Assembly: GCA_003054495.1 (NCBI GenBank)
Contig: CP028514.1
Span: 1,465,501-1,529,500 of the forward strand
Source: Carboxydocella thermautotrophica
Lineage (GTDB): Bacteria; Bacillota; GCA-003054495; Carboxydocellales; Carboxydocellaceae
Direction: 5' to 3'
Length of the DNA stretch: 64,000 bases
In this document: one piece after another, positions 1 to 64,000 of the stretch
Position numbering within the stretch: the first letter of the stretch is position 1
Layout of the letters: each line of letters starts with the position of its first letter
Notes under the pieces: model-generated
Databases searched by the model: none
The model's input: only the letters and a program-made list of their open reading frames with translations
What the model was told of the DNA's origin: nothing
Made by a program: the position numbers and the translations under genes

Positions 1-966
1 GGTCAAATTACAGGCTCTAAATATACTTTTGATACAATTATAGGCAATAATGAGGAATTGAGAAAAGTAATAAATATAGCAAAAAAAGCTGCCCTGAGTA
101 ATTCTACAATTTTATTGTTAGGAGAAAGCGGAACTGGTAAAGAGTTATTCGCTCACGCTATCCATCAATATAGTCTTCGGAGAGACAAACCCTTTATTAA
201 AGTCAACTGTGCTGCTATACCAGATAGCTTGCTGGAAAGTGAGTTTTTTGGCCACGAAAAAGGAGCTTTTACCGGTGCAGTTAAGACAAAACTGGGTAAA
301 TTTGAACTGGCTAATGGAGGAACAATTTTTCTAGATGAAATTGGTGATATGAATTTATATTTGCAAGCGAAACTCTTAAGAGTTATACAGGAAATGGAAT
401 TCGAAAGAGTTGGTGGCACTCAAACTATCCAGGTTGATGTTAGAATAATTGCAGCAACCAATCGAGATTTAAAGGAACTGGTTCGCAAAGGTACCTTTCG
501 GGAAGATCTTTATTATCGCCTGAATGTAGTGGAAATAACTATTCCGCCATTACGCCAAAGAAAAGATGATATCATCCTGATTGCAAATTCATTAATAGTC
601 AAGTTTAACCGTAAGCTGGGCAAAAAAATAAAAGGCCTTTCTAAACAGGCAGAGATAATCCTGGAATCCTATGATTGGCCTGGAAATGTACGGGAACTTG
701 AAAACGTGATTGAACGGGCCATGGTAATAGCTGATGAAGATTTAATTACTCCCAAACATCTCGTCCAGTACTTAGAACCTGTTTCTACCACTGCAACTCT
801 GCCAATTGTTGAAGATCTTATACCTTTTGATGAAATGGAGAAAATACTGTTAAAGAAAGCCTTAGAGCGATTTGGTAATTCAGTTGAGGGCAAAAAAATG
901 GCGGCAAAAGCCTTAAATATTTCTTTAGCTACCTTATATAACAAATTGAAAAAATACCAGTTATAA
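1..966 (+). CDS. sigma-54-dependent transcriptional activator (5' end outside window)
   Basis: The reading frame is open from the first base, so the N-terminal sensory part lies outside the window. What is visible is a complete AAA+ sigma-54 interaction domain: Walker A GESGTGKE, the sigma-54-contacting GAFTGA loop, Walker B GGTIFLDEIGD and the arginine-finger region, followed by a Fis-type helix-turn-helix ending ALNISLATLYNKLKKYQL. Such proteins hydrolyse ATP to open sigma-54 promoters. The next operon has a sigma-54 promoter about 110 bases after the stop, so the fumarase/malic enzyme operon is the obvious target (inference). The signal cannot be known from this fragment. Confidence 0.95.
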   Translation, partial: GQITGSKYTFDTIIGNNEELRKVINIAKKAALSNSTILLLGESGTGKELFAHAIHQYSLRRDKPFIKVNCAAIPDSLLESEFFGHEKGAFTGAVKTKLGKFELANGGTIFLDEIGDMNLYLQAKLLRVIQEMEFERVGGTQTIQVDVRIIAATNRDLKELVRKGTFREDLYYRLNVVEITIPPLRQRKDDIILIANSLIVKFNRKLGKKIKGLSKQAEIILESYDWPGNVRELENVIERAMVIADEDLITPKHLVQYLEPVSTTATLPIVEDLIPFDEMEKILLKKALERFGNSVEGKKMAAKALNISLATLYNKLKKYQL

Positions 967-993
967 CCCGTATATGCGGGTTTTCTTCTTTTT
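965..993 (+). terminator. intrinsic terminator of the sigma-54 activator gene
   Basis: A 6-bp stem (AACCCG / CGGGTT) with a 6-base loop overlaps the stop codon and runs into a T-rich tail (TTTCTTCTTTTT). It separates the regulator from the fumarase operon. Confidence 0.75.
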
Positions 994-1046
994 AAAATTT
1001 AAAAAAGATCAAACCCGTAATTTTCTTTATTTTAGAACAAAATGTG

Positions 1047-1063
1047 TGTTGTATACGTCAACA
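1047..1063. promoter_or_regulatory. possible upstream activator site
   Basis: The inverted repeat TGTTG-TATACGT-CAACA lies just upstream of the sigma-54 promoter and could bind the Fis-type domain of the neighbouring activator. The arms are only 5 bp and the site is closer to the promoter than most enhancer sites, so this is tentative. Confidence 0.35.
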
Positions 1064-1078
1064 AATTTATTTTGCAAT

Positions 1079-1094
1079 TGGCATCATTTTTGCA
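1079..1094 (+). promoter_or_regulatory. sigma-54 (-24/-12) promoter of the fumarase operon
   Basis: TGGCATCATTTTTGCA matches the consensus TGGCACG-N4-TTGCW at the invariant GG and GC, with exactly 10 bases between them. It lies about 38 bases before the fumarase alpha start and directly downstream of a sigma-54 activator gene. Confidence 0.8.
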
Positions 1095-1131
1095 ATAAAC
1101 AAAAAGAAAACAAAAGGAGGTAAAATCCTAA

Positions 1132-1980
1132 ATGACAATCAGAGAAATCCATGTGGATGAAATTAGGCTTGCAGTAGCAAACCTGGTAAAAGAGGCAAAT
1201 TATTTTTTGCCTGAGGATGTAGAGAATGCCATAAAAAAAGCTACAGAAACAGAACAATCTCCAAACGGAAAAGAAATCTTGAATTTATTATTACAAAATG
1301 CACAGATTGCACGAGAAGAACAAATGCCTATCTGTCAGGATACCGGATTTGCTGTTATCTTTGTAGAGTTAGGTCAGGATGTTCATATCACAGGTGGTGA
1401 CCTGATTACTGCCATCAATGAAGGAGTAAGATCGGGATATGTTGAAGGTTATCTACGGAAATCTATAGTCGGTCATCCTCTTGAACGGGTTAATACTAAA
1501 GATAACACTCCGGCAGTCATCCATCTTGAGATTGTACCAGGAAGCCAGCTTAAAATAGTGGTCGCTCCTAAGGGTGGCGGTAGTGAAAACATGAGTGCCT
1601 TAAAGATGTTAAAACCAGCAGATGGTATAACTGGAGTAAAGAAATTTGTCCTGGAAACTGTAAAAAATGCAGGTCCAAATCCTTGCCCTCCGATTATTGT
1701 CGGAGTTGGAATTGGTGGCACCTTTGAAAAATGCGCCTTATTGGCCAAAAAAGCTTTATTGAGACCTGTTGGTAGCAAAAACCCCGATAAAATTGCCGCA
1801 GAATTAGAAGAACAATTATTACAGGAAATTAACTCAAGTGGCATTGGTCCACAGGGACTGGGGGGCAAAATTACTGCTCTAGCAGTTCATATCGAACTAT
1901 ATGCTGCCCATATTGCTAGTTTACCGGTAGCAGTTAATATTAACTGTCATGCTGCCCGCCATAAAGAAATTGTTCTATGA
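1132..1980 (+). CDS. class I fumarate hydratase, alpha subunit
   Basis: This is the N-terminal half of the two-subunit, [4Fe-4S]-dependent fumarase, which interconverts fumarate and malate. Three cysteines in the expected contexts (PICQDTG, NPCPPI, EKCALL) are the likely cluster ligands. The length of 282 residues and the ending HAARHKEIVL are normal for a complete alpha subunit. The start has a strong AAAGGAGG site. The beta gene should follow directly, but an IS110-family element of about 1.7 kb now separates them. It is transcribed from the sigma-54 promoter just upstream. The enzyme class is oxygen sensitive, which fits an anaerobe. Confidence 0.95.
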   Translation: MTIREIHVDEIRLAVANLVKEANYFLPEDVENAIKKATETEQSPNGKEILNLLLQNAQIAREEQMPICQDTGFAVIFVELGQDVHITGGDLITAINEGVRSGYVEGYLRKSIVGHPLERVNTKDNTPAVIHLEIVPGSQLKIVVAPKGGGSENMSALKMLKPADGITGVKKFVLETVKNAGPNPCPPIIVGVGIGGTFEKCALLAKKALLRPVGSKNPDKIAAELEEQLLQEINSSGIGPQGLGGKITALAVHIELYAAHIASLPVAVNINCHAARHKEIVL

Positions 1981-2118
1981 GACCTACGGTAATATGTCAA
2001 GACCATAAGGTCAATATTTTCTAGTTTAGTTTTTTAAAAAAGGCAACAAAAAACCACCCTGTTTCCTAATATATTTGGAAACAAGTTACAAAAATGTAAA
2101 ACAGATTTTGGGTTGTCC

Positions 2119-3363
2119 TTAGTTTGAATCCCTCCTTTGCCCCTGGGGCATGTAAAGTTGGTTGCTGCGCAGCAGAGCATCAACCATACGCACTAACTTG
2201 CGTGCTGTGAGAACCAAGGCGCGGCGATGATGATGGGTTTTGCTTTCCCGGTACTTTCGGGCATAGAAATCCCGATATTCAGGCTCATGTTGCCGAACCA
2301 GATTGGCCGCTTGTACAAAGTAATAGCGCAAATAAGCATTACCCGTCCTGGTTAGCGGCGTTTCATCTGCTTCAAATTCACCTGATTGATGGCTACGCCA
2401 GGTTAAACCGGCGAATTTCGCCAATGCTGAATCGTTATTAAAACGGTGAATATTACCGATTTCAGCAATTAAACCTGCACACATTACAGGACCAAGACCT
2501 GGGACAGAATCAAGCGTGTGCTTAAAGTTAGCCAATTCCCTGGCAATGGCTTTATCAATGGTTTTGACCTGCTTTTCCAGGCATCTAATGGTTTCAAGGC
2601 TTGTAGCCAGGATCAAGTTAACCGGTTCCAGAAGATCTCCCCTTAACCTGTGAGCATTACGAGCAGCCTTTTTAAGCGCTTCAGCAGTAGCTTTGGGATC
2701 TGAAAAGTGCTTGTTACCTTTCTCCATCAGAAAATCAATTAAATCCTCAAGCGGTCGAGCCGCAATTTCTTCAGGAGAAAGGAACTCGGTTAAAATTGCC
2801 TCTGAAGTTGCGCCAAACAGGTTACTGAAGACCTCATTTTGTTGCAGGGTATTAAACTTGAGAAAAAGATTAGTGAGAAAATAGTTTTTCTCCCTGCTAA
2901 TAGTCTGCATCAGATGATAACGGAACCTGGTTAACCGCTGTAAAGGGAGATAACGAAAATCGACCTGGCTATTTTCCGGGAGACGGCCAAAACGAATCCG
3001 GTCAGCAATTACCCAGGCATCTGTCCAGTCATTCTTGGGAAGGTCAGGATAAGCCTTTTTAAAATTAGCTACTACTTTAGGATTAAAGGAATATACCTGA
3101 CAGTTATAAGGAGTTAGCCGGGTGTCAGAGGTTAACCCCATTTGCAGATGCCAGCTATACACTGAAGTTGCTTCCAACCCGACCATAACACAGCCTATAT
3201 CATTAGCCTGGCAAATTTCGAGGATAAGTTGAACCAGAGATTCCATGCCCGGATTATCATTTGAGAAACGCTGGCGTTTAGTGATTGTTTCTCCCAGGTG
3301 GTCCATAAATTGAACCTTAAAATCTTTCATACTGACATCAATGCCGACAAAAAGGTTTCTCAC
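2119..3363 (-). CDS. IS110-family transposase (DEDD recombinase)
   Basis: A 414-residue protein with the two family domains: an N-terminal RuvC-like DEDD domain (GIDVS near residue 9, GLEATS near 62-68, NDWTDAWVIAD near 130) and a C-terminal Transposase_20 domain (SVPGLGPVMCAGLIAEIG, then FAGLTWRSHQSG with candidate nucleophile Ser324 or Ser327). All parts appear intact, so the enzyme may be active. In this family the recombinase works with a structured RNA encoded in the element's non-coding end. It reads opposite to the fumarase operon it interrupts. Confidence 0.95.
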   Translation of the reverse strand: MRNLFVGIDVSMKDFKVQFMDHLGETITKRQRFSNDNPGMESLVQLILEICQANDIGCVMVGLEATSVYSWHLQMGLTSDTRLTPYNCQVYSFNPKVVANFKKAYPDLPKNDWTDAWVIADRIRFGRLPENSQVDFRYLPLQRLTRFRYHLMQTISREKNYFLTNLFLKFNTLQQNEVFSNLFGATSEAILTEFLSPEEIAARPLEDLIDFLMEKGNKHFSDPKATAEALKKAARNAHRLRGDLLEPVNLILATSLETIRCLEKQVKTIDKAIARELANFKHTLDSVPGLGPVMCAGLIAEIGNIHRFNNDSALAKFAGLTWRSHQSGEFEADETPLTRTGNAYLRYYFVQAANLVRQHEPEYRDFYARKYRESKTHHHRRALVLTARKLVRMVDALLRSNQLYMPQGQRRDSN

Positions 3364-3389
3364 AGTATCACCTCGCTTTCATAAAGAAA

Positions 3390-3560
3390 GTATAATGAAA
3401 ATTGCTGCTGGGACCCAGGCATCATGGCCGGTCAGCAACCTCGCCGGGAATGAGCACTAAACCTAAAGAACCTGCTTCCGTCCGTTCTGCTGCACACGGG
3501 CGGGGAAACAATAGGTCTGTGCAACCTACGCGTAAAAAGTGCAGACCATGAGCTGGGGGT
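3390..3560 (-). ncRNA. candidate IS110 bridge RNA region
   Basis: The long gene-free stretch upstream of the transposase holds two nested fold-backs on the transposase strand. One is closed by CTGCAC (3490-3495) and GTGCAG (3539-3544) and contains an inner TAGGT/ACCTA hairpin. The other is closed by TTGCTG (3402-3407) and CAGCAA (3433-3438). Two stem-loops just upstream of the transposase are what is expected of an IS110-group bridge RNA. The exact ends and the guide loops are not determined. Confidence 0.45.
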
Positions 3561-3759
3561 CACTCTTTTCAAAAGGTCAAGCCTCAAGGAGGACGAATAC
3601 CTACCCAGAAAGCAATCTCACGATTACATTGTGCCTGGAACAGCAGCAAAATGGAAGTCTAATTTCCAGTTTTTAAAGAACAAATTTGGTACAAAAAATG
3701 AACGGTTAATATTACCGTTCAGGTTAAATCTCTAAATATATGATACGAGGAGGTAAATT

Positions 3760-4314
3760 ATGGCTGAGATTATAATTACACCACCACTTACCGACGAAAT
3801 GGTTGAAAGCCTGAAAGCAGGTCAACAAGTATTAATTACAGGTTATATCTATACCGCGCGGGACGCAGCTCACAAAAAGTTGGTTGAATTAATCGATAAA
3901 AACGAACCCCTGCCCATCGAGCTGAAAGGTCAGATTATTTATTATGTCGGTCCTACACCTGCAAAACCCGGACAGGTAATCGGATCTGCTGGGCCTACTA
4001 CCAGTGGAAGAATGGACGCTTATACACCAAAACTCCTTGAAAAGGGTCTGAAAGGCATGATCGGCAAAGGACTCAGGTCCTCTGCCGTGAAAGAGTCAAT
4101 TATCAAAAATAAAGCGGTATATTTTGCTGCCATTGGGGGCGCAGGAGCCTTGCTGGCAAAATGCATTAAAAAAGCGGAAGTAATAGCTTATCCTGAACTG
4201 GGGGCTGAGGCAATTTATTCTCTTTATGTAGAAAACTTTCCTGTAATCGTCGTTAATGACTGCTATGGTAGTGACCTTTATGAATTAGGAAAAGAAAAAT
4301 ATGCAACAAGCTAA
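3760..4314 (+). CDS. class I fumarate hydratase, beta subunit
   Basis: The 184-residue C-terminal partner of the class I fumarase, with family sequence such as GQIIYYVGPTPAKPGQ and GPTTSGRMDAYTP. It completes the active site formed with the alpha subunit. The start follows a GAGGAGG site. It lies 14 bases before the malic enzyme gene, so the two are co-transcribed. The IS110 element separates it from the alpha gene and the operon promoter; a weak -35/-10-like pair (TTTGGT at 3685, TAATAT at 3707) near the element edge could supply some expression, which is inference. Confidence 0.93.
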   Translation: MAEIIITPPLTDEMVESLKAGQQVLITGYIYTARDAAHKKLVELIDKNEPLPIELKGQIIYYVGPTPAKPGQVIGSAGPTTSGRMDAYTPKLLEKGLKGMIGKGLRSSAVKESIIKNKAVYFAAIGGAGALLAKCIKKAEVIAYPELGAEAIYSLYVENFPVIVVNDCYGSDLYELGKEKYATS

Positions 4315-4328
4315 AGGAGGCATAATTC

Positions 4329-5570
4329 ATGAACATCTATGAAAAAGCATTAGAGTTGCACCGTAAACACATAGGAAAGATTGAAGTTATTTCTAAAGTG
4401 CCAGTCAATAATGCTGAAGAGCTGAGCCTGGCTTATTCACCCGGTGTAGCAGAACCATGTCGCGAAATCAGTAAAGAACCGGAGAAGATCTATGAATATA
4501 CTGCTAAAGGCAATCTAGTTGCAGTAGTTTCCGACGGGACCGCAGTGTTAGGTTTGGGAGATATTGGGCCTCTTGGAGCAATGCCTGTAATGGAAGGAAA
4601 AGCTGTATTGTTTAAAGAATTTGCCGGCGTAGATGCTTTCCCAATTTGTTTAAATACCAAGGACCCTGATAAAATCGTGGAAACAGTAAAATTACTGGAA
4701 CCTACTTTCGGTGGAGTAAATCTGGAGGATATCGCAGCTCCAAATTGCTTTATCATAGAAGAACGGCTAAAAAAGGAAACAAACATTCCTATTTTCCACG
4801 ATGACCAGCATGGTACAGCCATTGTAGCAGCTGCCGCGATTATCAATGCATTAAAAGTTGTAAATAAAAAGATTGAAGAAATAAAACTAGTAGTCAATGG
4901 TGCCGGTGCCTCTGCCATCGCTTGTACTAAACTGTTAATGAGTTTAGGTGTGAAGAATATTATTATGTGCGACAGTAAAGGTCCCATTTACAAAGGTAGA
5001 AAAGAGGGGATGAATCCCTATAAAGAGGCCATAGCTGAAAAGACCAATCAGGAAATGGTGACAACGTCCCTCCGTGATGCTTTAAAAGGCGCAGATGTCT
5101 TTATGGGCCTTTCCAAAGCAAAACAGGTTGATGTAGAGATGGTAAAATCCATGGCCCCCAATCCGATTATCCTGGCAATGGCTAACCCCGAGCCTGAAAT
5201 CATGCCGGAACTGGCCAAAGCCGCAGGAGCAGCAGTGATAGGAACTGGCCGTTCTGACTATCCTAACCAGGTGAACAATGTTCTGGCATTTCCTGGTATC
5301 TTCCGCGGAGCATTAGATGTGCGGGCAACAGATATTAATGAAGAAATGAAGCTAGCTGCTGCTTATGCTATAGCTAATCTGATTGCTGAAGCTGAGCTTT
5401 CACCTGAATATATTATACCTAAACCTTTTGATCCCAGAGTTGCACCTGCAGTAGCTGCTGCTGTTGCCCAAGCCGCTATGCAGTCAGGTGTTGCAAGAAT
5501 AACTGTAGATCCTCAACAAGTAGCAGAAAACTGCAAAATGCTAGTTGAAAAAATAAAGAATCGAAAATAA
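4329..5570 (+). CDS. NAD(P)-dependent malic enzyme
   Basis: A 413-residue malic enzyme of the short bacterial type, converting malate to pyruvate and CO2. Visible landmarks are the N-terminal SLAYSPGVAEPC, the metal-binding FHDDQHGTA, the Rossmann motif NGAGASAIA and the late ANPEPEI segment. It follows the fumarase beta gene with an AAAGGAGG site, giving a fumarate-malate-pyruvate module. A clear terminator ends the operon. NAD against NADP preference cannot be read with confidence. Confidence 0.94.
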   Translation: MNIYEKALELHRKHIGKIEVISKVPVNNAEELSLAYSPGVAEPCREISKEPEKIYEYTAKGNLVAVVSDGTAVLGLGDIGPLGAMPVMEGKAVLFKEFAGVDAFPICLNTKDPDKIVETVKLLEPTFGGVNLEDIAAPNCFIIEERLKKETNIPIFHDDQHGTAIVAAAAIINALKVVNKKIEEIKLVVNGAGASAIACTKLLMSLGVKNIIMCDSKGPIYKGRKEGMNPYKEAIAEKTNQEMVTTSLRDALKGADVFMGLSKAKQVDVEMVKSMAPNPIILAMANPEPEIMPELAKAAGAAVIGTGRSDYPNQVNNVLAFPGIFRGALDVRATDINEEMKLAAAYAIANLIAEAELSPEYIIPKPFDPRVAPAVAAAVAQAAMQSGVARITVDPQQVAENCKMLVEKIKNRK

Positions 5571-5574
5571 GTAA

Positions 5575-5605
5575 AACAGGGGAAATACCCCTGTTCTTAT
5601 TTTTT
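5575..5605. terminator. bidirectional terminator between malic enzyme and LysM genes
   Basis: AACAGGGG / CCCCTGTT stem with a 5-base loop and a CTTATTTTTT tail on the plus strand. It sits between two converging genes and can serve both. Confidence 0.85.
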
Positions 5606-6406
5606 CCTGATTTTAAGTTGAGTACCAATACTAACTTTAGCAGGATTTATGATTTGATTGTCCTGCATTATCTGAACAAATTCAAATCCAGAGCCATAAA
5701 ACTTCTTGCTAATTTCCCATAAGGAATCACCACTTTTTACTGTGTATAAAAAATATTCTGGTTGAATTTCAGATTGAATAGTTTTAGATTCCTGTTCCTG
5801 TTTTATTTCTGAACTGTTAGCCTTTTTTTCTATAGGAAAAGGATCCCCAATTTCTTCTTTATTAATTTCTTCTCCTGGCAATGAAACAGGCCTTTCTGTG
5901 ACCGGTTGTTCTATTTTTCGCATAACTGGGTATAAAAAGGCAAAAATTATAGTAAAGAAAAGAGCAACCATTAATAAATACTTGTAATAAAAGGCAAAAT
6001 TACTATCTTCAGGTGAATGGCTCAATGGAACAGGGCCTTGCCTGTGCGGTTTACTGTTAACTTGATTGATTTGTTGTGTTAGGGTATAATTTCCATCTTC
6101 TTTTAAAGAAAGTACAATCACAGTTGGAACATTTATGTATTTAGTAATATCAACAGCCTCATATTCTGAGCCAGATAATTTTACCCAGCCCAAGACTTCC
6201 ACCTTATTTTCATGACTGAAGGCTAAAATTTTTTTCCATTCTTCAGCCGGAATCATGGCTTGTCCATGAATTGTCGACTTTAGCTCTGCCCACAAATAAT
6301 TAGTAACACGTTTAGCATGTAAATCACCAAAAAGAATCGCAATACCTTTATTTTCCCGGTATAAATTTTTTAAATCAATATCAATAGTCCATTCAATTAA
6401 AGCCAT
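5597..6406 (-). CDS. membrane protein with N-terminal MPN-like region and C-terminal LysM domain
   Basis: A 269-residue protein with three parts. Residues 1-115 resemble an MPN/JAB fold in pattern (AILFGDL near 23, VEVLGWVKLSGS near 69-80, then AVDI), but the catalytic JAMM His-x-His is absent. One membrane segment follows at about 142-162, then a charged linker, then a clear LysM peptidoglycan-binding module at 221-269 (YTVKSGDSLWEISKKFYG). The likely topology is a cytoplasmic N-terminus with the LysM outside. It starts at an ATG behind GGAGG and is divergent from the HEPN gene. The LysM call is firm; the MPN call is a pattern reading only. Confidence 0.75.
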   Translation of the reverse strand: MALIEWTIDIDLKNLYRENKGIAILFGDLHAKRVTNYLWAELKSTIHGQAMIPAEEWKKILAFSHENKVEVLGWVKLSGSEYEAVDITKYINVPTVIVLSLKEDGNYTLTQQINQVNSKPHRQGPVPLSHSPEDSNFAFYYKYLLMVALFFTIIFAFLYPVMRKIEQPVTERPVSLPGEEINKEEIGDPFPIEKKANSSEIKQEQESKTIQSEIQPEYFLYTVKSGDSLWEISKKFYGSGFEFVQIMQDNQIINPAKVSIGTQLKIRKK

Positions 6407-6434
6407 AAAAATACCTCCAAAGGAAGGGGTTTTG

Positions 6435-7649
6435 ATGACTCGGCAATTCTGGCCAATCAGTAATTGTATAATATCAGTGGAAGATAAACAGTTAAATTAT
6501 CCCGTTGATGTGTTTCAAGCCTATTACTATAAGGCTGCCCCCAAATACATAGTAGGGATTATCGATAAATGGATTAAAGGCAAGGATCTAACAGAAAAAG
6601 ACTATTATCTGTTAATAAAAAAACTCTTTAGTTTCAAGCCCAGAAAAAATACATTGTCTGCTAACAGTATAGAGAACCTATGTGGCGTTTATTGGGCTAA
6701 TGGTTGGATGATAATTGAGGAAAAAAAATACGAAATTGAAAAACTCTTTATCAGATACTGTCTGGGAAAAATACTGGATGAACATACCTGTCCCTTAATA
6801 AATAAATATTTTCCCCAGCTAAACTTTAACTGGGAGCTATACCCATTACCAGAAGGCGAAGAGCGAAAACTATTATTACAGATAAAGATCGCTTTCATGT
6901 TCTCTCTTTACAATTATATCAACTATTATGAATCTAAACCAGACAGAATAGGGGGATTCCTTAACTATTTTTTACATGAGATGGAAAAAAGGCTGGTTTT
7001 TATCAACCAAATTTGGCTTAAACATGGAGAAAGTATCGAATATATACCGATTTTTGAAGATGATTTCAGGCATTTCTCATTAGAACAAGAACAATTTATA
7101 TCTAATGTTATTTCTAATATCTTCATTAATGAATCAACTTCGAGCCAATTAAATAAGATCATCGAAGAAGCCCTAATACAGCAAGCCAAAATGGCGATTG
7201 AAAAGCAAGAGCCTCTAAACCTTCAACCATTAATTATAAAAGTTGTTAGCTTGCAGAAAAGTAAAGAATTTTTGCAAACAGCCTTGCTCTGCTATGAACA
7301 TGGATATTATAATTCAACTGTGAACAGGTGTTATTACGCTATGTTGCGCTGCGCTAGAGCTTTATTATCAACTATAGGTCACGTCAAGCCCTGGAAAGGG
7401 AAAAGCCTGCGTTCCATGGAGTCCCATGAAGAAATAATTGAAATGATCGAGCTTAAATTAATTAAAGAAAGAAATTTACTTCCTGAAAGCAGCTTACAGG
7501 ATTTTAAAAAAGTTCTTTTTTGGCGTATGCTAGCTGATTATGCTGAAGAAGAAGTGAAAAGTACCCAGGCTTTTAATATGTATAAAAAAGCCAGCAAGTT
7601 TTATAAAGATTGCCTAAATGCTATTGCAAAAATCGGAGGTATTAATTAA
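6435..7649 (+). CDS. protein with C-terminal HEPN domain, otherwise unknown
   Basis: A 404-residue, mostly helical protein. The last ~130 residues fit a HEPN domain: a first helix with SKEFLQTALLCYEHGYY, the typical NRCYYAMLRCARALLSTIGH, and a late RMLADYAEEE helix. No clear Rx4-6H ribonuclease motif is seen, so a binding rather than RNase role is possible. The first ~270 residues are not recognised. ATG is preferred over the TTG one codon earlier because of spacing from AGGAAGGGG. The stop overlaps the next start (TAATG), so the two genes are translationally coupled. Confidence 0.65.
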   Translation: MTRQFWPISNCIISVEDKQLNYPVDVFQAYYYKAAPKYIVGIIDKWIKGKDLTEKDYYLLIKKLFSFKPRKNTLSANSIENLCGVYWANGWMIIEEKKYEIEKLFIRYCLGKILDEHTCPLINKYFPQLNFNWELYPLPEGEERKLLLQIKIAFMFSLYNYINYYESKPDRIGGFLNYFLHEMEKRLVFINQIWLKHGESIEYIPIFEDDFRHFSLEQEQFISNVISNIFINESTSSQLNKIIEEALIQQAKMAIEKQEPLNLQPLIIKVVSLQKSKEFLQTALLCYEHGYYNSTVNRCYYAMLRCARALLSTIGHVKPWKGKSLRSMESHEEIIEMIELKLIKERNLLPESSLQDFKKVLFWRMLADYAEEEVKSTQAFNMYKKASKFYKDCLNAIAKIGGIN

Positions 7650-8101
7650 TGTTATTATATTTTCTCATTAATAGACCCTGTGAGTTGAAGCTTGTTTTAG
7701 GGGATCATTTTTTCGAAGTCGCCCGAACTAAACCTGAATTTATAGATGAATGGGAAAGCTATTGTCAAGAATGCGGAGCTAATTTTTCCTATTGTACTGC
7801 TGGATGCTGTGGATGGATTAAAAATAGTATCGATTGTCGAAGATTAATAAAACTAGTTACGGATATGCGTAAACCTCAGCTGCTATGGGAGATTTTTAAC
7901 TTTTACGAACAAGAGATTAATCCAGAACTTTTTTGGGATATAGTTTTACCCTATACAACCAGTGATAATGTTTTATCAGTTTTGGCTGATTTCTGGCAGC
8001 TAGCCAAGGAAAAAAATTTATTGCCGTTAGAATGGCATGCACTTGCCCAAGCCTTTCAAACGGCAACAGTATTAAACGAAGAGATTATTGTTTTTCGCTA
8101 A
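7649..8101 (+). CDS. unknown 150-residue protein coupled to the HEPN gene
   Basis: I do not recognise the family. The gene starts in a TAATG overlap with the HEPN-domain gene, with GGAGGT upstream, so it is very likely real and made together with it. It has a Cys-rich middle (ECGANFSYCTAGCCGW, near residues 46-61) that could bind a metal, and a helical C-terminal half rich in Trp and Leu. No signal peptide or membrane span is seen. Its 3' end overlaps the 3' end of the converging recombinase gene by 17 bases. Confidence 0.6.
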   Translation: MLLYFLINRPCELKLVLGDHFFEVARTKPEFIDEWESYCQECGANFSYCTAGCCGWIKNSIDCRRLIKLVTDMRKPQLLWEIFNFYEQEINPELFWDIVLPYTTSDNVLSVLADFWQLAKEKNLLPLEWHALAQAFQTATVLNEEIIVFR

Positions 8102-9035
8102 ATTCACTTTCCGGGTTTGTTAATAATGGGTTTAAAGCAGCTGATTGTTTTAGTTTTTCTTTAACAACATGGGTATAAATTTGTGTTGTAGATAGATCAG
8201 CATGACCAAGAAGCTCTTGAATATCCCGTAAGGGTACCCCCATGGAATGGAGTAACGTTGCACAGGTGTGGCGCAAGGTATGAGGAGTCACTTCAGAACC
8301 AAGTCCTGCTTTTCGTGCCAGAGTTTTAATTAAATTATACATTCCTATACGTGTAAAAGGTTTGTTGTATTTCGTTAAAAAGAGGTAATTGGTGCTCTGG
8401 GGACCTCTTTCGCTAATATACTCCTGCACTAACTGCAATGCTGGCCCTATTAATGGTACAATCCGATATTTCCCGCCCTTACCATAAACCGTTATTTCTC
8501 CGGCTTCAAGGTTGACATTTTCCAGCTTTAGGTTAATTAATTCCGAAATTCGCAATCCACACGTGAGAAATACATATAAGATAGCTTTATTTCTTTTTAT
8601 GTATTTAGTTTCTTCAGCACTGGCCAGTATTTTCTGGCTTTTGACTGTGGATAAAAACTTAGGCAATTCCCGGCGTCTGCGTTCCGTGTAGCCCTTGATA
8701 CGCAAGGTAGGATCCAGGGGAATAAACCCTTTAAATTCTAGGTATCTAAAAAATGCTTTGAGGGAAGCGATCTTACGAGCCAAGGTACTTTCCTTAACGC
8801 AAAGATTATCAGTTAAGTAGAGGATATATTCTAGAATAAGTTCAGAATTGATTTCCTCAATTTTAGAGATTTGCTTGGTTTCAAAAACCCAGCGAAAGAA
8901 CATTTGAATATCACTCATATAAGCATTTACTGTTGCTGGCGATTTTTTGCGGCTAACACCGGTTTGACCTAAACGTAAATGAACAGAAAAAGATTCCAGC
9001 AAATTATCTAGATCGGATATTGTAGCCGTTAACAA
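8085..9035 (-). CDS. Xer-type tyrosine recombinase
   Basis: A 316-residue site-specific recombinase with the N-terminal SAM-like core-binding domain and a complete catalytic domain: Arg162 (GLRISEL), Lys189 (GKGGKYR), His252-x-x-Arg255 (HTLRH), His278 (LLGHADL) and nucleophile Tyr287 (QIYTHV). The size and motifs match XerC/XerD/XerS rather than long phage integrases. The start is taken at a TTG preceded by GGAGG at 6-7 bases; the GTG nine codons upstream has no site. A perfect 16-bp palindrome with dif-like layout lies 22 bases upstream of the start. No phage or conjugation genes flank it. Confidence 0.88.
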   Translation of the reverse strand: MLTATISDLDNLLESFSVHLRLGQTGVSRKKSPATVNAYMSDIQMFFRWVFETKQISKIEEINSELILEYILYLTDNLCVKESTLARKIASLKAFFRYLEFKGFIPLDPTLRIKGYTERRRRELPKFLSTVKSQKILASAEETKYIKRNKAILYVFLTCGLRISELINLKLENVNLEAGEITVYGKGGKYRIVPLIGPALQLVQEYISERGPQSTNYLFLTKYNKPFTRIGMYNLIKTLARKAGLGSEVTPHTLRHTCATLLHSMGVPLRDIQELLGHADLSTTQIYTHVVKEKLKQSAALNPLLTNPESEFSEKQ

Positions 9036-9056
9036 AGTAAACCCTCCATTTTCTTT

Positions 9057-9094
9057 ATACACCTATACATAAGACACATTATGTATAGGTGTAT
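9057..9094. repeat. dif-like palindrome upstream of the Xer recombinase
   Basis: Two perfect 16-bp arms, ATACACCTATACATAA and its complement, flank a 6-base centre GACACA. The inner arms end CATAA and begin TTATGT, as in the XerC-6 bp-XerD arrangement of dif sites. No T-run follows the repeat directly on either strand, so it does not look like an intrinsic terminator. A recombination site or an operator are both possible. Confidence 0.6.
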
Positions 9095-9105
9095 CTATCT
9101 GTTTT

Positions 9106-9906
9106 TTATTTCCCCTCGATTTGACAATAATATGTATCCAGCAATGTTTCAAGCTCCTGGTTAATTTGTTCTAATTGCTGTATAGCTTGATCTAGCCGAA
9201 GTAAAAACTCCAATAAGTTCCCCAGCTCAACCATATCCAGGTTTGTCAAATGATTTTCTGCCTGTTTTATTAACTTATAGACATTAATGCCATCATTATA
9301 ATCAGAAAGGTCAATTTGTGCCTGACAAAAATCATTAGCCTCAATCTCAGTGATTAATGTTTTGGCTCGAAATAATTCGCTACTCAATTTGCTAACTTTG
9401 ATAATTAATAAAGATAGATTTTCTTTTTCCTGTAACAAGGAACGCAACTTCTGGTGGTTTCTTTCCAGTACAATTTCGGTAATTTCTTCACTGGATGCAA
9501 CCCGTACTTCATTGTGAACTCTGATGTAGACCTTATCCCTGACTAAATGCAAGTAACCTTGACCCCGTTCGACTCTTATTACTAGAACCTCTTTATCTTT
9601 TACCTTTGCTTTATAGATATCAGGCTTTAATGGAGGTGAAATAATATCCCTGCACAAATTAATAATTCTTTGCTCCAATAGATCATTGCTCTTAAAACCT
9701 ACTACCTGTCCATCATCATCGACTCCAACCAGTAAGTAACCTCCATCTGAATTGACAAAGGCTGCCAGGTCTTTCGCCAGCTCAAAATGCTGGGTAATTC
9801 TGGGCTTGTCTGCCTCTGGCAAAAATAACCCCCGTTTAAAATCCACGTGATTATTTTCACCGGCACTTATCATTGCCATTATTTGTTTAGCAGTCAAAGG
9901 TTTCAT
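9106..9906 (-). CDS. AlbA_2 (Schlafen-like AAA_4) domain protein
   Basis: A 266-residue protein whose first ~140 residues match the AlbA_2 putative DNA-binding domain: ENNHVDFKRG at the start, then DLAAFVNSDGGYLLVGVDDDGQVVG and the late RDKVYIRVHNEV segment. The remainder is a long helical, probably coiled-coil, region (ERNHQKLRSLLQEKENL onwards). The ATG overlaps the K+ channel stop as ATGA, so both are expressed together. Its role is unknown; proteins with this domain are often linked to regulation or defence. Confidence 0.8.
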   Translation of the reverse strand: MKPLTAKQIMAMISAGENNHVDFKRGLFLPEADKPRITQHFELAKDLAAFVNSDGGYLLVGVDDDGQVVGFKSNDLLEQRIINLCRDIISPPLKPDIYKAKVKDKEVLVIRVERGQGYLHLVRDKVYIRVHNEVRVASSEEITEIVLERNHQKLRSLLQEKENLSLLIIKVSKLSSELFRAKTLITEIEANDFCQAQIDLSDYNDGINVYKLIKQAENHLTNLDMVELGNLLEFLLRLDQAIQQLEQINQELETLLDTYYCQIEGK

Positions 9907-10910
9907 ATTTTACACCTACCACAAGCCAGTTCCTCAAGCTTTTGTAACTGTTGTCTGGTTCCAATGGCAATCAAAATATCTCCTGATTGCAGTAATTCTT
10001 CAGGGCCAGGGTTCGGTTTTAGTTTGCCTTCCCGCTGGATTGCAACAACCATGGTCCCCGTTTTTTCTCTGATTCCACTATTTTTTAAATCCTTATTCAC
10101 CAGAACTGAGCCATCTGCAATTAATAACTGCTCTATTTCCAATTCAACATCTTCTACACAGACCAGAGTATCTACGAAATCCACAGAAGCCGGTTTTATA
10201 ATGGAAATGGCCATCCGTTGTCCGCCAATTATCGCCGGTGAAACTACCTTATCTGCACCTGCTCTATATAATTTTGCTTCCGACTCCTTTCTCTCTGCTC
10301 TGGCAACAATCGTAATGCCAGGATTGATTTCTTTTGCAGTGAGAGTAACAAAAACATTGTTTGCGTCCCCGGGTATGGCACTAACTAGTCCTTTGGCCCG
10401 CTCAATCCCTGCTTTTCGCAAAACCTCTTCCATACTGGCATCCCCAAGAATCGCCAGAACCCCTTCCTCCAGCAAACTATTGAACAGATGTTCTTCCTGT
10501 TCAATAACGACAAAAGGTGTCCTTTCTTTTTTGAGCCTTTCGATTACTTGTTTCCCTACTCTACCTGCACCGCATACGATGATATGGTCACGTAATTTGG
10601 CTATTTCTTGTTTCATTTTTCTTCTCCCCAATAAATCAAATAAATCCCCTTCAACAATAAGCGCCCCGATAAGCCCCAGGGCATAAAGGATTAGTGCCAG
10701 CCCAGCATATGAAAGAAAAATGGTAAAGTATGTACCCGGCACTGATAATGGTTTAACCAAACCATATCCCACTGTAGTTAATGTAATTGTAGTCATCCAA
10801 AGGGCATCTCGCAGGGAATAATCCTCAATTAACATATATCCGATGGTTCCTAAAAAAATACTGACAAATATCATTATTATTGCTTGTTTAAGCCTTCTTC
10901 CCGCTTCCAC
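9903..10910 (-). CDS. potassium channel with RCK (TrkA-N/TrkA-C) domains
   Basis: A 335-residue MthK-like channel. Two membrane helices (about 9-28 and 60-86) enclose a pore helix with the K+ selectivity filter TVGYG at 46-50. A cytoplasmic RCK domain follows, starting with the Rossmann motif CGAGRVGKQV near 113-122, and a TrkA-C domain ends the protein (EKTGTMVVAIQREGK, then SGDILIAIG). The ligand gating the ring is not predictable here. The start is GTG behind AAGGTG. The gene is coupled to the downstream AlbA_2 gene and lies after cooC, with a terminator between. Confidence 0.93.
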   Translation of the reverse strand: MEAGRRLKQAIIMIFVSIFLGTIGYMLIEDYSLRDALWMTTITLTTVGYGLVKPLSVPGTYFTIFLSYAGLALILYALGLIGALIVEGDLFDLLGRRKMKQEIAKLRDHIIVCGAGRVGKQVIERLKKERTPFVVIEQEEHLFNSLLEEGVLAILGDASMEEVLRKAGIERAKGLVSAIPGDANNVFVTLTAKEINPGITIVARAERKESEAKLYRAGADKVVSPAIIGGQRMAISIIKPASVDFVDTLVCVEDVELEIEQLLIADGSVLVNKDLKNSGIREKTGTMVVAIQREGKLKPNPGPEELLQSGDILIAIGTRQQLQKLEELACGRCKI

Positions 10911-10935
10911 AGGATAACACCTTACCTCGCTAGTA

Positions 10936-10960
10936 AAACTGGCCCTTAAAGGGCCAGTTT
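10936..10960 (-). terminator. terminator at the end of cooC
   Basis: AAACTGGCCC / GGGCCAGTTT, a perfect 10-bp stem with a 5-base loop, overlaps the cooC stop and leads into TTTTAC on the minus strand. Confidence 0.75.
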
Positions 10961-11692
10961 ACTGAAGATATTCTTTACTGCCAATACTGAAGGAGAATCT
11001 GCTGGCAATTCAACCAGTGGCTTACCTGCCAGATCATAACGGGCCACTACTTCATCATAAGGAATGGTTCCTACAACCTCTAGTCCGGTAGCCTCAATTT
11101 CCGGCTTTAATTCCTCGATTCCAGTTGGTAAAACTTTTGTAATAACCAGATAGATATTTTTTACATTAATACCTACTGTTTTAACAATATCAAATACACG
11201 GCCCGCTGAACGGATGCCCCTAGCTGATGCATCACTGACAACAAAAAGATAATCAATATCTGTAACCACTCTTCTGGCTAAATGTTCCATACCTGCTTCA
11301 TTATCAATTACCACATAGTCATAATTCTGTCTCAGGTTTTCAAGATATTTACGCATTAAGTCATTGGGATAACAGTAGCACCCACTCCCCTGAGGTACCC
11401 CCATAACCACCAAATCCACATAATCGGTTTCATTCAATACCTGGCTAAGGCGATACTCTACATAGACATCTTTCGGCATTCCCTCGGGAATAGCTTTACC
11501 ACCTTTTACTTCATCCAGAATATCTGCGATTGATGCATGCACTTCAATACCGAGTGCTTCATTTAAATTGGAATTAGGGTCGGCATCAACAGCCAGGATT
11601 GCACCTTTATTTGCTTCTACCAGTTGTTTAATGAGTAGGGCTGTAAAAGTAGTTTTCCCGACTCCGCCTTTTCCTGCTACAGCAATTTTCAT
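10946..11692 (-). CDS. cooC: CooC/AcsF-type nickel-insertion ATPase
   Basis: A 248-residue P-loop ATPase of the MinD/NifH type. It has the deviant Walker A GKGGVGKT (7-14), switch sequences VDADPNSN and VIDNEAGMEHL, and a CxC pair (GCYCYPND) typical of CooC, where it binds nickel at the dimer interface. CooC-type proteins mature carbon monoxide dehydrogenase or acetyl-CoA synthase. No CODH gene is in this window, so the client must lie elsewhere. The ATG is chosen because GGGAG precedes it by 5 bases; a GTG four codons upstream lacks room for a binding site. Confidence 0.85.
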   Translation of the reverse strand: MKIAVAGKGGVGKTTFTALLIKQLVEANKGAILAVDADPNSNLNEALGIEVHASIADILDEVKGGKAIPEGMPKDVYVEYRLSQVLNETDYVDLVVMGVPQGSGCYCYPNDLMRKYLENLRQNYDYVVIDNEAGMEHLARRVVTDIDYLFVVSDASARGIRSAGRVFDIVKTVGINVKNIYLVITKVLPTGIEELKPEIEATGLEVVGTIPYDEVVARYDLAGKPLVELPADSPSVLAVKNIFSKLAL

Positions 11693-11751
11693 AATTTCTC
11701 CCACTCCCTTTGTTTATATATCTCTATTTTATCTTATAGTTGGGATACAAG

Positions 11752-12714
11752 TCAAAGAGTAAATTTTTTATTAAATCTTTCACCTGCATATTCAATAATT
11801 TTACAGCATAAATCCTTATAAGACCACCCTATTGCTCGAGCGGAATCTGGAAATAGACTAGTTTCAGTCATACCCGGAATTGTGTTCACTTCCAGAATAT
11901 AGGGCTGAAAATTATCATCTATAATGAAATCAACCCGAGAAAGTCCGCTACAACCAATAGCTAAATGAGCCTGACAGGCTAAGTCCTGCACTTTTTCAAT
12001 CACTGATTTAGGTAATTCTGGCGGAATGACATGTTCACTAAGCCCGGCAGTATATTTGGCCTGGTAATCATAAACAACCCCGGTTTTAGAAATAATTTGG
12101 ATCAATGGCAAAGAAGTCACCTCATTATTACCCAGCACAGGCGCTGTTACTTCCTTACCCTTAATAAATTTTTCAATTAATATCTCCCTTTCAGGGAACT
12201 TAAAAGCTTCCTCTAACGCATTTTCAAGCTCATCTTCCTGCCAGACGAAATATATGCCAATGGTGGAGCCTTGGTTAGGAGCCTTAACTACAAGCGGTAA
12301 ACTAATTTCATTTTTTATTTTCCCTAAAACTTCCTGTCTATTTTTTTCCCAATGGTAACGGGACACTGAAACAAAAGGAGCTGTAGGTAACCCGGCCTGC
12401 ATTAATACCTTTTTACTCATTATTTTATCCATAGCAATAGCGCTAGCCAGAACTCCTGATCCGGTATAGGGTATGCCCAGTATTTCCAGCAGCCCCTGGA
12501 TTGTTCCATCTTCCCCATAAGCGCCATGTAACATAATAAAAGCTAGGTCATACCTTTTTTCAAGAAGTTTTTTGGCAACTTGCTTGTCAACGTCTATCTT
12601 ATCAACTTCATAACCGGCTTCTAGCAATGCCTTATAAACTGCTTCCCCGCTTTTCAATGATATTTCCCTTTCAGACGACAACCCACCCATTAATAAAGCA
12701 ATACGAATGGTCAT
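11752..12714 (-). CDS. ddl: D-alanine--D-alanine ligase
   Basis: A 320-residue ATP-grasp enzyme that makes the D-Ala-D-Ala dipeptide for peptidoglycan. The N-terminus has the family motif GGLSSEREISLKSG, followed by FIMLHGAYGEDGTIQGLLE, the MDKIMSK segment, and the metal-binding DFIIDDNFQPYILEVNTIPGMT. The start follows GGGAGG by 8 bases. It diverges from the flippase gene. The length is normal. Confidence 0.95.
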   Translation of the reverse strand: MTIRIALLMGGLSSEREISLKSGEAVYKALLEAGYEVDKIDVDKQVAKKLLEKRYDLAFIMLHGAYGEDGTIQGLLEILGIPYTGSGVLASAIAMDKIMSKKVLMQAGLPTAPFVSVSRYHWEKNRQEVLGKIKNEISLPLVVKAPNQGSTIGIYFVWQEDELENALEEAFKFPEREILIEKFIKGKEVTAPVLGNNEVTSLPLIQIISKTGVVYDYQAKYTAGLSEHVIPPELPKSVIEKVQDLACQAHLAIGCSGLSRVDFIIDDNFQPYILEVNTIPGMTETSLFPDSARAIGWSYKDLCCKIIEYAGERFNKKFTL

Positions 12715-12841
12715 AGACTCTGCCTCCCTTTTCAAGTTCTACATACATTATATTTTTCTGTATAGTCGGTCACAACATCATATTCAGCAGGACAAAAAAA
12801 TAAAATTACTTAGAAAAAATTACCCTATAAGGAGGGGTATC

Positions 12842-14395
12842 TTGCGCAAACAGAGTTTACTTGGAGGGACACTAGTCTTATTTTCTTCAAATCTTGTTAA
12901 TCGAATCCTGGGGTTTATCTACCAGATAATGATTGTAAGTTTAATTGGCTCACAGGGTATTGGGTTGTTTAATATGGTTTACCCAATATATATACTTGTT
13001 CTGGTTATTTCTAGTTTTGGATTGCCACTGGCGATAGCAAAATTTGTGGCCGAAAATAATCAAAAAGATCCCGCTTATTCAGTTTATATATTAAGAAAAT
13101 CAATATTGATTCTGCTTATTTTTTCAACCATAATCACCGGTGCTTTGTATTTATCTCTTGATAGAATTGCACCGCTTTTCTTAACCAACCAAAACGCTTT
13201 ACCAATTTTAAAAAGCCTTTTATTATCTGTCCCAGTAATTAGTGTGTGTTCTGGTTTTAGAGGTTTTTTTCAAGGTCTTCTCATGATGAATGCACCAGCG
13301 ATTAGCCAGTTTGTGGAGCAAGTAGTTAGAGTTACTTGCGGTCTTGTTTTTGCATATATTTTGGTCTCCAAAAGCATAGTTTGGGGAGCTATCGGTTCCT
13401 CCATTGGAGTTATTGCCGGAGAAACCATCGGTTTTCTTGTTCTACTTTACTTTTTCTTAAAATGGTGGAAGAAAAACAAACGTTTAGCTTTATCATTAAG
13501 GAAAAACACCGTGACTACAAAAGAACTTATTCTTTTTTCCTGGCCAGTAGCTTTAAGTAAAATTGTTGCTACTGTACTATTGTCCTTTGAGGCTACTTTA
13601 ATTCCGCGCCAGCTGGTTAAAGCCGGCATTAATTTAAATGAAGCAACTTCACTTTTCGGTCAATTAAGCGGTATGGCAATTCCAATTCTGGTAATTCCCA
13701 GTGTTTTAACATCCGCCTTAGCAACAACATTAGTCCCGGCAATATCTGAAGCAAATTCAGCCGGAAATATACCCTTACTAAGAGACAGGATAAAAACCTC
13801 GTTATTTTTTACACTCTTATTCGGACTCCCTGCTGTAGTAATTTTTTACTTGTTTTCTGCCCAGATTTGTTATTTACTGTTTAAACAAATAAATGCCGGT
13901 GAGGCGCTACGCATTCTTGCGTTTGGAGGAATTTTTTATTACCTACAACAAACTACAACAGGTATTTTACAAGGGTTAGGACAAACTAAACGACCATTAG
14001 AAAATATGCTTTGGGGCAGCTTAGTTGAAATAATATTATTAATAACCCTGGTGCCTATTGCTGTTGATCCTTTTAAAACGGCTTGTTGGGCTATTAATGT
14101 TAGTTTTTTTATAACTGCAATCCTTAATATAGTATTTATTACAAAAGATTTAGGTTTCTGGAGTGTTATAGAAACCAAGACTATCTATTTGATTCCGGTA
14201 ATTTTATTTATGGGATTTGTTGCCATGAAAATTTATCTGCTGATTTTTGTAATAATAAATTCACCTACTTTAAGTTTAATAACTTCAGTAGGCTCAGCAA
14301 TAATTACATATGCTACTTTATTAATTATTTTTAAGATTTTACCCTATGAATGGTTAAATCGACTTAATAATTATTTCTTTTTCCTTAAAAAATAA
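12842..14395 (+). CDS. SpoVB/MurJ-like polysaccharide flippase family protein
   Basis: A 517-residue membrane protein of the MOP/PST family with about 14 hydrophobic helices, matching stage V sporulation protein B in length and start (LLGGTLVLFSSNLVNRILGFIYQ). SpoVB is needed for spore cortex synthesis and probably moves lipid-linked precursors. The start is TTG preceded by AAGGAGGGG; upstream in-frame sequence is not hydrophobic-protein-like. Close relatives include MurJ and YtgP, so the spore role is likely but not proven by sequence. Confidence 0.82.
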   Translation: MRKQSLLGGTLVLFSSNLVNRILGFIYQIMIVSLIGSQGIGLFNMVYPIYILVLVISSFGLPLAIAKFVAENNQKDPAYSVYILRKSILILLIFSTIITGALYLSLDRIAPLFLTNQNALPILKSLLLSVPVISVCSGFRGFFQGLLMMNAPAISQFVEQVVRVTCGLVFAYILVSKSIVWGAIGSSIGVIAGETIGFLVLLYFFLKWWKKNKRLALSLRKNTVTTKELILFSWPVALSKIVATVLLSFEATLIPRQLVKAGINLNEATSLFGQLSGMAIPILVIPSVLTSALATTLVPAISEANSAGNIPLLRDRIKTSLFFTLLFGLPAVVIFYLFSAQICYLLFKQINAGEALRILAFGGIFYYLQQTTTGILQGLGQTKRPLENMLWGSLVEIILLITLVPIAVDPFKTACWAINVSFFITAILNIVFITKDLGFWSVIETKTIYLIPVILFMGFVAMKIYLLIFVIINSPTLSLITSVGSAIITYATLLIIFKILPYEWLNRLNNYFFFLKK

Positions 14396-14574
14396 AATAA
14401 TAAAACAATCGAAATTATCAAGAGAATTATTTTATTTAAAATAAGAAATCGCATCTGATCAATGAATGTAACCAACAAGGCCAATATCAAAGGTAACAAA
14501 ATATTTCTTCTTTTTAATAACAAAAAAAATAGAAAAAAAAGAATAAAATTAAACACTAAATTTACAAAGAACAT
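14371..14574 (-). CDS. possible small hydrophobic protein
   Basis: A 67-residue frame, almost wholly hydrophobic with two or three membrane spans and a KKK ending, converging on and overlapping the flippase gene by 25 bases. The upstream GGTGAG is a weak binding site. Low-complexity AT-rich DNA can produce such frames by chance, so this is a weak call. Confidence 0.3.
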   Translation of the reverse strand: MFFVNLVFNFILFFLFFLLLKRRNILLPLILALLVTFIDQMRFLILNKIILLIISIVLLFYFLRKKK

Positions 14575-14657
14575 CCAAACTCACCATCACAATACTATTA
14601 TATTTTTATTTTATGGTACAGAAAATAAGATCAGAAACTAAAAAAGGAGTGATTCTA

Positions 14658-14879
14658 ATGCCTAAATTTGTAGAACAGTTATTGCCTAAATCCACACTAG
14701 ATCAGTTCAAGTATGAAATTGCGAAAGAAATAGGTATCTTACCTAAAATTGAAAATGGTTACTGGGGTGATGTTACCGCTGAAGAATGTGGTAAAGTTGG
14801 TGGTGAAATTGGAGGAAAGATAGTAAAAGCAATGATTAAAAGAGCCGAGACCATGCTTATAAATAAATATAATATTTAA
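14658..14879 (+). CDS. alpha/beta-type small acid-soluble spore protein
   Basis: A 73-residue protein with the SASP signature: QFKYEIAKEIGI, containing the region cut by the germination protease, and GKVGGEIGGKIVKAMIKRAE in the second helix. These proteins coat DNA in the forespore and protect it. The ATG follows AAAAAGGAGTG by the usual spacing. The stop overlaps the 3' end of the converging kinase gene by 4 bases. It is shorter at the termini and less glutamine-rich than typical SspA. Confidence 0.88.
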   Translation: MPKFVEQLLPKSTLDQFKYEIAKEIGILPKIENGYWGDVTAEECGKVGGEIGGKIVKAMIKRAETMLINKYNI

Positions 14880-16411
14880 TTTCTGGGCAGTTTTATTTTA
14901 AAGGTAGTACCTATTCCTCTTTCGCTGTCTACCCAAATTTCTCCTTGATGTTCTTTTATAATTTGAGCTGATATACTCAGTCCTAATCCTGTTCCAGTTT
15001 CTTTAGTCGTATAAAATGGTTTAAAAATATTTTTTATTGTTTCTCTATCTATTCCACAACCATTGTCTTTAACGGACATTAGAAGATAGTTCCCATCTTC
15101 CTGTAAAATAATTGTTATCTTGCCATTGCAATTGATTGCTTCAATGGAATTCCTTATTAAGTTAATAAACACCTGCTTAATTTTCTCGGGTTGTCCATAC
15201 AATAATGAATTCTTTAACTCACTCCTTTTTTCAATTTTAATATTTTTGTCATGGACTAAACTAGACATAATAAATATTATATCATCAATAAGCTGATTAA
15301 TATCAAAAAATTTTCGTGTATTTTTTTTTGTTGAAAAAGATAAAAATTCATGAATTAACTTGTTCATACGATCCAGTTCGTCTAGGATAATTCGCAAGTG
15401 TTCTTTTTCATGAAAGTCTTGTTCCCGGTTCTGTAGTAATTGAATGAAACCTCGTACAGAGGTTAATGGGTTTTTGATTTCATGGGCCAAGCTGGCAGAC
15501 ATCTGCTCCATTAATGCATATCTTTCCGATTTCAACCAATCCTGAGTTACTTTGTATTTATAGTTTTTTTCGCTCACTTCAAGATTTTGTTCAGCTACTT
15601 CTAATAATCCTTGTCCCTCGTTATGATCTTTAGGATAAACAGCATAACCAGCTAGAACATACAGGTTATCATGTTGTGAATACCCACTAAATTTCCATTT
15701 TCTTGTATTTACATTTTCCTGCAACTTTTTTTCAAATCTTTCTTTTATCTCGTGGGCTTGTTCCAAATCAGAATTGGTTAATAAAACTGCAAAAACATCA
15801 TCTTTCAAACGCGCAACAGTATCAAAATTTCTGATGGTTTGTCTTAAAATTTCAGCAATCCTAGTTAGATTCCATTCCAGACAACCATTTCTAACACCCG
15901 ATTCCAGTTTGTTTAAATTAACTATTTTATATACTGCAACAGTAAATTTTTTATTCTCTCTTTTAGCACGCGATATTTCCTCATCCAATTTCATTAAAAA
16001 ATATTTCCCATTTATTAAATGCGTTAATGGATCAATAATAGCTAATCGTTTTAAACGCTCCTGTAGTTTAATCTGATTCTGTAATACCTGATTATAATTT
16101 AAGGCAGCAATACTATTAATTAAAACAACAAGGATATGTATTAATAAAATTAAACAAAGAGAGAATATATCTAAAGACTTATAATAATTAATGATTTCTA
16201 TTATTATACCCGCTGTTGATAATATTATCAAATAAATAGCCAGGGTACTTTTATTTTCACACAAAAGAAAATAAACAGGTAATGCGAACATTTCCCAAAT
16301 TAATATATGTAATATTGGATTAATTGTAATATAATGGCTGATAAATAATATTATAACCGGCAATAAATATACGGCAGTTTTTATTAACTTAATAATTTGA
16401 TTATAGAACAA
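14876..16411 (-). CDS. membrane histidine kinase with degenerate GGDEF domain
   Basis: A 511-residue sensor. Four or so membrane helices span residues 1-105. A GGDEF-like domain follows (DPLT at 127-130), but the signature is LKDDVF at 202-207, so it should lack cyclase activity. Next come a HisKA domain with phospho-acceptor His310 (SLAHEIKNPLTSVRGF) and a full HATPase domain (NSIEAI, DNGCGI, TTKETGTGLGLS). The HisKA sequence resembles sporulation kinases. No response regulator is adjacent, as expected for a kinase feeding Spo0F or Spo0A (inference). The start is TTG behind GGGGAGG. Confidence 0.88.
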   Translation of the reverse strand: MFYNQIIKLIKTAVYLLPVIILFISHYITINPILHILIWEMFALPVYFLLCENKSTLAIYLIILSTAGIIIEIINYYKSLDIFSLCLILLIHILVVLINSIAALNYNQVLQNQIKLQERLKRLAIIDPLTHLINGKYFLMKLDEEISRAKRENKKFTVAVYKIVNLNKLESGVRNGCLEWNLTRIAEILRQTIRNFDTVARLKDDVFAVLLTNSDLEQAHEIKERFEKKLQENVNTRKWKFSGYSQHDNLYVLAGYAVYPKDHNEGQGLLEVAEQNLEVSEKNYKYKVTQDWLKSERYALMEQMSASLAHEIKNPLTSVRGFIQLLQNREQDFHEKEHLRIILDELDRMNKLIHEFLSFSTKKNTRKFFDINQLIDDIIFIMSSLVHDKNIKIEKRSELKNSLLYGQPEKIKQVFINLIRNSIEAINCNGKITIILQEDGNYLLMSVKDNGCGIDRETIKNIFKPFYTTKETGTGLGLSISAQIIKEHQGEIWVDSERGIGTTFKIKLPRN

Positions 16412-16481
16412 GCTAATATCACCTCCCCAAAAAACTTGTATTTTATTTTCTACAAACTCTAATTCAATCCTTTGATGAAAA

Positions 16482-16528
16482 AGATAAAAAAAAGACTATT
16501 TTTGTCGAAAACGACAAAAATAGTCTTT
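16482..16528 (-). terminator. terminator of pgsA
   Basis: A perfect 17-bp stem (AAAGACTATTTTTGTCG and complement) with a 4-base loop includes the pgsA stop codon and runs into a T-rich tract on the minus strand. Confidence 0.9.
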
Positions 16529-17042
16529 ACTTATTTTTAAGCCACGGCCTTAGTTTTAAATAATAGTCAACTCCAGACCAAATTGTCATTATCACTGCCA
16601 AACCCATAAAAACCGAAGCAAAAGGGAAATTAATCAAATAGGCACTAATCGCAACTATTTGCATGATAGTTTTTAACTTACCTAATATGCTTGCGCTTAC
16701 AACAACACCTTCTGCAGCAACAATAGACCGTAACCCTGTAATGGCAAACTCACGTCCTATAATAATTATTGCAACCCAGGCTGGAATTTCCCGTAGCTCA
16801 ACAAGTGAAACAAGAGCCGCTGAAATCAGTAATTTATCAGCTAAAGGATCCAGAAATTTACCTAGTCGTGTAATCTGTTTTCGAGAACGGGCAATATAAC
16901 CATCAAGTCCATCAGTTGATGCTGCCAGAAGAAAAACTGCAAAGGCAATCCACTTTCCGTAAGGCAATTTGCTTACGAGTATTATCATAAATATTGGTAC
17001 TAAAAAGATCCGGATCAATGTTAATTTATTAGCTAGATTCAT
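16527..17042 (-). CDS. pgsA: CDP-diacylglycerol--glycerol-3-phosphate 3-phosphatidyltransferase
   Basis: A 171-residue membrane enzyme making phosphatidylglycerol phosphate, the committed step to anionic phospholipids. The CDP-alcohol phosphotransferase motif DGxxAR-x8-G-x3-D-x3-D is seen as DGYIARSR followed by GKFLDPLADK. The ATG with GGGGAG at 7 bases is preferred over a TTG two codons earlier. Its start overlaps the rimO stop by 14 bases. In Bacillus pgsA follows ymfM; here it follows rimO. Confidence 0.94.
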   Translation of the reverse strand: MNLANKLTLIRIFLVPIFMIILVSKLPYGKWIAFAVFLLAASTDGLDGYIARSRKQITRLGKFLDPLADKLLISAALVSLVELREIPAWVAIIIIGREFAITGLRSIVAAEGVVVSASILGKLKTIMQIVAISAYLINFPFASVFMGLAVIMTIWSGVDYYLKLRPWLKNK

Positions 17043-18366
17043 GCACAATCTCCCCTAACAAATCATACTCGTAAGCTTCAGTAATCCTTATATTAACAAA
17101 ATTACCTGAGGCTAAACTCTGATTTGATGAGAAAAAGATTTTGCCATCCACTTCGGGAGCCTCATACTGGCTCCGACCAAAATATAATCCTTCAGAAGTT
17201 GTCCCTTCAACTAAAACTAAAAAGGTTTTCCCTACTCGTTGCTGGTTTTTGGCATAGGATATTTCTTGTTGTACCTGCATAGCTCTTTCCCAACGTTGTT
17301 TTTTAAGGTTTTCAGGCACTTGGTTCTCCATATTGTAAGCAACGGTTCCGTCTTCCCGGGAATAAGTAAAAATTCCAACCCGGTCAAATTGCATTTCTTG
17401 CATGAACTCCAATAACTCATTAAAGTCATCTTCGGTTTCGCCAGGCAAACCTACTATAAAACTGGTACGCAAAACTATATCTGGTATCTCAGTCCGCAGC
17501 TTATAAACTAAATCTTTTATGAACTGTTTATTACCTTTTCGGTTCATAGTGGTTAAAATTTTATCACTACAATGTTGTAAAGGAATATCAAGGTAATGAC
17601 AGACTTTCGGCAAATTCTTAATGGTTTTGATTAATTCATCGGAAAAAAATATAGGATAGCTGTATAATACTCTAATCCAATTTATATTGTTATTATTATT
17701 GATTTCTTGTAATAAATCAACTAACTCTGGCTTACCATACAGGTCAAGACCATAACTGGTAGTATCTTGCGCTATTAATAGGATTTCCTTTACTCCCCGT
17801 TCTCCTAATAAATTAATTTCATTTAAAATATCTTCTTTCTTACGACTGCGAAACGCTCCTCTGATTACCGGGATTGTACAATAATGGCAGCGGTTATTAC
17901 AACCCTCTGCTACTTTTACATACGCATAAAAATTAGGGGTTGTTAAGATACGTGGTTTAGACGAGTCATAAAGGTAATCATCTTTTTTATTAACTTCGGC
18001 GATTTTTTTACCAGCCAGTATCTGTTCAACTACATCACCGATTTTATCGATTTCATTAGTACCCAGAAAACCATCTACTTCAGGAAGTTCTTTTTCTAAT
18101 TCATCATGATATTTCTTACTCAAACACCCAGTAACCACAAGAGCCTGACATTTACCCTTTTCTTTATATTGTGCCATTTCAAGAATAGTTTCTATAGATT
18201 CCTCTTTTGCAGACTGAATAAAGCCACAGGTGTTTATAATCAACACATCAGCTTCCTCGGCATTATCGGTTATAGTATATCCTTTATTAAACAAATGTCC
18301 CAACATTACTTCTGAATCAACCCGGTTTTTTGCGCATCCCAATGATACAAGTCCTACTCTAACCAT
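17029..18366 (-). CDS. rimO: ribosomal protein S12 methylthiotransferase
   Basis: A 445-residue radical SAM enzyme that methylthiolates an aspartate of ribosomal protein S12. The N-terminal UPF0004 domain begins VRVGLVSLGCAKNRVDSE, the radical SAM cluster motif is CNNRCHYC, and a TRAM domain closes the protein. SLGCAKNRVDSE and CTIPVIRG distinguish RimO from the related tRNA enzyme MiaB. The ATG follows AAGGAG by 6 bases. It lies 37 bases after the Fur-family gene and overlaps pgsA. Confidence 0.94.
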   Translation of the reverse strand: MVRVGLVSLGCAKNRVDSEVMLGHLFNKGYTITDNAEEADVLIINTCGFIQSAKEESIETILEMAQYKEKGKCQALVVTGCLSKKYHDELEKELPEVDGFLGTNEIDKIGDVVEQILAGKKIAEVNKKDDYLYDSSKPRILTTPNFYAYVKVAEGCNNRCHYCTIPVIRGAFRSRKKEDILNEINLLGERGVKEILLIAQDTTSYGLDLYGKPELVDLLQEINNNNNINWIRVLYSYPIFFSDELIKTIKNLPKVCHYLDIPLQHCSDKILTTMNRKGNKQFIKDLVYKLRTEIPDIVLRTSFIVGLPGETEDDFNELLEFMQEMQFDRVGIFTYSREDGTVAYNMENQVPENLKKQRWERAMQVQQEISYAKNQQRVGKTFLVLVEGTTSEGLYFGRSQYEAPEVDGKIFFSSNQSLASGNFVNIRITEAYEYDLLGEIVHESS

Positions 18367-18403
18367 TTTTCTACTCCTTCCGTGAGCAAAAAAAGAAATG
18401 TCA

Positions 18404-18835
18404 TTACTGACATTTCTTGCAGTAACCATAAAACTTAAGCTGATGATCTGTTATTTTGAACTGAGTTGCCTCAGCTATTGCTTTCTCCAGGGAATCCAGT
18501 AAATCATCAGCAAACTCCAATACTTCTCCACAGGATAAACAAATTAAATGATGATGATGATGTTCATCTTGTTCACTAAATTCATATCTACTTCTCCCAT
18601 CACCAAAATTCATTTTTTGTAAAACACCTAAATCCGCCAGTAAATCTAGTGTACGATATACAGTTGCCATTCCAATTTCAGGATGTTTGGATTTGACCAA
18701 ACTGTAGATATCCTCGGCCGATAAATGTCTTTCACCATGCTCAAGAAAGGTTTCCATGATAATCCTACGCTGGGGTGTTAATTTATAATCTTTCTCTGCT
18801 AAAAGCTGGCAAATCTCTTCAATAGTTTTAGACAC
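18404..18835 (-). CDS. Fur-family metal or peroxide regulator
   Basis: A 143-residue Fur-family repressor with the winged helix (KLTPQRRIIMETF, then ATVYRTLDLL), the HHHHHLICLSCG metal and zinc region, and a second CxxC at the C-terminus (YCKKC). The two CxxC pairs form the structural zinc site common to Fur, PerR and Zur. Which metal or signal it reads cannot be decided from sequence alone. The start is GTG with only a weak GGTGGG site. Confidence 0.92.
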   Translation of the reverse strand: MSKTIEEICQLLAEKDYKLTPQRRIIMETFLEHGERHLSAEDIYSLVKSKHPEIGMATVYRTLDLLADLGVLQKMNFGDGRSRYEFSEQDEHHHHHLICLSCGEVLEFADDLLDSLEKAIAEATQFKITDHQLKFYGYCKKCQ

Positions 18836-18872
18836 AATCCCACCACCATCATGTCTATCTTAATAAATTATA

Positions 18873-20723
18873 TTAACTTCGCTGTTGAATGTCAATCTTC
18901 GGAGGCTTAGCGGGAATCAAACAGCCTGGGCCGTTGCCAATCAATTCACTATGCCCTGTCTTAATCAAAGCCTCTTTTACCAGATGATAATTTTGTGGTA
19001 ACCAGTACTGAATTAAAGCTCTTTGTAAAGCTTTATCATGCATACTTTTCGGAACATACACCTTTTTGCCTGTTAGAGGGTTAATGCCGGAATAATACAT
19101 AGTCGTAGATAAACTGCCAGGGGTAGGAATAAAATCCTGCACCTGTTCTACCTTCATTTTATTTTTCTTTAAATATACCGCTAATTTTACCGCATCTTCC
19201 AGTGTACTACCCGGATGGGAAGACATTAAGTAGGGTACCAGATACTGTTTAAGTCCTAACCTTCTATTAGTTAGCTCATAAAGCTGTTTAAACTCTTCGA
19301 ATTGTTCTATTGCTGGTTTCCCCATACAGTAAAGGACAACCTTTGAAATGTGCTCAGGTGCCACTTTCAACTGCCCACTAATGTGATGTTTACATAATTC
19401 CTCAACTATTTTCTCCTTTTCTCTATCTGCCAGTAAATAATCATATCTAATACCAGATCGAACAAAGACTTTTTTTATCCCTTTTAGGTTACGTACACTT
19501 CGTAATATTTCCAGAAATTTATCATGTCTGGGTTTTAAATGTTCACAGGGTTCAGGAAATAAACACTGTCTGTTTTTACACGCTCCGGCCACTGCCTGTT
19601 TAGAACAGGCAGGTCCTAAAAAATTAGCAGTTGGTCCACCAATATCATGAATATAGCCTTTAAACTCTGGCTGGTTAACTAATTTTTTTGCTTCCTCTAC
19701 AATTGATTCTTTGCTTCTGCTTTGAACGATTCGCCCTTGATGCATTGTTAAAGCGCAAAAGTTGCAACCGCCATAGCAACCACGATTAGCAGTTATGGAA
19801 AATATCACCTCGGAAAGAGCCGGCACTCCTCCATCCTTGTCATAGATTGGATGCCATTTTCTTTGAAAAGGCAATTCATAAATCTGATCAAATTCAGTTT
19901 CCTTAAGGGGAAAAGCTGGCGGATTTTGAACTAGAAATCCCTTGTCTCGATAAGGTTGAATTAAAATTTTACCCCAAAAAGGATCCTGTTCAAGATATTG
20001 TTTTCGAAATGCTTCAGCATATACCAGCTTATCCCGACAAATACTCTCATAATCAGGCAAAAATATCACATTCTTTGGATCTAAAGTACCAATTTCTTCT
20101 TTTGAAGCAACATAACATAAACCACGAATATTTTTATAATTACCCTTACTACCTTTCTTTAATTCTAATGCTAGCTCTACAATACTTTTTTCCGCCATCC
20201 CGTATAACAACAGATCAGCTCCTGAAAGGATTAAAAAAGAAGGTAAAATTTTGTCCTGCCAGAAGTCATAGTGGGCAAAACGCCGCAGACTTGCTTCAAT
20301 GCCGCCAAGAATCACCTTTTTATCCGGAAAAATTTCTTTAATAACCTGGGTATAAACTAGAGTCGGATAATCAGGTCTTAATCCCATTTTCCCGCCAGGG
20401 GAATAGGCATCTCTTTTTCTTCTTTTTTTGGCCGCTGTATAATGATTTACCATGGAGTCCAAATTACCGGCTGTTACCAGGAAGCCAAAACGAGGTGCTC
20501 CTAACTTTTTAAAATCATCCTTTTTCTTCCAGTTGGGTTGGGCGATAATCCCTACTTTAAAGCCATTTTCAATTAATACTCTGCTAATAATAGCAGAGCC
20601 AAAACTGGGATGGTCAACATAGGCATCACCTGTGATCAGAATAAAGTCAAGATAATGCCAGCCTAAATTCCTCATTTCCTCTTTTGACATCGGTACAAAC
20701 TCTGGTTGTTGCATCTTTTTCAC
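18873..20723 (-). CDS. YgiQ-family radical SAM protein
   Basis: A 616-residue UPF0313/YgiQ protein. A cobalamin-like N-terminal region precedes the radical SAM motif CYGGCNFC, and the C-terminal part has PYLMSSHPGST and VQDFIPTPGSLST, all typical of the family. The reaction is not known. Two starts are possible: GTG very close to GAGGAG, or ATG three codons later at a long spacing. Only about 40 bases separate it from the truncated hydrogenase gene upstream. Confidence 0.88.
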   Translation of the reverse strand: MKKMQQPEFVPMSKEEMRNLGWHYLDFILITGDAYVDHPSFGSAIISRVLIENGFKVGIIAQPNWKKKDDFKKLGAPRFGFLVTAGNLDSMVNHYTAAKKRRKRDAYSPGGKMGLRPDYPTLVYTQVIKEIFPDKKVILGGIEASLRRFAHYDFWQDKILPSFLILSGADLLLYGMAEKSIVELALELKKGSKGNYKNIRGLCYVASKEEIGTLDPKNVIFLPDYESICRDKLVYAEAFRKQYLEQDPFWGKILIQPYRDKGFLVQNPPAFPLKETEFDQIYELPFQRKWHPIYDKDGGVPALSEVIFSITANRGCYGGCNFCALTMHQGRIVQSRSKESIVEEAKKLVNQPEFKGYIHDIGGPTANFLGPACSKQAVAGACKNRQCLFPEPCEHLKPRHDKFLEILRSVRNLKGIKKVFVRSGIRYDYLLADREKEKIVEELCKHHISGQLKVAPEHISKVVLYCMGKPAIEQFEEFKQLYELTNRRLGLKQYLVPYLMSSHPGSTLEDAVKLAVYLKKNKMKVEQVQDFIPTPGSLSTTMYYSGINPLTGKKVYVPKSMHDKALQRALIQYWLPQNYHLVKEALIKTGHSELIGNGPGCLIPAKPPKIDIQQRS

Positions 20724-20763
20724 AAACTCCTCTACAACTGACGATAGTTTTTATCATTAGCTA

Positions 20764-21714
20764 TTATATCACAAACAAGGGACCCTTAATGGGGTCCCTT
20801 GCCGAGAATTTTTCGGTTATTTTATCCGGAGTAAATTCTAATACCTGGTCAATATTTCCATTAACAATTACACCGGGCTTAAAGAACAAATTCTTTTTCT
20901 CGACATCATCATGGAAACCACCATAAGCCATGAAGTTACCATAACCGCCTCCAATACCAGCCTGTGCCAGCGGCAGTAGAGGCCCTGTACCAAAGATCAG
21001 CACATCCTTCAGATAGACATTTTCCAGGAAATCAATTTGTTCCAGTAACAAGCTACGATAATTGTTCAGTGTTTCTACTGATGGGAAATTGGTAAATCCA
21101 CCTACTACCATGGCAGAGTTGTGAGGAATCTTTCCGCCCAGTAAAGCTGCCATACGCTTGGCCTTAGCCTGCATATCCAGAGCAAATAGATAGTGATAAA
21201 CAGCAGTTGTTACCAGCTCAGGATCCTTTACAGAAAACTCATCAGGCTGATATCTGGGTACCAGCGGATGAGCATCACCAGCCTGCACCAGGGCAACAAT
21301 TTTGTCTTTCACAGCGTTAAGCTTGGGATCATTTCCTTTATACTGGGCAACAGCAGTAACATCAATGTAATCCAAAGCACTTAAGTGATAGAAATGCAGC
21401 GGATGGTCGTGCAACCAGATTGCCCCCATCATCAGGTTACGCATCAAAACTCCTGCTTCGGGAACAGTGGCGCCAAAGGCCTCATCTAATGCCAATGCAG
21501 AAGCCCAACCATGAGAACCAGTACAGACACCGCAAACCCTGTCTGTTACATATACTGCATCCCGTGGGTCTTTACCCTGCAACAGCACTTCAAAGCCACG
21601 GAACATTGTACCAGCAGACCAGGCATCTTTAACAACACCATTTTCAACTTCTACTGTTATACTCAAATGACCTTCTATTCTAGTAACGGGATCAATCACA
21701 ATTTTTTCAGCCAT
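20764..21714 (-). pseudogene. [NiFe] hydrogenase large subunit, C-terminally truncated
   Basis: The 316-residue product starts as a normal group 1 large subunit: RIEGHLSI, then the L1 nickel-ligand motif RVCGVC with Cys61 and Cys64 and TGSHGW. It follows family sequence to about GNIDQVLEFTPDKITEKF and then ends within 15 residues. Full-length subunits are roughly 470-570 residues and carry a second ligand motif DPCxxCxxH near the end, which is missing. Only 40 bases remain before the next gene, so the rest is deleted, not frameshifted. The remaining end forms a terminator-like hairpin. Without L2 the Ni-Fe site cannot form as known. Confidence 0.8.
20773..20800 (-). terminator. terminator-like hairpin inside the truncated hydrogenase end
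   Basis: AAGGGACCC / GGGTCCCTT fold back over a short loop and the minus strand continues TTGTTTGTG. The stem lies within the last codons of the truncated large subunit, as if a deletion had joined the gene to a downstream terminator. Confidence 0.6.
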
Positions 21715-21728
21715 GGATTATTACCCCC

Positions 21729-22784
21729 TTATTCTTCTTTCTTGGTAAGTTTGCTTCCTGCAAAATGGACAGCTGCAGCAACAGCAGCAGCACCACCGAT
21801 TACTTTTCCGATGGTATCAACATTAGTTGCTCCAATACCAGGCAGTTCCTTCTGAATAATTTCCTGTTTGTCATATAAGGGAGTAAATTTATGATAAAAC
21901 TCTGGTTGTGAACAACCAGCGCAGGGAGAACCTGCATTAATACAGAAGTTGGCACCATCATTCCACCAGACCTGAGCACAGTTGGTATAGGTTTTTGGTC
22001 CCTTGCACCCCATCAGTAACAAACAATAATCCTTTTGTTTCGGATCATTCCAGTCGGTAACAAACTCGCCATTTTCAAAATGACCACGGCGCGGACAATT
22101 GTCATGTAAGAGGTTACTGTAGAATAGTTTTGGGCGTCTGTAGGCATCCAGTTCCGGAGCAGACTTGTAAGTAAGGTAATAAATAATCGTTGCCAGCAGT
22201 ACTGATGGTTTCACTGGGCAATGTGGCAAGTTGATCACCTTTTGCTTGGTTTGTTCATCAACCACATCTGCCACACCTTTTGCTCCCGTTGGTCCAGCAG
22301 CTGGAATACCACCGTAGGCAGAACAAGCTCCAGCAGCCAGAACAACACTAGCATTTTGCGCTGCTTTAATCAGTGTTTCACGCCATGGTTTTCCAGCAAC
22401 ATAACAAAACTTATCATTTTCAGTTGGTACAGAGCCTTCAACAACTAATACATAGCCACCCTCTTTAATGGTTTCTTCCAGAACTTCTTCGGCAATGGTC
22501 CCGGAAGATCCCATTACCGTTTCGTGGTAGCGCAAAGAAATCATATCCAGTACAACTTCAGCTGCACTGGGTTTAATGGTAGCCAAAAAAGATTCACTGC
22601 ATCCAGCACAATCCTGCCCTTCCAGCCAGATTACTGCTGGTTTTTTGGCAGCGCTCTCAACTGCAGCTGCCACCTGTGGTGCAGCCCCCTCCCCCAGGCC
22701 GATGGCCGCCGCAGTGGTAGCGCATAGTTTTACAAAGTCTCTTCGAGAGATCCCTCGGGAAATCAATCTTTCCATCAAATCCAT
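21729..22784 (-). CDS. [NiFe] hydrogenase small subunit, Tat-exported
   Basis: A 351-residue small subunit of a group 1 type uptake hydrogenase. A twin-arginine signal (SRRDFVK, residues 14-20) is followed by a helical stretch and the mature protein with proximal cluster motif CAGCSES, then CSAYGG, and medial/distal cluster cysteines (DNCPRRGHFE, GCKGP, PCAGCSQPEF). A hydrophobic C-terminal helix near 325-343 would anchor it to the membrane. It appears intact, in contrast to the truncated large subunit 14 bases downstream. No cytochrome b or maturation protease gene is seen nearby. Confidence 0.9.
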   Translation of the reverse strand: MDLMERLISRGISRRDFVKLCATTAAAIGLGEGAAPQVAAAVESAAKKPAVIWLEGQDCAGCSESFLATIKPSAAEVVLDMISLRYHETVMGSSGTIAEEVLEETIKEGGYVLVVEGSVPTENDKFCYVAGKPWRETLIKAAQNASVVLAAGACSAYGGIPAAGPTGAKGVADVVDEQTKQKVINLPHCPVKPSVLLATIIYYLTYKSAPELDAYRRPKLFYSNLLHDNCPRRGHFENGEFVTDWNDPKQKDYCLLLMGCKGPKTYTNCAQVWWNDGANFCINAGSPCAGCSQPEFYHKFTPLYDKQEIIQKELPGIGATNVDTIGKVIGGAAAVAAAVHFAGSKLTKKEE

Positions 22785-22807
22785 ATACTTGCACCTCCTG
22801 GTTGATT

Positions 22808-23239
22808 TTATTGAGCTAGTAATGACTGGGCCTCAGAACTTAGCAACACCTTGCTGTCAATAACCTCAACTGGGATATTACCGATCTCCTGCCAGGCCGT
22901 ATTTTCCCAGGACCAGCTTTTCTGGCATAAAGGACAAAAAAATTCCTGGTACTCCCGCCGCAGCATTAGTGGAAACCGGTCATGTGGACAAATTGAGTAA
23001 GTCAGAGCAAAACTATGGTTCCAAGCCCATAAAAAATAAGTATTATTTCGATAAAAGATTTTTTTAGGTGTTGATGATACATCTTCTAGACCGCAGAGAA
23101 CTACCCCCTCGTTAACCTCTAGCCCTAACGTAGAAGCTTTTTTTATCAACTCGTCACCAACTTCCACAGCTTTTTCCATTGATTTTTTGATGAACCAGTT
23201 GAAGAATTCTGCTCTGGTTAACTTTTTCTCTGCCGTCAT
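22808..23239 (-). CDS. Rieske-like protein in the hydrogenase operon
   Basis: A 143-residue protein, first in the hydrogenase operon. Residues 84-86 (CPH) and 102-105 (CPLC) follow the spacing of a Rieske ferredoxin (C-x-H, then C-x-x-H), but the last histidine is a cysteine. Aromatic residues around them (WAWNHSFALT, KSWSWE) fit the fold. The N-terminus is helical with no signal peptide or membrane anchor. It could pass electrons to or from the hydrogenase or be a zinc protein; the ligand change leaves this open. The ATG is chosen for its GGGGTGA site. Confidence 0.6.
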   Translation of the reverse strand: MTAEKKLTRAEFFNWFIKKSMEKAVEVGDELIKKASTLGLEVNEGVVLCGLEDVSSTPKKIFYRNNTYFLWAWNHSFALTYSICPHDRFPLMLRREYQEFFCPLCQKSWSWENTAWQEIGNIPVEVIDSKVLLSSEAQSLLAQ

Positions 23240-23329
23240 AGAAACATCACCCCAGTCATTTGCCCATAATTTCGACAATAATAAGAAAATTCCTTCTAAA
23301 CCTTAATAATCCCCATAAGTACTTATGTA

Positions 23330-23362
23330 AAAAAAATAGACACAACTATGAGTTGTGCCTAA
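23330..23362 (-). terminator. terminator after the RodZ-like gene
   Basis: GGCACAACT and AGTTGTGTC pair around a short loop, followed on the minus strand by TATTTTTTTT. Confidence 0.8.
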
Positions 23363-23379
23363 TTTTCTTTCAGTTTTTT

Positions 23380-24156
23380 TTACTGTGGATATAATGTTTT
23401 TTTAATAACTTCACCTTTCTTGCCCATTGTACCAAGATCCTGGCCGTTAACTTTTAATTTAACTGCTGCAGCATTACCCACCCATAATTTAATCATTTTA
23501 TCACTTTCAAATGATAATTTCTGCCCTTTACCTGCTATTCCCTGCCAGACAATCCCTTTTTCCGTTTCAATCTGCAACCAGGATGTCTCTTGAACAATCT
23601 CTACTGTTATCGCAATTTTTTTCTTTTCAACGGTCGGTGGAGGCTGCGTTGTTTCTGACGGTTTTTCTTGCGGTTGCTGGGGTTGTTGTACTGGTAATTG
23701 CTGTTTAGGGCTTTCTGACTTTTTTTCAGCTATTTGAGGATGTTTTTGACTAATATTTATGTTTTGCGGTTTGTTAAAAATATAAAAGACTAAAATTACC
23801 GCCAGGACTCCTACAGCTACTACAAATAACTTGCTAAAAATTTTTTTCTCTTTTTTCCTCTCCGCTTTGATATTGGCTCTGTGAACTTTTATTACCTCTT
23901 CTTCCCCTATTTTAACATTCTGAAAACGCTGGGTTTTGTAACGCAAAAGAATCTCATCGGGGTCTAAACCAAGATAAGTTGCATAATTACGTAAAAATCC
24001 TTTAACATAAGCCTCACCAGGAATCTTGTCCCATTCTTCTTTTTCAAGAGCCTCTAAATAACGCCAGCGCATATTAGTTTCTTCTTCTACTTTTTGTAAG
24101 GTTAAATTCATACGCTCCCGAGCTTGTCTGAGTTCTTCACCAATTCCGCCCAACAC
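23380..24156 (-). CDS. RodZ/YmfM-like protein
   Basis: A 258-residue membrane protein: a cytoplasmic helix-turn-helix (GEELRQARERMNLTLQKVEEE, about 5-25, and the following FLRNYATYLGLDPDE), a single membrane helix near 109-126, a Pro/Gln-rich linker and a C-terminal DUF4115 domain (SWLQIETEKGIVWQG). RodZ links MreB to cell-wall elongation; Bacillus YmfM is the equivalent. The start is GTG behind GGAGGG. The gene follows the YmfK-like gene, as in Bacillus. Confidence 0.88.
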   Translation of the reverse strand: MLGGIGEELRQARERMNLTLQKVEEETNMRWRYLEALEKEEWDKIPGEAYVKGFLRNYATYLGLDPDEILLRYKTQRFQNVKIGEEEVIKVHRANIKAERKKEKKIFSKLFVVAVGVLAVILVFYIFNKPQNINISQKHPQIAEKKSESPKQQLPVQQPQQPQEKPSETTQPPPTVEKKKIAITVEIVQETSWLQIETEKGIVWQGIAGKGQKLSFESDKMIKLWVGNAAAVKLKVNGQDLGTMGKKGEVIKKTLYPQ

Positions 24157-24167
24157 TTATCCCTCCG

Positions 24168-24923
24168 TTAACTTAAATCAAAGGCATTAATACTAAGTGC
24201 GATATCTTCATAATTTATTTCTTCCGTAGGAGTTGCTCTTAGTTCTACTAAATAAGCAAAATCTGACCATGTTAAAAGTCCATGATTGACTAAAAAATCA
24301 GGATGTTCAACTACACAAGTGTAATTTCTCACTAATTCTAAAACTAATTCTTTATGCTTATAGCCACCTCTTGTATAGGTGATAATACCATCAATTAAGT
24401 AAATATGCTCATTATCAATATTTCCCAGCGATTCCCGGATAGTTTGCCGTAACAGTGAAGACGATACCAGCGTCCAGCGTTTATTGGCATAAACACAAGC
24501 AGCAATAGCCGATTCTGTTTTCCCGACTCTGGGTTTTCCCCGTAAACCAATTAATATTGGTGATTGTTTTTCGATTATCTCGCCAAGAAAATCTATCATT
24601 ACTCCAATATCATTACGAGTAAATTGATAAGTGGCCGGTTCAGATTTTACAGGCTGGATTTTTTGACCATGCTTCACAGCAAGATAATCCAAAAACAGTG
24701 GCTTTCTCCAGGCCAGCACTTGAATTGAAGGAATGCGTGCAGCCGCTTGAAAAAAAGCTTCCAGAGCCTGGTCCTCTCCTTCCAGGAGAAAACATCTCCA
24801 GTTACCACTGACACCACTAACTTGTAATATATTTATTTTATATAAACCTATTAAAGTAGCAATATCTCCTAACAGTCCTGGGCGATTATCTAAATTCAAA
24901 TACTCAAAATACTTTTTAGACAT
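24168..24923 (-). CDS. YmfK-like DUF3388 protein with ACT-like and P-loop regions
   Basis: A 251-residue protein resembling Bacillus YmfK. An ACT-like fold appears at the N-terminus (NRPGLLGDIATLIGLYKINIL), and a P-loop GKPRVGKTES near residue 130-140 suggests nucleotide binding. Its biochemical role is not known. It begins 8 bases inside the mnmH end and precedes the RodZ-like gene, the order ymfK-ymfM of Bacillus. The family assignment rests on overall sequence and on neighbours. Confidence 0.75.
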   Translation of the reverse strand: MSKKYFEYLNLDNRPGLLGDIATLIGLYKINILQVSGVSGNWRCFLLEGEDQALEAFFQAAARIPSIQVLAWRKPLFLDYLAVKHGQKIQPVKSEPATYQFTRNDIGVMIDFLGEIIEKQSPILIGLRGKPRVGKTESAIAACVYANKRWTLVSSSLLRQTIRESLGNIDNEHIYLIDGIITYTRGGYKHKELVLELVRNYTCVVEHPDFLVNHGLLTWSDFAYLVELRATPTEEINYEDIALSINAFDLS

Positions 24924-25971
24924 GAGCTATTCTCCTAAAGTATTTCTCTAATTCCTCTACACACTCATTGATATTGTCACTGGATATACATACATCAAAT
25001 TCAGGATCAGGATGATTGGGGAATCCATAGACCTGATCATAATATTCTTCAATTAATATTCTTGCGAATTCATCTAAGTTACCTTCAAATAACATTTCCA
25101 AAAGAGTTTTTACTTTTTCATTGCCAAGGCGTTGTCTTAATCTATTTACAGCTGCAGATAATTCCATTCTCTGTTCAGGGTCATTCCAGTAATTTTTTAA
25201 GTATGTTTCTACAATTCTTTTGGTTCTGGTTTCTATGCTAGCGTAAATTAACACTTTGTGTCCAGTCTGCATAGTGGTGAAAAATTTTTCCGGTAATAAT
25301 AAACGGCCAATCCGTTTGCTCTCCCCTTCTACAATAAAGAAGTTATGGGATTGTTCCACTTTCATTAAGTGTTGAAACAATAGGCCTTCAAAGTTTTTCT
25401 GGGTTGGTTGTTCTCCTAGACCAATGGCACCAAATACCGAGCCCCGGTTATTGGCTAGTTTTTCCAAATCAATAGCCGGCAGATTTCTTTCTATTAATAA
25501 TTTATTAATTATTTCAGTTTTGCCTGTGCCCGTATTTCCATAAAGCACAATTGCCCCAGGTAAATCTGCACTGCTAAAATATCTGTGGACTAAGCGACGG
25601 AATGCTTTATATCCACCAATCAAACGCAAACAATTTATGTCCATAAAATTCAAGATATAAGCAAAGAACTTTGACCTATGACCTCCACGCCAGCAAAAAA
25701 TTACAGGAATTTTATCGCCTGCTTTTTCCTTTACCTCTTTTACCAGCGAATAAATTTTGGGTCCAGCGATTTCCAAACCCCGCAATTTAGCTTGTTCAGG
25801 GGAAATTTGTTTGTAAATAGTACCAATTTCAGCTCTTTCTTCATCATTAAAAAGTGGTATATTGATAGCACCAGGTATGGTTGCTTCTTGAAACTCTTTC
25901 GGTGCCCTTATATCTACAAAAATAGCATTAGTTAGTTTAAGTGCCTCTGCTATTTCTATTTCCTTAACCAT
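24916..25971 (-). CDS. mnmH: tRNA 2-selenouridine synthase
   Basis: A 351-residue enzyme that replaces sulfur by selenium in 2-thiouridine at the tRNA wobble base. The N-terminal rhodanese domain (FVDIRAPKEFQEATIPGAINIPLF) carries the catalytic cysteine in FCWRGGHRS near residue 93, and a P-loop domain follows (GNTGTGKTEI, near 143-152). The ATG follows AAGGAG. Its presence implies the cell makes selenophosphate, though no selD is in the window. Confidence 0.92.
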   Translation of the reverse strand: MVKEIEIAEALKLTNAIFVDIRAPKEFQEATIPGAINIPLFNDEERAEIGTIYKQISPEQAKLRGLEIAGPKIYSLVKEVKEKAGDKIPVIFCWRGGHRSKFFAYILNFMDINCLRLIGGYKAFRRLVHRYFSSADLPGAIVLYGNTGTGKTEIINKLLIERNLPAIDLEKLANNRGSVFGAIGLGEQPTQKNFEGLLFQHLMKVEQSHNFFIVEGESKRIGRLLLPEKFFTTMQTGHKVLIYASIETRTKRIVETYLKNYWNDPEQRMELSAAVNRLRQRLGNEKVKTLLEMLFEGNLDEFARILIEEYYDQVYGFPNHPDPEFDVCISSDNINECVEELEKYFRRIAHV

Positions 25972-26051
25972 TTACAGTTCTCCTTCTATATACTTTTCCA
26001 AATTAAGTGTATCATGCAAATACGCTATCTGCAAGTAAAAAGGGAGCAGGA

Positions 26052-26177
26052 TTAAAATTCTCCCCTCCCATCAGCAAAATAGTCATCCGTAACATAATAA
26101 TTTTCATCAATTTCCCTTCTGACGAAGTTTTGCTTTCTTACGGCACGTATTCTAATCCGTTTAATGTTTTTATGCAT
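26052..26177 (-). CDS. candidate 41-residue basic protein
   Basis: A short frame with a strong GGGAGG binding site 7 bases before its ATG. The product is basic at the N-terminus (MHKNIKRIRIRAVRKQNF) and acidic and tyrosine-rich at the end (DENYYVTDDYFADGRGEF). I do not recognise it. It is divergent from the SIR2-like gene, and a weak GGGAG/CTCCC hairpin with TTTTT follows. Good initiation signals and a non-repetitive sequence make it plausible. Confidence 0.5.
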   Translation of the reverse strand: MHKNIKRIRIRAVRKQNFVRREIDENYYVTDDYFADGRGEF

Positions 26178-26181
26178 CGCG

Positions 26182-26234
26182 ATCCCTCCCGGAATATTGT
26201 CTCCTGATTTTTTTCACTCTATAACGGGAGGGAT
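26182..26234. repeat. inverted repeat joining two divergent ribosome binding sites
   Basis: ATCCCTCCCG (26182-26191) and CGGGAGGGAT (26225-26234) are perfect complements. Each arm is the Shine-Dalgarno region of one of the two divergent genes, so a transcript spanning both arms would have its ribosome binding site paired. Confidence 0.6.
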
Positions 26235-26238
26235 AATT

Positions 26239-27084
26239 ATGAAAACCCATAAAACTGTATATTTGCTGGGCTCAGGATTTTCTAAAGCAGCCGGAGCCCC
26301 ACTGGGTCGTGAGTTAATGGAGAAGATCTTTGACCAACACGATAAACCTAACATTAATAAAATGAAACACTGGATCTATAAACACATTTTCCCCACGAAA
26401 AAAGATTGGATTAGCAATTGTGAAATAGATGAATTAATTAGCCGACTTACTCTCCACTGTTATTATAACAATCAATGCCAACATACTTCGGAATTATTAA
26501 ATGTAATCATCAAGGAACTGGCCAACTCCGTGAATTGTCAACTGGATAAAGCTGATTTTGCAATCTACCGGAATTTCATTGAGCGTCTCAAACCGCGAGA
26601 CACAGTGATCACATTAAATTATGATACCATTTTGGAACGAAGCGGAATCAAAGGCAAGACAAGAAATTTGCTAAAGTTACATGGGAGTATCAGCTGGTCG
26701 TGGTGTAGCAGATGTAAGTATTATACTTTTCATAGCTCTTGGCAAACAGGAATGATTTGCCCTAAATGCCACTATCCCTTATTGCCTTTGATAGTCCCTC
26801 CACAAATTACAATCGCTGAACATTATAGCCCCTTAATTCCCTTTTATAATTATGCCATAAATGCTATTAAAAAATCAGACCGCATTGTTATCATAGGCTA
26901 TTCCCTTCCTGCAACCGACTATGATATAAAAATGTTGTTGTTGCTTGGGATAAAGCAAAATCCCCGCAAAATTCCCATTTATATTATTAACGGACCTCAC
27001 TGTGATATAAAAAATTATGAAATCCTCCGCAGGCACCTCATAAAAATAAAAATGACTGCAGAGGATTGGTTAAAATTACAATGA
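26239..27084 (+). CDS. SIR2-like domain protein with zinc ribbon
   Basis: A 281-residue SIR2_2-type protein. The nucleotide-binding start is LLGSGFSKAAGAPLGREL, followed by LNYDTILE, LKLHGSISW and a four-cysteine zinc ribbon (CSRC ... CPKC), then GYSLPATDYDIK near the end. Family members include NAD-consuming effectors of phage defence as well as uncharacterised enzymes. Here it is alone, without a partner ATPase. ATG follows GGGAGGGATAATT. The 3' end overlaps the converging Nudix gene by 9 bases. Confidence 0.8.
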   Translation: MKTHKTVYLLGSGFSKAAGAPLGRELMEKIFDQHDKPNINKMKHWIYKHIFPTKKDWISNCEIDELISRLTLHCYYNNQCQHTSELLNVIIKELANSVNCQLDKADFAIYRNFIERLKPRDTVITLNYDTILERSGIKGKTRNLLKLHGSISWSWCSRCKYYTFHSSWQTGMICPKCHYPLLPLIVPPQITIAEHYSPLIPFYNYAINAIKKSDRIVIIGYSLPATDYDIKMLLLLGIKQNPRKIPIYIINGPHCDIKNYEILRRHLIKIKMTAEDWLKLQ

Positions 27085-27549
27085 GGACAATAATAATGCT
27101 ATAATTGTCTTGCCATCGATAATTTCTTTTCGCTTAATCATGTTTAAAGCTTCTTCAGGCGTAAAATAAAGTACATCTATTTCCTCACCTTCATCTAACT
27201 CCTGATCTGCTTGATCTTTCAGCTTACATGAAAAAACATACATTTTCTCATCAGTAATTCCGGGACTGGGGAAATAAGAGGTTAATAACATCCAGTCACT
27301 ACCAGTCCAGCCCGTTTCCTCCTTCAATTCTCGCTGAGCAGCCAGGAGAGGGTCTTCGCCTTTTTCGATTCCACCAGCAGGCAGTTCTAACAAAATTTTA
27401 TCAATAGCCGGCCTTCTTTGCTGAACAAATGCGATTTTATTATCCGCTCGTTTAGCCAGTATCACTACGGCATCTTTACTGTGCAACCAGGAGAAGATTA
27501 TCTTCTTCCCTCTTACAACCTCTTCCCTGGACCAAATTTCTTTAGCCAC
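27076..27549 (-). CDS. Nudix hydrolase, ADP-ribose pyrophosphatase-like
   Basis: A 157-residue Nudix protein with a complete Nudix box (GGIEKGEDPLLAAQRELKEE followed by TGW), which binds Mg2+ or Mn2+. The downstream YFPSPGITDEKMYVF resembles ADP-ribose pyrophosphatases. A GTG start with AGGAG at 8 bases is preferred; a GTG three codons earlier touches the site. It is the third gene behind the Mn2+ riboswitch, after the metallopeptidase and the zinc-ribbon gene. Confidence 0.88.
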   Translation of the reverse strand: MAKEIWSREEVVRGKKIIFSWLHSKDAVVILAKRADNKIAFVQQRRPAIDKILLELPAGGIEKGEDPLLAAQRELKEETGWTGSDWMLLTSYFPSPGITDEKMYVFSCKLKDQADQELDEGEEIDVLYFTPEEALNMIKRKEIIDGKTIIALLLSSL

Positions 27550-27560
27550 AAACAACACTC

Positions 27561-27749
27561 CTAAGCACTTTTTTCGATCTTTTTCAGGCTTCCATCCTGC
27601 TCAATCCCAAATGCTACAATTTTACCGCTTTTTTCTACTAACTCACAAAAACACGCACGGCAAAACCACAGATTCTGTCGAAGTATACCAATATCTCTGC
27701 TCTGGCAGATAGGACAGATAATTAATGTTTCCTTTTTATTTTTATTCAT
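27561..27749 (-). CDS. small zinc-ribbon protein
   Basis: A 62-residue protein with two CxxC pairs (CPIC near 12-15 and CRAC near 30-33), the second followed by another cysteine, likely to hold one zinc ion. The function is unknown. Its ATG lies 8 bases inside the end of the YugP-like gene and the Nudix gene follows within about 12 bases, so the three form an operon. Confidence 0.7.
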   Translation of the reverse strand: MNKNKKETLIICPICQSRDIGILRQNLWFCRACFCELVEKSGKIVAFGIEQDGSLKKIEKSA

Positions 27750-28431
27750 CTCGATTTATCCCTCCAAAAATCAAAATCAAACGCAATAGCTCCAGAACAG
27801 CCGTTACAGCTGCAGCCACATAAGTTAGGGCAGCAGCTCGCAAAACAGCACTTACTGCCGGCGATTCACTGCGAGTTATTAGACCAGTACTGCTTAGCAG
27901 ATTTACAGCTCTTGAACTAGCATTAAACTCTACTGGTAAAGTAATGACCTGGAAAAGCACAGTAAAGGAAAACACAAGTATACCCAACTCAATCAGGTTG
28001 GCAGCGTGGAAGAAGAAGCCCAGGAGCAACAGGGGCCAGGACAGAAATGACCCGATATTTACGAGGGGAAAAATCCTGTGTCTGGCAACTAAGGCCCAGT
28101 ATCCCTCACTATGCTGCACGGCATGCCCTACTTCATGAGCTGCAACAGCCAGACTTGCTATCGAGTTACCGTAATATATGTCAGGTGACAATCTTACAAC
28201 TTTATGGATTGGATCGTAATGGTCCCCTAGAAAACCTTCCGTGATCTGAACAGGTATATGGGATAAACCCATTTTGTCCAGTAAAATACGAGCCACCACA
28301 GCTCCTGTTAAACCTTGCGAGTTTAGTTTGTTCTTATACTGTGAAAAAGTCGTTGTAACTTTCAATTGTGCATACAATGCCAGCAGAATTGCAGGTAATA
28401 ACAGCCAATCATAGGGTGTCCAAAAAAACAT
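27742..28431 (-). CDS. YugP-like membrane zinc metallopeptidase
   Basis: A 229-residue membrane protein of the Zn_peptidase_2 family. The zinc-binding catalytic motif is HEVGHAVQH near residues 108-116. Hydrophobic helices lie at the N-terminus (8-23), at about 134-175 and at the C-terminus. The substrate is unknown. The ATG is preceded by AAGGAG at a rather long spacing. The leader contains a full yybP-ykoY aptamer and terminator, so expression should rise with Mn2+. Confidence 0.85.
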   Translation of the reverse strand: MFFWTPYDWLLLPAILLALYAQLKVTTTFSQYKNKLNSQGLTGAVVARILLDKMGLSHIPVQITEGFLGDHYDPIHKVVRLSPDIYYGNSIASLAVAAHEVGHAVQHSEGYWALVARHRIFPLVNIGSFLSWPLLLLGFFFHAANLIELGILVFSFTVLFQVITLPVEFNASSRAVNLLSSTGLITRSESPAVSAVLRAAALTYVAAAVTAVLELLRLILIFGGINRDE

Positions 28432-28475
28432 ATAACAAATCACTCCTTTTAAATTTATTTATTATGAATAATAAC

Positions 28476-28613
28476 AGAAAAAGACCAACATTATCCAGTA
28501 ATCACCGGATTAATGCAGGTCTTGCTTGACATACGTCTTACAAGGCCGGGCTCGCGCCGTATTGACGACCTTGTAAAGCTAACGCTTTGCGTTAGCCAGC
28601 TACTCCCCTGTTA
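28476..28613 (-). promoter_or_regulatory. yybP-ykoY manganese riboswitch with terminator
   Basis: On the minus strand the conserved aptamer elements occur in order: AGGGGAGTAGC, a GCTAACG/CGTTAGC hairpin, ACAAGGTCGTCAATACGG, CCGGCCTTGTAAGACGTATG and GCAAGACCT. The aptamer's last AAGACC also pairs with GGTCTT at 28486-28481 to form an intrinsic terminator with a T-run, a direct switch layout. The pattern matches the Mn2+-binding aptamers closely. It lies in the leader of the YugP-like gene. Confidence 0.88.
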
Positions 28614-28669
28614 ATATTATGGTTTTTTACCTAATATATTTATAGCAAAGTATCGAATTTTTGTCAATA

Positions 28670-29512
28670 TCAGATTTTGGTTTTTTCTATTGGAATAACT
28701 TTATAACCTTTAATAGCTATTTGATTTAACAGTTCGTCCAGCCCTTGATCTACATCCGCCGAGACCCCATGCAAAAGAATGATAGCACCTGGATGTATCT
28801 GCGCCATAACCTGTTTGATTACGGCCTGACTACCACCTGGCATTGGTTTCCAATCAGGAATGGCGACACTCCACAATACCGTCGTATAGCCCATTTTTTG
28901 TAATTGATCCAGCACTTGTTCACTATATTCTCCCTTTGGAGGTCGTAAATAGCGATAAATGGCTTTCTGTCCTGTGACCCGTTCAATTTCCAGTTGTAAA
29001 GGTTCAACTTCTTCTTTTAACTTTTTTCGATTCAGTTGGGGTAAACTTGGGTGGTTAATGGTATGGTTGCCAACAATGTGGCCATTGGCCACCATCTTTT
29101 GGGCCAAATCATGATTGTTCTTTAACCAATGCCCTGTAACAAAAAATGTAGCTTTAACTCCATGACGATTTAGAACCTCGATGATGTGGTCGGTATAACC
29201 ATTCTCATAACCCAAATCAAAGGTTAATACTACTTCTTTTTTTCCCGTGGGAATCCGATATAATACACCATATTTTCTTAAAGTTTCCTCTTGTTCCAGC
29301 GTAATCCCTGGCCCTTGCTCATTCTGTGATTTTTTAAAACCCCAGGCTAAAGGTTTGTTAGAAAGATTTACTGCCGGCAGAGACATCTTCTCAGCTGAAT
29401 TCGATTTAGTTATGGGTTTAGTTTTTGCAATAGGAGTTGCTTTCTGGCTTAGAAACCAAATTATCCCGGTAAAGCCTATAACAAATGCAATTATATACGC
29501 TATCTTTTTCAT
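28670..29512 (-). CDS. PdaA-like polysaccharide deacetylase
   Basis: A 280-residue NodB-type deacetylase with one N-terminal membrane or signal helix (5-22). TFDLGYENGYT, GHxxGNHTINHPSLP and the RPPKGEY motif match PdaA, which with a muramidase or amidase makes muramic delta-lactam in the spore cortex. Metal-binding aspartate and histidines are present. A separate, shorter deacetylase of the YlxY type is found near the end of the window. Confidence 0.88.
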   Translation of the reverse strand: MKKIAYIIAFVIGFTGIIWFLSQKATPIAKTKPITKSNSAEKMSLPAVNLSNKPLAWGFKKSQNEQGPGITLEQEETLRKYGVLYRIPTGKKEVVLTFDLGYENGYTDHIIEVLNRHGVKATFFVTGHWLKNNHDLAQKMVANGHIVGNHTINHPSLPQLNRKKLKEEVEPLQLEIERVTGQKAIYRYLRPPKGEYSEQVLDQLQKMGYTTVLWSVAIPDWKPMPGGSQAVIKQVMAQIHPGAIILLHGVSADVDQGLDELLNQIAIKGYKVIPIEKTKI

Positions 29513-29560
29513 TTATATCACCTCATAACTAATTATTCCCCCTTTTGCAGCTACCATACA

Positions 29561-29585
29561 TAAAAAAGGCCGCCAGGCGGCCTTA
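29561..29585 (-). terminator. terminator of the Cys-rich small gene
   Basis: AAGGCCGCC / GGCGGCCTT with a minimal loop, then TTTTTTA on the minus strand. It lies just after the 63-residue gene. Confidence 0.88.
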
Positions 29586-29588
29586 AAA

Positions 29589-29780
29589 TCATTTTTTCCT
29601 CATATCCTCAATTAATTCTTTATATACGCGATCGATATTTTCGAGAAACTTCTCCTTACAATCGGCACAAACACACCAGCAAGCCCTGTCCTCTTTGTTT
29701 TCCTCAGTCAGCGTCAAGGTACACATTAACTCCGCATCTACCTCTCTCCCACAAAGTTCGCAGGACGAACACTTAAACAT
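29589..29780 (-). CDS. 63-residue Cys-rich protein, unknown
   Basis: The product has eight cysteines in CxxC-like pairs (CSSCELC, then CWCVCADC), which suggests one or two zinc sites, and a charged helical C-terminus. I do not recognise a family. A GGGGGAAG site precedes the ATG and a strong terminator follows the stop, supporting a single-gene unit. Confidence 0.65.
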   Translation of the reverse strand: MFKCSSCELCGREVDAELMCTLTLTEENKEDRACWCVCADCKEKFLENIDRVYKELIEDMRKK

Positions 29781-29862
29781 ATTCTTCCCCCCATAATTGT
29801 ATTTTTTTATATTCTACCAGAGTTTGCCGTCTAAAAACAAGTGATAATTTTCGAAAAACCTA

Positions 29863-29891
29863 TTGACATTTACATTGTCATGTAGTATCTT
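29863..29891 (+). promoter_or_regulatory. tRNA promoter P1 (sigma-A type)
   Basis: TTGACA and TATCTT separated by 17 bases, upstream of the tRNA cluster. Confidence 0.7.
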
Positions 29892-29930
29892 ATCAAGTGT
29901 CCTCGCCACGCGGTGAACTCAAATGGCGTC

Positions 29931-29959
29931 TTGACAACATAAAAGATTGATGCTAAGAT
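29931..29959 (+). promoter_or_regulatory. tRNA promoter P2 (sigma-A type)
   Basis: A second TTGACA with TAAGAT at 17 bases, ending 15 bases before the first tRNA. With P1 this gives tandem promoters, common ahead of stable RNA operons. Confidence 0.75.
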
Positions 29960-29974
29960 ATTTTCCAGTGAAAT

Positions 29975-30053
29975 GGAGCCGTGGTCTAGTCTGGTCTAGG
30001 ATGCCTGCCTGTCACGCAGGAGGTCGCGGGTTCGAATCCCGTCGGCTCCGCCA
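29975..30053 (+). tRNA. tRNA-Asp (GTC)
   Basis: Acceptor GGAGCCG pairs with CGGCTCC, anticodon GTC in the loop of CCTGCCTGTCACGCAGG, T-arm GGGTTCGAATCCC, and CCA is encoded. First gene of an eleven-tRNA operon. Confidence 0.95.
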
Positions 30054-30065
30054 GGTTCAAATCAT

Positions 30066-30141
<76 letters not shown>

Positions 30142-30145
30142 GCAT

Positions 30146-30220
30146 GCGGAAGTGGCTCAGTGGTAGAGCATCGCCTTGCCAAGGCGAGGGTCGCGGGTTC
30201 GAATCCCGTCTTCCGCTCCA
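30146..30220 (+). tRNA. tRNA-Gly (GCC)
   Basis: Acceptor GCGGAAG pairs with CTTCCGC, anticodon GCC in CGCCTTGCCAAGGCG, encoded CCA. Confidence 0.95.
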
Positions 30221-30228
30221 GTCTTTGC

Positions 30229-30323
30229 GGAGAGATGGCCGAGTAGGTCGAAGGCGGTCGCCTGCTAAGCGACTATACGGGCTAAAACCCGTATCGAGGG
30301 TTCGAATCCCTCTCTCTCCGCCA
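30229..30323 (+). tRNA. tRNA-Ser (GCT)
   Basis: Acceptor GGAGAGA, anticodon GCT in the CTGCTAA loop, a long variable arm (ACGGG/CCCGT) as in class II tRNAs, encoded CCA. Confidence 0.95.
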
Positions 30324-30326
30324 CTA

Positions 30327-30401
30327 GCGCCCGTAGCTCAGTGGATAGAGCGCAGGTCTCCGGAACCTGGCGCGTAGGTTCGATTCCTACCGGGCGCACC
30401 A
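30327..30401 (+). tRNA. tRNA-Arg (CCG)
   Basis: Acceptor GCGCCCG / CGGGCGC, anticodon CCG in the CTCCGGA loop, encoded CCA. Confidence 0.93.
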
Positions 30402-30420
30402 TAGTATGGGTGTAAAACAT

Positions 30421-30496
<76 letters not shown>

Positions 30497-30507
30497 CTCT
30501 ATCACCT

Positions 30508-30595
30508 GCCGAAGTGGCGGAATTGGCAGACGCACCAGACTCAAAATCTGGCGTGGTTACCCCACGTGCGAGTTCGAGTCTCGCCTTCGGCACCA
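30508..30595 (+). tRNA. tRNA-Leu (CAA)
   Basis: Acceptor GCCGAAG / CTTCGGC, anticodon CAA in CCAGACTCAAAATCTGG, long variable arm, encoded CCA. First of three leucine isoacceptors here. Confidence 0.94.
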
Positions 30596-30605
30596 GTTTT
30601 AATAT

Positions 30606-30681
30606 GGCAGTGTAGCTCAGGGGCTAGAGCAATCGGTTCATACCCGATGTGTCGTAGGTTCGAATCCTACCACTGCTACCA
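30606..30681 (+). tRNA. tRNA-Met (CAT), elongator type
   Basis: Anticodon CAT in ATCGGTTCATACCCGAT. The acceptor GGCAGTG pairs with CACTGCT through a terminal G-U pair, as in Bacillus elongator tRNA-Met, not the unpaired end of initiator tRNA. CCA is encoded. Confidence 0.9.
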
Positions 30682-30685
30682 GCAT

Positions 30686-30770
30686 GCGGAAGTGGCGGAA
30701 CCGGCAGACGCGCACGTTTGAGGGGCGTGTGGGGAAACCCGTGAGGGTTCAAGTCCCTCCTTCCGCACCA
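30686..30770 (+). tRNA. tRNA-Leu (GAG)
   Basis: Acceptor GCGGAAG / CTTCCGC, anticodon GAG in the TTTGAGG loop, long variable arm, encoded CCA. Confidence 0.92.
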
Positions 30771-30774
30771 ACAT

Positions 30775-30851
30775 GGTGACCGTCGCCAAGTGGTTAAGGC
30801 ACAGGGTTGTGGCCCCTGCATGCGTGGGTTCGACTCCCATCGGTCACCCCA
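30775..30851 (+). tRNA. tRNA-His (GTG)
   Basis: Anticodon GTG in CAGGGTTGTGGCCCCTG. The extra 5' G opposite C73, the mark of tRNA-His, is encoded. CCA is present. Confidence 0.94.
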
Positions 30852-30857
30852 TCTTAT

Positions 30858-30945
30858 GCCGGAGTGGCGGAACAGGCAGACGCACGGGACTTAAAATCCC
30901 GCGGGCCAAAAGCCCGTACCGGTTCAAGTCCGGTCTCCGGCACCA
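30858..30945 (+). tRNA. tRNA-Leu (TAA)
   Basis: Acceptor GCCGGAG / CTCCGGC, anticodon TAA in CGGGACTTAAAATCCCG, long variable arm, encoded CCA. Last gene of the cluster. Confidence 0.95.
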
Positions 30946-30972
30946 CCCCTTCCCTCTTACCTAAACTGCGAA

Positions 30973-31000
30973 ACCCCTGCCGGATAAGCAGGGGCTTTTA
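30973..31000 (+). terminator. terminator of the tRNA operon
   Basis: CCCCTGC / GCAGGGG with a 7-base loop followed by CTTTTAATAT. Confidence 0.88.
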
Positions 31001-31016
31001 ATATATTGCTTAATGA

Positions 31017-31045
31017 AAGAAAGCGGCTACAAGGCCGCTTTTTCT
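31017..31045. terminator. bidirectional terminator at the Cys-rich coat-like gene
   Basis: AAGCGGC / GCCGCTT with a 6-base loop and T-rich tails on both strands; it should end the minus-strand gene next to it. Confidence 0.8.
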
Positions 31046-31047
31046 AA

Positions 31048-31635
31048 TTAAGGGCAACAGTCACAGGGCTGGCTAAAGCCCGCACAGCCACCGGGCTGAG
31101 TGGGCTCTGGTAGTTCAATGCACTGTTCAGTACATACTGGCAGGCAAACGATAGCATTTGCATCGGCTTCAGCAAAGATCTTCTTTTGAACTTCGACATG
31201 AATAGCATTGACAGGAGCATTATTAATTTGAATTACTGTAAATACAGCTTTACAACAACGTATATCTTCGATTATGCCACATACATTAAATTCTGGTGGG
31301 GTACAAACAATACAGCCGCCTGGCACAACATTGGCTGGTATGCAGACAGTAACGTTAAATGTACCAGTTGCCATTCCAATTCCACCAGAATAAGTAAACA
31401 CGACTGTAACCGTATACTGTACTTTTAAACAAAACTCTAACCCATCATAAGTCGCTTCAGTAACGCTGACATTGGCAACTCCACAGTGAATTGGACAGGC
31501 ATCATCAGGAATTGGCTGTCCTTCATTAAATGTTGTCAAATCATGTTCATTACACTCACATCCCCGGGCCCAGGCACATACTTTCCGCATAATGACCGGG
31601 ATACACTGAGTAGCTGGAACCTGACGTTCGCTCAT
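31048..31635 (-). CDS. Cys-rich probable spore coat or surface protein
   Basis: A 195-residue protein with about twenty cysteines, often paired or clustered (GCECNEHD, VCTPPEFNVCG, RCCKAVF, ending CDCCP). The central part is rich in Thr and Val and looks like beta structure. There is no signal peptide, so a cytoplasmic protein deposited on the spore by the mother cell is plausible. I do not recognise a named family. AAAGGAGG precedes the ATG, and a sigma-K-like promoter lies about 40 bases upstream, supporting the coat idea. Confidence 0.6.
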   Translation of the reverse strand: MSERQVPATQCIPVIMRKVCAWARGCECNEHDLTTFNEGQPIPDDACPIHCGVANVSVTEATYDGLEFCLKVQYTVTVVFTYSGGIGMATGTFNVTVCIPANVVPGGCIVCTPPEFNVCGIIEDIRCCKAVFTVIQINNAPVNAIHVEVQKKIFAEADANAIVCLPVCTEQCIELPEPTQPGGCAGFSQPCDCCP

Positions 31636-31674
31636 TATATATACCTCCTTTTGCCTAATCACTCGTTCCTATAC

Positions 31675-31702
31675 CAAAATATGCTGGAAAAAAAGAAAAG
31701 TG
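31675..31702 (-). promoter_or_regulatory. possible sigma-K promoter of the Cys-rich gene
   Basis: On the minus strand CAC is followed after 16 bases by CATATTTTG, one mismatch from the sigma-K -10 consensus CATAnnnTA. Confidence 0.4.
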
Positions 31703-31744
31703 CCGCCTAACAGCAGCACTGTTAAAAATGCACCCCGTTCCCAT

Positions 31745-32557
31745 TTATTCCTGGGCAAAATGCTCGGTAAACATCATGCCATAGGGACCGCCTTTAATGA
31801 TCCCTACACCATAGTGAGTATATTTAGGATTGAGAATATTGGCCCTGTGGCCAGCACTATTCATAAAATTATTATGGGCTCTCTCCGTAGCCCAGGTACC
31901 TGCTATGTTCTCCCCTGCTGCCAGATATTTCACGCCAACGGCCCCCATCATGGCCCATGGAGCGCCATATACAGGTGAGATATGGCCAAAATAGTTGTTT
32001 TTAATTAAATCGAGACTTTTTAGCCGGGCGGTAATCGTCAGACGATAATCGAATTTTAGCGGGGCAATCCCTACTTTCACCCGTTCTTGATTAATTAACT
32101 CCAGGAGTTTTTGTTCATCCTGGGTTAGGGGATAAAGTACCCTGGATACATCCAGCTTACTCCCTGCTGGTGCAAGAAAACCGTTATTTGCTTGTGTTAC
32201 TGCTGGACTAGGAACAGTATTTTGCACAATCGAAGGTGCAGGAACAGCAGCGTTATTCTGATTAATTAAGTACGAAATAACCCTGCTATCAGCAACCCCA
32301 TTAGGATAAACTCCCATTTGTTTTTGAACTGCTTTTACAGCAAGATAGGTAGTAAAGTCAAAATATTCATCAGGGGTTTTGGTGAAAAAGCCTTTGTCCA
32401 CTAATAATTGTTCCAGAACTTTTATTTCCGGTGCATTTTGATAGATGCGATAAGGTGCATTGGCCGTTAAAATTTCCAAATCATTAGCCCAGGCTACTGA
32501 GGAAAACATAAGCAGGCTTATCAAGATTGCTACGATTAATTTACTAATTTTTTTCAT
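31745..32557 (-). CDS. secreted CAP-domain protein with peptidoglycan-binding region
   Basis: A 270-residue exported protein of the YkwD type. A signal peptide (residues 1-24, ending SVAWA) precedes a PG_binding_1-like region (VLEQLLVDKGFF ... YLAVKAVQKQMGVYPNGVAD), a linker, and a CAP/SCP domain (LLELINQERVKVG, GHISPVYG, AAGENIA, NFMNSAGHRANILN, YGVGI). Such proteins in spore formers are found at the cell surface or in the spore coat. The gene follows bioD but has its own strong site, which is part of an inverted repeat. Confidence 0.9.
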   Translation of the reverse strand: MKKISKLIVAILISLLMFSSVAWANDLEILTANAPYRIYQNAPEIKVLEQLLVDKGFFTKTPDEYFDFTTYLAVKAVQKQMGVYPNGVADSRVISYLINQNNAAVPAPSIVQNTVPSPAVTQANNGFLAPAGSKLDVSRVLYPLTQDEQKLLELINQERVKVGIAPLKFDYRLTITARLKSLDLIKNNYFGHISPVYGAPWAMMGAVGVKYLAAGENIAGTWATERAHNNFMNSAGHRANILNPKYTHYGVGIIKGGPYGMMFTEHFAQE

Positions 32558-32563
32558 AAAATA

Positions 32564-32607
32564 CCCCTCCTTAATGTATGTTTTATATATTCTTCATCAA
32601 GGAGGGG
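32564..32607 (-). repeat. inverted repeat covering the CAP gene ribosome binding site
   Basis: On the minus strand CCCCTCCTT (32607-32599) is a perfect complement of the Shine-Dalgarno AAGGAGGGG (32572-32564), with a 26-base AT-rich loop. The 9-bp pairing could block translation initiation. Confidence 0.55.
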
Positions 32608-32624
32608 ATTCCTTTCAGTAATTT

Positions 32625-33314
32625 TTAGCAGCAAAGGTATTGAATTGCCAGTTGAATCTCGGGCTGCTCAGAAAGGGATTGAATTTTTTCCCACTGGTCT
32701 TCACCCTCCACCCAGGGCACAAGGAAAACGGGTATATTGCTTAAATGTTCTTTAATATATTGTTTGTTCATTTCAGCTAGTTCTTGATTGCTAGGCGTGG
32801 CTCCTGAAAGTATGATCGCTGCTACTTCTAGCTGTCTATTTTGTATCGCCTCCACTGTTAAGAGAGTATGGTTAATCGTCCCAAGGGCTGCTCTTCCGAC
32901 AACAATCACTGGAGCTTTCAACTCACTGGCCCAATCAGCGACCAGTTGCCCGGGAAAATAAGGTACCAGCCATCCCCCTGCCCCTTCCACAAATAATATA
33001 TCAAACTTACCTCGTAATTTGTCGATTTCGTTGATTATTTCCATTTTATCTATGAATGCTTCATGCTTATTGATAGCAAAAGCAGGAGCAATTGCTTCCA
33101 AAAAACTGTAAGTTAGGACTTCTTGCCCTTCCAAACCGGAAATTCTAGTGAGTATGCCGGCATCACTTGCTGACCACTCATCAACCCCGGATTGCAATGG
33201 TTTATATCCTCCTGCTTCCATCCCCCTTTTTCGCATTGCCCTAATCAGGCTAGCGGTAATTAAAGTTTTGCCGACTTCGGTATCTGTCCCGGTTACAAAA
33301 AACATTTTCCCCAT
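32625..33314 (-). CDS. bioD: dethiobiotin synthetase
   Basis: A 229-residue P-loop enzyme that closes the ureido ring of dethiobiotin using CO2 and ATP. It begins with the diagnostic FFVTGTDTEVGKTLI, followed by GGYKPLQSG and VEGAGGWLVPY. The start overlaps the bioF stop in TAATG, so it is translationally coupled. It is last in the biotin operon. Confidence 0.95.
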   Translation of the reverse strand: MGKMFFVTGTDTEVGKTLITASLIRAMRKRGMEAGGYKPLQSGVDEWSASDAGILTRISGLEGQEVLTYSFLEAIAPAFAINKHEAFIDKMEIINEIDKLRGKFDILFVEGAGGWLVPYFPGQLVADWASELKAPVIVVGRAALGTINHTLLTVEAIQNRQLEVAAIILSGATPSNQELAEMNKQYIKEHLSNIPVFLVPWVEGEDQWEKIQSLSEQPEIQLAIQYLCC

Positions 33315-34486
33315 TATATCACCCCTATCTGTTTCCCCGACTCATAAAGGGCTTGCAACAGCATCTCTATATCGCTGTCACTATGAGTCGCCATCAAAGT
33401 CACGCGCAACCGACTGCTGCCATCTGGTACAGTTGGTGGTCTCACTCCTGGAGCAATAATACCTCTCTTAAACAGTTCCCGGGCCAACTGCATGGTCTTG
33501 GCTGAGGAACCGATAATAATAGGTATAATCGGTGTAATGCCATCTGGGACATCGTAACCCAGCTTCCTTATCTGGGCTCTGACTTCTATCGCCAGATACC
33601 GTAATCGATTGCGGCGCCAGGCCTCGACTTTAATTAGTTTCACAGCCTGCAAAGCCGCCCCTACAACGGCTGGAGGTAAGGCAGTGGAAAAAATGAAAGA
33701 GCGACATTTATTGATTAGATATTCCTTTACAATGTTTCTTGTAGCCACAAATCCTCCCTCAGCAGCCAGGGCCTTGCTTAAAGTACCCATATGTAACAAA
33801 ACCTCTTCCGGTGAAAGGGAATATTCTGCCACCGTTCCAGAACCATCAGGCCCCAAGACCCCGGTACCGTGGGCGTCATCTACCATTAACATGGCTCCAT
33901 ATCGCTGACAGCTCTTGACAATCTCAGGCAAAGGGGCTAAATCACCGTCCATACTAAAAACTCCATCAGTAACAACCAGTATCCGTCTGTACAGCTTATA
34001 GTTCTCTTTTAGCAGCTGCTCCAGGTGTTTATAGTCATTGTGTTTATAAATAACTACCTTAGCCTTACTCAACCGGCAGCCATCAATTATACTGGCATGA
34101 TTGAGTTCATCACTTATAATCAAGTCTTCTTTTCCTACCATGGTAGAAATAATCCCTATATTGGCCATATAACCTGTACCAAAAAGCAAAGCATTCTCCT
34201 GCTTTTTTAACTCAGCCAGAGCCTGTTCTAGTTGTCCCTGCAAAGCATTGGCTCCATAAAGCAGCCGGGATCCACCTGTACCAGTACCATACTGGCGTAC
34301 AGCCTCCTGACAGGCATTGACTACTTTCTCCTCTGTTGTCAAACCCAGATAGTTATTAGAACAAAAGAGCAGTTTTTCGCCATCAGCAGTCTGCACATGC
34401 GGTTGGGCAGCACTATAAAGGGGTTTAATCTCTCTGTATAATTCCCTCTCTCTAAGTAAGGCTAGTTCTTGCTCTATCCATTCCAT
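33314..34486 (-). CDS. bioF: 8-amino-7-oxononanoate synthase
   Basis: A 390-residue PLP enzyme condensing pimeloyl-CoA with alanine. Seen are FCSNNYLGLT at the start, SDELNHASIIDG, VDDAHGTGVLG and the PLP-lysine motif GTLSKALAAEGG. The length is normal. It stands between bioA and bioD with close spacing. Confidence 0.95.
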   Translation of the reverse strand: MEWIEQELALLRERELYREIKPLYSAAQPHVQTADGEKLLFCSNNYLGLTTEEKVVNACQEAVRQYGTGTGGSRLLYGANALQGQLEQALAELKKQENALLFGTGYMANIGIISTMVGKEDLIISDELNHASIIDGCRLSKAKVVIYKHNDYKHLEQLLKENYKLYRRILVVTDGVFSMDGDLAPLPEIVKSCQRYGAMLMVDDAHGTGVLGPDGSGTVAEYSLSPEEVLLHMGTLSKALAAEGGFVATRNIVKEYLINKCRSFIFSTALPPAVVGAALQAVKLIKVEAWRRNRLRYLAIEVRAQIRKLGYDVPDGITPIIPIIIGSSAKTMQLARELFKRGIIAPGVRPPTVPDGSSRLRVTLMATHSDSDIEMLLQALYESGKQIGVI

Positions 34487-34498
34487 TCACATCATCTC

Positions 34499-35860
34499 CT
34501 AGCCTTCAGTAACCTGAATGATACTGGCCTTTATTATTTCTAACATCTCCTGCAGCTGTTCATCATTGGAGACCAGTGGCGGCATAAAAACGATATTGTT
34601 GCCTAAAGGTCTAGTAATCAGACCCTTTTTTCGTGCTGCCAAACAGGTTTTAATTCCCATCTTCTCCTGCCAATCATAGGGTTCTTTCGTCAGTTTATCC
34701 CGAACCAGTTCAATCCCAACCATCAGACCCGCCTGTCGGATATCCCCGACATGGGGCAGTTCATTGAATTCGGCCAAGACCTTTTTAACTACTCCAGCTT
34801 TTCTTGCTGCTTCAGTTACCAAATTATGCTTTTTCAGTAATTCCAGGCTGGCCAGGGCCACAGCACACCCCAACTGATTTCCTGTATAGGAATGGCCATG
34901 GAAGAAGGTTTTCATTTCAGCATAGTCACCATAAAAAGCGTCATAGACTTTTTGGGTAGCCAGGGTTACAGCTAAAGGCATATACCCACCTGTCAGGCCT
35001 TTGGAAATGGCCATCAAGTCAGGGGACACACCATCATGATTAACTGCCCACAGTGCCCCGGTACGCCCAAATCCGGTGGCAACTTCATCGCAAATCATTA
35101 AAACATCATATCGATCACATAATTCCCTTACTTTTTTCACATAACCGGGCGGCTGAGTGATCATACCAGCAGCTCCCTGAATTACGGGTTCAATTACACA
35201 ACCTGCCAGTTCATGGGCATGTTCGGCAAAAGCTTTTTCCAGAGCCTGTTCACATTCCTTCTCGCATTGACCAGCCTTTGCTCCAAAGGGGCAACGGTAA
35301 CAATAAGGAGCAGCCACCTTTATCGTAGGAAATAACAGGTCCCTGTACGTGCCATGGTATAGATCAATTCCCCCCACACTAACAGCTCCAATGGTATCAC
35401 CATGATAAGCATTCATCAGGGTTAGAAATTTGTTTTTCTCCGGTCTTGGATTTGGACACTGCCGCCAGTAATGAAAGGCCATTTTCACCGCAACTTCGAC
35501 AGCAGTAGAACCATTATCGGAGTAAAAAACCTTGACTAAACCTGGAGGAGCAATTTCCACCAGTTCGCGAGCCAGCAGGGTTGCTGGAATATTACCATAA
35601 CCCAGGTAACTACTATGGGCGATCTTCCCTAATTGATCAATAATAGCATCATTCAGCTCTTTTACATTATGTCCATGAATATTAACCCAGATAGAGGAAA
35701 AAGCATCATAATACTCCCGACCTTCGGTATCGTACAGCTTTACTCCTTCCCCTCTGGCAACTATTATAATCTCTTCTTCCAGCCAGTCCTTCATTTGGGT
35801 AAAAGGATGCCAGACATACTGTTTATCCCACTGAGCCAGTTGATCATAGGAATAGGTCAT
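34499..35860 (-). CDS. bioA: adenosylmethionine-8-amino-7-oxononanoate aminotransferase
   Basis: A 453-residue class III PLP aminotransferase, with the BioA start YVWHPFTQMKDW, the SNDG-like YSDNGSTAVEVA, the ICDEVATGFGRTG segment and the PLP-lysine SKGLTGGYMPLA. The ATG after AGGAGG is chosen over upstream codons that would extend into bioW. It lies 4 bases after the bioW stop. Confidence 0.95.
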   Translation of the reverse strand: MTYSYDQLAQWDKQYVWHPFTQMKDWLEEEIIIVARGEGVKLYDTEGREYYDAFSSIWVNIHGHNVKELNDAIIDQLGKIAHSSYLGYGNIPATLLARELVEIAPPGLVKVFYSDNGSTAVEVAVKMAFHYWRQCPNPRPEKNKFLTLMNAYHGDTIGAVSVGGIDLYHGTYRDLLFPTIKVAAPYCYRCPFGAKAGQCEKECEQALEKAFAEHAHELAGCVIEPVIQGAAGMITQPPGYVKKVRELCDRYDVLMICDEVATGFGRTGALWAVNHDGVSPDLMAISKGLTGGYMPLAVTLATQKVYDAFYGDYAEMKTFFHGHSYTGNQLGCAVALASLELLKKHNLVTEAARKAGVVKKVLAEFNELPHVGDIRQAGLMVGIELVRDKLTKEPYDWQEKMGIKTCLAARKKGLITRPLGNNIVFMPPLVSNDEQLQEMLEIIKASIIQVTEG

Positions 35861-35864
35861 TGCA

Positions 35865-36632
35865 CTACTCCTCCTTTTGCAAAATCGGTACGCCTCCAAT
35901 CAAGCAGGGTACTTCTCGAAGCCAGTGTAGCACTGACTCTATCTGCTCCTCTTTCTCGATCCAGAATACCCTGCCTCCTCCTTTTCCTATGGGCTTAAAG
36001 TTAGGCAAACGACAATATCCCAATCTGGATGAAGCTACATAGCCGGTGGTATATTCAGGGTTATCAGACCAGCACAGTTCCGCCACTATCCCCGGACAGG
36101 CATTTACTTTACTGGCCAGAGCCAGGGCCTCGCTTAACCGCGTGTTAATCAGGCCAGCGCAGGTGAGCATTTCCCGTAACTGCTGATAAGTTGTCTGGTT
36201 CCAGCCAAATTTGGTCGCCCTGACATTTTCCCTTACAACCCGGTTAGAGTCCAGTGCTACCACCCAGGCTCCCCGTATATCCTGAGGAGGATTTTCCAGC
36301 AGCTGAAAGGCGGAGTTAATCTGTCGCTGTGTAATTCCGTTTCGGCCCAGCAATTCAGTTGCGAGTTTTCGAGCATCAACCGTAGTTGCAGGGTAAAATA
36401 ACTTAACTGGCAGTAGCGAAACTTCTTGTACTCTTTCATCAATTTTTTCAACAGTGATCTGAAGAAAGTCCCATTTCCCTTTTTCATGGTTACTGGCTTT
36501 TTGCCAGAAGTAAAAAAGGCGGTCTTCAATTTCTGTTTCTGGCACCAGATCTTCAGCTCCGGATATGTGCCTTCCGCCCTTTTCATGAGGCCCTCCAGCA
36601 GCTGCCCGCATACGAATTGAATACCAGTTCAT
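35865..36632 (-). CDS. bioW: 6-carboxyhexanoate--CoA ligase
   Basis: A 255-residue BioW enzyme that activates free pimelate to pimeloyl-CoA. Family sequence is seen in YSIRMRAAAGGPHEKGGRHISGAE at the start (split here: YSIRMRAA and GRHISGAE), and in GGRVFWIE near the end. Its presence shows that pimeloyl-CoA comes from pimelate and not from the BioC/BioH fatty acid route. It is second in the operon, after bioB. Confidence 0.92.
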   Translation of the reverse strand: MNWYSIRMRAAAGGPHEKGGRHISGAEDLVPETEIEDRLFYFWQKASNHEKGKWDFLQITVEKIDERVQEVSLLPVKLFYPATTVDARKLATELLGRNGITQRQINSAFQLLENPPQDIRGAWVVALDSNRVVRENVRATKFGWNQTTYQQLREMLTCAGLINTRLSEALALASKVNACPGIVAELCWSDNPEYTTGYVASSRLGYCRLPNFKPIGKGGGRVFWIEKEEQIESVLHWLREVPCLIGGVPILQKEE

Positions 36633-36644
36633 CAGAGGTTCACC

Positions 36645-37622
36645 TCAGATTTTCAGGCCTAAATCCTTGATCATCTGCAAATCTGTTTCTACTTCTCTGC
36701 CCTGGGTTGTCAGATAGTGACCAATCAGCATGCCGTTCAAGCCCGCCATCAGCCCCAATGCTTGCATGTCCCGCAAATTCACTTCCCTGCCACCGGCATA
36801 TCTAATGTTTTTGGTCGGTAAGATAAAGCGGAAAATGGCAAAAGTTTTAATTACCTCTAAGGGTGACATAAGGGGTCGTCCTTCCAGTTTGGTGCCTTTA
36901 ATAGGATTGAGAACATTAATGGGTATAGCGTCTACATCCAGTTCTTTTAATGTAAAAGCAAATTCAATTCTCTGGGCCATCGATTCCCCCATACCGATAA
37001 TGCCTCCACAACAAACTTCCATCCCCGCCTTTTTTACATTTTTAATGGTAGCGATTCTCTCTTCATAAGTATGAGTAGTGACAATTTGGGGGAAGAAACT
37101 GCGAGCTGTTTCCAGATTATGATTATAACGGGTAACCCCAGCTTCCCTGAGCATCTGGGCCGCCTTTTCGCTTAATGTACCCAGGCAGGCACAAAGTTGT
37201 AAACTGATTTCTTGACGCAACCGTCTATAAATATCCAGTATCTTTAAGAAAAGCGGATCATTTTCATCCATTCCCAATCCAGCTGTAACCAAGTCGAAGT
37301 GGTGAGCACCAGCTGCTTCCATTGCTTTAGCTTTGGCAATTATCTCTTCTTCATTGAGCATCTCTACCGGAGTAATGTTGGTATGATGATGGGCAGACTG
37401 AGCACAAAAAGCACAGTCCTCTGAACATCTTCCGGTTTTTACGCTGATGATAGAACAGAGATCCACCTTATCCCCGGCGAACTTTTCCCTGATTTTGGCT
37501 GCCATGGCAGCCAGTACTTGAATGTCTGCCCCTTCTGCCCGGGCAAGTTCCATCGCTTCCTCAAAAGAAATTTCCTGACCATCTAATACCTTTTTGGCTA
37601 ATTCAATAATCCGGTTAAACAT
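36645..37622 (-). CDS. bioB: biotin synthase
   Basis: A 325-residue radical SAM enzyme inserting sulfur into dethiobiotin. The cluster motif is CSEDCAFC, followed by QSAHH, and later YNHNLETARSFFPQ and NPIKGTKLEG hold residues for the second [2Fe-2S] cluster and substrate. First gene of bioBWAFD, directly behind a BirA-type operator and sigma-A promoter. Confidence 0.96.
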   Translation of the reverse strand: MFNRIIELAKKVLDGQEISFEEAMELARAEGADIQVLAAMAAKIREKFAGDKVDLCSIISVKTGRCSEDCAFCAQSAHHHTNITPVEMLNEEEIIAKAKAMEAAGAHHFDLVTAGLGMDENDPLFLKILDIYRRLRQEISLQLCACLGTLSEKAAQMLREAGVTRYNHNLETARSFFPQIVTTHTYEERIATIKNVKKAGMEVCCGGIIGMGESMAQRIEFAFTLKELDVDAIPINVLNPIKGTKLEGRPLMSPLEVIKTFAIFRFILPTKNIRYAGGREVNLRDMQALGLMAGLNGMLIGHYLTTQGREVETDLQMIKDLGLKI

Positions 37623-37651
37623 CCAAGAACCCTCCCTTTCTCTTTACTGTT

Positions 37652-37705
37652 ATATTAAAGGGTGAAACCGGATATGTCAACCTGTTTTCAAAATATAGTT
37701 AACAA
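37652..37705 (-). promoter_or_regulatory. biotin operon promoter with BirA operator
   Basis: On the minus strand TTGTTAACT and GGTTGACAT form the split inverted repeat of BirA operators, 14 bases apart (37675-37705). The right half contains a -35 TTGACA, followed at 17 bases by -10 TAATAT (37657-37652). Bound BirA would cover the promoter when biotin is plentiful. Confidence 0.85.
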
Positions 37706-37733
37706 AAAAACCACCCGCCGAACTGCGGGTGGT
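37704..37733 (-). terminator. terminator of the BMP/ABC transporter operon
   Basis: CCACCCGC / GCGGGTGG with a 6-base loop, then TTTTTTTG on the minus strand, just after the last permease gene. Confidence 0.9.
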
Positions 37734-37739
37734 AAAAGC

Positions 37740-38618
37740 TTATCTTCCTTTTCTTTCGAAAGGCTCCCCTAGAGCTGCAGGCGGGGTGGCCCGGCCGATA
37801 ACTCCAGCTAGAGCAATCATAGTGATGATATAAGGTGTAATCTGGACCAATTCGGTCGGGATAGAATAACCTTGCAAGCGTTGCTGCAAAGTATCAGTAA
37901 AGCCAAACAATAAACTGGCCCCAAAAGCACCAAAGGGTGTCCATTTACCGAAGATCAGGGCTGCCAGAGCTATAAAGCCACGACCAGCAGTCATGTTCTT
38001 AACAAAAACATTCAGCTCCCCGATGGAAAGGCTGGCTCCTGCCAATCCAGCCAGAGCACCACTGATAATAACAGCGATATAGCGAATTTTAGGAACACTA
38101 ATACCCAGTGTATCAGCAGCTTTGGGATATTCCCCTACCGAACGCAATCTTAAACCGAAAGGAGTATAGTACAGCAAATAATGAGTAACTACAAGTACAA
38201 TTAAACCGAAGTAAACGACAGGGTTAAAAGGTCCCCAACTGGGCAGCTTATTAACCTGCGGAGTTGTCCCTGCTACATTGAAAATTACCTGGAGCAGAAA
38301 TAGAGTCGCCCCAACCGCAAGCAAATTTATAGCTGTACCGCTAACAACCTGGTTTGCCCTATATTTAATAGAAACAACAGCATGAATCAGGCCCATGATG
38401 GCCCCTACCAGAACAGCGCCGAACAGACCAATCCAGGCACTACCGGTAAAATAAGAGAACACTACTGCTGCAAAGGCACCTGAGAGCATCATACCTTCCA
38501 GGGCGATATTTACAACCCCGGAGCGCTCAGAGTAAAGGCCTCCTAAAGCTGCAATCAACAAAGGGGTCGCCGCTATTAATGTCGCTCTAATGATATCCCA
38601 AATGGTAGTCAAGTCCAT
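37740..38618 (-). CDS. nucleoside-type ABC transporter permease (YufQ/NupQ-like)
   Basis: A 292-residue BPD_transp_2 permease with about eight to nine membrane helices and the loop LYSERSGVVNIALEGMML split as SERSGVVNIALEG, typical of the BMP-linked purine nucleoside transporters. It is coupled to the upstream permease by a TAATG overlap. The substrate is inferred from the family; it could be another nucleoside-like compound. Confidence 0.88.
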   Translation of the reverse strand: MDLTTIWDIIRATLIAATPLLIAALGGLYSERSGVVNIALEGMMLSGAFAAVVFSYFTGSAWIGLFGAVLVGAIMGLIHAVVSIKYRANQVVSGTAINLLAVGATLFLLQVIFNVAGTTPQVNKLPSWGPFNPVVYFGLIVLVVTHYLLYYTPFGLRLRSVGEYPKAADTLGISVPKIRYIAVIISGALAGLAGASLSIGELNVFVKNMTAGRGFIALAALIFGKWTPFGAFGASLLFGFTDTLQQRLQGYSIPTELVQITPYIITMIALAGVIGRATPPAALGEPFERKGR

Positions 38619-39661
38619 TAGGCTTCGCCTCCCTTCAGCTTCGGCAGGAAGCTTCTTACAATCTGATCAGCAGCAACAAAGAAGATTATAATGGCTTGAA
38701 TTACAACGATCAGGTCAGCAGGTACTCGTGTTGCCATATTCATGTATTGGCCACCATTCGCCAGAGCTCCGAAAAGCAGGGCAGAAAACAATACTCCTAC
38801 CGGGTGATTCTTGCCCAGCAATGCTACTGCAATCCCCTCGAAACCATAGCCAGGCGAGAAATTGGAAATATAGGCCCGGTGGAAACCGAGTACCCGTTCA
38901 GCTCCGGCTAAACCAGCCAGCACGCCAGAAATAGTCATGGCAAGGATAATCATTTTCTTAACATTGATACCACCATATTCAGCAGCCAGGGGGTTCAAGC
39001 CTACCGCTCTAATTTCATAACCGGTTACAGTCTTCCAGAGCAAATACCATACCACCACCAGAGCCACCAGAGCTAAAAAGAAACCCACATTCATCTTAGA
39101 ACGAGTCCAGTTGTTGGTCAGCTCCTGGATTGTAGCTAACGCTGCCGAAGGGGCAACATCAGGAGTACGGGGGACCTGTCCGGGGGCCTGAAAGATTTTT
39201 ACATAATAGGCAGCAATACCGTAAGCAATATAGTTCATCATAATGGTATTAATAACTTCATGCACACCCAGTTTCGCTTTCAAATAACCGGGAATCGCCG
39301 CCCAGATACCGGCAGCAGCCATCGCTGCTAGAATTGCAACAATGGCATGAATAGGGCCCGGAAGAGAAATGGCAAAACCAGCATAGGCCGCCGCTGCAGC
39401 AGCTATATACATCTGTCCTTCTACACCTATATTAAACAAACCGGTACGAAACGCAAATGCTACAGCTAAACCGGTAAAAATCAGCGGAGTAGAACGGGCC
39501 AGAGTGTTAAAGAAACGGTGTTTATCCCCAAACGCTCCCTGAATCAAAGCTCCATAGGCCTCCAGCGGGTCTACTCCAATTGCCAGCATAATTACTGCGC
39601 CCACCAGTCCAGCTAGCAGGATTGCCCCAACTGGTACCAGCCACTCTAGAAACCGCTTCAT
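38618..39661 (-). CDS. nucleoside-type ABC transporter permease (YufP/NupP-like)
   Basis: A 347-residue integral membrane protein of the same family, with FRTGLFNIGVEGQM as the ATPase-coupling loop and about ten hydrophobic helices. Its start overlaps the ATPase stop by ATGA. It forms the channel with the following permease. Confidence 0.88.
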   Translation of the reverse strand: MKRFLEWLVPVGAILLAGLVGAVIMLAIGVDPLEAYGALIQGAFGDKHRFFNTLARSTPLIFTGLAVAFAFRTGLFNIGVEGQMYIAAAAAAYAGFAISLPGPIHAIVAILAAMAAAGIWAAIPGYLKAKLGVHEVINTIMMNYIAYGIAAYYVKIFQAPGQVPRTPDVAPSAALATIQELTNNWTRSKMNVGFFLALVALVVVWYLLWKTVTGYEIRAVGLNPLAAEYGGINVKKMIILAMTISGVLAGLAGAERVLGFHRAYISNFSPGYGFEGIAVALLGKNHPVGVLFSALLFGALANGGQYMNMATRVPADLIVVIQAIIIFFVAADQIVRSFLPKLKGGEA

Positions 39662-41175
39662 TGTAGCCCCTCCTTTACGCCTGCCATCAAGAGACCAAGT
39701 TTTTCTTCGCTGGCATCTTTGGCATCAAGTATATCCATGATTTCACCCTCAAACATTACTGCAATTCGGTCACTCAAGGCCAGAATCTCCTGCAGTTCAG
39801 CAGAAACCAGCAAAACGGCAGCACCATTATCCCTTGCTTCGATAATCCTCTTATGAATGAATTCAATCGCACCGATATCCACACCACGGGTAGGTTGGGC
39901 AGCAATCAACAATTCGGGATTTTGATAAAACTCCCGCGCAATAATTACTTTTTGCTGGTTTCCTCCGGAAAGAGACCTGGCCATAGCCTGTGGCAGACGG
40001 GGCCGCACATCAAAGGCTGGAATAAGGTTTTCGGCATGGGCCTGAACAGCTTTTTCATTTATACCATACCAGGCAGAAAAAGGAGCCCGGTGCTGATAGC
40101 CCAGGATCAAGTTATCGGCAATAGTATAGTCCAATTCCAAGCCTCTTTTATGCCTATCTTCAGGTATGTGGGATATACCTGCATCTTTCACTGCCCGGGG
40201 AGATTGATTGGTAATCTCCTGCTCCTTAAAGAATACTTTACCATTGGTAGCCTTTCTTAAACCGGTAATAACTTCGATAAGTTCAGTCTGGCCATTACCG
40301 GCAACACCAGCAATACCCAGTACTTCGCCTTTTTTCAGCTCGAAAGAAATTCCTTTTAAGGCAGGTAATTTCCTATCATTCAGCGCTTCCAGATTTTCAA
40401 CTCTGAGAATAGTCTGTCCAACTTTTGCCTCAGTTTTAGGCACTTTCAGGATTACTTCCCGGCCCACCATCATGCGGGCTAATTCATTTTGATTGGTCTG
40501 GGCAGTGGCAACCGAGCCAACAGTACGTCCAGCCCGTAGAACGGTAACATTATCGGTAATTTCAATAACTTCATTGAGTTTATGAGTAATAAAGATAATG
40601 GTTTTACCCTGAGCAGTCAGGTTTTTCATGATCCGGAACAATTCCCGCACTTCCTGGGGAGTTAAAACAGCTGTCGGTTCGTCCAGTACCAGTATTTCCG
40701 CTCCCCGATAAAGGGCCTTGATAATTTCAACCCGCTGTTGCATCCCTACGGAGATATCCTGTATTTTGGCCTGCGGATCTACCAGCAAATTATATTGTTT
40801 GGAGATTTCTTCAACCTCGCGGATTGCTCTCTCCATGTTCAGCATAATGCCTTTTTTGGGTTCTGAACCCAGGACAATATTTTCCGTAACTGTAAGGGTT
40901 GGCACCAGCATAAAGTGCTGGTGAACCATACCAATACCCAGCTTAATAGCCGTAGTAGGGCTATCAATGGTGACTTTTTGTCCATTGAGCAATATTTCTC
41001 CGCTATCCGGTTGATATAACCCATAGAGAATACTCATCAGGGTGGACTTACCTGCACCATTTTCTCCAACCAGAGCGTGGATTTCCCCTTTTTTTATCGC
41101 CAGGTTTACATTATCGTTAGCGATAACTCCAGGGAACTTCTTGGTAATATTACGCATTTCCAGAATATAGGTCAT
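39658..41175 (-). CDS. nucleoside-type ABC transporter ATPase with two nucleotide-binding domains
   Basis: A 505-residue fused ATPase. The first domain has Walker A GENGAGKST and signature ISVGMQQRVEI; the second has the weaker GVAGNGQTEL and SLSGGNQQKVI. This duplicated form serves sugar- and nucleoside-type importers such as NupO. The ATG follows AAGGAGG; upstream codons run through the hairpin after the binding-protein gene. Confidence 0.92.
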   Translation of the reverse strand: MTYILEMRNITKKFPGVIANDNVNLAIKKGEIHALVGENGAGKSTLMSILYGLYQPDSGEILLNGQKVTIDSPTTAIKLGIGMVHQHFMLVPTLTVTENIVLGSEPKKGIMLNMERAIREVEEISKQYNLLVDPQAKIQDISVGMQQRVEIIKALYRGAEILVLDEPTAVLTPQEVRELFRIMKNLTAQGKTIIFITHKLNEVIEITDNVTVLRAGRTVGSVATAQTNQNELARMMVGREVILKVPKTEAKVGQTILRVENLEALNDRKLPALKGISFELKKGEVLGIAGVAGNGQTELIEVITGLRKATNGKVFFKEQEITNQSPRAVKDAGISHIPEDRHKRGLELDYTIADNLILGYQHRAPFSAWYGINEKAVQAHAENLIPAFDVRPRLPQAMARSLSGGNQQKVIIAREFYQNPELLIAAQPTRGVDIGAIEFIHKRIIEARDNGAAVLLVSAELQEILALSDRIAVMFEGEIMDILDAKDASEEKLGLLMAGVKEGLQ

Positions 41176-41195
41176 AGAGCTGCCTCCTTCGCTAA

Positions 41196-41225
41196 AGAGG
41201 GTGCTGTTTGGTAACAGCACCCTCT
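41196..41225 (-). terminator. intra-operon hairpin between binding protein and ATPase genes
   Basis: A perfect 13-bp stem (AGAGGGTGCTGTT and complement) with a 4-base loop and only TTT after it. It could be a partial terminator or protect the upstream message, giving more binding protein than ATPase. Confidence 0.65.
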
Positions 41226-41236
41226 CTCCTATTCAT

Positions 41237-42370
41237 TTACTTGGCAGTTGGGTCTTTGACAGTGATTTCGCCTTTTGCAATCTTTTCTTTAGCATCATTT
41301 ACAGCTTTTACAACATCATCAGGAATAGCTTTCTTCATATCTTCGATTTTTTTGATAGCAGCGGCATCATTTTTAACCCCTTCTTTTTCAACGGGCTCAA
41401 CGTTGCGCAGATCGGTCAGGCCAACGCCATCTTCTTTTACACCGAAAACTTTATTACCAGCGGTGAACTTGCCATCCAGAGTGTCTTTTACTACCTGGAA
41501 GACAGCCACGTCTACCCGCTTCAACATAGAAGCCAGGATAGTACCAGGTTTAATCCAGTTCTGGTTGGAGTCTACACCAATAGCGAATTTGCCCTTTTCA
41601 GCCGCAGCCTCAAATACCCCTTGACCAGTACCACCAGACGCATGGTAAATAATGTCAGCACCATTGTTGAACTGGGTAGTTGCCAGAGCTTTACCTTTTA
41701 CAGGGTCATTGAAAGCCTCACCAGTTGTACCAGCGTAAGCGGATTGTACTTTTACATTTTTGCCAAAGTTTTTGTTAACATATTCTACCCCTTGCCTGTA
41801 GCCTTCTTCAAACTTGTGAATCAAGGGGAAGTCAGCACCACCAACAAAACCGACATTACCGGTCTTTGACATCATAGCAGCCAGAACGCCAGCCAGGAAG
41901 GAACCTTCATGCTCCTTGAAAGTCAAAGAAGCTACATTGGGCTTGTCTACTACTTCGTCAATCAGAGCAAATTTTACATCTGGAAATTCAGTAGCGACCT
42001 TTTCCAAAGAGGTCTTCATCAAGAAGCCGACACCGATAACCAGATCATAACCGTTTTCGGCCAGGAAGCGCAGTGCTTCTTCATCAGAAGCCATTTCTTT
42101 GGGTTCAATGTATTTATATTCGATACCCAGTTCTTGTTTGGCTCTTTCCAAACCAGCAATAGCAGCGTCGTTAAAAGATTTATCACCTTTACCACCAGTA
42201 GACAGTACGATCCCTACTTTGATGCCTTTTGCTTTTGGAGCTTCTCCGGTAGGTGCTTTTTCTTCAGTCTTCTTGGCACAACCAACGCCGACCAGAGAAA
42301 CTGCCATAATCATGATGGCCAGCAACAGCAAGGAACGGTGCTTACGGAACAGCTGATACATTTTAATCAC
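41237..42370 (-). CDS. BMP-family substrate-binding lipoprotein
   Basis: A 377-residue exported protein of the Bmp/Med family, the extracellular nucleoside-binding component of the transporter. A signal helix leads to a lipobox-like GVGC, then the mature domain begins GIKVGIVLSTGGKGDKSFND, typical of the family. The GTG with GGAGG at 7 bases is taken as the start. It leads the operon bmp-ATPase-permease-permease. Confidence 0.9.
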   Translation of the reverse strand: MIKMYQLFRKHRSLLLLAIMIMAVSLVGVGCAKKTEEKAPTGEAPKAKGIKVGIVLSTGGKGDKSFNDAAIAGLERAKQELGIEYKYIEPKEMASDEEALRFLAENGYDLVIGVGFLMKTSLEKVATEFPDVKFALIDEVVDKPNVASLTFKEHEGSFLAGVLAAMMSKTGNVGFVGGADFPLIHKFEEGYRQGVEYVNKNFGKNVKVQSAYAGTTGEAFNDPVKGKALATTQFNNGADIIYHASGGTGQGVFEAAAEKGKFAIGVDSNQNWIKPGTILASMLKRVDVAVFQVVKDTLDGKFTAGNKVFGVKEDGVGLTDLRNVEPVEKEGVKNDAAAIKKIEDMKKAIPDDVVKAVNDAKEKIAKGEITVKDPTAK

Positions 42371-42412
42371 ACATATCCCTCCCAAATTTTTAAGGTAATT
42401 CCGGAACCACAC

Positions 42413-42428
42413 ATGCAATCGTTTGCGC
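42413..42428. promoter_or_regulatory. LacI/PurR-like operator ahead of the BMP gene
   Basis: ATGCAATCGTTTGCGC, read as GCGCAAACGATTGCAT on the minus strand, agrees with the GCAAxCGxTTxC palindrome of LacI-family regulators. No such regulator gene is adjacent; the neighbour is GntR-type. Confidence 0.4.
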
Positions 42429-42468
42429 TCCTCTCGCCTCCCTTCAAACAGTTGAAGAAAAGAAATAA

Positions 42469-43203
42469 TTATTTTCTTTTTCTGATAACCTTAAAGTTGA
42501 AGAAATCAGGGCGGAAATAGTTTTCACAGTAAAATATCGGGACCCCGCTACGATCAAAGTGAATTTGTTTTAGTAATAATAAGGGACTGTTTTTGCGAAT
42601 GTGCATGAGCTTGGCCATGTTTTCGTCAGCATTTATCGGTACAATTTGAGCTATCGCCTGTTCTATGTAGATACCCAGTTGAGATTCCAGCAAGCTAAAG
42701 AGTGAACCATCCCAGCTGGCATTCTCAGGCAAGCGTTCTGTATATATTTTGGGAATGTAGTCGATACAATATACTGCCACCTTATTATCCGCTGTTCTAA
42801 GGCGGGAAAGCTTGAGTAGCTCTGCGCCCACAGGTAAATTGAGGGCTTCGGCCATGCTTTTATCGGCTTGAGCTTGTTCCAGTCCAACTATAATAGAGCC
42901 TGCTTTCTGGCCTAATTTTTCAATGCTTTCTGTGACACTGAAAAGCTCCTCAATCCCTCGTTCTACCAGGGCCCGGGGCTGATTAACAAAAGTCCCAATT
43001 CCCTGTTTTCGGGTTAATACCCCTTCTTCTTCCAAAACGCGCAAGGCTTCTCTTAGAGTAGCCCTGCTCACTCCGAATAAGCGGGCTAATTCCGCTTCAG
43101 GAGGTAACTGTTCTCCTGCCTGGTAGCTACCATCAGCAATCATTTTTTCCAGTCTTTCTTTGACCAGCAAATATAGCGGTCTATTATCCTGTCTAACCTG
43201 CAT
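42469..43203 (-). CDS. GntR/HutC-family transcriptional regulator
   Basis: A 244-residue regulator with an N-terminal GntR winged helix (GEQLPPEAELARLFGVSRATLR split: QLPPEAELARLFGVSRAT) and a C-terminal UTRA ligand-binding domain. It lies 100 bases before the BMP transporter operon and after spoIIIE; a GntR gene (ymfC) also follows spoIIIE in Bacillus. It probably responds to a small metabolite related to the transported compound (inference). Confidence 0.92.
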   Translation of the reverse strand: MQVRQDNRPLYLLVKERLEKMIADGSYQAGEQLPPEAELARLFGVSRATLREALRVLEEEGVLTRKQGIGTFVNQPRALVERGIEELFSVTESIEKLGQKAGSIIVGLEQAQADKSMAEALNLPVGAELLKLSRLRTADNKVAVYCIDYIPKIYTERLPENASWDGSLFSLLESQLGIYIEQAIAQIVPINADENMAKLMHIRKNSPLLLLKQIHFDRSGVPIFYCENYFRPDFFNFKVIRKRK

Positions 43204-43228
43204 AATGTTATCCCCCTGTTCCGCCTGA

Positions 43229-43253
43229 CTGACGTTAGAGGTCAGACATCTGA
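43229..43253. promoter_or_regulatory. possible autoregulatory operator of the GntR gene
   Basis: CTGAC-N7-GTCAG overlaps a second small palindrome TCAGA-CA-TCTGA just upstream of the GntR start. Short arms make this tentative. Confidence 0.35.
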
Positions 43254-43286
43254 TTTTATTTTAATATGACTTTGGCTATTTGTAAA

Positions 43287-45428
43287 CTATTTTTTTAGAG
43301 AATCCAAAAAATTATCCAGCTGCTCTTTCGAAAGCAAGACGGTGCGCGGCTTACTGCCCTCGTGAGGTCCTACCACACCAATCTGTTCCAGTAAGTCCAC
43401 TAACCGGGCTGCCCGGGCATATCCCACCCTCAGACGCCGTTGTAGCAAAGATGCTGAGGCCTGACCATGCTCAACTACCACCCTGACTGCCTGAGGTAAC
43501 AGATCATCGTCTATATTCTCCGGGCCCGCTGTTGTGTCTTCCGGTAAATTGATTACCTCTTCATTAAAAATCGGAGCTCCCAGAGTTTTCAGGTGACTAA
43601 CAATCAGTTCTATCTCCTCTTCTCCAATATAGGCGCCCTGAACCCTAATCGGCTTATTGGCTCCAATCGGATAATACAGCATATCCCCTCGCCCCAGCAG
43701 TTTTTCCGCCCCGGCCATATCCAGAATAGTTCGGGAATCGATCTGGGATGAAACAGCAAAGGCGATACGTGAAGGAACATTCGCCTTGATTAAACCGGTA
43801 ATAACATCCACAGAAGGCCGCTGGGTAGCAATTACGAGATGAATACCAGCCGCCCGCGCCATCTGAGCGAGGCGACAAATAGCATCCTCTACATCGGCAG
43901 GCGCCACCATCATCAAGTCAGCCAGCTCATCAATAATTACAACGATATAGGGCAATGGTTTCTGGTTTTGTTTTTGCAACCAGTTGTTGTAGCCTTCGAT
44001 ATTTTTTACTTTGGCCTCAGCGAAACTGGTATAGCGTTTTTCCATTTCCATTACCGCCCAGCGCAAGGCACCTGCAGCTTTTTTGGGATCCGTAACCACT
44101 GGAGCCAGCAGATGCGGAATGCCATTATAGATGGATAATTCCACCATTTTAGGATCAATCAGCATGAACTTGACTGTTTCTGCCCCCGATTTATATAGAA
44201 TACTGGTAATAAGACTATTAATGCAGACAGATTTTCCTGAGCCCGTAGAACCAGCTACCAAAAGATGGGGCATCTTGATCAAGTCAGCCACCACCGGTTG
44301 ACCAGCAATGTCCTTCCCCAGAGCCACAGTGAGAGGCGATGGACTGTTCTTAAACTGAGGACTTTCAATTACTTCTTTTAAAAACACAGGGGCAGGAGTT
44401 TTATTGGGCACTTCAATTCCTACTGCTGCCTTGCCGGGGATGGGTGCTTCAATTCTCACCTGTGCTGCTGCCAGGGAAAGGGCAATATCATCAGCCAGGT
44501 TGACTATCCGGCTAACTTTAATTCCAGGGGCAGGTTGAATTTCGTAACGGGTGATAGTTGGGCCTACGCTGACCTGCTGAACTTTTGCCTTTACCCCGAA
44601 GTTATCCAGGGTTTGTTCTAGCAAAGCAATATTTTTATTAATTTCATCCTCTGACAGGGTGAAATTGCTATTTGCTGGTGCTCGTAACAATTCGATATCC
44701 GGCAAGGCCGCACTTTCAGCTCTTTTGCTGTCTGTGTCAATTTCTGCAGTAATGATAGGTTCAGGCGGATTGCTAACAACCTCTGTTCTTACCAGAACCT
44801 GCTCTTTTTCTGCAGACTTTACTTTAGTACTCGTTCTGGTCCTGGCTTTTCCTTCTTCTCTGGGCTTCTGGCGGGATGAAACTAATCTGGTCATTATTCC
44901 TGTTAAAACTTCCTTTGTCCTGGAATAGAGCCAGCGTAGCCCGCTGCTGGCCGAAACTTCTGAAATTATTAATACCCCTGTCAAAAATAAAGAAATGATA
45001 ATAACATAACTACCAGCCTTACCAAAAAGTTTCAGCAAAATCCAGCTAAAAGCTGCTCCCAGAAGTCCTCCTCCAAGCCCACCGCTGGCATAAGCAAAAA
45101 ACCCTTCCGCAGGAATATCCATATGCAAATAGGCTAAAACGCTAAGCAATACCAACCCGGCGCCAGTAAGCCTCTTCTGCCATGCCGCCTGAGCCCAGTA
45201 AAACAGGCGATAAAAACCAATATAAAATAAAAAAAAGGGAAAAAACCATACACCTTCACCGAACAAGGAAAAAAGAAACTTGCGCATATAGATGCCCAGC
45301 AGGCCAATTTGGGCAGCGGATTTTTCTAAAATAATCAAAAAAGTTAAAATAGCCAGGGCTATCCATCCTATCCCCTTAAGCTCGTTTTTAAATCTCGTAC
45401 TGGTTTGGCTTGGTTGTACCTTAGGCAC
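43287..45428 (-). CDS. spoIIIE: FtsK/SpoIIIE-type DNA translocase
   Basis: A 713-residue septal DNA pump. Four membrane helices fill about residues 20-165, a charged linker follows, then the motor domain with Walker [10 protein letters not shown] near 390 and Walker [11 protein letters not shown], and the C-terminal gamma domain that reads orientation sequences ([20 protein letters not shown]). It moves the chromosome into the forespore or resolves it at division. GTG start behind GGAGG. The order tepA-ylzJ-spoIIIE is as in Bacillus, with uppP inserted here. Confidence 0.94.
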
Positions 45429-45485
45429 ACAATCACCTCCAACTGGTGTTTATTTATTCCACACCCCTCCGCGGTTTTCCTGCAA

Positions 45486-45511
45486 AGAAAAACCCCCAAT
45501 GAGGGGGATTA
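45486..45511 (-). terminator. terminator of uppP
   Basis: CCCCC / GGGGG stem with a 5-base loop, AA/TT extension and TTTTTCTTTG on the minus strand. Confidence 0.82.
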
Positions 45512-46294
45512 AAATTTGCCAAACCACTGGGCAATCACTATGCTGATCCCTAAAAACCAGGTGTAGTAGGAAAAATATTTTAGACTCCGGTTCTGGATCA
45601 AGGCTATCATCCAGCGCACAGCTAGATACCCTGAGATAGCTGCCAGCAAGGTTCCGGCCAGCATCGGCCCTATTTCCATCCCCGCCTGATTTATCCCAGT
45701 TTTAGCTAAATCCTTCACCTGCAATACTACTGCTCCTAAAATGGCAGGAATAGATAAAAGGAAAGAGTAGCGAGCAGCAGCATTTCGTTTTAAACCGACA
45801 AATAGAGCTCCCGCAATAGTAAGTCCTGAGCGGCTAATAGCTGGAAGGATAGCAACACCCTGTAACAGACCTACTACAATCGCGTCAAAAATAGTCATAT
45901 CATCCAAGCGTTTATAGCCCTCGCGAAATCTTTCAGCCAGCCAGATAACCAGACCGGTGGCAATGAACTCATAACCCAGAGTACTGCCACTGGCAAATAA
46001 TTCTTCAAAAAGATCCTTGAAAAGCAAAGCGATTATTACTGTAGGTAATGTTCCCCAGAAGAGCAACCAGGTTAGCCGTTGCCAAGGTCGTCGTAATAAG
46101 GAAATAATATCTTCCCAAAAATAAACAACTACGGCTACAAGGGTGCCCAGGTGCAATAATGTATCCAGTAATAAGCCAGCTTCCTTAATACCCATCAATT
46201 TTTGCACTAGCACCAGATGTCCCGAGGATGATATGGGAAGAAACTCTGTTAACCCTTGAATAATACCTAGAATAATAGCCTCAATATAACTCAT
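45509..46294 (-). CDS. uppP: undecaprenyl-diphosphatase
   Basis: A 261-residue integral membrane phosphatase (BacA family) recycling the lipid carrier of cell-wall synthesis. The catalytic signatures GLTEFLPISSSGHLVL (residues 14-29) and LPAISRSGLTIAGAL are intact. It lies between ylzJ and spoIIIE, not its place in Bacillus. Confidence 0.96.
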   Translation of the reverse strand: MSYIEAIILGIIQGLTEFLPISSSGHLVLVQKLMGIKEAGLLLDTLLHLGTLVAVVVYFWEDIISLLRRPWQRLTWLLFWGTLPTVIIALLFKDLFEELFASGSTLGYEFIATGLVIWLAERFREGYKRLDDMTIFDAIVVGLLQGVAILPAISRSGLTIAGALFVGLKRNAAARYSFLLSIPAILGAVVLQVKDLAKTGINQAGMEIGPMLAGTLLAAISGYLAVRWMIALIQNRSLKYFSYYTWFLGISIVIAQWFGKF

Positions 46295-46354
46295 TTTCCT
46301 GCCTCCCAGTCTAATAATGACATTACTTTGTTATTATAACAACAATCACCCCCT

Positions 46355-46576
46355 TTAGCAATTAGCTAAAGGGGGATCAACCAACCTTCCGGGAGCAAAA
46401 TTAGGGTTAAGATAGTCATCCAGGTTAGTACTAATTATTCGATAGACTTCAATTTTCCCATCCCGTAGCCTACCCTGCAGGATAAGATCTCCATATCTAT
46501 ACTCACTTACATCGCTTAAAAAAGAATAGTCAACAGGAAAAATTGCCTCTGGAGCAAGAGGAGTATATAATATCAT
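46355..46576 (-). CDS. YlzJ-like protein
   Basis: A 73-residue protein matching the YlzJ family, with MILYTPLAPEAIFP at the start and LDDYLNPNFAPG near the end. The function is unknown. It begins right after the tepA stop, as in Bacillus, so the two are expressed together. Confidence 0.85.
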   Translation of the reverse strand: MILYTPLAPEAIFPVDYSFLSDVSEYRYGDLILQGRLRDGKIEVYRIISTNLDDYLNPNFAPGRLVDPPLANC

Positions 46577-47356
46577 TTAACTTCTGGCCTCCTTGATCAT
46601 ATCTTTTAGTTTAGCGAGGGCCTTACTTAATCCGCCTACCTCATCGATTAAACCAACTTCAACTGCCTCAGCCCCTATTAATACCGTCCCAATATCCCGG
46701 GCCAGTTCACCTGTTCGGAACATGAGCTCGCGAAATTTCTCGGGAGTAATCTTGGAATGTTTTGTCACAAATTTAACTACCCTATCTTGCATTTTATCCA
46801 GATATTCATAGGTCTGAGGAACCCCTATCACCAGTCCGCTCAAACGAATGGGATGAATGGTCATCGATGCCGTTTCTGCGATAAAGGAATATTTAGCCGC
46901 AACCGCTATCGGGGTCCCAATGCTGTGGCCTCCCCCAAGAACCAGGGATACGGTGGGTTTACTTAAACTTTCCACCATTTCAGCAATAGCCAGACCGGCC
47001 TCCACATCACCACCGATGGTATTCAATATTAACAGAATACCCTCTACTTCCGGGCTTTGCTCCAATGCCACCAACTGCGGTAATATATGCTCATACTTGG
47101 TGGTCTTATTTTGTGGAGGCAGCATCATATGTCCTTCGATCTGACCTACTATGGTAATACAGTGGATAGAACTTTTATTCACGGCGGGATTCTGGGGTTG
47201 TCCATATTCTTTTATTGGATTAAAAGTCTCTTTCCTGCTGGCTCCTGGTAAAGGCGCTGCCGGTTCAGGATTTACCGGTACTTCCGGTTCATTATCCTGG
47301 GTAAAGGTCTGTAAAGCCACGGCAGGCTCCCACCACTGCCAATGGTAGTTAGACAT
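46577..47356 (-). CDS. TepA/YmfB-like ClpP-family serine protease
   Basis: A 259-residue ClpP-fold protein. After a ~60-residue proline-rich N-terminal stretch, the ClpP core appears with [17 protein letters not shown], candidate catalytic Ser145 in [11 protein letters not shown] and His168 in MTIHPIR. Family members in spore formers are TepA, linked to protein translocation or spore protein turnover. The start follows AAAGGAGGG. Confidence 0.88.
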
Positions 47357-47529
47357 AAATTGCCCTCCTTTCTTCCTCTATGGTTTGCGATAAAAGCAAA
47401 AAAAATACACCTTCTGCTTGGTGGTAGTAAAGATGTAGATTTTTGTCGCTTTGTATACAGGATTTGGCAGCAGGAAATCAGGGAGATGCGAGGAATATGT
47501 CATAAAAAACCAGCAAGGGGGAGTTATTT

Positions 47530-48219
47530 GTGAAAAAAGTCCTTATCTCTTTTTTGTTTGTGGTGTTTTTATTGCCAGCGACGCTGGTCTGGGCCTGGGA
47601 GGACCATATCATCCTGGGTCGTACCTATGATGGGGAGGTGGATACCACCCATACCATTCCCGGCTATTCCCTGGAGCAAATGCTGAAGTTTCTCTACTAT
47701 GAGGCCAGCAATGTGGAAGAGATTCTGGCTATTGATGGAGTGCCCATCAGCAAAACACCATGGAAGAAGTACGGGGGGAAAATTAATCCTAAGGTGAAAA
47801 AGCCCGACCCAATTGATACTATGCCGAGGCCTATAAATGTGGCATTTTCCAATGGTCTATTTGTCTATTTTCCAGATCAGCGACCTGTTTTTTATAAAAA
47901 CAGAGTTATGGTCCCACTTCGTGCTTTTGCTGAGGCATTAAGTGCAAATGTTTCTTGGAACCAGCAAGATCAAAGCATTAAAATACAGAAAGACAATACA
48001 ATGATAGTTTTTAAAATCAATTCAAATATTATGCTTATTAATGGAATTGAAAAAAAGATGGATATCTCACCCTATATCCTTAACAAGCGGACCATGACGC
48101 CAGTTCGTTATATCTGTGAGGCGTTTGGATATCAGGTTAGCTGGGATAATAACGCTAAAATGGTGTTAGTCAATGTTGATGTTGATTTTGTTCCCGGAGG
48201 TTACGGCAATGAACAGTAA
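47530..48219 (+). CDS. secreted protein with copper amine oxidase-like stalk domain
   Basis: A 229-residue exported protein with a signal peptide (residues 1-22, ending LVWAW) and a C-terminal Cu_amine_oxidN1 repeat pair (VFYKNRVMVPLRAFAEALSA, TMTPVRYICEAFGYQVSWD). Such domains are surface stalks in Clostridia and do not bind copper. GTG start behind GGGGGAG. The next gene begins within its last codons. DNA composition changes sharply inside the gene. Confidence 0.78.
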   Translation: MKKVLISFLFVVFLLPATLVWAWEDHIILGRTYDGEVDTTHTIPGYSLEQMLKFLYYEASNVEEILAIDGVPISKTPWKKYGGKINPKVKKPDPIDTMPRPINVAFSNGLFVYFPDQRPVFYKNRVMVPLRAFAEALSANVSWNQQDQSIKIQKDNTMIVFKINSNIMLINGIEKKMDISPYILNKRTMTPVRYICEAFGYQVSWDNNAKMVLVNVDVDFVPGGYGNEQ

Positions 48220-50638
48220 AAAAATAGCTTTGGTGCTGTTTTTAATCTTTTTGAGTTTTATAAGTAATTTTTCTTACGCAAATACTAATGTTGAACATAA
48301 AAATTCTTATATGTTCGGAAATTATCCTTCTAGAAATAGGATATTTAATGACCCCACCTTTCCGCCCATTACCACCCAGTGGGAAGTACAGCTAGCCCCG
48401 GCGGGCAAATCCGGTGAACCGCCAATCTTAGGCCAGCCCGTCATCCTCAGCCAGGAACAAAAAATCTACATCAAAGCGGGTCAGGAAATCCTGGCCTTAG
48501 ACCTTAACAGCGGCCAGCTCCTCCAGCGCAAGCAGATTGAAACCACAGCCACCTTTCCTTCCATCTCCTCACCCACCTACAGGCAGGGCCGCCTTTTCTT
48601 TGGCACCAGAGCTAATGGCATCTATGCCCTTAGCAGCAATCTGGCCCAGACCCTCTGGCATCTGCCCCTGGAGAGCAAAGTTTCCTCCTCACCCCTGCTG
48701 GTGGACAACCTGGTCATCCTCGGGGCCACCGACCAGCACACCTATATCCTGGATCAGCATCAGGGTACCCAGGCTGGCAATTCCCCTATTTCCCAGCAAG
48801 GGGAAATCACCTCTTCCCCCTGCCTGTTTGGCAATGCTTTTGCTATCGGTGTGGATGGAACGGCTCTAAATGGCTCCGTCCAGGCCTATGACCTGCAGGG
48901 ACGGCTGCACTGGACCTATAACACCAAAACCGGGGTACCGGCCTCCATTGCTACCGATGGCAGCTATCTTTACTTTTCCGATAAAAAAGGCCGCTTCTAT
49001 GCCTTAAATGCTAGTACCGGCAAAAGGCAGTGGATGAATGAAAGTTTCTTTAAACCGGCCAATTTCATCAACAACTCCCCCGCCCTTTATCAAAACCGCC
49101 TCTATTTCGTTATTAACCAGTACAACGGCCAAAAAGCCAGAGTAGTTTGTCTCAACAGCACCAATGGCCTTCCCCTTGCCGGCTGGCTTCAGCGGGACCT
49201 GGCGGCGGATAGCTGGGTTTCGCCTATCATCTGGTCAGCTGCCAATTTGCTGCTGGTAGCAGATGATAGCGGTACTGTCTATGGCCTGGATCTCACAACC
49301 GGCCAGGAGCGGCCCTGGTATTATGACCGGCAACAGGGCAAGACCGTCAGCCGGGTTAACCTGGGAGCTCCGGTTACAGGGGAAATGGCTTTAGCAGGGG
49401 GATATTTGCTGGTAGCCACCCTGGATGGCAAGTTACACGCTTTCGGTAACCAGGGCCTGCAAAACCTGATGGTCTCCGGTTTAACCAGCAGCAGCCAGGA
49501 GATAGAGAAAGGCAAGACCAATCAGACCCGGCTGCTGGTCAGTGCCCGCGATGTTAGCCGGCCGCTGATAACAAAACTGGAACTAAAGCTGGACGGTCAG
49601 ACGGTGGCCAGCCAGAACCTGACCATAAGCCCCGGTGATGGCAGGCCCTGGCAGGAACGGGGTCGGACCGTGGAGGTGGAAATCCACTGGCAGGCTCCGG
49701 CTAATCTGCCGGAAAAGGATAGCTACACCCTGACCGCCATTGTCAACGGGGACCGTCAGGCCCACTGGCTCAACCAGAACCAGCCTTTTGTAGAAACCAC
49801 CTATGCCGATAATACCACCAGCTTAAAGCTCAATGGTTCCCTGGTTAACCTTAGAATGCTCAGCTTATCTTACCCGTCTCCCATCAGTCCCGGACAGAGC
49901 TACCAGGGGACAGTACAGGTAGAAAATCAGGGTAGCCGCCCGTTATCGACAACACTGAAACTGACCCTTAACCAGCGTCAGGTAGCATTATTGCCTGTAA
50001 CCCTGGTAGCGAAGGAAAAGAAGGCAGTCAGCTTTGCCATCAAGGCACCGGACACTACCGGTTCCTTTAACCTGACAGCCCGGATTAATCCTGATCGTCA
50101 GATTAAGGAGAAAAACTATCAGGACAACAGTTTGAGCAAGGCCATCCAGGTTCGTCAGGAAGTGAGGGAAGAACAGGGCCAGCTGACCGTCAGCGGCAGG
50201 GCGGAACCGGCCCAGATCAAAGCCGGACAGGTATTTGCCCTGGTGGTGGAAACGGCCACCACCCCTTATACCTGGGAAGAAACTGTTTATGAACAGCAGC
50301 CTGATGGCAGTGTTGTAGAAAAGAAAGTAAGACGAAGTCGGCCCTGTCCGGGAGCAAAATATGTACAGGCCCGCTTTCCTGATGGACAGCAGGTGCTGCT
50401 GGAACCGACAAATCCGGCCGGGACACCGGCTAACACCTGGCAATTGCCTGTTAATCCCCGGTCGAAAAACAAAGCTCGCATCCATTTCACTGATCCCTAT
50501 TTACCGGATGGACTTTATCCGGTTACCATTATCGCTGGCGGGGCGGGGGATAATGGTAACCTTTCGGCCCGCACGGTGATAAAAGTGGTGATTAAGGGCA
50601 GTATACTGGAAGGAATTAAGAGCAGATTGACATATTGA
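48209..50638 (+). CDS. secreted beta-propeller (PQQ-like) and CARDB-type surface protein
   Basis: An 809-residue exported protein. A signal peptide (to about residue 25) precedes a PQQ-like beta-propeller formed by repeats such as ILALDLNSGQLLQR, FYALNASTGKRQW and VYGLDLTTGQERPW (about 50-420). The C-terminal half contains CARDB-like adhesion domains (VENQGSRPLSTTLKLTLN, ending with a NYQDNSLSKAI motif). A role in the cell envelope is likely but undefined. ATG with GGAGG at 8 bases; it overlaps the preceding gene by 11 bases. Confidence 0.82.
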   Translation: MNSKKIALVLFLIFLSFISNFSYANTNVEHKNSYMFGNYPSRNRIFNDPTFPPITTQWEVQLAPAGKSGEPPILGQPVILSQEQKIYIKAGQEILALDLNSGQLLQRKQIETTATFPSISSPTYRQGRLFFGTRANGIYALSSNLAQTLWHLPLESKVSSSPLLVDNLVILGATDQHTYILDQHQGTQAGNSPISQQGEITSSPCLFGNAFAIGVDGTALNGSVQAYDLQGRLHWTYNTKTGVPASIATDGSYLYFSDKKGRFYALNASTGKRQWMNESFFKPANFINNSPALYQNRLYFVINQYNGQKARVVCLNSTNGLPLAGWLQRDLAADSWVSPIIWSAANLLLVADDSGTVYGLDLTTGQERPWYYDRQQGKTVSRVNLGAPVTGEMALAGGYLLVATLDGKLHAFGNQGLQNLMVSGLTSSSQEIEKGKTNQTRLLVSARDVSRPLITKLELKLDGQTVASQNLTISPGDGRPWQERGRTVEVEIHWQAPANLPEKDSYTLTAIVNGDRQAHWLNQNQPFVETTYADNTTSLKLNGSLVNLRMLSLSYPSPISPGQSYQGTVQVENQGSRPLSTTLKLTLNQRQVALLPVTLVAKEKKAVSFAIKAPDTTGSFNLTARINPDRQIKEKNYQDNSLSKAIQVRQEVREEQGQLTVSGRAEPAQIKAGQVFALVVETATTPYTWEETVYEQQPDGSVVEKKVRRSRPCPGAKYVQARFPDGQQVLLEPTNPAGTPANTWQLPVNPRSKNKARIHFTDPYLPDGLYPVTIIAGGAGDNGNLSARTVIKVVIKGSILEGIKSRLTY

Positions 50639-50647
50639 AAAAAAATC

Positions 50648-50690
50648 AAAAGAGGTCCCTTGCATTACATGCAAAGGACCTCTTTTCTTG
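50648..50690. terminator. bidirectional terminator between propeller gene and RNase J
   Basis: AGAGGTCC-TTGCAT and ATGCAA-GGACCTCT pair with one mismatch bulge, and T-runs follow on both strands. It separates converging genes. Confidence 0.9.
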
Positions 50691-50717
50691 TCTTAAAAAA
50701 GGCAAAATCGGCTTTGT

Positions 50718-52385
50718 TTATACTTCCATGATGATGGGCAAAATCATGGGTCTTCTCCTGGTCTTTTCATAAAGATATTTACCGATGCTGTCTCTAATTC
50801 CGGCTTTGATCGAAGCCCAATCAGCATTCCCTCTGACCTGGGTCTTCTCAATCGCGATCTTCACCTTCTCTTTGGCTTCTTCCATTAGCTTTTCCGCCTC
50901 ACGGACATAGACGAAACCTCGTGAAACAATATCTGGACCTGCTACAATGGCACCGGTCTCTTTGTTCATTGTCACCACTACAATCAAAATCCCATCCTGG
51001 GCCAACTGTTTTCTATCCCGCAATACAATATTTCCCACATCGCCTACACCCAGGCCGTCAACCAGTACTTTACCGGCAGTGGTGCGACCTGCCACCCGTC
51101 CACTTTTGCGTGTAAACTCCAGCACCTGACCATTTTCAGCCACAAAGATATTGGCTTCATCCATTCCCATTTCTTTTGCCAGCTGGGCGTGTTTAATCAA
51201 ATGGCGATATTCCCCATGTACCGGGACGAAAAACTTAGGCCTAACCAGGTTGAGCATCAGTTTTAGCTCCTCCTGGCTAGGGTGCCCGGAAACGTGGATA
51301 CCGGAGAACTTTTCGTAAATTACTTCCGCCCCTTGTTTAAACAGGCTATTGATTACACGGGAAACCATGCGCTCATTTCCAGGGATGGGAGTAGCTGAAA
51401 TAATTACCGTATCACCTGGTAAAATTTCCACTTGACGATGGTCTGCATTAGCCATGCGGGTAAGGGCAGACATAGGTTCACCCTGGCTACCAGTGGTCAA
51501 AATCACAACCTCATTGGCAGGATAGTCGTTGATATCATCCAGATCAATCATGATATCTTCCGGATAAGTCAAATACCCCAGCTCTGTGGCAATATTAACA
51601 ACATTGACCATACTCCGCCCTGAAACAGCAACTTTTCTGCCATATTTGTGAGCCGCATTAATTACTTGCTGCAGACGATGAACATTGGAAGCAAAAGTGG
51701 CAACAATTATCCGGTTTTTGGCATTCTGAAAGGTTTCATCGAAAGTCAAACCTACTGTCCGCTCAGACATGGTATAGCCAGGGCGTTCCGCATTGGTACT
51801 ATCTGCCAGTAAAACCAGAACTCCCTGATCGCCAAGCTCAGCGAATTTATGAAAATCGGTTACTTCCCCATCAACAGGAGTTTGGTCAAACTTGAAGTCC
51901 CCGGTATGCACAATCACACCTAACGGAGTTCTGACCGCTATTGCTACCGCATCAGGTATGCTGTGGCTGACCCGGATAAACTCCACTTTAAAAGGTCCGA
52001 TGGTCACACTGTCTCTGGGTTTTACTGCCACTAACTTGCACTGCCCTAAAATCCCCGCCTCTCTCAACTTTCCCTGCAAAAGCCCTAAAGTCAATCTGGT
52101 CCCATAAACCGGCACATTCAGTTGTTTCAAGACATAGGGTAAAGCGCCGATATGGTCCTCATGTCCGTGGGTGAGGACTATCCCCCTGACCATTTCCTTA
52201 TTTTCCAACAGATAGGTGATATCCGGAATCACAAAATCAATACCAGGCATATCATCTTCAGGAAACATCAAACCTGCATCAATAACCAGAATGTTATCCT
52301 CATACTTTACTACCATCATGTTTTTGCCAATTTCCCCCAGACCACCCAGGGGAATTAATGTAATTTTACCCTTGGCCGCAGCCAT
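50718..52385 (-). CDS. rnj: ribonuclease J
   Basis: A 555-residue metallo-beta-lactamase/beta-CASP nuclease with 5'-exonuclease and endonuclease activity in mRNA decay. It has the metal motif LTHGHEDHIGALP, the further ligands HTGDFKFDQTP and VSGHPSQEELK, and the C-terminal domain. The ATG after AGGAGG is chosen; an earlier TTG would add an unrelated 18-residue leader. It sits between tepA and dapA like Bacillus rnjB, but paralogue identity is not settled by position alone. Confidence 0.94.
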   Translation of the reverse strand: MAAAKGKITLIPLGGLGEIGKNMMVVKYEDNILVIDAGLMFPEDDMPGIDFVIPDITYLLENKEMVRGIVLTHGHEDHIGALPYVLKQLNVPVYGTRLTLGLLQGKLREAGILGQCKLVAVKPRDSVTIGPFKVEFIRVSHSIPDAVAIAVRTPLGVIVHTGDFKFDQTPVDGEVTDFHKFAELGDQGVLVLLADSTNAERPGYTMSERTVGLTFDETFQNAKNRIIVATFASNVHRLQQVINAAHKYGRKVAVSGRSMVNVVNIATELGYLTYPEDIMIDLDDINDYPANEVVILTTGSQGEPMSALTRMANADHRQVEILPGDTVIISATPIPGNERMVSRVINSLFKQGAEVIYEKFSGIHVSGHPSQEELKLMLNLVRPKFFVPVHGEYRHLIKHAQLAKEMGMDEANIFVAENGQVLEFTRKSGRVAGRTTAGKVLVDGLGVGDVGNIVLRDRKQLAQDGILIVVVTMNKETGAIVAGPDIVSRGFVYVREAEKLMEEAKEKVKIAIEKTQVRGNADWASIKAGIRDSIGKYLYEKTRRRPMILPIIMEV

Positions 52386-52536
52386 GGATACACCTCCTGA
52401 CTTTTCTTTCTCTGCCCATCTTTGTGCCAGGAGAAGCAATCTTTTACCTCAGGTGATTCCGGATATAAGCCGCCCTTGCCACTTCGTAACAATTATACAG
52501 GAAAGCCAGTTCATTTACAAGTATTCCCCAAGAAAA

Positions 52537-52560
52537 GAAAAAAATCCGGGGCACCCCGGT
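52537..52560 (-). terminator. terminator of the dpaA-dapA operon
   Basis: CCGGG / CCCGG stem with a 4-base loop overlapping the dapA stop codon, then ATTTTTTTC on the minus strand. Confidence 0.82.
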
Positions 52561-53420
52561 TATAGCAATTTTGCTATTGCTGCTTTTATTTCTTCAGTAG
52601 CAGGGACTAAAGGCAGGCGTACACTGCCAACCTGAAAACCTTTAAGAGCCATCGCAGTTTTTACCGGTACTGGATTGGTAGTAATAAACAACCCCTTAAA
52701 AACAGGTATCAGTTCCCGATGCAAGCTGGCAGCAGTTTCGATATTGCCAGCAAGATAGCTTTCAATCATTTTTTTCATCTGCAGGCCTACAATATGAGCC
52801 GCTACACTAACTACTCCATAACAGCCCAGGCTTAACATGGGTAAAGTCAGACTATCATCACCGCTATAGACACGGAAGTTTGCCGGAACCAGACGTAGCA
52901 ACTGACTTACCTGATCCAGGTTGCCGGAAGCCTCTTTAATAGCCACAATATTGGACACCTGAGCCAGTTCTGCCACCGTCTCCGGCAATAGATTGATTCC
53001 TGTTCTGCCCGGAATATTATAGAGCATAATGGGTAACCCAGTGGATTCTGCTACTGCCCGGAAGTGAGCTTTTAACCCGTTTTGACAGGGCTTATTATAG
53101 TAGGGAACTACCAGCATTACCCCATCTACACCCAGTTTTTCTGCTTCTTTGGTCAGAGCTATAGATTCTTTGGTATTATAGGAACCGGTTCCAGCAATAA
53201 CCCGGGCTTTATTGCCCACCGCCTCCTTTACCGCCGCATAAAGCTTAATCTTTTCTTCTTTAGTAAGCGTAGGGGATTCACCAGTGGTCCCAGTCACAAC
53301 TATTCCATCACTGCCGTTATCGACCAGGTACTGGGCTATCTTCTGAGCCTCAGAGTAGTTTACTTCATCATTTTCTGTAAAAGGAGTAATCATGGCGGTT
53401 ATTAACCTGCCAAAATCCAT
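52560..53420 (-). CDS. dapA: 4-hydroxy-tetrahydrodipicolinate synthase
   Basis: A 286-residue class I aldolase condensing pyruvate with aspartate semialdehyde. [10 protein letters not shown] and YNIPGRTG are seen, and the Schiff-base lysine is in VAIKEASG near residue 161. It supplies both lysine and dipicolinate. It ends the operon dpaA-dpaB-asd-dapG-dapA. Confidence 0.96.
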
Positions 53421-53437
53421 TAATGTTTCCTCCCTTC

Positions 53438-54658
53438 TTATTGGTCCAAATAAAACTCAGTATGCAAGGCCCGTATTGCCCTTTCCATATCCTGATTTTT
53501 GACCAGTACCCAGATGGAGGTATAGGAATCAGCGGATTGCAGGATATTGATCTGTTCTCGATAAAGGGCGCGGGCAATTGCAGCCATTACCCCGGGAATG
53601 CCAGTCATACCAGCACCTACCACAGCTACTTTAGCGCATCCAGGGGTGAGATAAACTTGATAACCTAAATTAGCTAAGATGCTATATGCTTTTTCCGCCA
53701 GGTCATCTTTTACAGTAAAAGCTACCATTTGCGGATCAGCATTTATGAAATCCACACTGATGCCAGCTTCCGCCATGGCATGGAAGATTTTGTATTGTTC
53801 AGTGATGCCGTTTTCCTGAGCAAGGACAACTTTAACCTGGGTAATTCCAGCAATATGAGCTATCCCGGTAATCATTCGCTCTCGTTTAACACCATTATTG
53901 CCCTGAGCCTCCTGGTTACCAGTTACCAGTGTCCCCGGATGTTCGGAAAAAGTATTTTTAACCCAGATTGGGATGTTTTTTTGCATAGCAATTTCCACGG
54001 CACGGGGATGGATCACTTTGGCTCCTTCCTGGGCCAGCTGGCAAATTTCATTGAATGTAACCACATCCAGCAGTTTGGCTTTATCTACTATGCGCGGGTC
54101 AGCAGTCATAATGCCGTCAACATCAGTATAAATGTCAATATATTCGGCATTCAGGGCCACCCCCAGGGCAGAAGCAGTAGTATCACTGCCGCCCCGGCCC
54201 AGAGTGGTGATCTCACCTGCTTCAGTCATGCCTTGAAAACCTGCTACTACAGGGATTATATTGCGTTCCAGCAACTGCCGAATTCTTTTGGGTTCTACCC
54301 GCAGAATGCGGGCATCACCAAAATGGTCATCGGTAATTATCCCCGCCTGCCAGCCAGTCAGAAAAGAAGCTGCCAGCCCTCGCTCCAATAAGCCTGCCAC
54401 TAAAACAACCCCGGAAATTATCTCTCCACAGACAGCCAGTAAATCCAATTCCCGCCGTGGCACTTTAGGGTTAGTTTTACGAACCAGATCCAGAAGGGTG
54501 TCGGTAGCATAAGGATCACCCCGCCGGCCCATGGCCGAAACGACTACTACCGGCAGGTATCCCTGTCGCACCGCACCAATAATTTTTTCCAGTACTTTTT
54601 CTCTGGTCTGCTCATTTGCTACCGATGTCCCACCAAACTTCTGGACAATAATCTTCAT
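53438..54658 (-). CDS. dapG: aspartokinase (DapG type)
   Basis: A 406-residue aspartate kinase, first step of the aspartate pathway. The kinase domain has [28 protein letters not shown] and [13 protein letters not shown]; two ACT domains follow at about 265-400. The ATG with GAGGTG is preferred to an upstream TTG. Position next to asd and dapA matches Bacillus dapG, the isozyme tied to diaminopimelate and sporulation. Confidence 0.94.
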
Positions 54659-54672
54659 AAATTCGCACCTCG

Positions 54673-55683
54673 TCAAATACAATTATATTTGACCAGGAGT
54701 TCCGCTATTTGCACCGCATTTGTTGCTGCCCCTTTACGCAGCTGGTCGGCAACTACCCAGAGATTTAAACCATTGGCAAGGGAATTATCCTCCCGGATCC
54801 TGCCGACAAAAACTTCATCCCTATTGGAAGTGAAAAGTGGCATCGGGTACTGTTTTTCCTGGACATTATCAACCACAATAATACCAGGGCTATTGCGCAG
54901 TATTTCCCTGGCTTCAGCCGCAGTTAGCTTCCGCTCGGTCTCAATATTAATTGATTCGGAATGGCTGCGATAAACAGGAACCCGTACAGTCGTAGCTGTA
55001 ACAGCAATATTGTCATCATGCAGAATTTTCTTGGTTTCCCGTACCATTTTCCACTCTTCTTTGGTATAATCCATGTCTTCAAAGACATCGATGTGAGGAA
55101 TCAGGTTAAATGCGATTGGATAGGGAAACACCTGGGGCGGATACTCTTCCCCCGCCAGTACAGCCTGAGTTTGTTTGGTTAGTTCTTCAATGGCCTCAAT
55201 TCCGGCACCAGAAACTGCCTGGTAAGTAGAAACAACAACCCTCTTAATTTTAGCAGCTTGATGCAGCGGATTCAATGCCACCACCATTTGAATAGTGGAA
55301 CAATTGGGGTTAGCAATAATGCCTTTGTGCCATTTTACATCTTCGGGATTGACCTCTGGCACTACCAGGGGTACATCAGGTTCCAGCCGAAAGGCACTGG
55401 AATTATCAATAACTACACAACCAGCTTTGGCCGCGGAACGGGCAAATTCCTTACTGGCAGAGCCGCCAGCAAACAGCGCTATATCCACCCCTTGAAAGGA
55501 TTCATGGGTAGTCTCCTCTACGATATAGCTTTTTCCCTGATATTGAATTTCCTTACCTGCAGAACGCTGGGATGCCAGTAATTTCAGGCCATTGATGGGA
55601 AATTCTCTTTCCGCCAGCACTTTTAGAATCTCCTGTCCTACTGCGCCAGTGGCACCTACTACAGCTACATTCAATTTTTTCAC
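54673..55683 (-). CDS. asd: aspartate-semialdehyde dehydrogenase
   Basis: A 336-residue NADPH-dependent enzyme making aspartate semialdehyde. GATGAVGQEIL binds the nucleotide and the active cysteine is in NPNCSTIQMV. A GTG start gives GGAGG at 7 bases and the usual KKLNVAVVG beginning; the ATG two codons earlier abuts the site. Third gene of the dipicolinate operon. Confidence 0.95.
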   Translation of the reverse strand: MKKLNVAVVGATGAVGQEILKVLAEREFPINGLKLLASQRSAGKEIQYQGKSYIVEETTHESFQGVDIALFAGGSASKEFARSAAKAGCVVIDNSSAFRLEPDVPLVVPEVNPEDVKWHKGIIANPNCSTIQMVVALNPLHQAAKIKRVVVSTYQAVSGAGIEAIEELTKQTQAVLAGEEYPPQVFPYPIAFNLIPHIDVFEDMDYTKEEWKMVRETKKILHDDNIAVTATTVRVPVYRSHSESINIETERKLTAAEAREILRNSPGIIVVDNVQEKQYPMPLFTSNRDEVFVGRIREDNSLANGLNLWVVADQLRKGAATNAVQIAELLVKYNCI

Positions 55684-55706
55684 GTTCATCCCTCCATCTC
55701 TCTCTG

Positions 55707-56297
55707 TTATTTCGGTGGTCCTAACAAAACAGGCTGGATTTGGCGCCCGTTTAATGCCTCTATAATGGTATCAGGAATAAGTTCCATTTTAGCCACCAGT
55801 GAGTTGGGTTTTTGCCAGGGGTTATCCTGACAGAAAGGCACCAGATAGATATTTTTGCTGTTTAATAGTAATCCGATATTTTTAGCATTCATACCCAGTC
55901 CATCATTGGTCGAAACTGCAATGACCACCGGGCGGCCATTGCGCAAATGAGCTTTAGTAGCCATCAATACCGGGCCGTCGGTAATGCCATTGGCCAACTT
56001 GGCGATAGTATTGCCGGTACAGGGAGCGATCACTATCAGGTCTAACAGCTTGCCAGGACCGATGGGCTCTGCTGTGACTATTTCGTTTATTACAGGACCG
56101 CTACAATATTTAGAAAAGCGATTCAGCCAATCTTCTGCCTTGCCGAACTTGGTATCCGTCTGGTATGCCGCTTTGGACATAATCAGAGTGATCTCGGCAC
56201 CCTCCTGAGCTAGCTGGTCCAGTACCGGTTCTACGGCAGCAAAGGTGCAAAAGGAGCCGGTGATAGCAAACCCGATTTTTTTACCCATGAGACGCAT
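55707..56297 (-). CDS. dpaB: dipicolinate synthase subunit B
   Basis: A 196-residue flavoprotein-fold protein (SpoVFB) that, with DpaA, converts dihydrodipicolinate to dipicolinic acid. The start GKKIGFAITGSFCTF and PCTGNTIAKLANGI are family features. Its start is a near overlap with the dpaA stop; ATGs two to three codons away are also possible. Made in the mother cell during sporulation. Confidence 0.92.
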   Translation of the reverse strand: MRLMGKKIGFAITGSFCTFAAVEPVLDQLAQEGAEITLIMSKAAYQTDTKFGKAEDWLNRFSKYCSGPVINEIVTAEPIGPGKLLDLIVIAPCTGNTIAKLANGITDGPVLMATKAHLRNGRPVVIAVSTNDGLGMNAKNIGLLLNSKNIYLVPFCQDNPWQKPNSLVAKMELIPDTIIEALNGRQIQPVLLGPPK

Positions 56298-56298
56298 A

Positions 56299-57207
56299 TC
56301 AGGCATCCCCCTTTTTAGTCAATCCAAGTTCCTGCATAATGATTTTGGGAATCACCTCAACCAGGATTTGGGCCGCTGTCACCGGTGCCACCTTGCCGGG
56401 GAGCCCCGGAGCCAGTACGGCTTTTATGCCGAGTCCGGCAGCAGTTTCAAAATCAACCCCGCCGGGATGGGAGGCCAAATCCAGAATATATGCGTCCGGG
56501 CGAACTTTTTTTAATTTTTCCCTGTCCAGCACCAGAGCTGGGACTGTGTTGAAGATAATATTCATACCAGGTAATACTCTGTCGATCTCAGCAAAGGCTA
56601 CGGGAACATACCCGCATTCATAAATTCTTGCCAGGTCTTTTTGTTTTCTGGCTGCCACATAGGTATGCGCCCCAATGCCTTTGAGCATGCGAGCCAGAGT
56701 AATGCCAGTCCTGCCAAAACCGATAACCAGGGCATTAGAGCCATGGATAGTGATCGGTAAGGCTTCCATTGCCATCTGGATAGCCCCTTCAGCAGAAGGA
56801 ATAGAATTGTAAATAGCAACATCATCTAGTTCCATATACTCGATAACCCGGTGACCAGTGCGTGCTACCAGTTGTTTTAAAGCCTTTTTAATCACTCCCA
56901 CCAGGATTGGGGCCCGTAATGGCAAATGGGCAAGCGTCTCCTCCGTTAAAATTAAAGGAACAGATAAATGGGGAGCGTAAACTCTGCCGCCATCTCCAAT
57001 TCCTGGTACCGGCAATAACAGCACATCTGCGTCTTTCAGAGCCTCGTGGATGCTGGCAGCTTGAATAATCTTAGGTCCAGATTTAAGATTGGGAACCCCG
57101 ATGACTTTTAAAATCGCCCCCATTTCCGCCAGGGCATTCACCAGAATAATCTGCCTCTGGTCCCCACCAACTACGGCTATGGTTACCCCGTTTAATACAG
57201 GCGTCAT
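56299..57207 (-). CDS. dpaA: dipicolinate synthase subunit A
   Basis: A 302-residue NAD(P)-binding subunit (SpoVFA). The N-terminal domain starts with TIAVVGGDQRQ, and a second Rossmann motif GFGRTGITLARMLKG lies near residue 155-170. Dipicolinic acid from DpaAB gives spores heat resistance. A sigma-K-type promoter lies within about 80 bases upstream, inside a long hairpin, so the operon appears to have its own sporulation start. Confidence 0.94.
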   Translation of the reverse strand: MTPVLNGVTIAVVGGDQRQIILVNALAEMGAILKVIGVPNLKSGPKIIQAASIHEALKDADVLLLPVPGIGDGGRVYAPHLSVPLILTEETLAHLPLRAPILVGVIKKALKQLVARTGHRVIEYMELDDVAIYNSIPSAEGAIQMAMEALPITIHGSNALVIGFGRTGITLARMLKGIGAHTYVAARKQKDLARIYECGYVPVAFAEIDRVLPGMNIIFNTVPALVLDREKLKKVRPDAYILDLASHPGGVDFETAAGLGIKAVLAPGLPGKVAPVTAAQILVEVIPKIIMQELGLTKKGDA

Positions 57208-57213
57208 TTTTTC

Positions 57214-57280
57214 CCTCCCTCCCTGAGCCTAAATCCCAATATACTCTCATGGTAGTTGTAGTATATGGTGCTCAGGGAGA
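57214..57280. repeat. nested inverted repeat upstream of dpaA
   Basis: CCCTGAGC and GCTCAGGG form the outer arms and ATATACT / AGTATAT the inner ones. The sigma-K-like -10 lies in the inner arm. It could be a dapB terminator remnant, but T-runs are absent. Confidence 0.55.
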
Positions 57281-57287
57281 AGGCGTG
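57259..57287 (-). promoter_or_regulatory. sigma-K-type promoter of the dipicolinate operon
   Basis: On the minus strand CAC is followed after 17 bases by CATATACTA, an exact match to CATAnnnTA. In Bacillus the dpa genes are sigma-K dependent. Confidence 0.7.
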
Positions 57288-57291
57288 CCTG

Positions 57292-58071
57292 TTAGAGTTC
57301 CAAAAAGTTATCCAAACCGTATATTAAGCCCTGGGTATGATAAATCTGGCGAATACCCAGCAATACCCCGGGCATAAAGGACTCCCGGCTGATGGAATCA
57401 TGGCGAATGGTGAGGGTCTGGCCTAAACCGCCAAAAATAACTTCCTGATGAGCGACATACCCTGGTAATCGTACGGAATGAATTCTAATCCCACCAAAAT
57501 TGCCACCACGGCTAGCAGGAATGGTTTCTTTTTCCTCCGGGTGACCCTGAGCTTTTTCGCCCCTGACAGTCATAATGGCTTCCGCTGTCTTGATGGCTGT
57601 GCCCGAGGGAGCATCCAGTTTTTGATCATGATGTAATTCAATTATCTCTACATCGGGAAAGTACTGGGCAGCTTTTCGGGCAAATTCCATCATCAGGATA
57701 GCACCTAAGGCAAAATTCGGAGCTACCAGGCAGGCAGTTTGATATTGCTGACACCAGCGCTTAATCTCTTCCAGGTCCTGCTGGGAAATACCAGTCGTCC
57801 CTACTACTGCTTTAGCCCCATTGGCTAAAATGGTATGTATGTTGCCCATCACATTTTCCGGGCTGGTAAAATCGACCACTACATCAGCTCCAGTGGACCG
57901 AATAGTTTCGGCCAAATCATTGCTTACATATAAATCTGTAATTGCAATTTTTTCCTTATTACCGCGTACATCTACTGCTCCCACTAAAAGCAAGTCCGAA
58001 GCACTATTTACAGCTTTGATGACTTCCTGGCCCATTTTACCTAATGCACCATTAACTATAACCTTAATCAT
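57292..58071 (-). CDS. dapB: 4-hydroxy-tetrahydrodipicolinate reductase
   Basis: A 259-residue reductase acting after DapA on the way to lysine. It has the nucleotide motif NGALGKMGQEV, the VVGTTGIS segment, and the substrate motif ELHHDQKLDAPSGTA. It follows a complete lysine riboswitch, so it should be repressed by lysine, whereas the downstream dpa operon has a separate promoter. Confidence 0.95.
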   Translation of the reverse strand: MIKVIVNGALGKMGQEVIKAVNSASDLLLVGAVDVRGNKEKIAITDLYVSNDLAETIRSTGADVVVDFTSPENVMGNIHTILANGAKAVVGTTGISQQDLEEIKRWCQQYQTACLVAPNFALGAILMMEFARKAAQYFPDVEIIELHHDQKLDAPSGTAIKTAEAIMTVRGEKAQGHPEEKETIPASRGGNFGGIRIHSVRLPGYVAHQEVIFGGLGQTLTIRHDSISRESFMPGVLLGIRQIYHTQGLIYGLDNFLEL

Positions 58072-58092
58072 CTAATCCCTCCTCCTGCTTAA

Positions 58093-58370
58093 TAAAAAAG
58101 CGACTGCTGAGTATTTCTCTCAGTAGTCGCCCAATTCCCGATGAGCAGAGTTAAAAGAAATACTCACCTCTGTCCCCCAAATGAGTCAGTGCTCCATTAG
58201 GAAACGGGGATTTCCTAATGACAGTCCCGGACATCTTCTGCCCGGTCCCAGCAACAATAGCGCAGATCTATTGTCACTTCGGCGGTCTCCCCTTTCCCCT
58301 GACCTCCTCGAGTTCTGCCCTCTCCGTCAGGTTACTCATGAATCCCGCGACCTCTGACTCATCCCTCGTC
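58093..58370 (-). promoter_or_regulatory. lysine riboswitch (L box) with terminator
   Basis: On the minus strand: P1 GATGAGTCAG pairs with CTGACTCAT; between them lie AGAGGTCGCGG, GAGTAAC, GGGGAGACCGCCGAAG, GCTGGGACCG, GACTGTCATT and GGAGCACTG, all conserved lysine-aptamer elements (58180-58370). A terminator GCGACT-x-CTGAG / CTCAG-x-AGTCGC with TTTTTT (58130-58093) precedes dapB. This accounts for the gene-free stretch here. Confidence 0.93.
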
Positions 58371-58433
58371 GAGATGAGGATGATATTTTTTAATTTATAT
58401 ATTAGCATAATTTTTCTCCTCTGGCAAGGCTGG

Positions 58434-58703
58434 TTAATAGGCGTATTTCTGATAGTTGGGATAAGTATTATCCAGTTCTACAATTACCACTTCACTGCCT
58501 ATTTTTTTTATCGCCGGCCATGGTATAATCAGATATTGTTTGTCCATCCAAAACCCCAGCATACCACCCCGATTAGGTAAAATAATGGATTCTATCTGCC
58601 CGGTTCTGGGGTCGATGACCACATCAGACTCGCCGATGGTGCCCAATCTGGCGCCATCCAGGATATTTATTACTTCTTTGCCAATTAACTCACTCAAGCG
58701 CAT
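58434..58703 (-). CDS. YlmC/YmxH-family sporulation-associated PRC-barrel protein
   Basis: An 89-residue protein with a PRC-barrel fold: MRLSELIGKEVINILDGARLG, split here as RLSELIGKEVINI and GARLGTIGESD, then WPAIKKIGSEVVIV. In Bacillus ymxH lies between mlpA and dpaA, the same place. GGGGGAG precedes the ATG. Function is not established. Confidence 0.85.
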   Translation of the reverse strand: MRLSELIGKEVINILDGARLGTIGESDVVIDPRTGQIESIILPNRGGMLGFWMDKQYLIIPWPAIKKIGSEVVIVELDNTYPNYQKYAY

Positions 58704-58755
58704 AATCACTCCCCCTTTGGAATTAAATATATCCAACAGGGGACAAAATTATGCT

Positions 58756-59205
58756 TTATCTGCCGGTATGACCAAATCCTCCCGTGCCTCGCTCCGTTTG
58801 AGGCAATTCATCGGTTATAACCCATTGGCCTTGAACTACTGGGGCAATTACCAGCTGGGCTATTCGCTCTCCCGGCTGGATGGTAAAAGGCTGTTGGCCG
58901 TGATTGATCAAAATAACTTTTATCTCACCTCGATAATCAGCATCGATGGTACCAGGGGTATTTAAGCAGGTGATACCATGTTTGGCAGCCAGGCCACTCC
59001 TGGGCCGGACCTGAGCTTCATAACCGGGGGGTAAAGCAATGGCAATCCCGGTATCTATTAACCTGTACTGGCCCGGTTCCAAAATAACAGGTGCCGGAAT
59101 AGCTGCAATTAAATCAGCCCCGGCGCTCCCTTCTGTCATATAAACCGGGACCACATCTAGTGGTAAATCCGTAACTTTTTTCAGGGGGACTTTTATTTGT
59201 GCCAA
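58756..59205 (-). CDS. dut: dUTP diphosphatase
   Basis: A 149-residue trimeric dUTPase with all five motifs: [33 protein letters not shown] and the C-terminal [10 protein letters not shown]. It removes dUTP and makes dUMP. The start is TTG, overlapping the peptidase gene by 13 bases with GAGGTG upstream; translation should be coupled. Confidence 0.94.
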
Positions 59206-60446
59206 GATTCAATCACCTCTTGGGTACCTTTCGGTCCGATTGCTGCCAATGACCACCCCTGCTGGTACCAGAATTTTGTACCCAGCTGTTTTACCTGTTC
59301 CACAGTAACCTGATCTATTTTGGCCAGTACTTCCTCTATTGGTGTAATCCTCCCCAGGGTAAGTTCCAGCTTACCCAGCCTGGACATGCGACTGCTGGCT
59401 GACTCCAGACCGAGGACAAAATTTCCTTTAATTTGCTGTTTGGTCCGATGGAGCTCCTCCTCATTTAAATCATTTAACATTTGCTCGAAATTCTCTTTAA
59501 TTAAAGTTAAGACTTGAGGGATATTATTCATGGTCAAGCCGGCATAAATCCCCAGTATGCCCGTATCCATATAATTACTGGTATAGGAATATACCGAATA
59601 AGCCAAGCCTCGTTCTTCCCTTATGCTCTGAAACAAGCGGGAACTGATCCCACCCCCTAGTAAACTATTAAGACAGTGCAGCCCATAAATATCGGGATCT
59701 CCTGCTGCCAGACCATAACTGCCCAGGCAGATATGTACCTGTTCAATATCCTTGGTTTTAACCAGTACAGGTTGCTGTTCAAAAGTGTTTTGGCTGGTAA
59801 CGGTTAGGGCATTTTCCCGCTGCCAGTTAACAAACAACTGGGTAAAACGATTCTTTACATATTCTGGCTCAAAAGAACCGGCAATAGCTATCACAGTGTT
59901 TTCAGGACGATAGGTTTGTTCTAAATAGGTCAAAATATCTTCCCGTCTGATGTTATTTATGATTTCTGTTGTACCAATGATCGGACGACCCAAAGCATGT
60001 CCGCTGAAAAGCGCTCGGGAAAGCAAGTCATGCACAATATCATCGGGAGTATCTTCATACATTTTAATTTCTTCCAGAATTACATTCCGTTCTTTATCAA
60101 TAGCATCTGTGGCAAAAAGGGAATTGAAAAACATATCGGTCAGAACATCAATTGCGATATCAATGTATTCATCCAGTACTTTAGCATAATAGCAGGTATA
60201 TTCCTTGGAAGTAAAGGCATTTAGTTGTCCGCCAACAGCATCAAGAGCTTCTGCCAATGCTTTAGCACTACGCTGGGTTGTTCCTTTAAACATCATGTGT
60301 TCAATAAAATGAGAAATACCGTTATTTTGTTCATTTTCTGATACAGAACCAGCTTTAACCCAAATGCCAATGGAGACGGATTTTACCCAGGGTAAGTGTT
60401 CATAAACAATCCGTACACCATTGGGCAAAACAATTTTTTCGATCAT
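59193..60446 (-). CDS. M16-family zinc protease (MlpA/YmxG-like)
   Basis: A 417-residue peptidase with the inverted zinc motif HFIEH (46-50) and the downstream glutamate region. A C-terminal M16_C domain follows, with [18 protein letters not shown] in the middle. The counterpart in Bacillus lies between ylxY and ymxH. ATG after GGGAGG is chosen. Confidence 0.92.
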
Positions 60447-60512
60447 TCTATATCCTCCCTGAACCCACAAAATTACCTCTAAAAAATTCAACACGATCGA
60501 GCAAATTCCTGC

Positions 60513-61205
60513 TTATGACGACATATTTGTTAATAATTTTCCAATTGATTCAATCTCATAACCTTCCTGTCGGATCTGGTTAATTAAGGAAGGTAACGCT
60601 AAAACTGTTGGAGCTGTAGGGTGAATGAGTATTATTCCACCATTACGCAGTTTACGCTTTACCCGTTGTAAAATTATTTCTGGTGCCGGTTTTTGCCAGT
60701 CGATGGTATCGATGTTATTGATTACAGTAATATGGCCTGTTTCATAGGCAGTGCTGATAACAAAATCATTAAAGTCACGATAAGGGGGGTGGTAATAAAC
60801 CGTTGGTTTTCCCGTCAGTCCCCGAAGGATTTCCGCAGTCCGGGTTATATCTTCAATTAGTTGTCTCCGACCCAAACGGGTAGGATAAACATGACGAAAA
60901 CCATGGTTTTCCACCTCATGGCCATAGGCCACAATTTCTCTTACCAGGTCGCCATTTTTCTGGGCCCATTGCCCTTCCACAAAAAAAGTAATCTTAACAT
61001 TTTTGTCTTTAAGTACCTTTAATAAAGGCGGTAAATATTCCTCCCCCCAGGCTACATTACACATTATAGCTACCGCCTTTTTATCACTTGGTCCTGATTC
61101 AACCAGCCCTTTGGCAATTACTGGTTGCGCCGCTTCTCTGTTATAAAATATAGTTACCAAAAAGATAAGCAAAATCAGTGAAAAAAAGAATAGTTTTTTT
61201 TTCAT
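60513..61205 (-). CDS. YlxY-like polysaccharide deacetylase
   Basis: A 230-residue NodB-fold protein with an N-terminal membrane helix. HGFRHVYPTRL and YYHPPYRDFND are seen, but the usual TFDDG is replaced by IMCNVAWGEEYL, so the metal-binding aspartates are not all present. It may be inactive or differ in substrate. Its position upstream of mlpA and downstream of pnp matches ylxY. Confidence 0.82.
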   Translation of the reverse strand: MKKKLFFFSLILLIFLVTIFYNREAAQPVIAKGLVESGPSDKKAVAIMCNVAWGEEYLPPLLKVLKDKNVKITFFVEGQWAQKNGDLVREIVAYGHEVENHGFRHVYPTRLGRRQLIEDITRTAEILRGLTGKPTVYYHPPYRDFNDFVISTAYETGHITVINNIDTIDWQKPAPEIILQRVKRKLRNGGIILIHPTAPTVLALPSLINQIRQEGYEIESIGKLLTNMSS

Positions 61206-61244
61206 TCCCAGTTTTCGCCTCCCTCCATTCTATTTTATTATTCT

Positions 61245-62345
61245 TTACTGTTTACGATGCCAGAAGTTCGTAATTATATCGCGATCAGGATAAAGCTCAA
61301 TCCGGCCAATGAACTGGTTTCCAAACCAGAACTCCGCTTTTCCTACTGGTTGTTGAGCCTTAACCGGTAACTTAATATTAGGATTGATATATACTCTTTT
61401 TATAATCTGATTTTTTTCGGAGGCAGGCAGCACCACTTCTATTCTTTTTTTACTGATTACATCAAATTCTAGCGGCCTATTGCCGCCCAGGCGCACTCTT
61501 TGCCAGTCTTGGTCAAAATCTACAATAATCTCCTTTGTACACCTTTCTTCAGTAAATCTCTTTAGTTTCAACATGTCACCCCAGCGTTCAGAACTATTTA
61601 GCACGATCCCAATAAAATGATGACCATGGGCGTCCCACGCCCCAGCCAGACATTTGCCAGCCAGGCTAGTGGTACCGGTTTTTATACCATAAATTCCCTG
61701 GTCACTAAAAAGTAAGCGGTTGGTATTGCGTAAGGTCAGCTTTTTTTCCTCTCCTTTACGCTTTATCATGATTTCTGCCTCTTTCATTCCTGCCAGGGCT
61801 TTAAATTCAGGATTACGCATTGCCATCGCTGACCAAACCGCCAGATCATAAGGGGATATGCGATGATTAGCTACTGACAAGCCATGAGTGTTGGTAAAAC
61901 TGGTACTAGCAAGCCCAAAACCATAAGCAGTGCCATTCATTAGTTGTAAAAACAGCTCCAGGTCACCGGCTGTAGCTTCTGCAATCGCTATGGTAGCATC
62001 ATTGGCAGAAACGATCATGGCCGCTTTCAATAAATCTTCAAATTTGATTTCATCTTCACTCTTTAGCCCAATGATAGAGCCAGTATTTAAATTTCCAGCT
62101 TTCTGTGATACAATCACCACTTTCTTATGGTCGCCAAATCTCAATCCTGTCAGGACAGTTGCTATCTTAGTCAAGCTGGCGGGATGAGCTTGCTTATTCA
62201 TCTTTTTTTCCCAGATTATCAAGCCTGTATCCATGTCATAGAGAACGGCCTGGGCAGCTTTGAGCTGGAGGGATTGAGCAGCATGAGCACTTTCCACCGC
62301 TAAGAACAATATTAAACACAAACTAAACATGACTTTTCTAATCAT
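61245..62345 (-). CDS. D-alanyl-D-alanine carboxypeptidase, DacF-like
   Basis: A 366-residue S11 penicillin-binding protein. A signal peptide ends near AHA (residue 22). The catalytic Ser57 and Lys60 are in SLTK, Ser113 in SAND and Lys220 in KTGTT; a C-terminal beta-domain follows. It trims peptidoglycan stem peptides, in DacF-type enzymes for the spore cortex. The ATG follows AAGGAGG. Confidence 0.92.
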   Translation of the reverse strand: MIRKVMFSLCLILFLAVESAHAAQSLQLKAAQAVLYDMDTGLIIWEKKMNKQAHPASLTKIATVLTGLRFGDHKKVVIVSQKAGNLNTGSIIGLKSEDEIKFEDLLKAAMIVSANDATIAIAEATAGDLELFLQLMNGTAYGFGLASTSFTNTHGLSVANHRISPYDLAVWSAMAMRNPEFKALAGMKEAEIMIKRKGEEKKLTLRNTNRLLFSDQGIYGIKTGTTSLAGKCLAGAWDAHGHHFIGIVLNSSERWGDMLKLKRFTEERCTKEIIVDFDQDWQRVRLGGNRPLEFDVISKKRIEVVLPASEKNQIIKRVYINPNIKLPVKAQQPVGKAEFWFGNQFIGRIELYPDRDIITNFWHRKQ

Positions 62346-62383
62346 TTTTATCCTCCTTCCCCTTTTATTATGCCCAGATAAAC

Positions 62384-62412
62384 AAAAAAAGCTCAGGTAA
62401 TTCCTGAGCTTA
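62384..62412 (-). terminator. terminator of pnp
   Basis: AGCTCAGG / CCTGAGCT with a 5-base loop overlaps the pnp stop and runs into TTTTTTTG on the minus strand. Confidence 0.9.
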
Positions 62413-64000
62413 ACCCTTTTGCTTTTCTTCCTGGATAGCTTGCTTGCGGGAAAGATTGATCCGCCCCAAATCATCAATCTTGATTACCTTAACAGGAATC
62501 TGATCGCCAACACTGACTACATCTTCTACTTTATTGACTCTCTGTTCGGAAAGCTGACTGATATGCACTAAGCCTTCCTTACCGGGCAGAACTTCGACAA
62601 AGGCGCCAAATTCTACAATCCGAACTACTTTACCGAGATAAGTTTTGCCTACTTCCACCTCCTCGGTGAGTTCCTCGATCATTTCCTGTGCTTTTCTACC
62701 AGCAGATTGGTCAATTGCATATATGAAGACTCGGCCATCATCTTCAATATCAATCTTTACTCCGGTTTCATCAATGATTTTCTTGATGGTTTTACCACCA
62801 GGGCCAATCACCGTCCTGATTTTATCCGGATGAATGGTCAGGAAAATCAGGCGCGGAGCCCATGGTGACAACTCCTTACGGGGTGCCGGTAAAGTCTCCA
62901 GCATCTTCTGAAGAATATACAGCCGTCCCTGTCGGGCCTGTTCCAGAGCCATCTTGAGGATCTGCCGGTCAATCCCAGCGATCTTGATATCCATTTGAAT
63001 GGCTGTTACCCCGATTTCAGTACCTGCAACTTTGAAATCCATATCCCCCAGAGCGTCTTCCATACCCTGGATATCGGTCAGGACCCGGACAATATCTCCT
63101 TCCTTAACCAGACCCATAGCTACACCGGAAACGGGGCGCTTGATAGGTACACCTGCATCCATTAAGGACAAGGTGCTGCCGCAAACGCTGGCCATGGAAC
63201 TGGAACCATTGGATTCCAGGACTTCGGAAACCAGGCGGATAGTATAGGGGAAGACCTTTTCATCAGGTATCATAGGTTCGAGAGCTCTTTCTGCCAGAGC
63301 GCCGTGACCGATTTCCCGTCGGGATGGAGCCCGGAGCGGTCTGGCTTCTCCTGTGCTATAAGGCGGAAAATTGTAATGATGCATATAGCGTTTTGATTCG
63401 TCTACTCCCAGGTCATCCAGAATCTGTTCATCCCCAATCGCCCCCAGAGTAGTAACGGTCAGTACCTGGGTCTGTCCTCTGGTAAAGATAGCAGAACCAT
63501 GGGTTCTGGGCAAAACTCCGACTTCACACCAGATAGGACGAATTTCATCCAGTTTCCGGCCATCAGGACGGATTCCTTCAGTGATAATCATCTGCCGTAC
63601 AGTTTCTTTCAAGATGTTATGAAATACTTTTTCCAGCTCTTTTTCCCGTTCCGGATATTGTTCCTGGAAATGTTCTAGCACTTTTTTCCTCAGTTCTTCT
63701 AATGTATCCTGCCGTTGCTGTTTGTCAAAAATTCGCACTGCCTGGTTGATCTCTTCGGCAATAAATGCCCTGACTGCCTGGTCCATTTCAGGATCTGGCT
63801 GGGCCAATGGAATTTCCCGTTTAACCACTGCCAGTTCAGTTTGAACCTGAATCTGAAATTCTACTATCTTCTTGATTTCTTCATGGGCAAACATGATGGC
63901 TTCCAGAATTTCATCTTCCGGAACCTCATTGGCAGCAGCTTCCACCATCATTACTGCATCTTTGGTTCCCGCTACGACGATGTGCATGTCGCTCTTTTCA
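62410..64000 (-). CDS. pnp: polynucleotide phosphorylase (N-terminus outside window)
   Basis: At least 529 residues of PNPase. The reading frame continues past the window end ([16 protein letters not shown]). Visible are the second RNase PH domain ([47 protein letters not shown] split by domain), the KH domain ([12 protein letters not shown]) and the S1 domain at the end ([14 protein letters not shown]). It degrades RNA with phosphate. As in Bacillus it precedes the ylxY-mlpA genes. Confidence 0.97.

Follow-up and report, generated by a model that had tools for sequence, protein, structure and literature searches.

A Xer-type tyrosine recombinase gene and the perfectly palindromic site beside it, on the chromosome of Carboxydocella thermautotrophica, very likely constitute a self-contained Xer/dif module that resolves chromosome dimers with a single recombinase and differs from XerS. 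They lie in a stretch of 64,000 nucleotides (contig CP028514.1, positions 1,465,501 to 1,529,500), called the window here, whose coordinates are used unless the chromosome (C1) is named. The observations behind this assignment are the sequence of the site, its uniqueness and its position at the terminus, the lack of XerC/XerD and of a canonical dif in the genome, and the recurrence of the arrangement across families.

The Palindromic Site and the Recombinase Gene

The dif-like site occupies positions 9057 to 9094, with no strand assigned. Direct reading shows an exact palindrome, in which 16-bp inverted arms, ATACACCTATACATAA (9057–9072) and TTATGTATAGGTGTAT (9079–9094), flank the 6-bp centre GACACA (9073–9078). 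The inner 28 bp (9062–9089) read CCTATACATAA GACACA TTATGTATAGG and have the 11-6-11 layout of dif. Their TTATGTA is common to the XerD arm of the Firmicute dif, TTATGTAAACT, as found in canonical dif matches in relatives. The chance expectation for perfect 16-bp arms with a 6-bp spacer is ~6e-5 per 64 kb, and only one of 2000 shuffled versions of the 400-bp neighbourhood contained a perfect 11-6-11 palindrome. The palindrome core is single-copy, and every other place in the genome differs from it by at least three mismatches.

The recombinase gene is on the reverse strand (8085–9035). Its longest open frame begins at GTG 9062 and takes in part of the palindrome. Translation most likely starts at TTG 9035, which follows GGAGGG (9042–9047, reverse strand), by direct reading a likely ribosome-binding site 6 nt before the TTG. 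The protein has 316 aa from this TTG, and 316–325 aa depending on the start chosen. It is complete, with the Phage_integrase and SAM-like domains of Pfam (PF00589 and PF02899) and the full R-K-H-R-H-Y set (R171, K195, H261, R264, H287, and Y296 in the numbering of the GTG-started frame). The fold is settled by the sequence alone. A previous sequence-only reading of this DNA had described the perfect palindrome, its dif layout with the dif-like inner edges, and a complete Xer gene downstream, and all of these hold. It had placed the palindrome 22 bases before the gene. The upstream position is right, and the gap is 21 bases counted from TTG 9035.

The second strain, G061, is ~99.9% identical to the window genome over 14 kb. 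One outer base of the palindrome is changed there, ATACACC reading ATGCACC, which leaves the arms symmetric over their inner 13 bp. The class of the organism is represented by four genomes, two near-identical strains of one species and two distant genomes. The palindrome search within the class therefore added the second strain only, and the conservation of the window's own site is weakly tested by this sample.

Several neighbouring features were observed. The gene directly upstream of the site (9106–9906) encodes an AlbA_2 (Schlafen-type) domain on the same strand as the recombinase. An IS110-family insertion (1982–3743, transposase 2119–3363) is absent from G061 and lies between what appear to be the genes of the two fumarase subunits (1132–1980 and 3760–4314). 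Another copy of its transposase adjoins L002 (G000:C1 ~1952984–1953826), a second XerC/D-like gene with internal stops. Between genes, at 16491–16528, a perfect inverted repeat of 17 bp around a 4-nt loop resembles a terminator.

Classification of the Recombinase

The protein scores below the curated equivalog cut-offs of both XerC (226.6 against 335.15) and XerD (238.1 against 329.6), and far below that of the XerS model NF003462 (105.9–129.5 against 267). The score with the XerA model NF040815, 209.8, is narrowly below the cut-off of 220, a value that XerC and XerD also clear. Among structures in PDB, the match to XerH (7e-23) is weaker than that to XerD (4e-36). In the phylogenetic tree, XerC and XerD form a supported clade (98/91) with the window protein outside it. 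The window protein joins the proteins of families f27 and f106 (95/82), on a long branch and with 31–36% identity to four other aligned members.

The gene belongs with the terminus-linked Xer lineages of Bacillota, separate from XerC, XerD, and XerS. The terminus Xers may belong to one clade or to several. No description of this recombinase group was found in the openly available published papers, and the models searched give it no name; it may have been mentioned earlier elsewhere.

Other Recombinases and dif in the Genome

Four tyrosine recombinases in the genome match Pfam, the window gene included. The other three comprise a plasmid recombinase, an open frame broken by internal stops, and an integrase that carries an arm-DNA-binding domain. 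No further XerC/D-type gene in the genome scores above the family cut-offs, and the window gene is the single chromosomal recombinase of that type. In the second strain, the XerD model has a single match, and it is this same gene. A partner recombinase with an asymmetric dif, as in the XerC/XerD system, was not found in the genome. The canonical Firmicute dif core is absent from it at up to 3 mismatches; the core is present in 38 of the 61 genomes searched. Two genomes of the same order, G001 and G002, have both XerC and XerD above the curated cut-offs. Thus, the lineage of the window appears to have replaced XerC/XerD.

Position at the Replication Terminus

The chromosome has 2,690,058 bases and starts at dnaA. 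In sampled 20-kb stretches, the G-C skew stays positive between dnaA and C1 1.44 Mb and is negative in all samples beyond 1.48 Mb; the genome-wide skew comes from these samples and is contiguous only across 1.44–1.53 Mb. Within the contiguous stretch the cumulative G-C maximum is at window position 8402. A plateau within 20 counts of the maximum, marking the replication terminus, spans 8153–9094 (no strand) and ends on the last base of the palindrome. The purine skew maximum agrees with the G-C maximum at the site, and the prevailing gene direction switches near it. The keto-skew maximum is not at the site; it falls at window position -16038. KOPS-like and SRS-like words are skewed toward the terminus on both chromosome arms, a bias that follows the general strand skew and is therefore left out as evidence.

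The site is unique, intergenic, palindromic, low in GC, and located at the GC-skew switch, as expected of the dif of a single-recombinase system. A lone Xer beside its own dif was the central proposal of the sequence-only reading. Three of the checks suggested there, a search for other Xer genes, a search for further copies of the palindrome, and the GC skew, turned out in its favor. Two findings had been named there as speaking against it: a canonical dif with XerC and XerD elsewhere, and a palindrome that is a repressor site or is missing in relatives that keep the gene. Neither was found.

Comparison with Known Systems

XerS/difSL, XerH/difH, and XerA have been reviewed as single-recombinase systems, and linkage between site and gene is a possible hallmark of XerS and XerH (PMC5357621). 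XerS/difSL of streptococci and lactococci resembles the window in that there is one recombinase, whose gene adjoins the site at the terminus. However, XerS has 356 aa against 316–325 aa, and the window protein is far from satisfying the XerS model. difSL is 31 bp long, its arms are unequal and imperfect, and its centre measures 11 bp (PMC5357621), while the window site has neither this 31-bp layout nor an 11-bp centre. The identity with XerS was rejected on the NF003462 score and the site layout. XerH/difH of Helicobacter and Campylobacter also has one recombinase with the site near its gene. XerH has 354–362 aa (PMC5357621); the window protein is shorter and its structural match to XerH is weaker than that to XerD, and it was not assigned to XerH.

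XerA/dif of archaea shares with the window the single recombinase, the 11-6-11 layout, and the near or complete identity of the arms. The dif arms of Thermococcales XerA have few or no mismatches (PMC2958812), and some xerA/dif modules are adjacent (PMC5357621). XerA is, however, archaeal and without an FtsK homologue, whereas the genome of the window has two FtsK gamma proteins. XerL/dif of Legionellales combines one recombinase with a perfectly symmetric site. The arms are 10 bp in Legionella and 12 bp in Coxiella, and dif sites outside Legionellales are said to have only partial dyad symmetry (PMC9765430). The uninterrupted symmetric arms measure 16 bp in the window and 13 bp in the second strain, against at least 10 bp for an XerL-type site. 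XerL is gammaproteobacterial and its gene is unlinked from dif, at a distance of >400 kb in L. pneumophila (PMC9765430), whereas the window gene adjoins its site. Full symmetry of the site, which the sequence-only reading considered new, has precedents in Legionella and Coxiella (PMC9765430) and a near precedent in Thermococcales (PMC2958812).

XerC/XerD-dif has in common with the window the domains, the catalytic residues, the 11-6-11 layout, and the TTATGTA of the XerD arm. It differs in having two recombinases and unlike arms, and the window protein is below both cut-offs and outside both clades. Cre-loxP is a phage system with 13-bp arms and an 8-bp spacer. The window module would work like it, with one recombinase, perfectly inverted arms, and an asymmetric spacer.

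Recurrence in Other Families

A scan of genome contigs yielded five Xer loci, all distant. Neighbouring outgroup Xers likewise adjoin perfect 11-6-11 palindromes. When a profile built on five such Xers was run against 398 phylum genomes, ~41 related genes scored ≥317 bits and stood apart from the rest at ≤299 bits. In most closed genomes, the related genes are near the middle of the contig. A perfect 11-6-11 palindrome adjoins this type of gene in f1 (the family of the window), f27, f28, f41, f67, f84, f99, and f126. At least seven families of the phylum besides that of the window thus show the symmetric-site arrangement. The right arms are TTTTGTACAGT (f27), TTTTGCGAAAT and relatives (f41), TTTCGTATAAT (f67), TTTTGTGCAAT (f84), TTTTACGAAGT (f126), TTTTGTGACTA (f99), and TTTTGTTGCTT (f28, downstream), compared with TTATGTATAGG in the window. 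G044 (f45) has a 12-5-12 variant at the stop codon. Its locus L110 carries two perfect palindromes, one upstream and one over the stop codon (GATTAACATAA TCAAA TTATGTTAATC), and the genome keeps XerD.

With a strict search interval, 6 of 13 families have a perfect site, compared with 2 of the 45 XerC/D-type loci (Fisher p = 0.0009). This count misses f84, owing to the start call, and f126, whose one genome in that set has a 10/11 copy; the copy in its other genome, G310, is perfect. The f27 site is identical at 28 of 28 bases across three genera with diverged flanks. The f67 site is identical at 26 of 28 across two genera, the arms being identical and only two central bases different.

The gene is at the skew flip in the window genome and in all eight further site-bearing genomes tested (G027, G040, G044, G320, G086, G151, G310, and G117), with maxima 0–6 kb from the gene. 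G226 (f65) and G201 (f100) have the same type of recombinase without an adjacent perfect symmetric site, and there the gene is not at the flip. Their dif may be elsewhere in the genome. In the control G038, neither XerC nor XerD is at the skew flip. The gene of G176 is likewise at the flip, but no convincing site accompanies it; nearby palindromes are terminator-like and were not counted. Probable terminators can have the perfect 11-6-11 form as well (22 such palindromes in 396 kb of sampled flanks), and those at L011 and L019 are terminator-like and beside XerC/D-type genes. Thus, a single site was counted only where terminus position or conservation backed it. An XerD-like gene is retained in some genomes of the wider group (f67, f84, f45, f139, and others), though not in that of the window, so the term single recombinase applies only to genomes without one.

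Alternative Explanations

The case for dif over an operator is made most strongly by the link between site and terminus. A palindrome just upstream of a gene start could be bound by an autorepressor or another regulator, or could form a 5'-leader hairpin, and control the recombinase gene with no crossover at all. Its RNA form is a 16-bp hairpin (z = -4.9), and the f84 site lies between a TTGACA/TATAAT promoter-like stretch and the ATG. Such control does not explain why genes with the palindrome are at the skew flip and those of G226 and G201, which lack it, are elsewhere. Moreover, the G027 site is downstream of its gene, no other dif was found in the genome of the window, and the inner edges of the site are dif-like. 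The strain difference breaks an outer pair with no compensating change. A purely regulatory role is very improbable, though regulation and recombination at the palindrome may coexist.

We consider it just as doubtful that the pair is the recombinase and attachment site of a mobile element, located by chance at the terminus, where Xer-using elements often insert. Such elements integrate at dif (PMC5357621), and the protein is divergent from XerC and XerD. On the other hand, ordinary chromosomal genes surround the pair, the site occurs once and a second att is missing, the genome would otherwise be left with no visible resolution system, and the same arrangement is at the terminus in several families. 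An intrinsic transcription terminator is scarcely credible: a scan flags the palindrome as terminator-like on the forward strand, but no gene on that strand ends nearby (nearest 8101), the reverse strand, where the genes lie, has no T-run after it, the stem is A+T-rich beside the loop, and the equivalent sites in other families are isolated conserved islands.

Proposed Mechanism and Polarity

For the single-recombinase module, it is proposed that the terminus-encoded Xer would bind the two identical arms of the adjacent dif as two identical protomers. Two sister dif sites would synapse, probably at the septum, and four protomers would cleave and exchange strands in two rounds via a Holliday junction, converting a chromosome dimer into monomers. 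The recombinase might also regulate its own gene. An FtsK/SpoIIIE-type translocase probably supplies the timing. The candidate activator is the FtsK gamma domain encoded at 43332–43511 on the reverse strand (PF09397, 98.7 bits). The genome has two FtsK gamma proteins, the second at C1:242264, and either may take part.

The asymmetric 6-bp centre (9073–9078, forward strand) is the candidate strand-exchange region and would enforce parallel alignment. In Cre-loxP, the spacer sets the polarity. GACACA is fully asymmetric and has no self-complementary pair, and it is therefore able to define a parallel alignment; by analogy with the loxP spacer, it could set the polarity of the site. The new polarity mechanism that the sequence-only reading derived from the symmetry is thus not required.

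Four f67 genomes have the centre TAACTA and two have its exact reverse complement, TAGTTA; these two come from different genera, and each of the two genera has both forms. Upstream of the Xer gene, L132 and L135 have identical arms but opposite centres to L126, L128, L134, and L137. Because the arms are symmetric, a reverse-complement centre amounts to flipping the whole site with respect to the gene. This suggests that the orientation of the site relative to the gene is unconstrained in f67. An alternative explanation for the two centres is that paired transitions arose in both genera.

We lean slightly toward a broader reading, in which several lineages of the phylum have swapped XerCD for an unnamed terminus Xer acting on an adjacent symmetric dif. 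Since such arms carry no polarity, the orientation would be set by the short centre alone and would be free with respect to the gene.

Significance

XerCD-dif is regarded as nearly universal among bacteria, and XerS, XerH, and XerL count as the exceptions. Further terminus Xers over many families, marked by adjacent symmetric sites, suggest that the XerC/XerD pair was replaced repeatedly. What appears to be new is a terminus-linked symmetric module across families, which would have replaced XerCD in the lineage of the window and whose centre is seen in both orientations in one family. Prediction of bacterial dif has been seeded on XerCD and the canonical dif (PMC3025954). The adjacent symmetric sites offer a sequence-only route to dif where such XerCD-based prediction would fail. 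These simple Cre-like systems, some of them in closed genomes, could be used to probe the purpose of the asymmetry of the classical dif and the division of labour between XerC and XerD, and whether the control by FtsK needs either of them.
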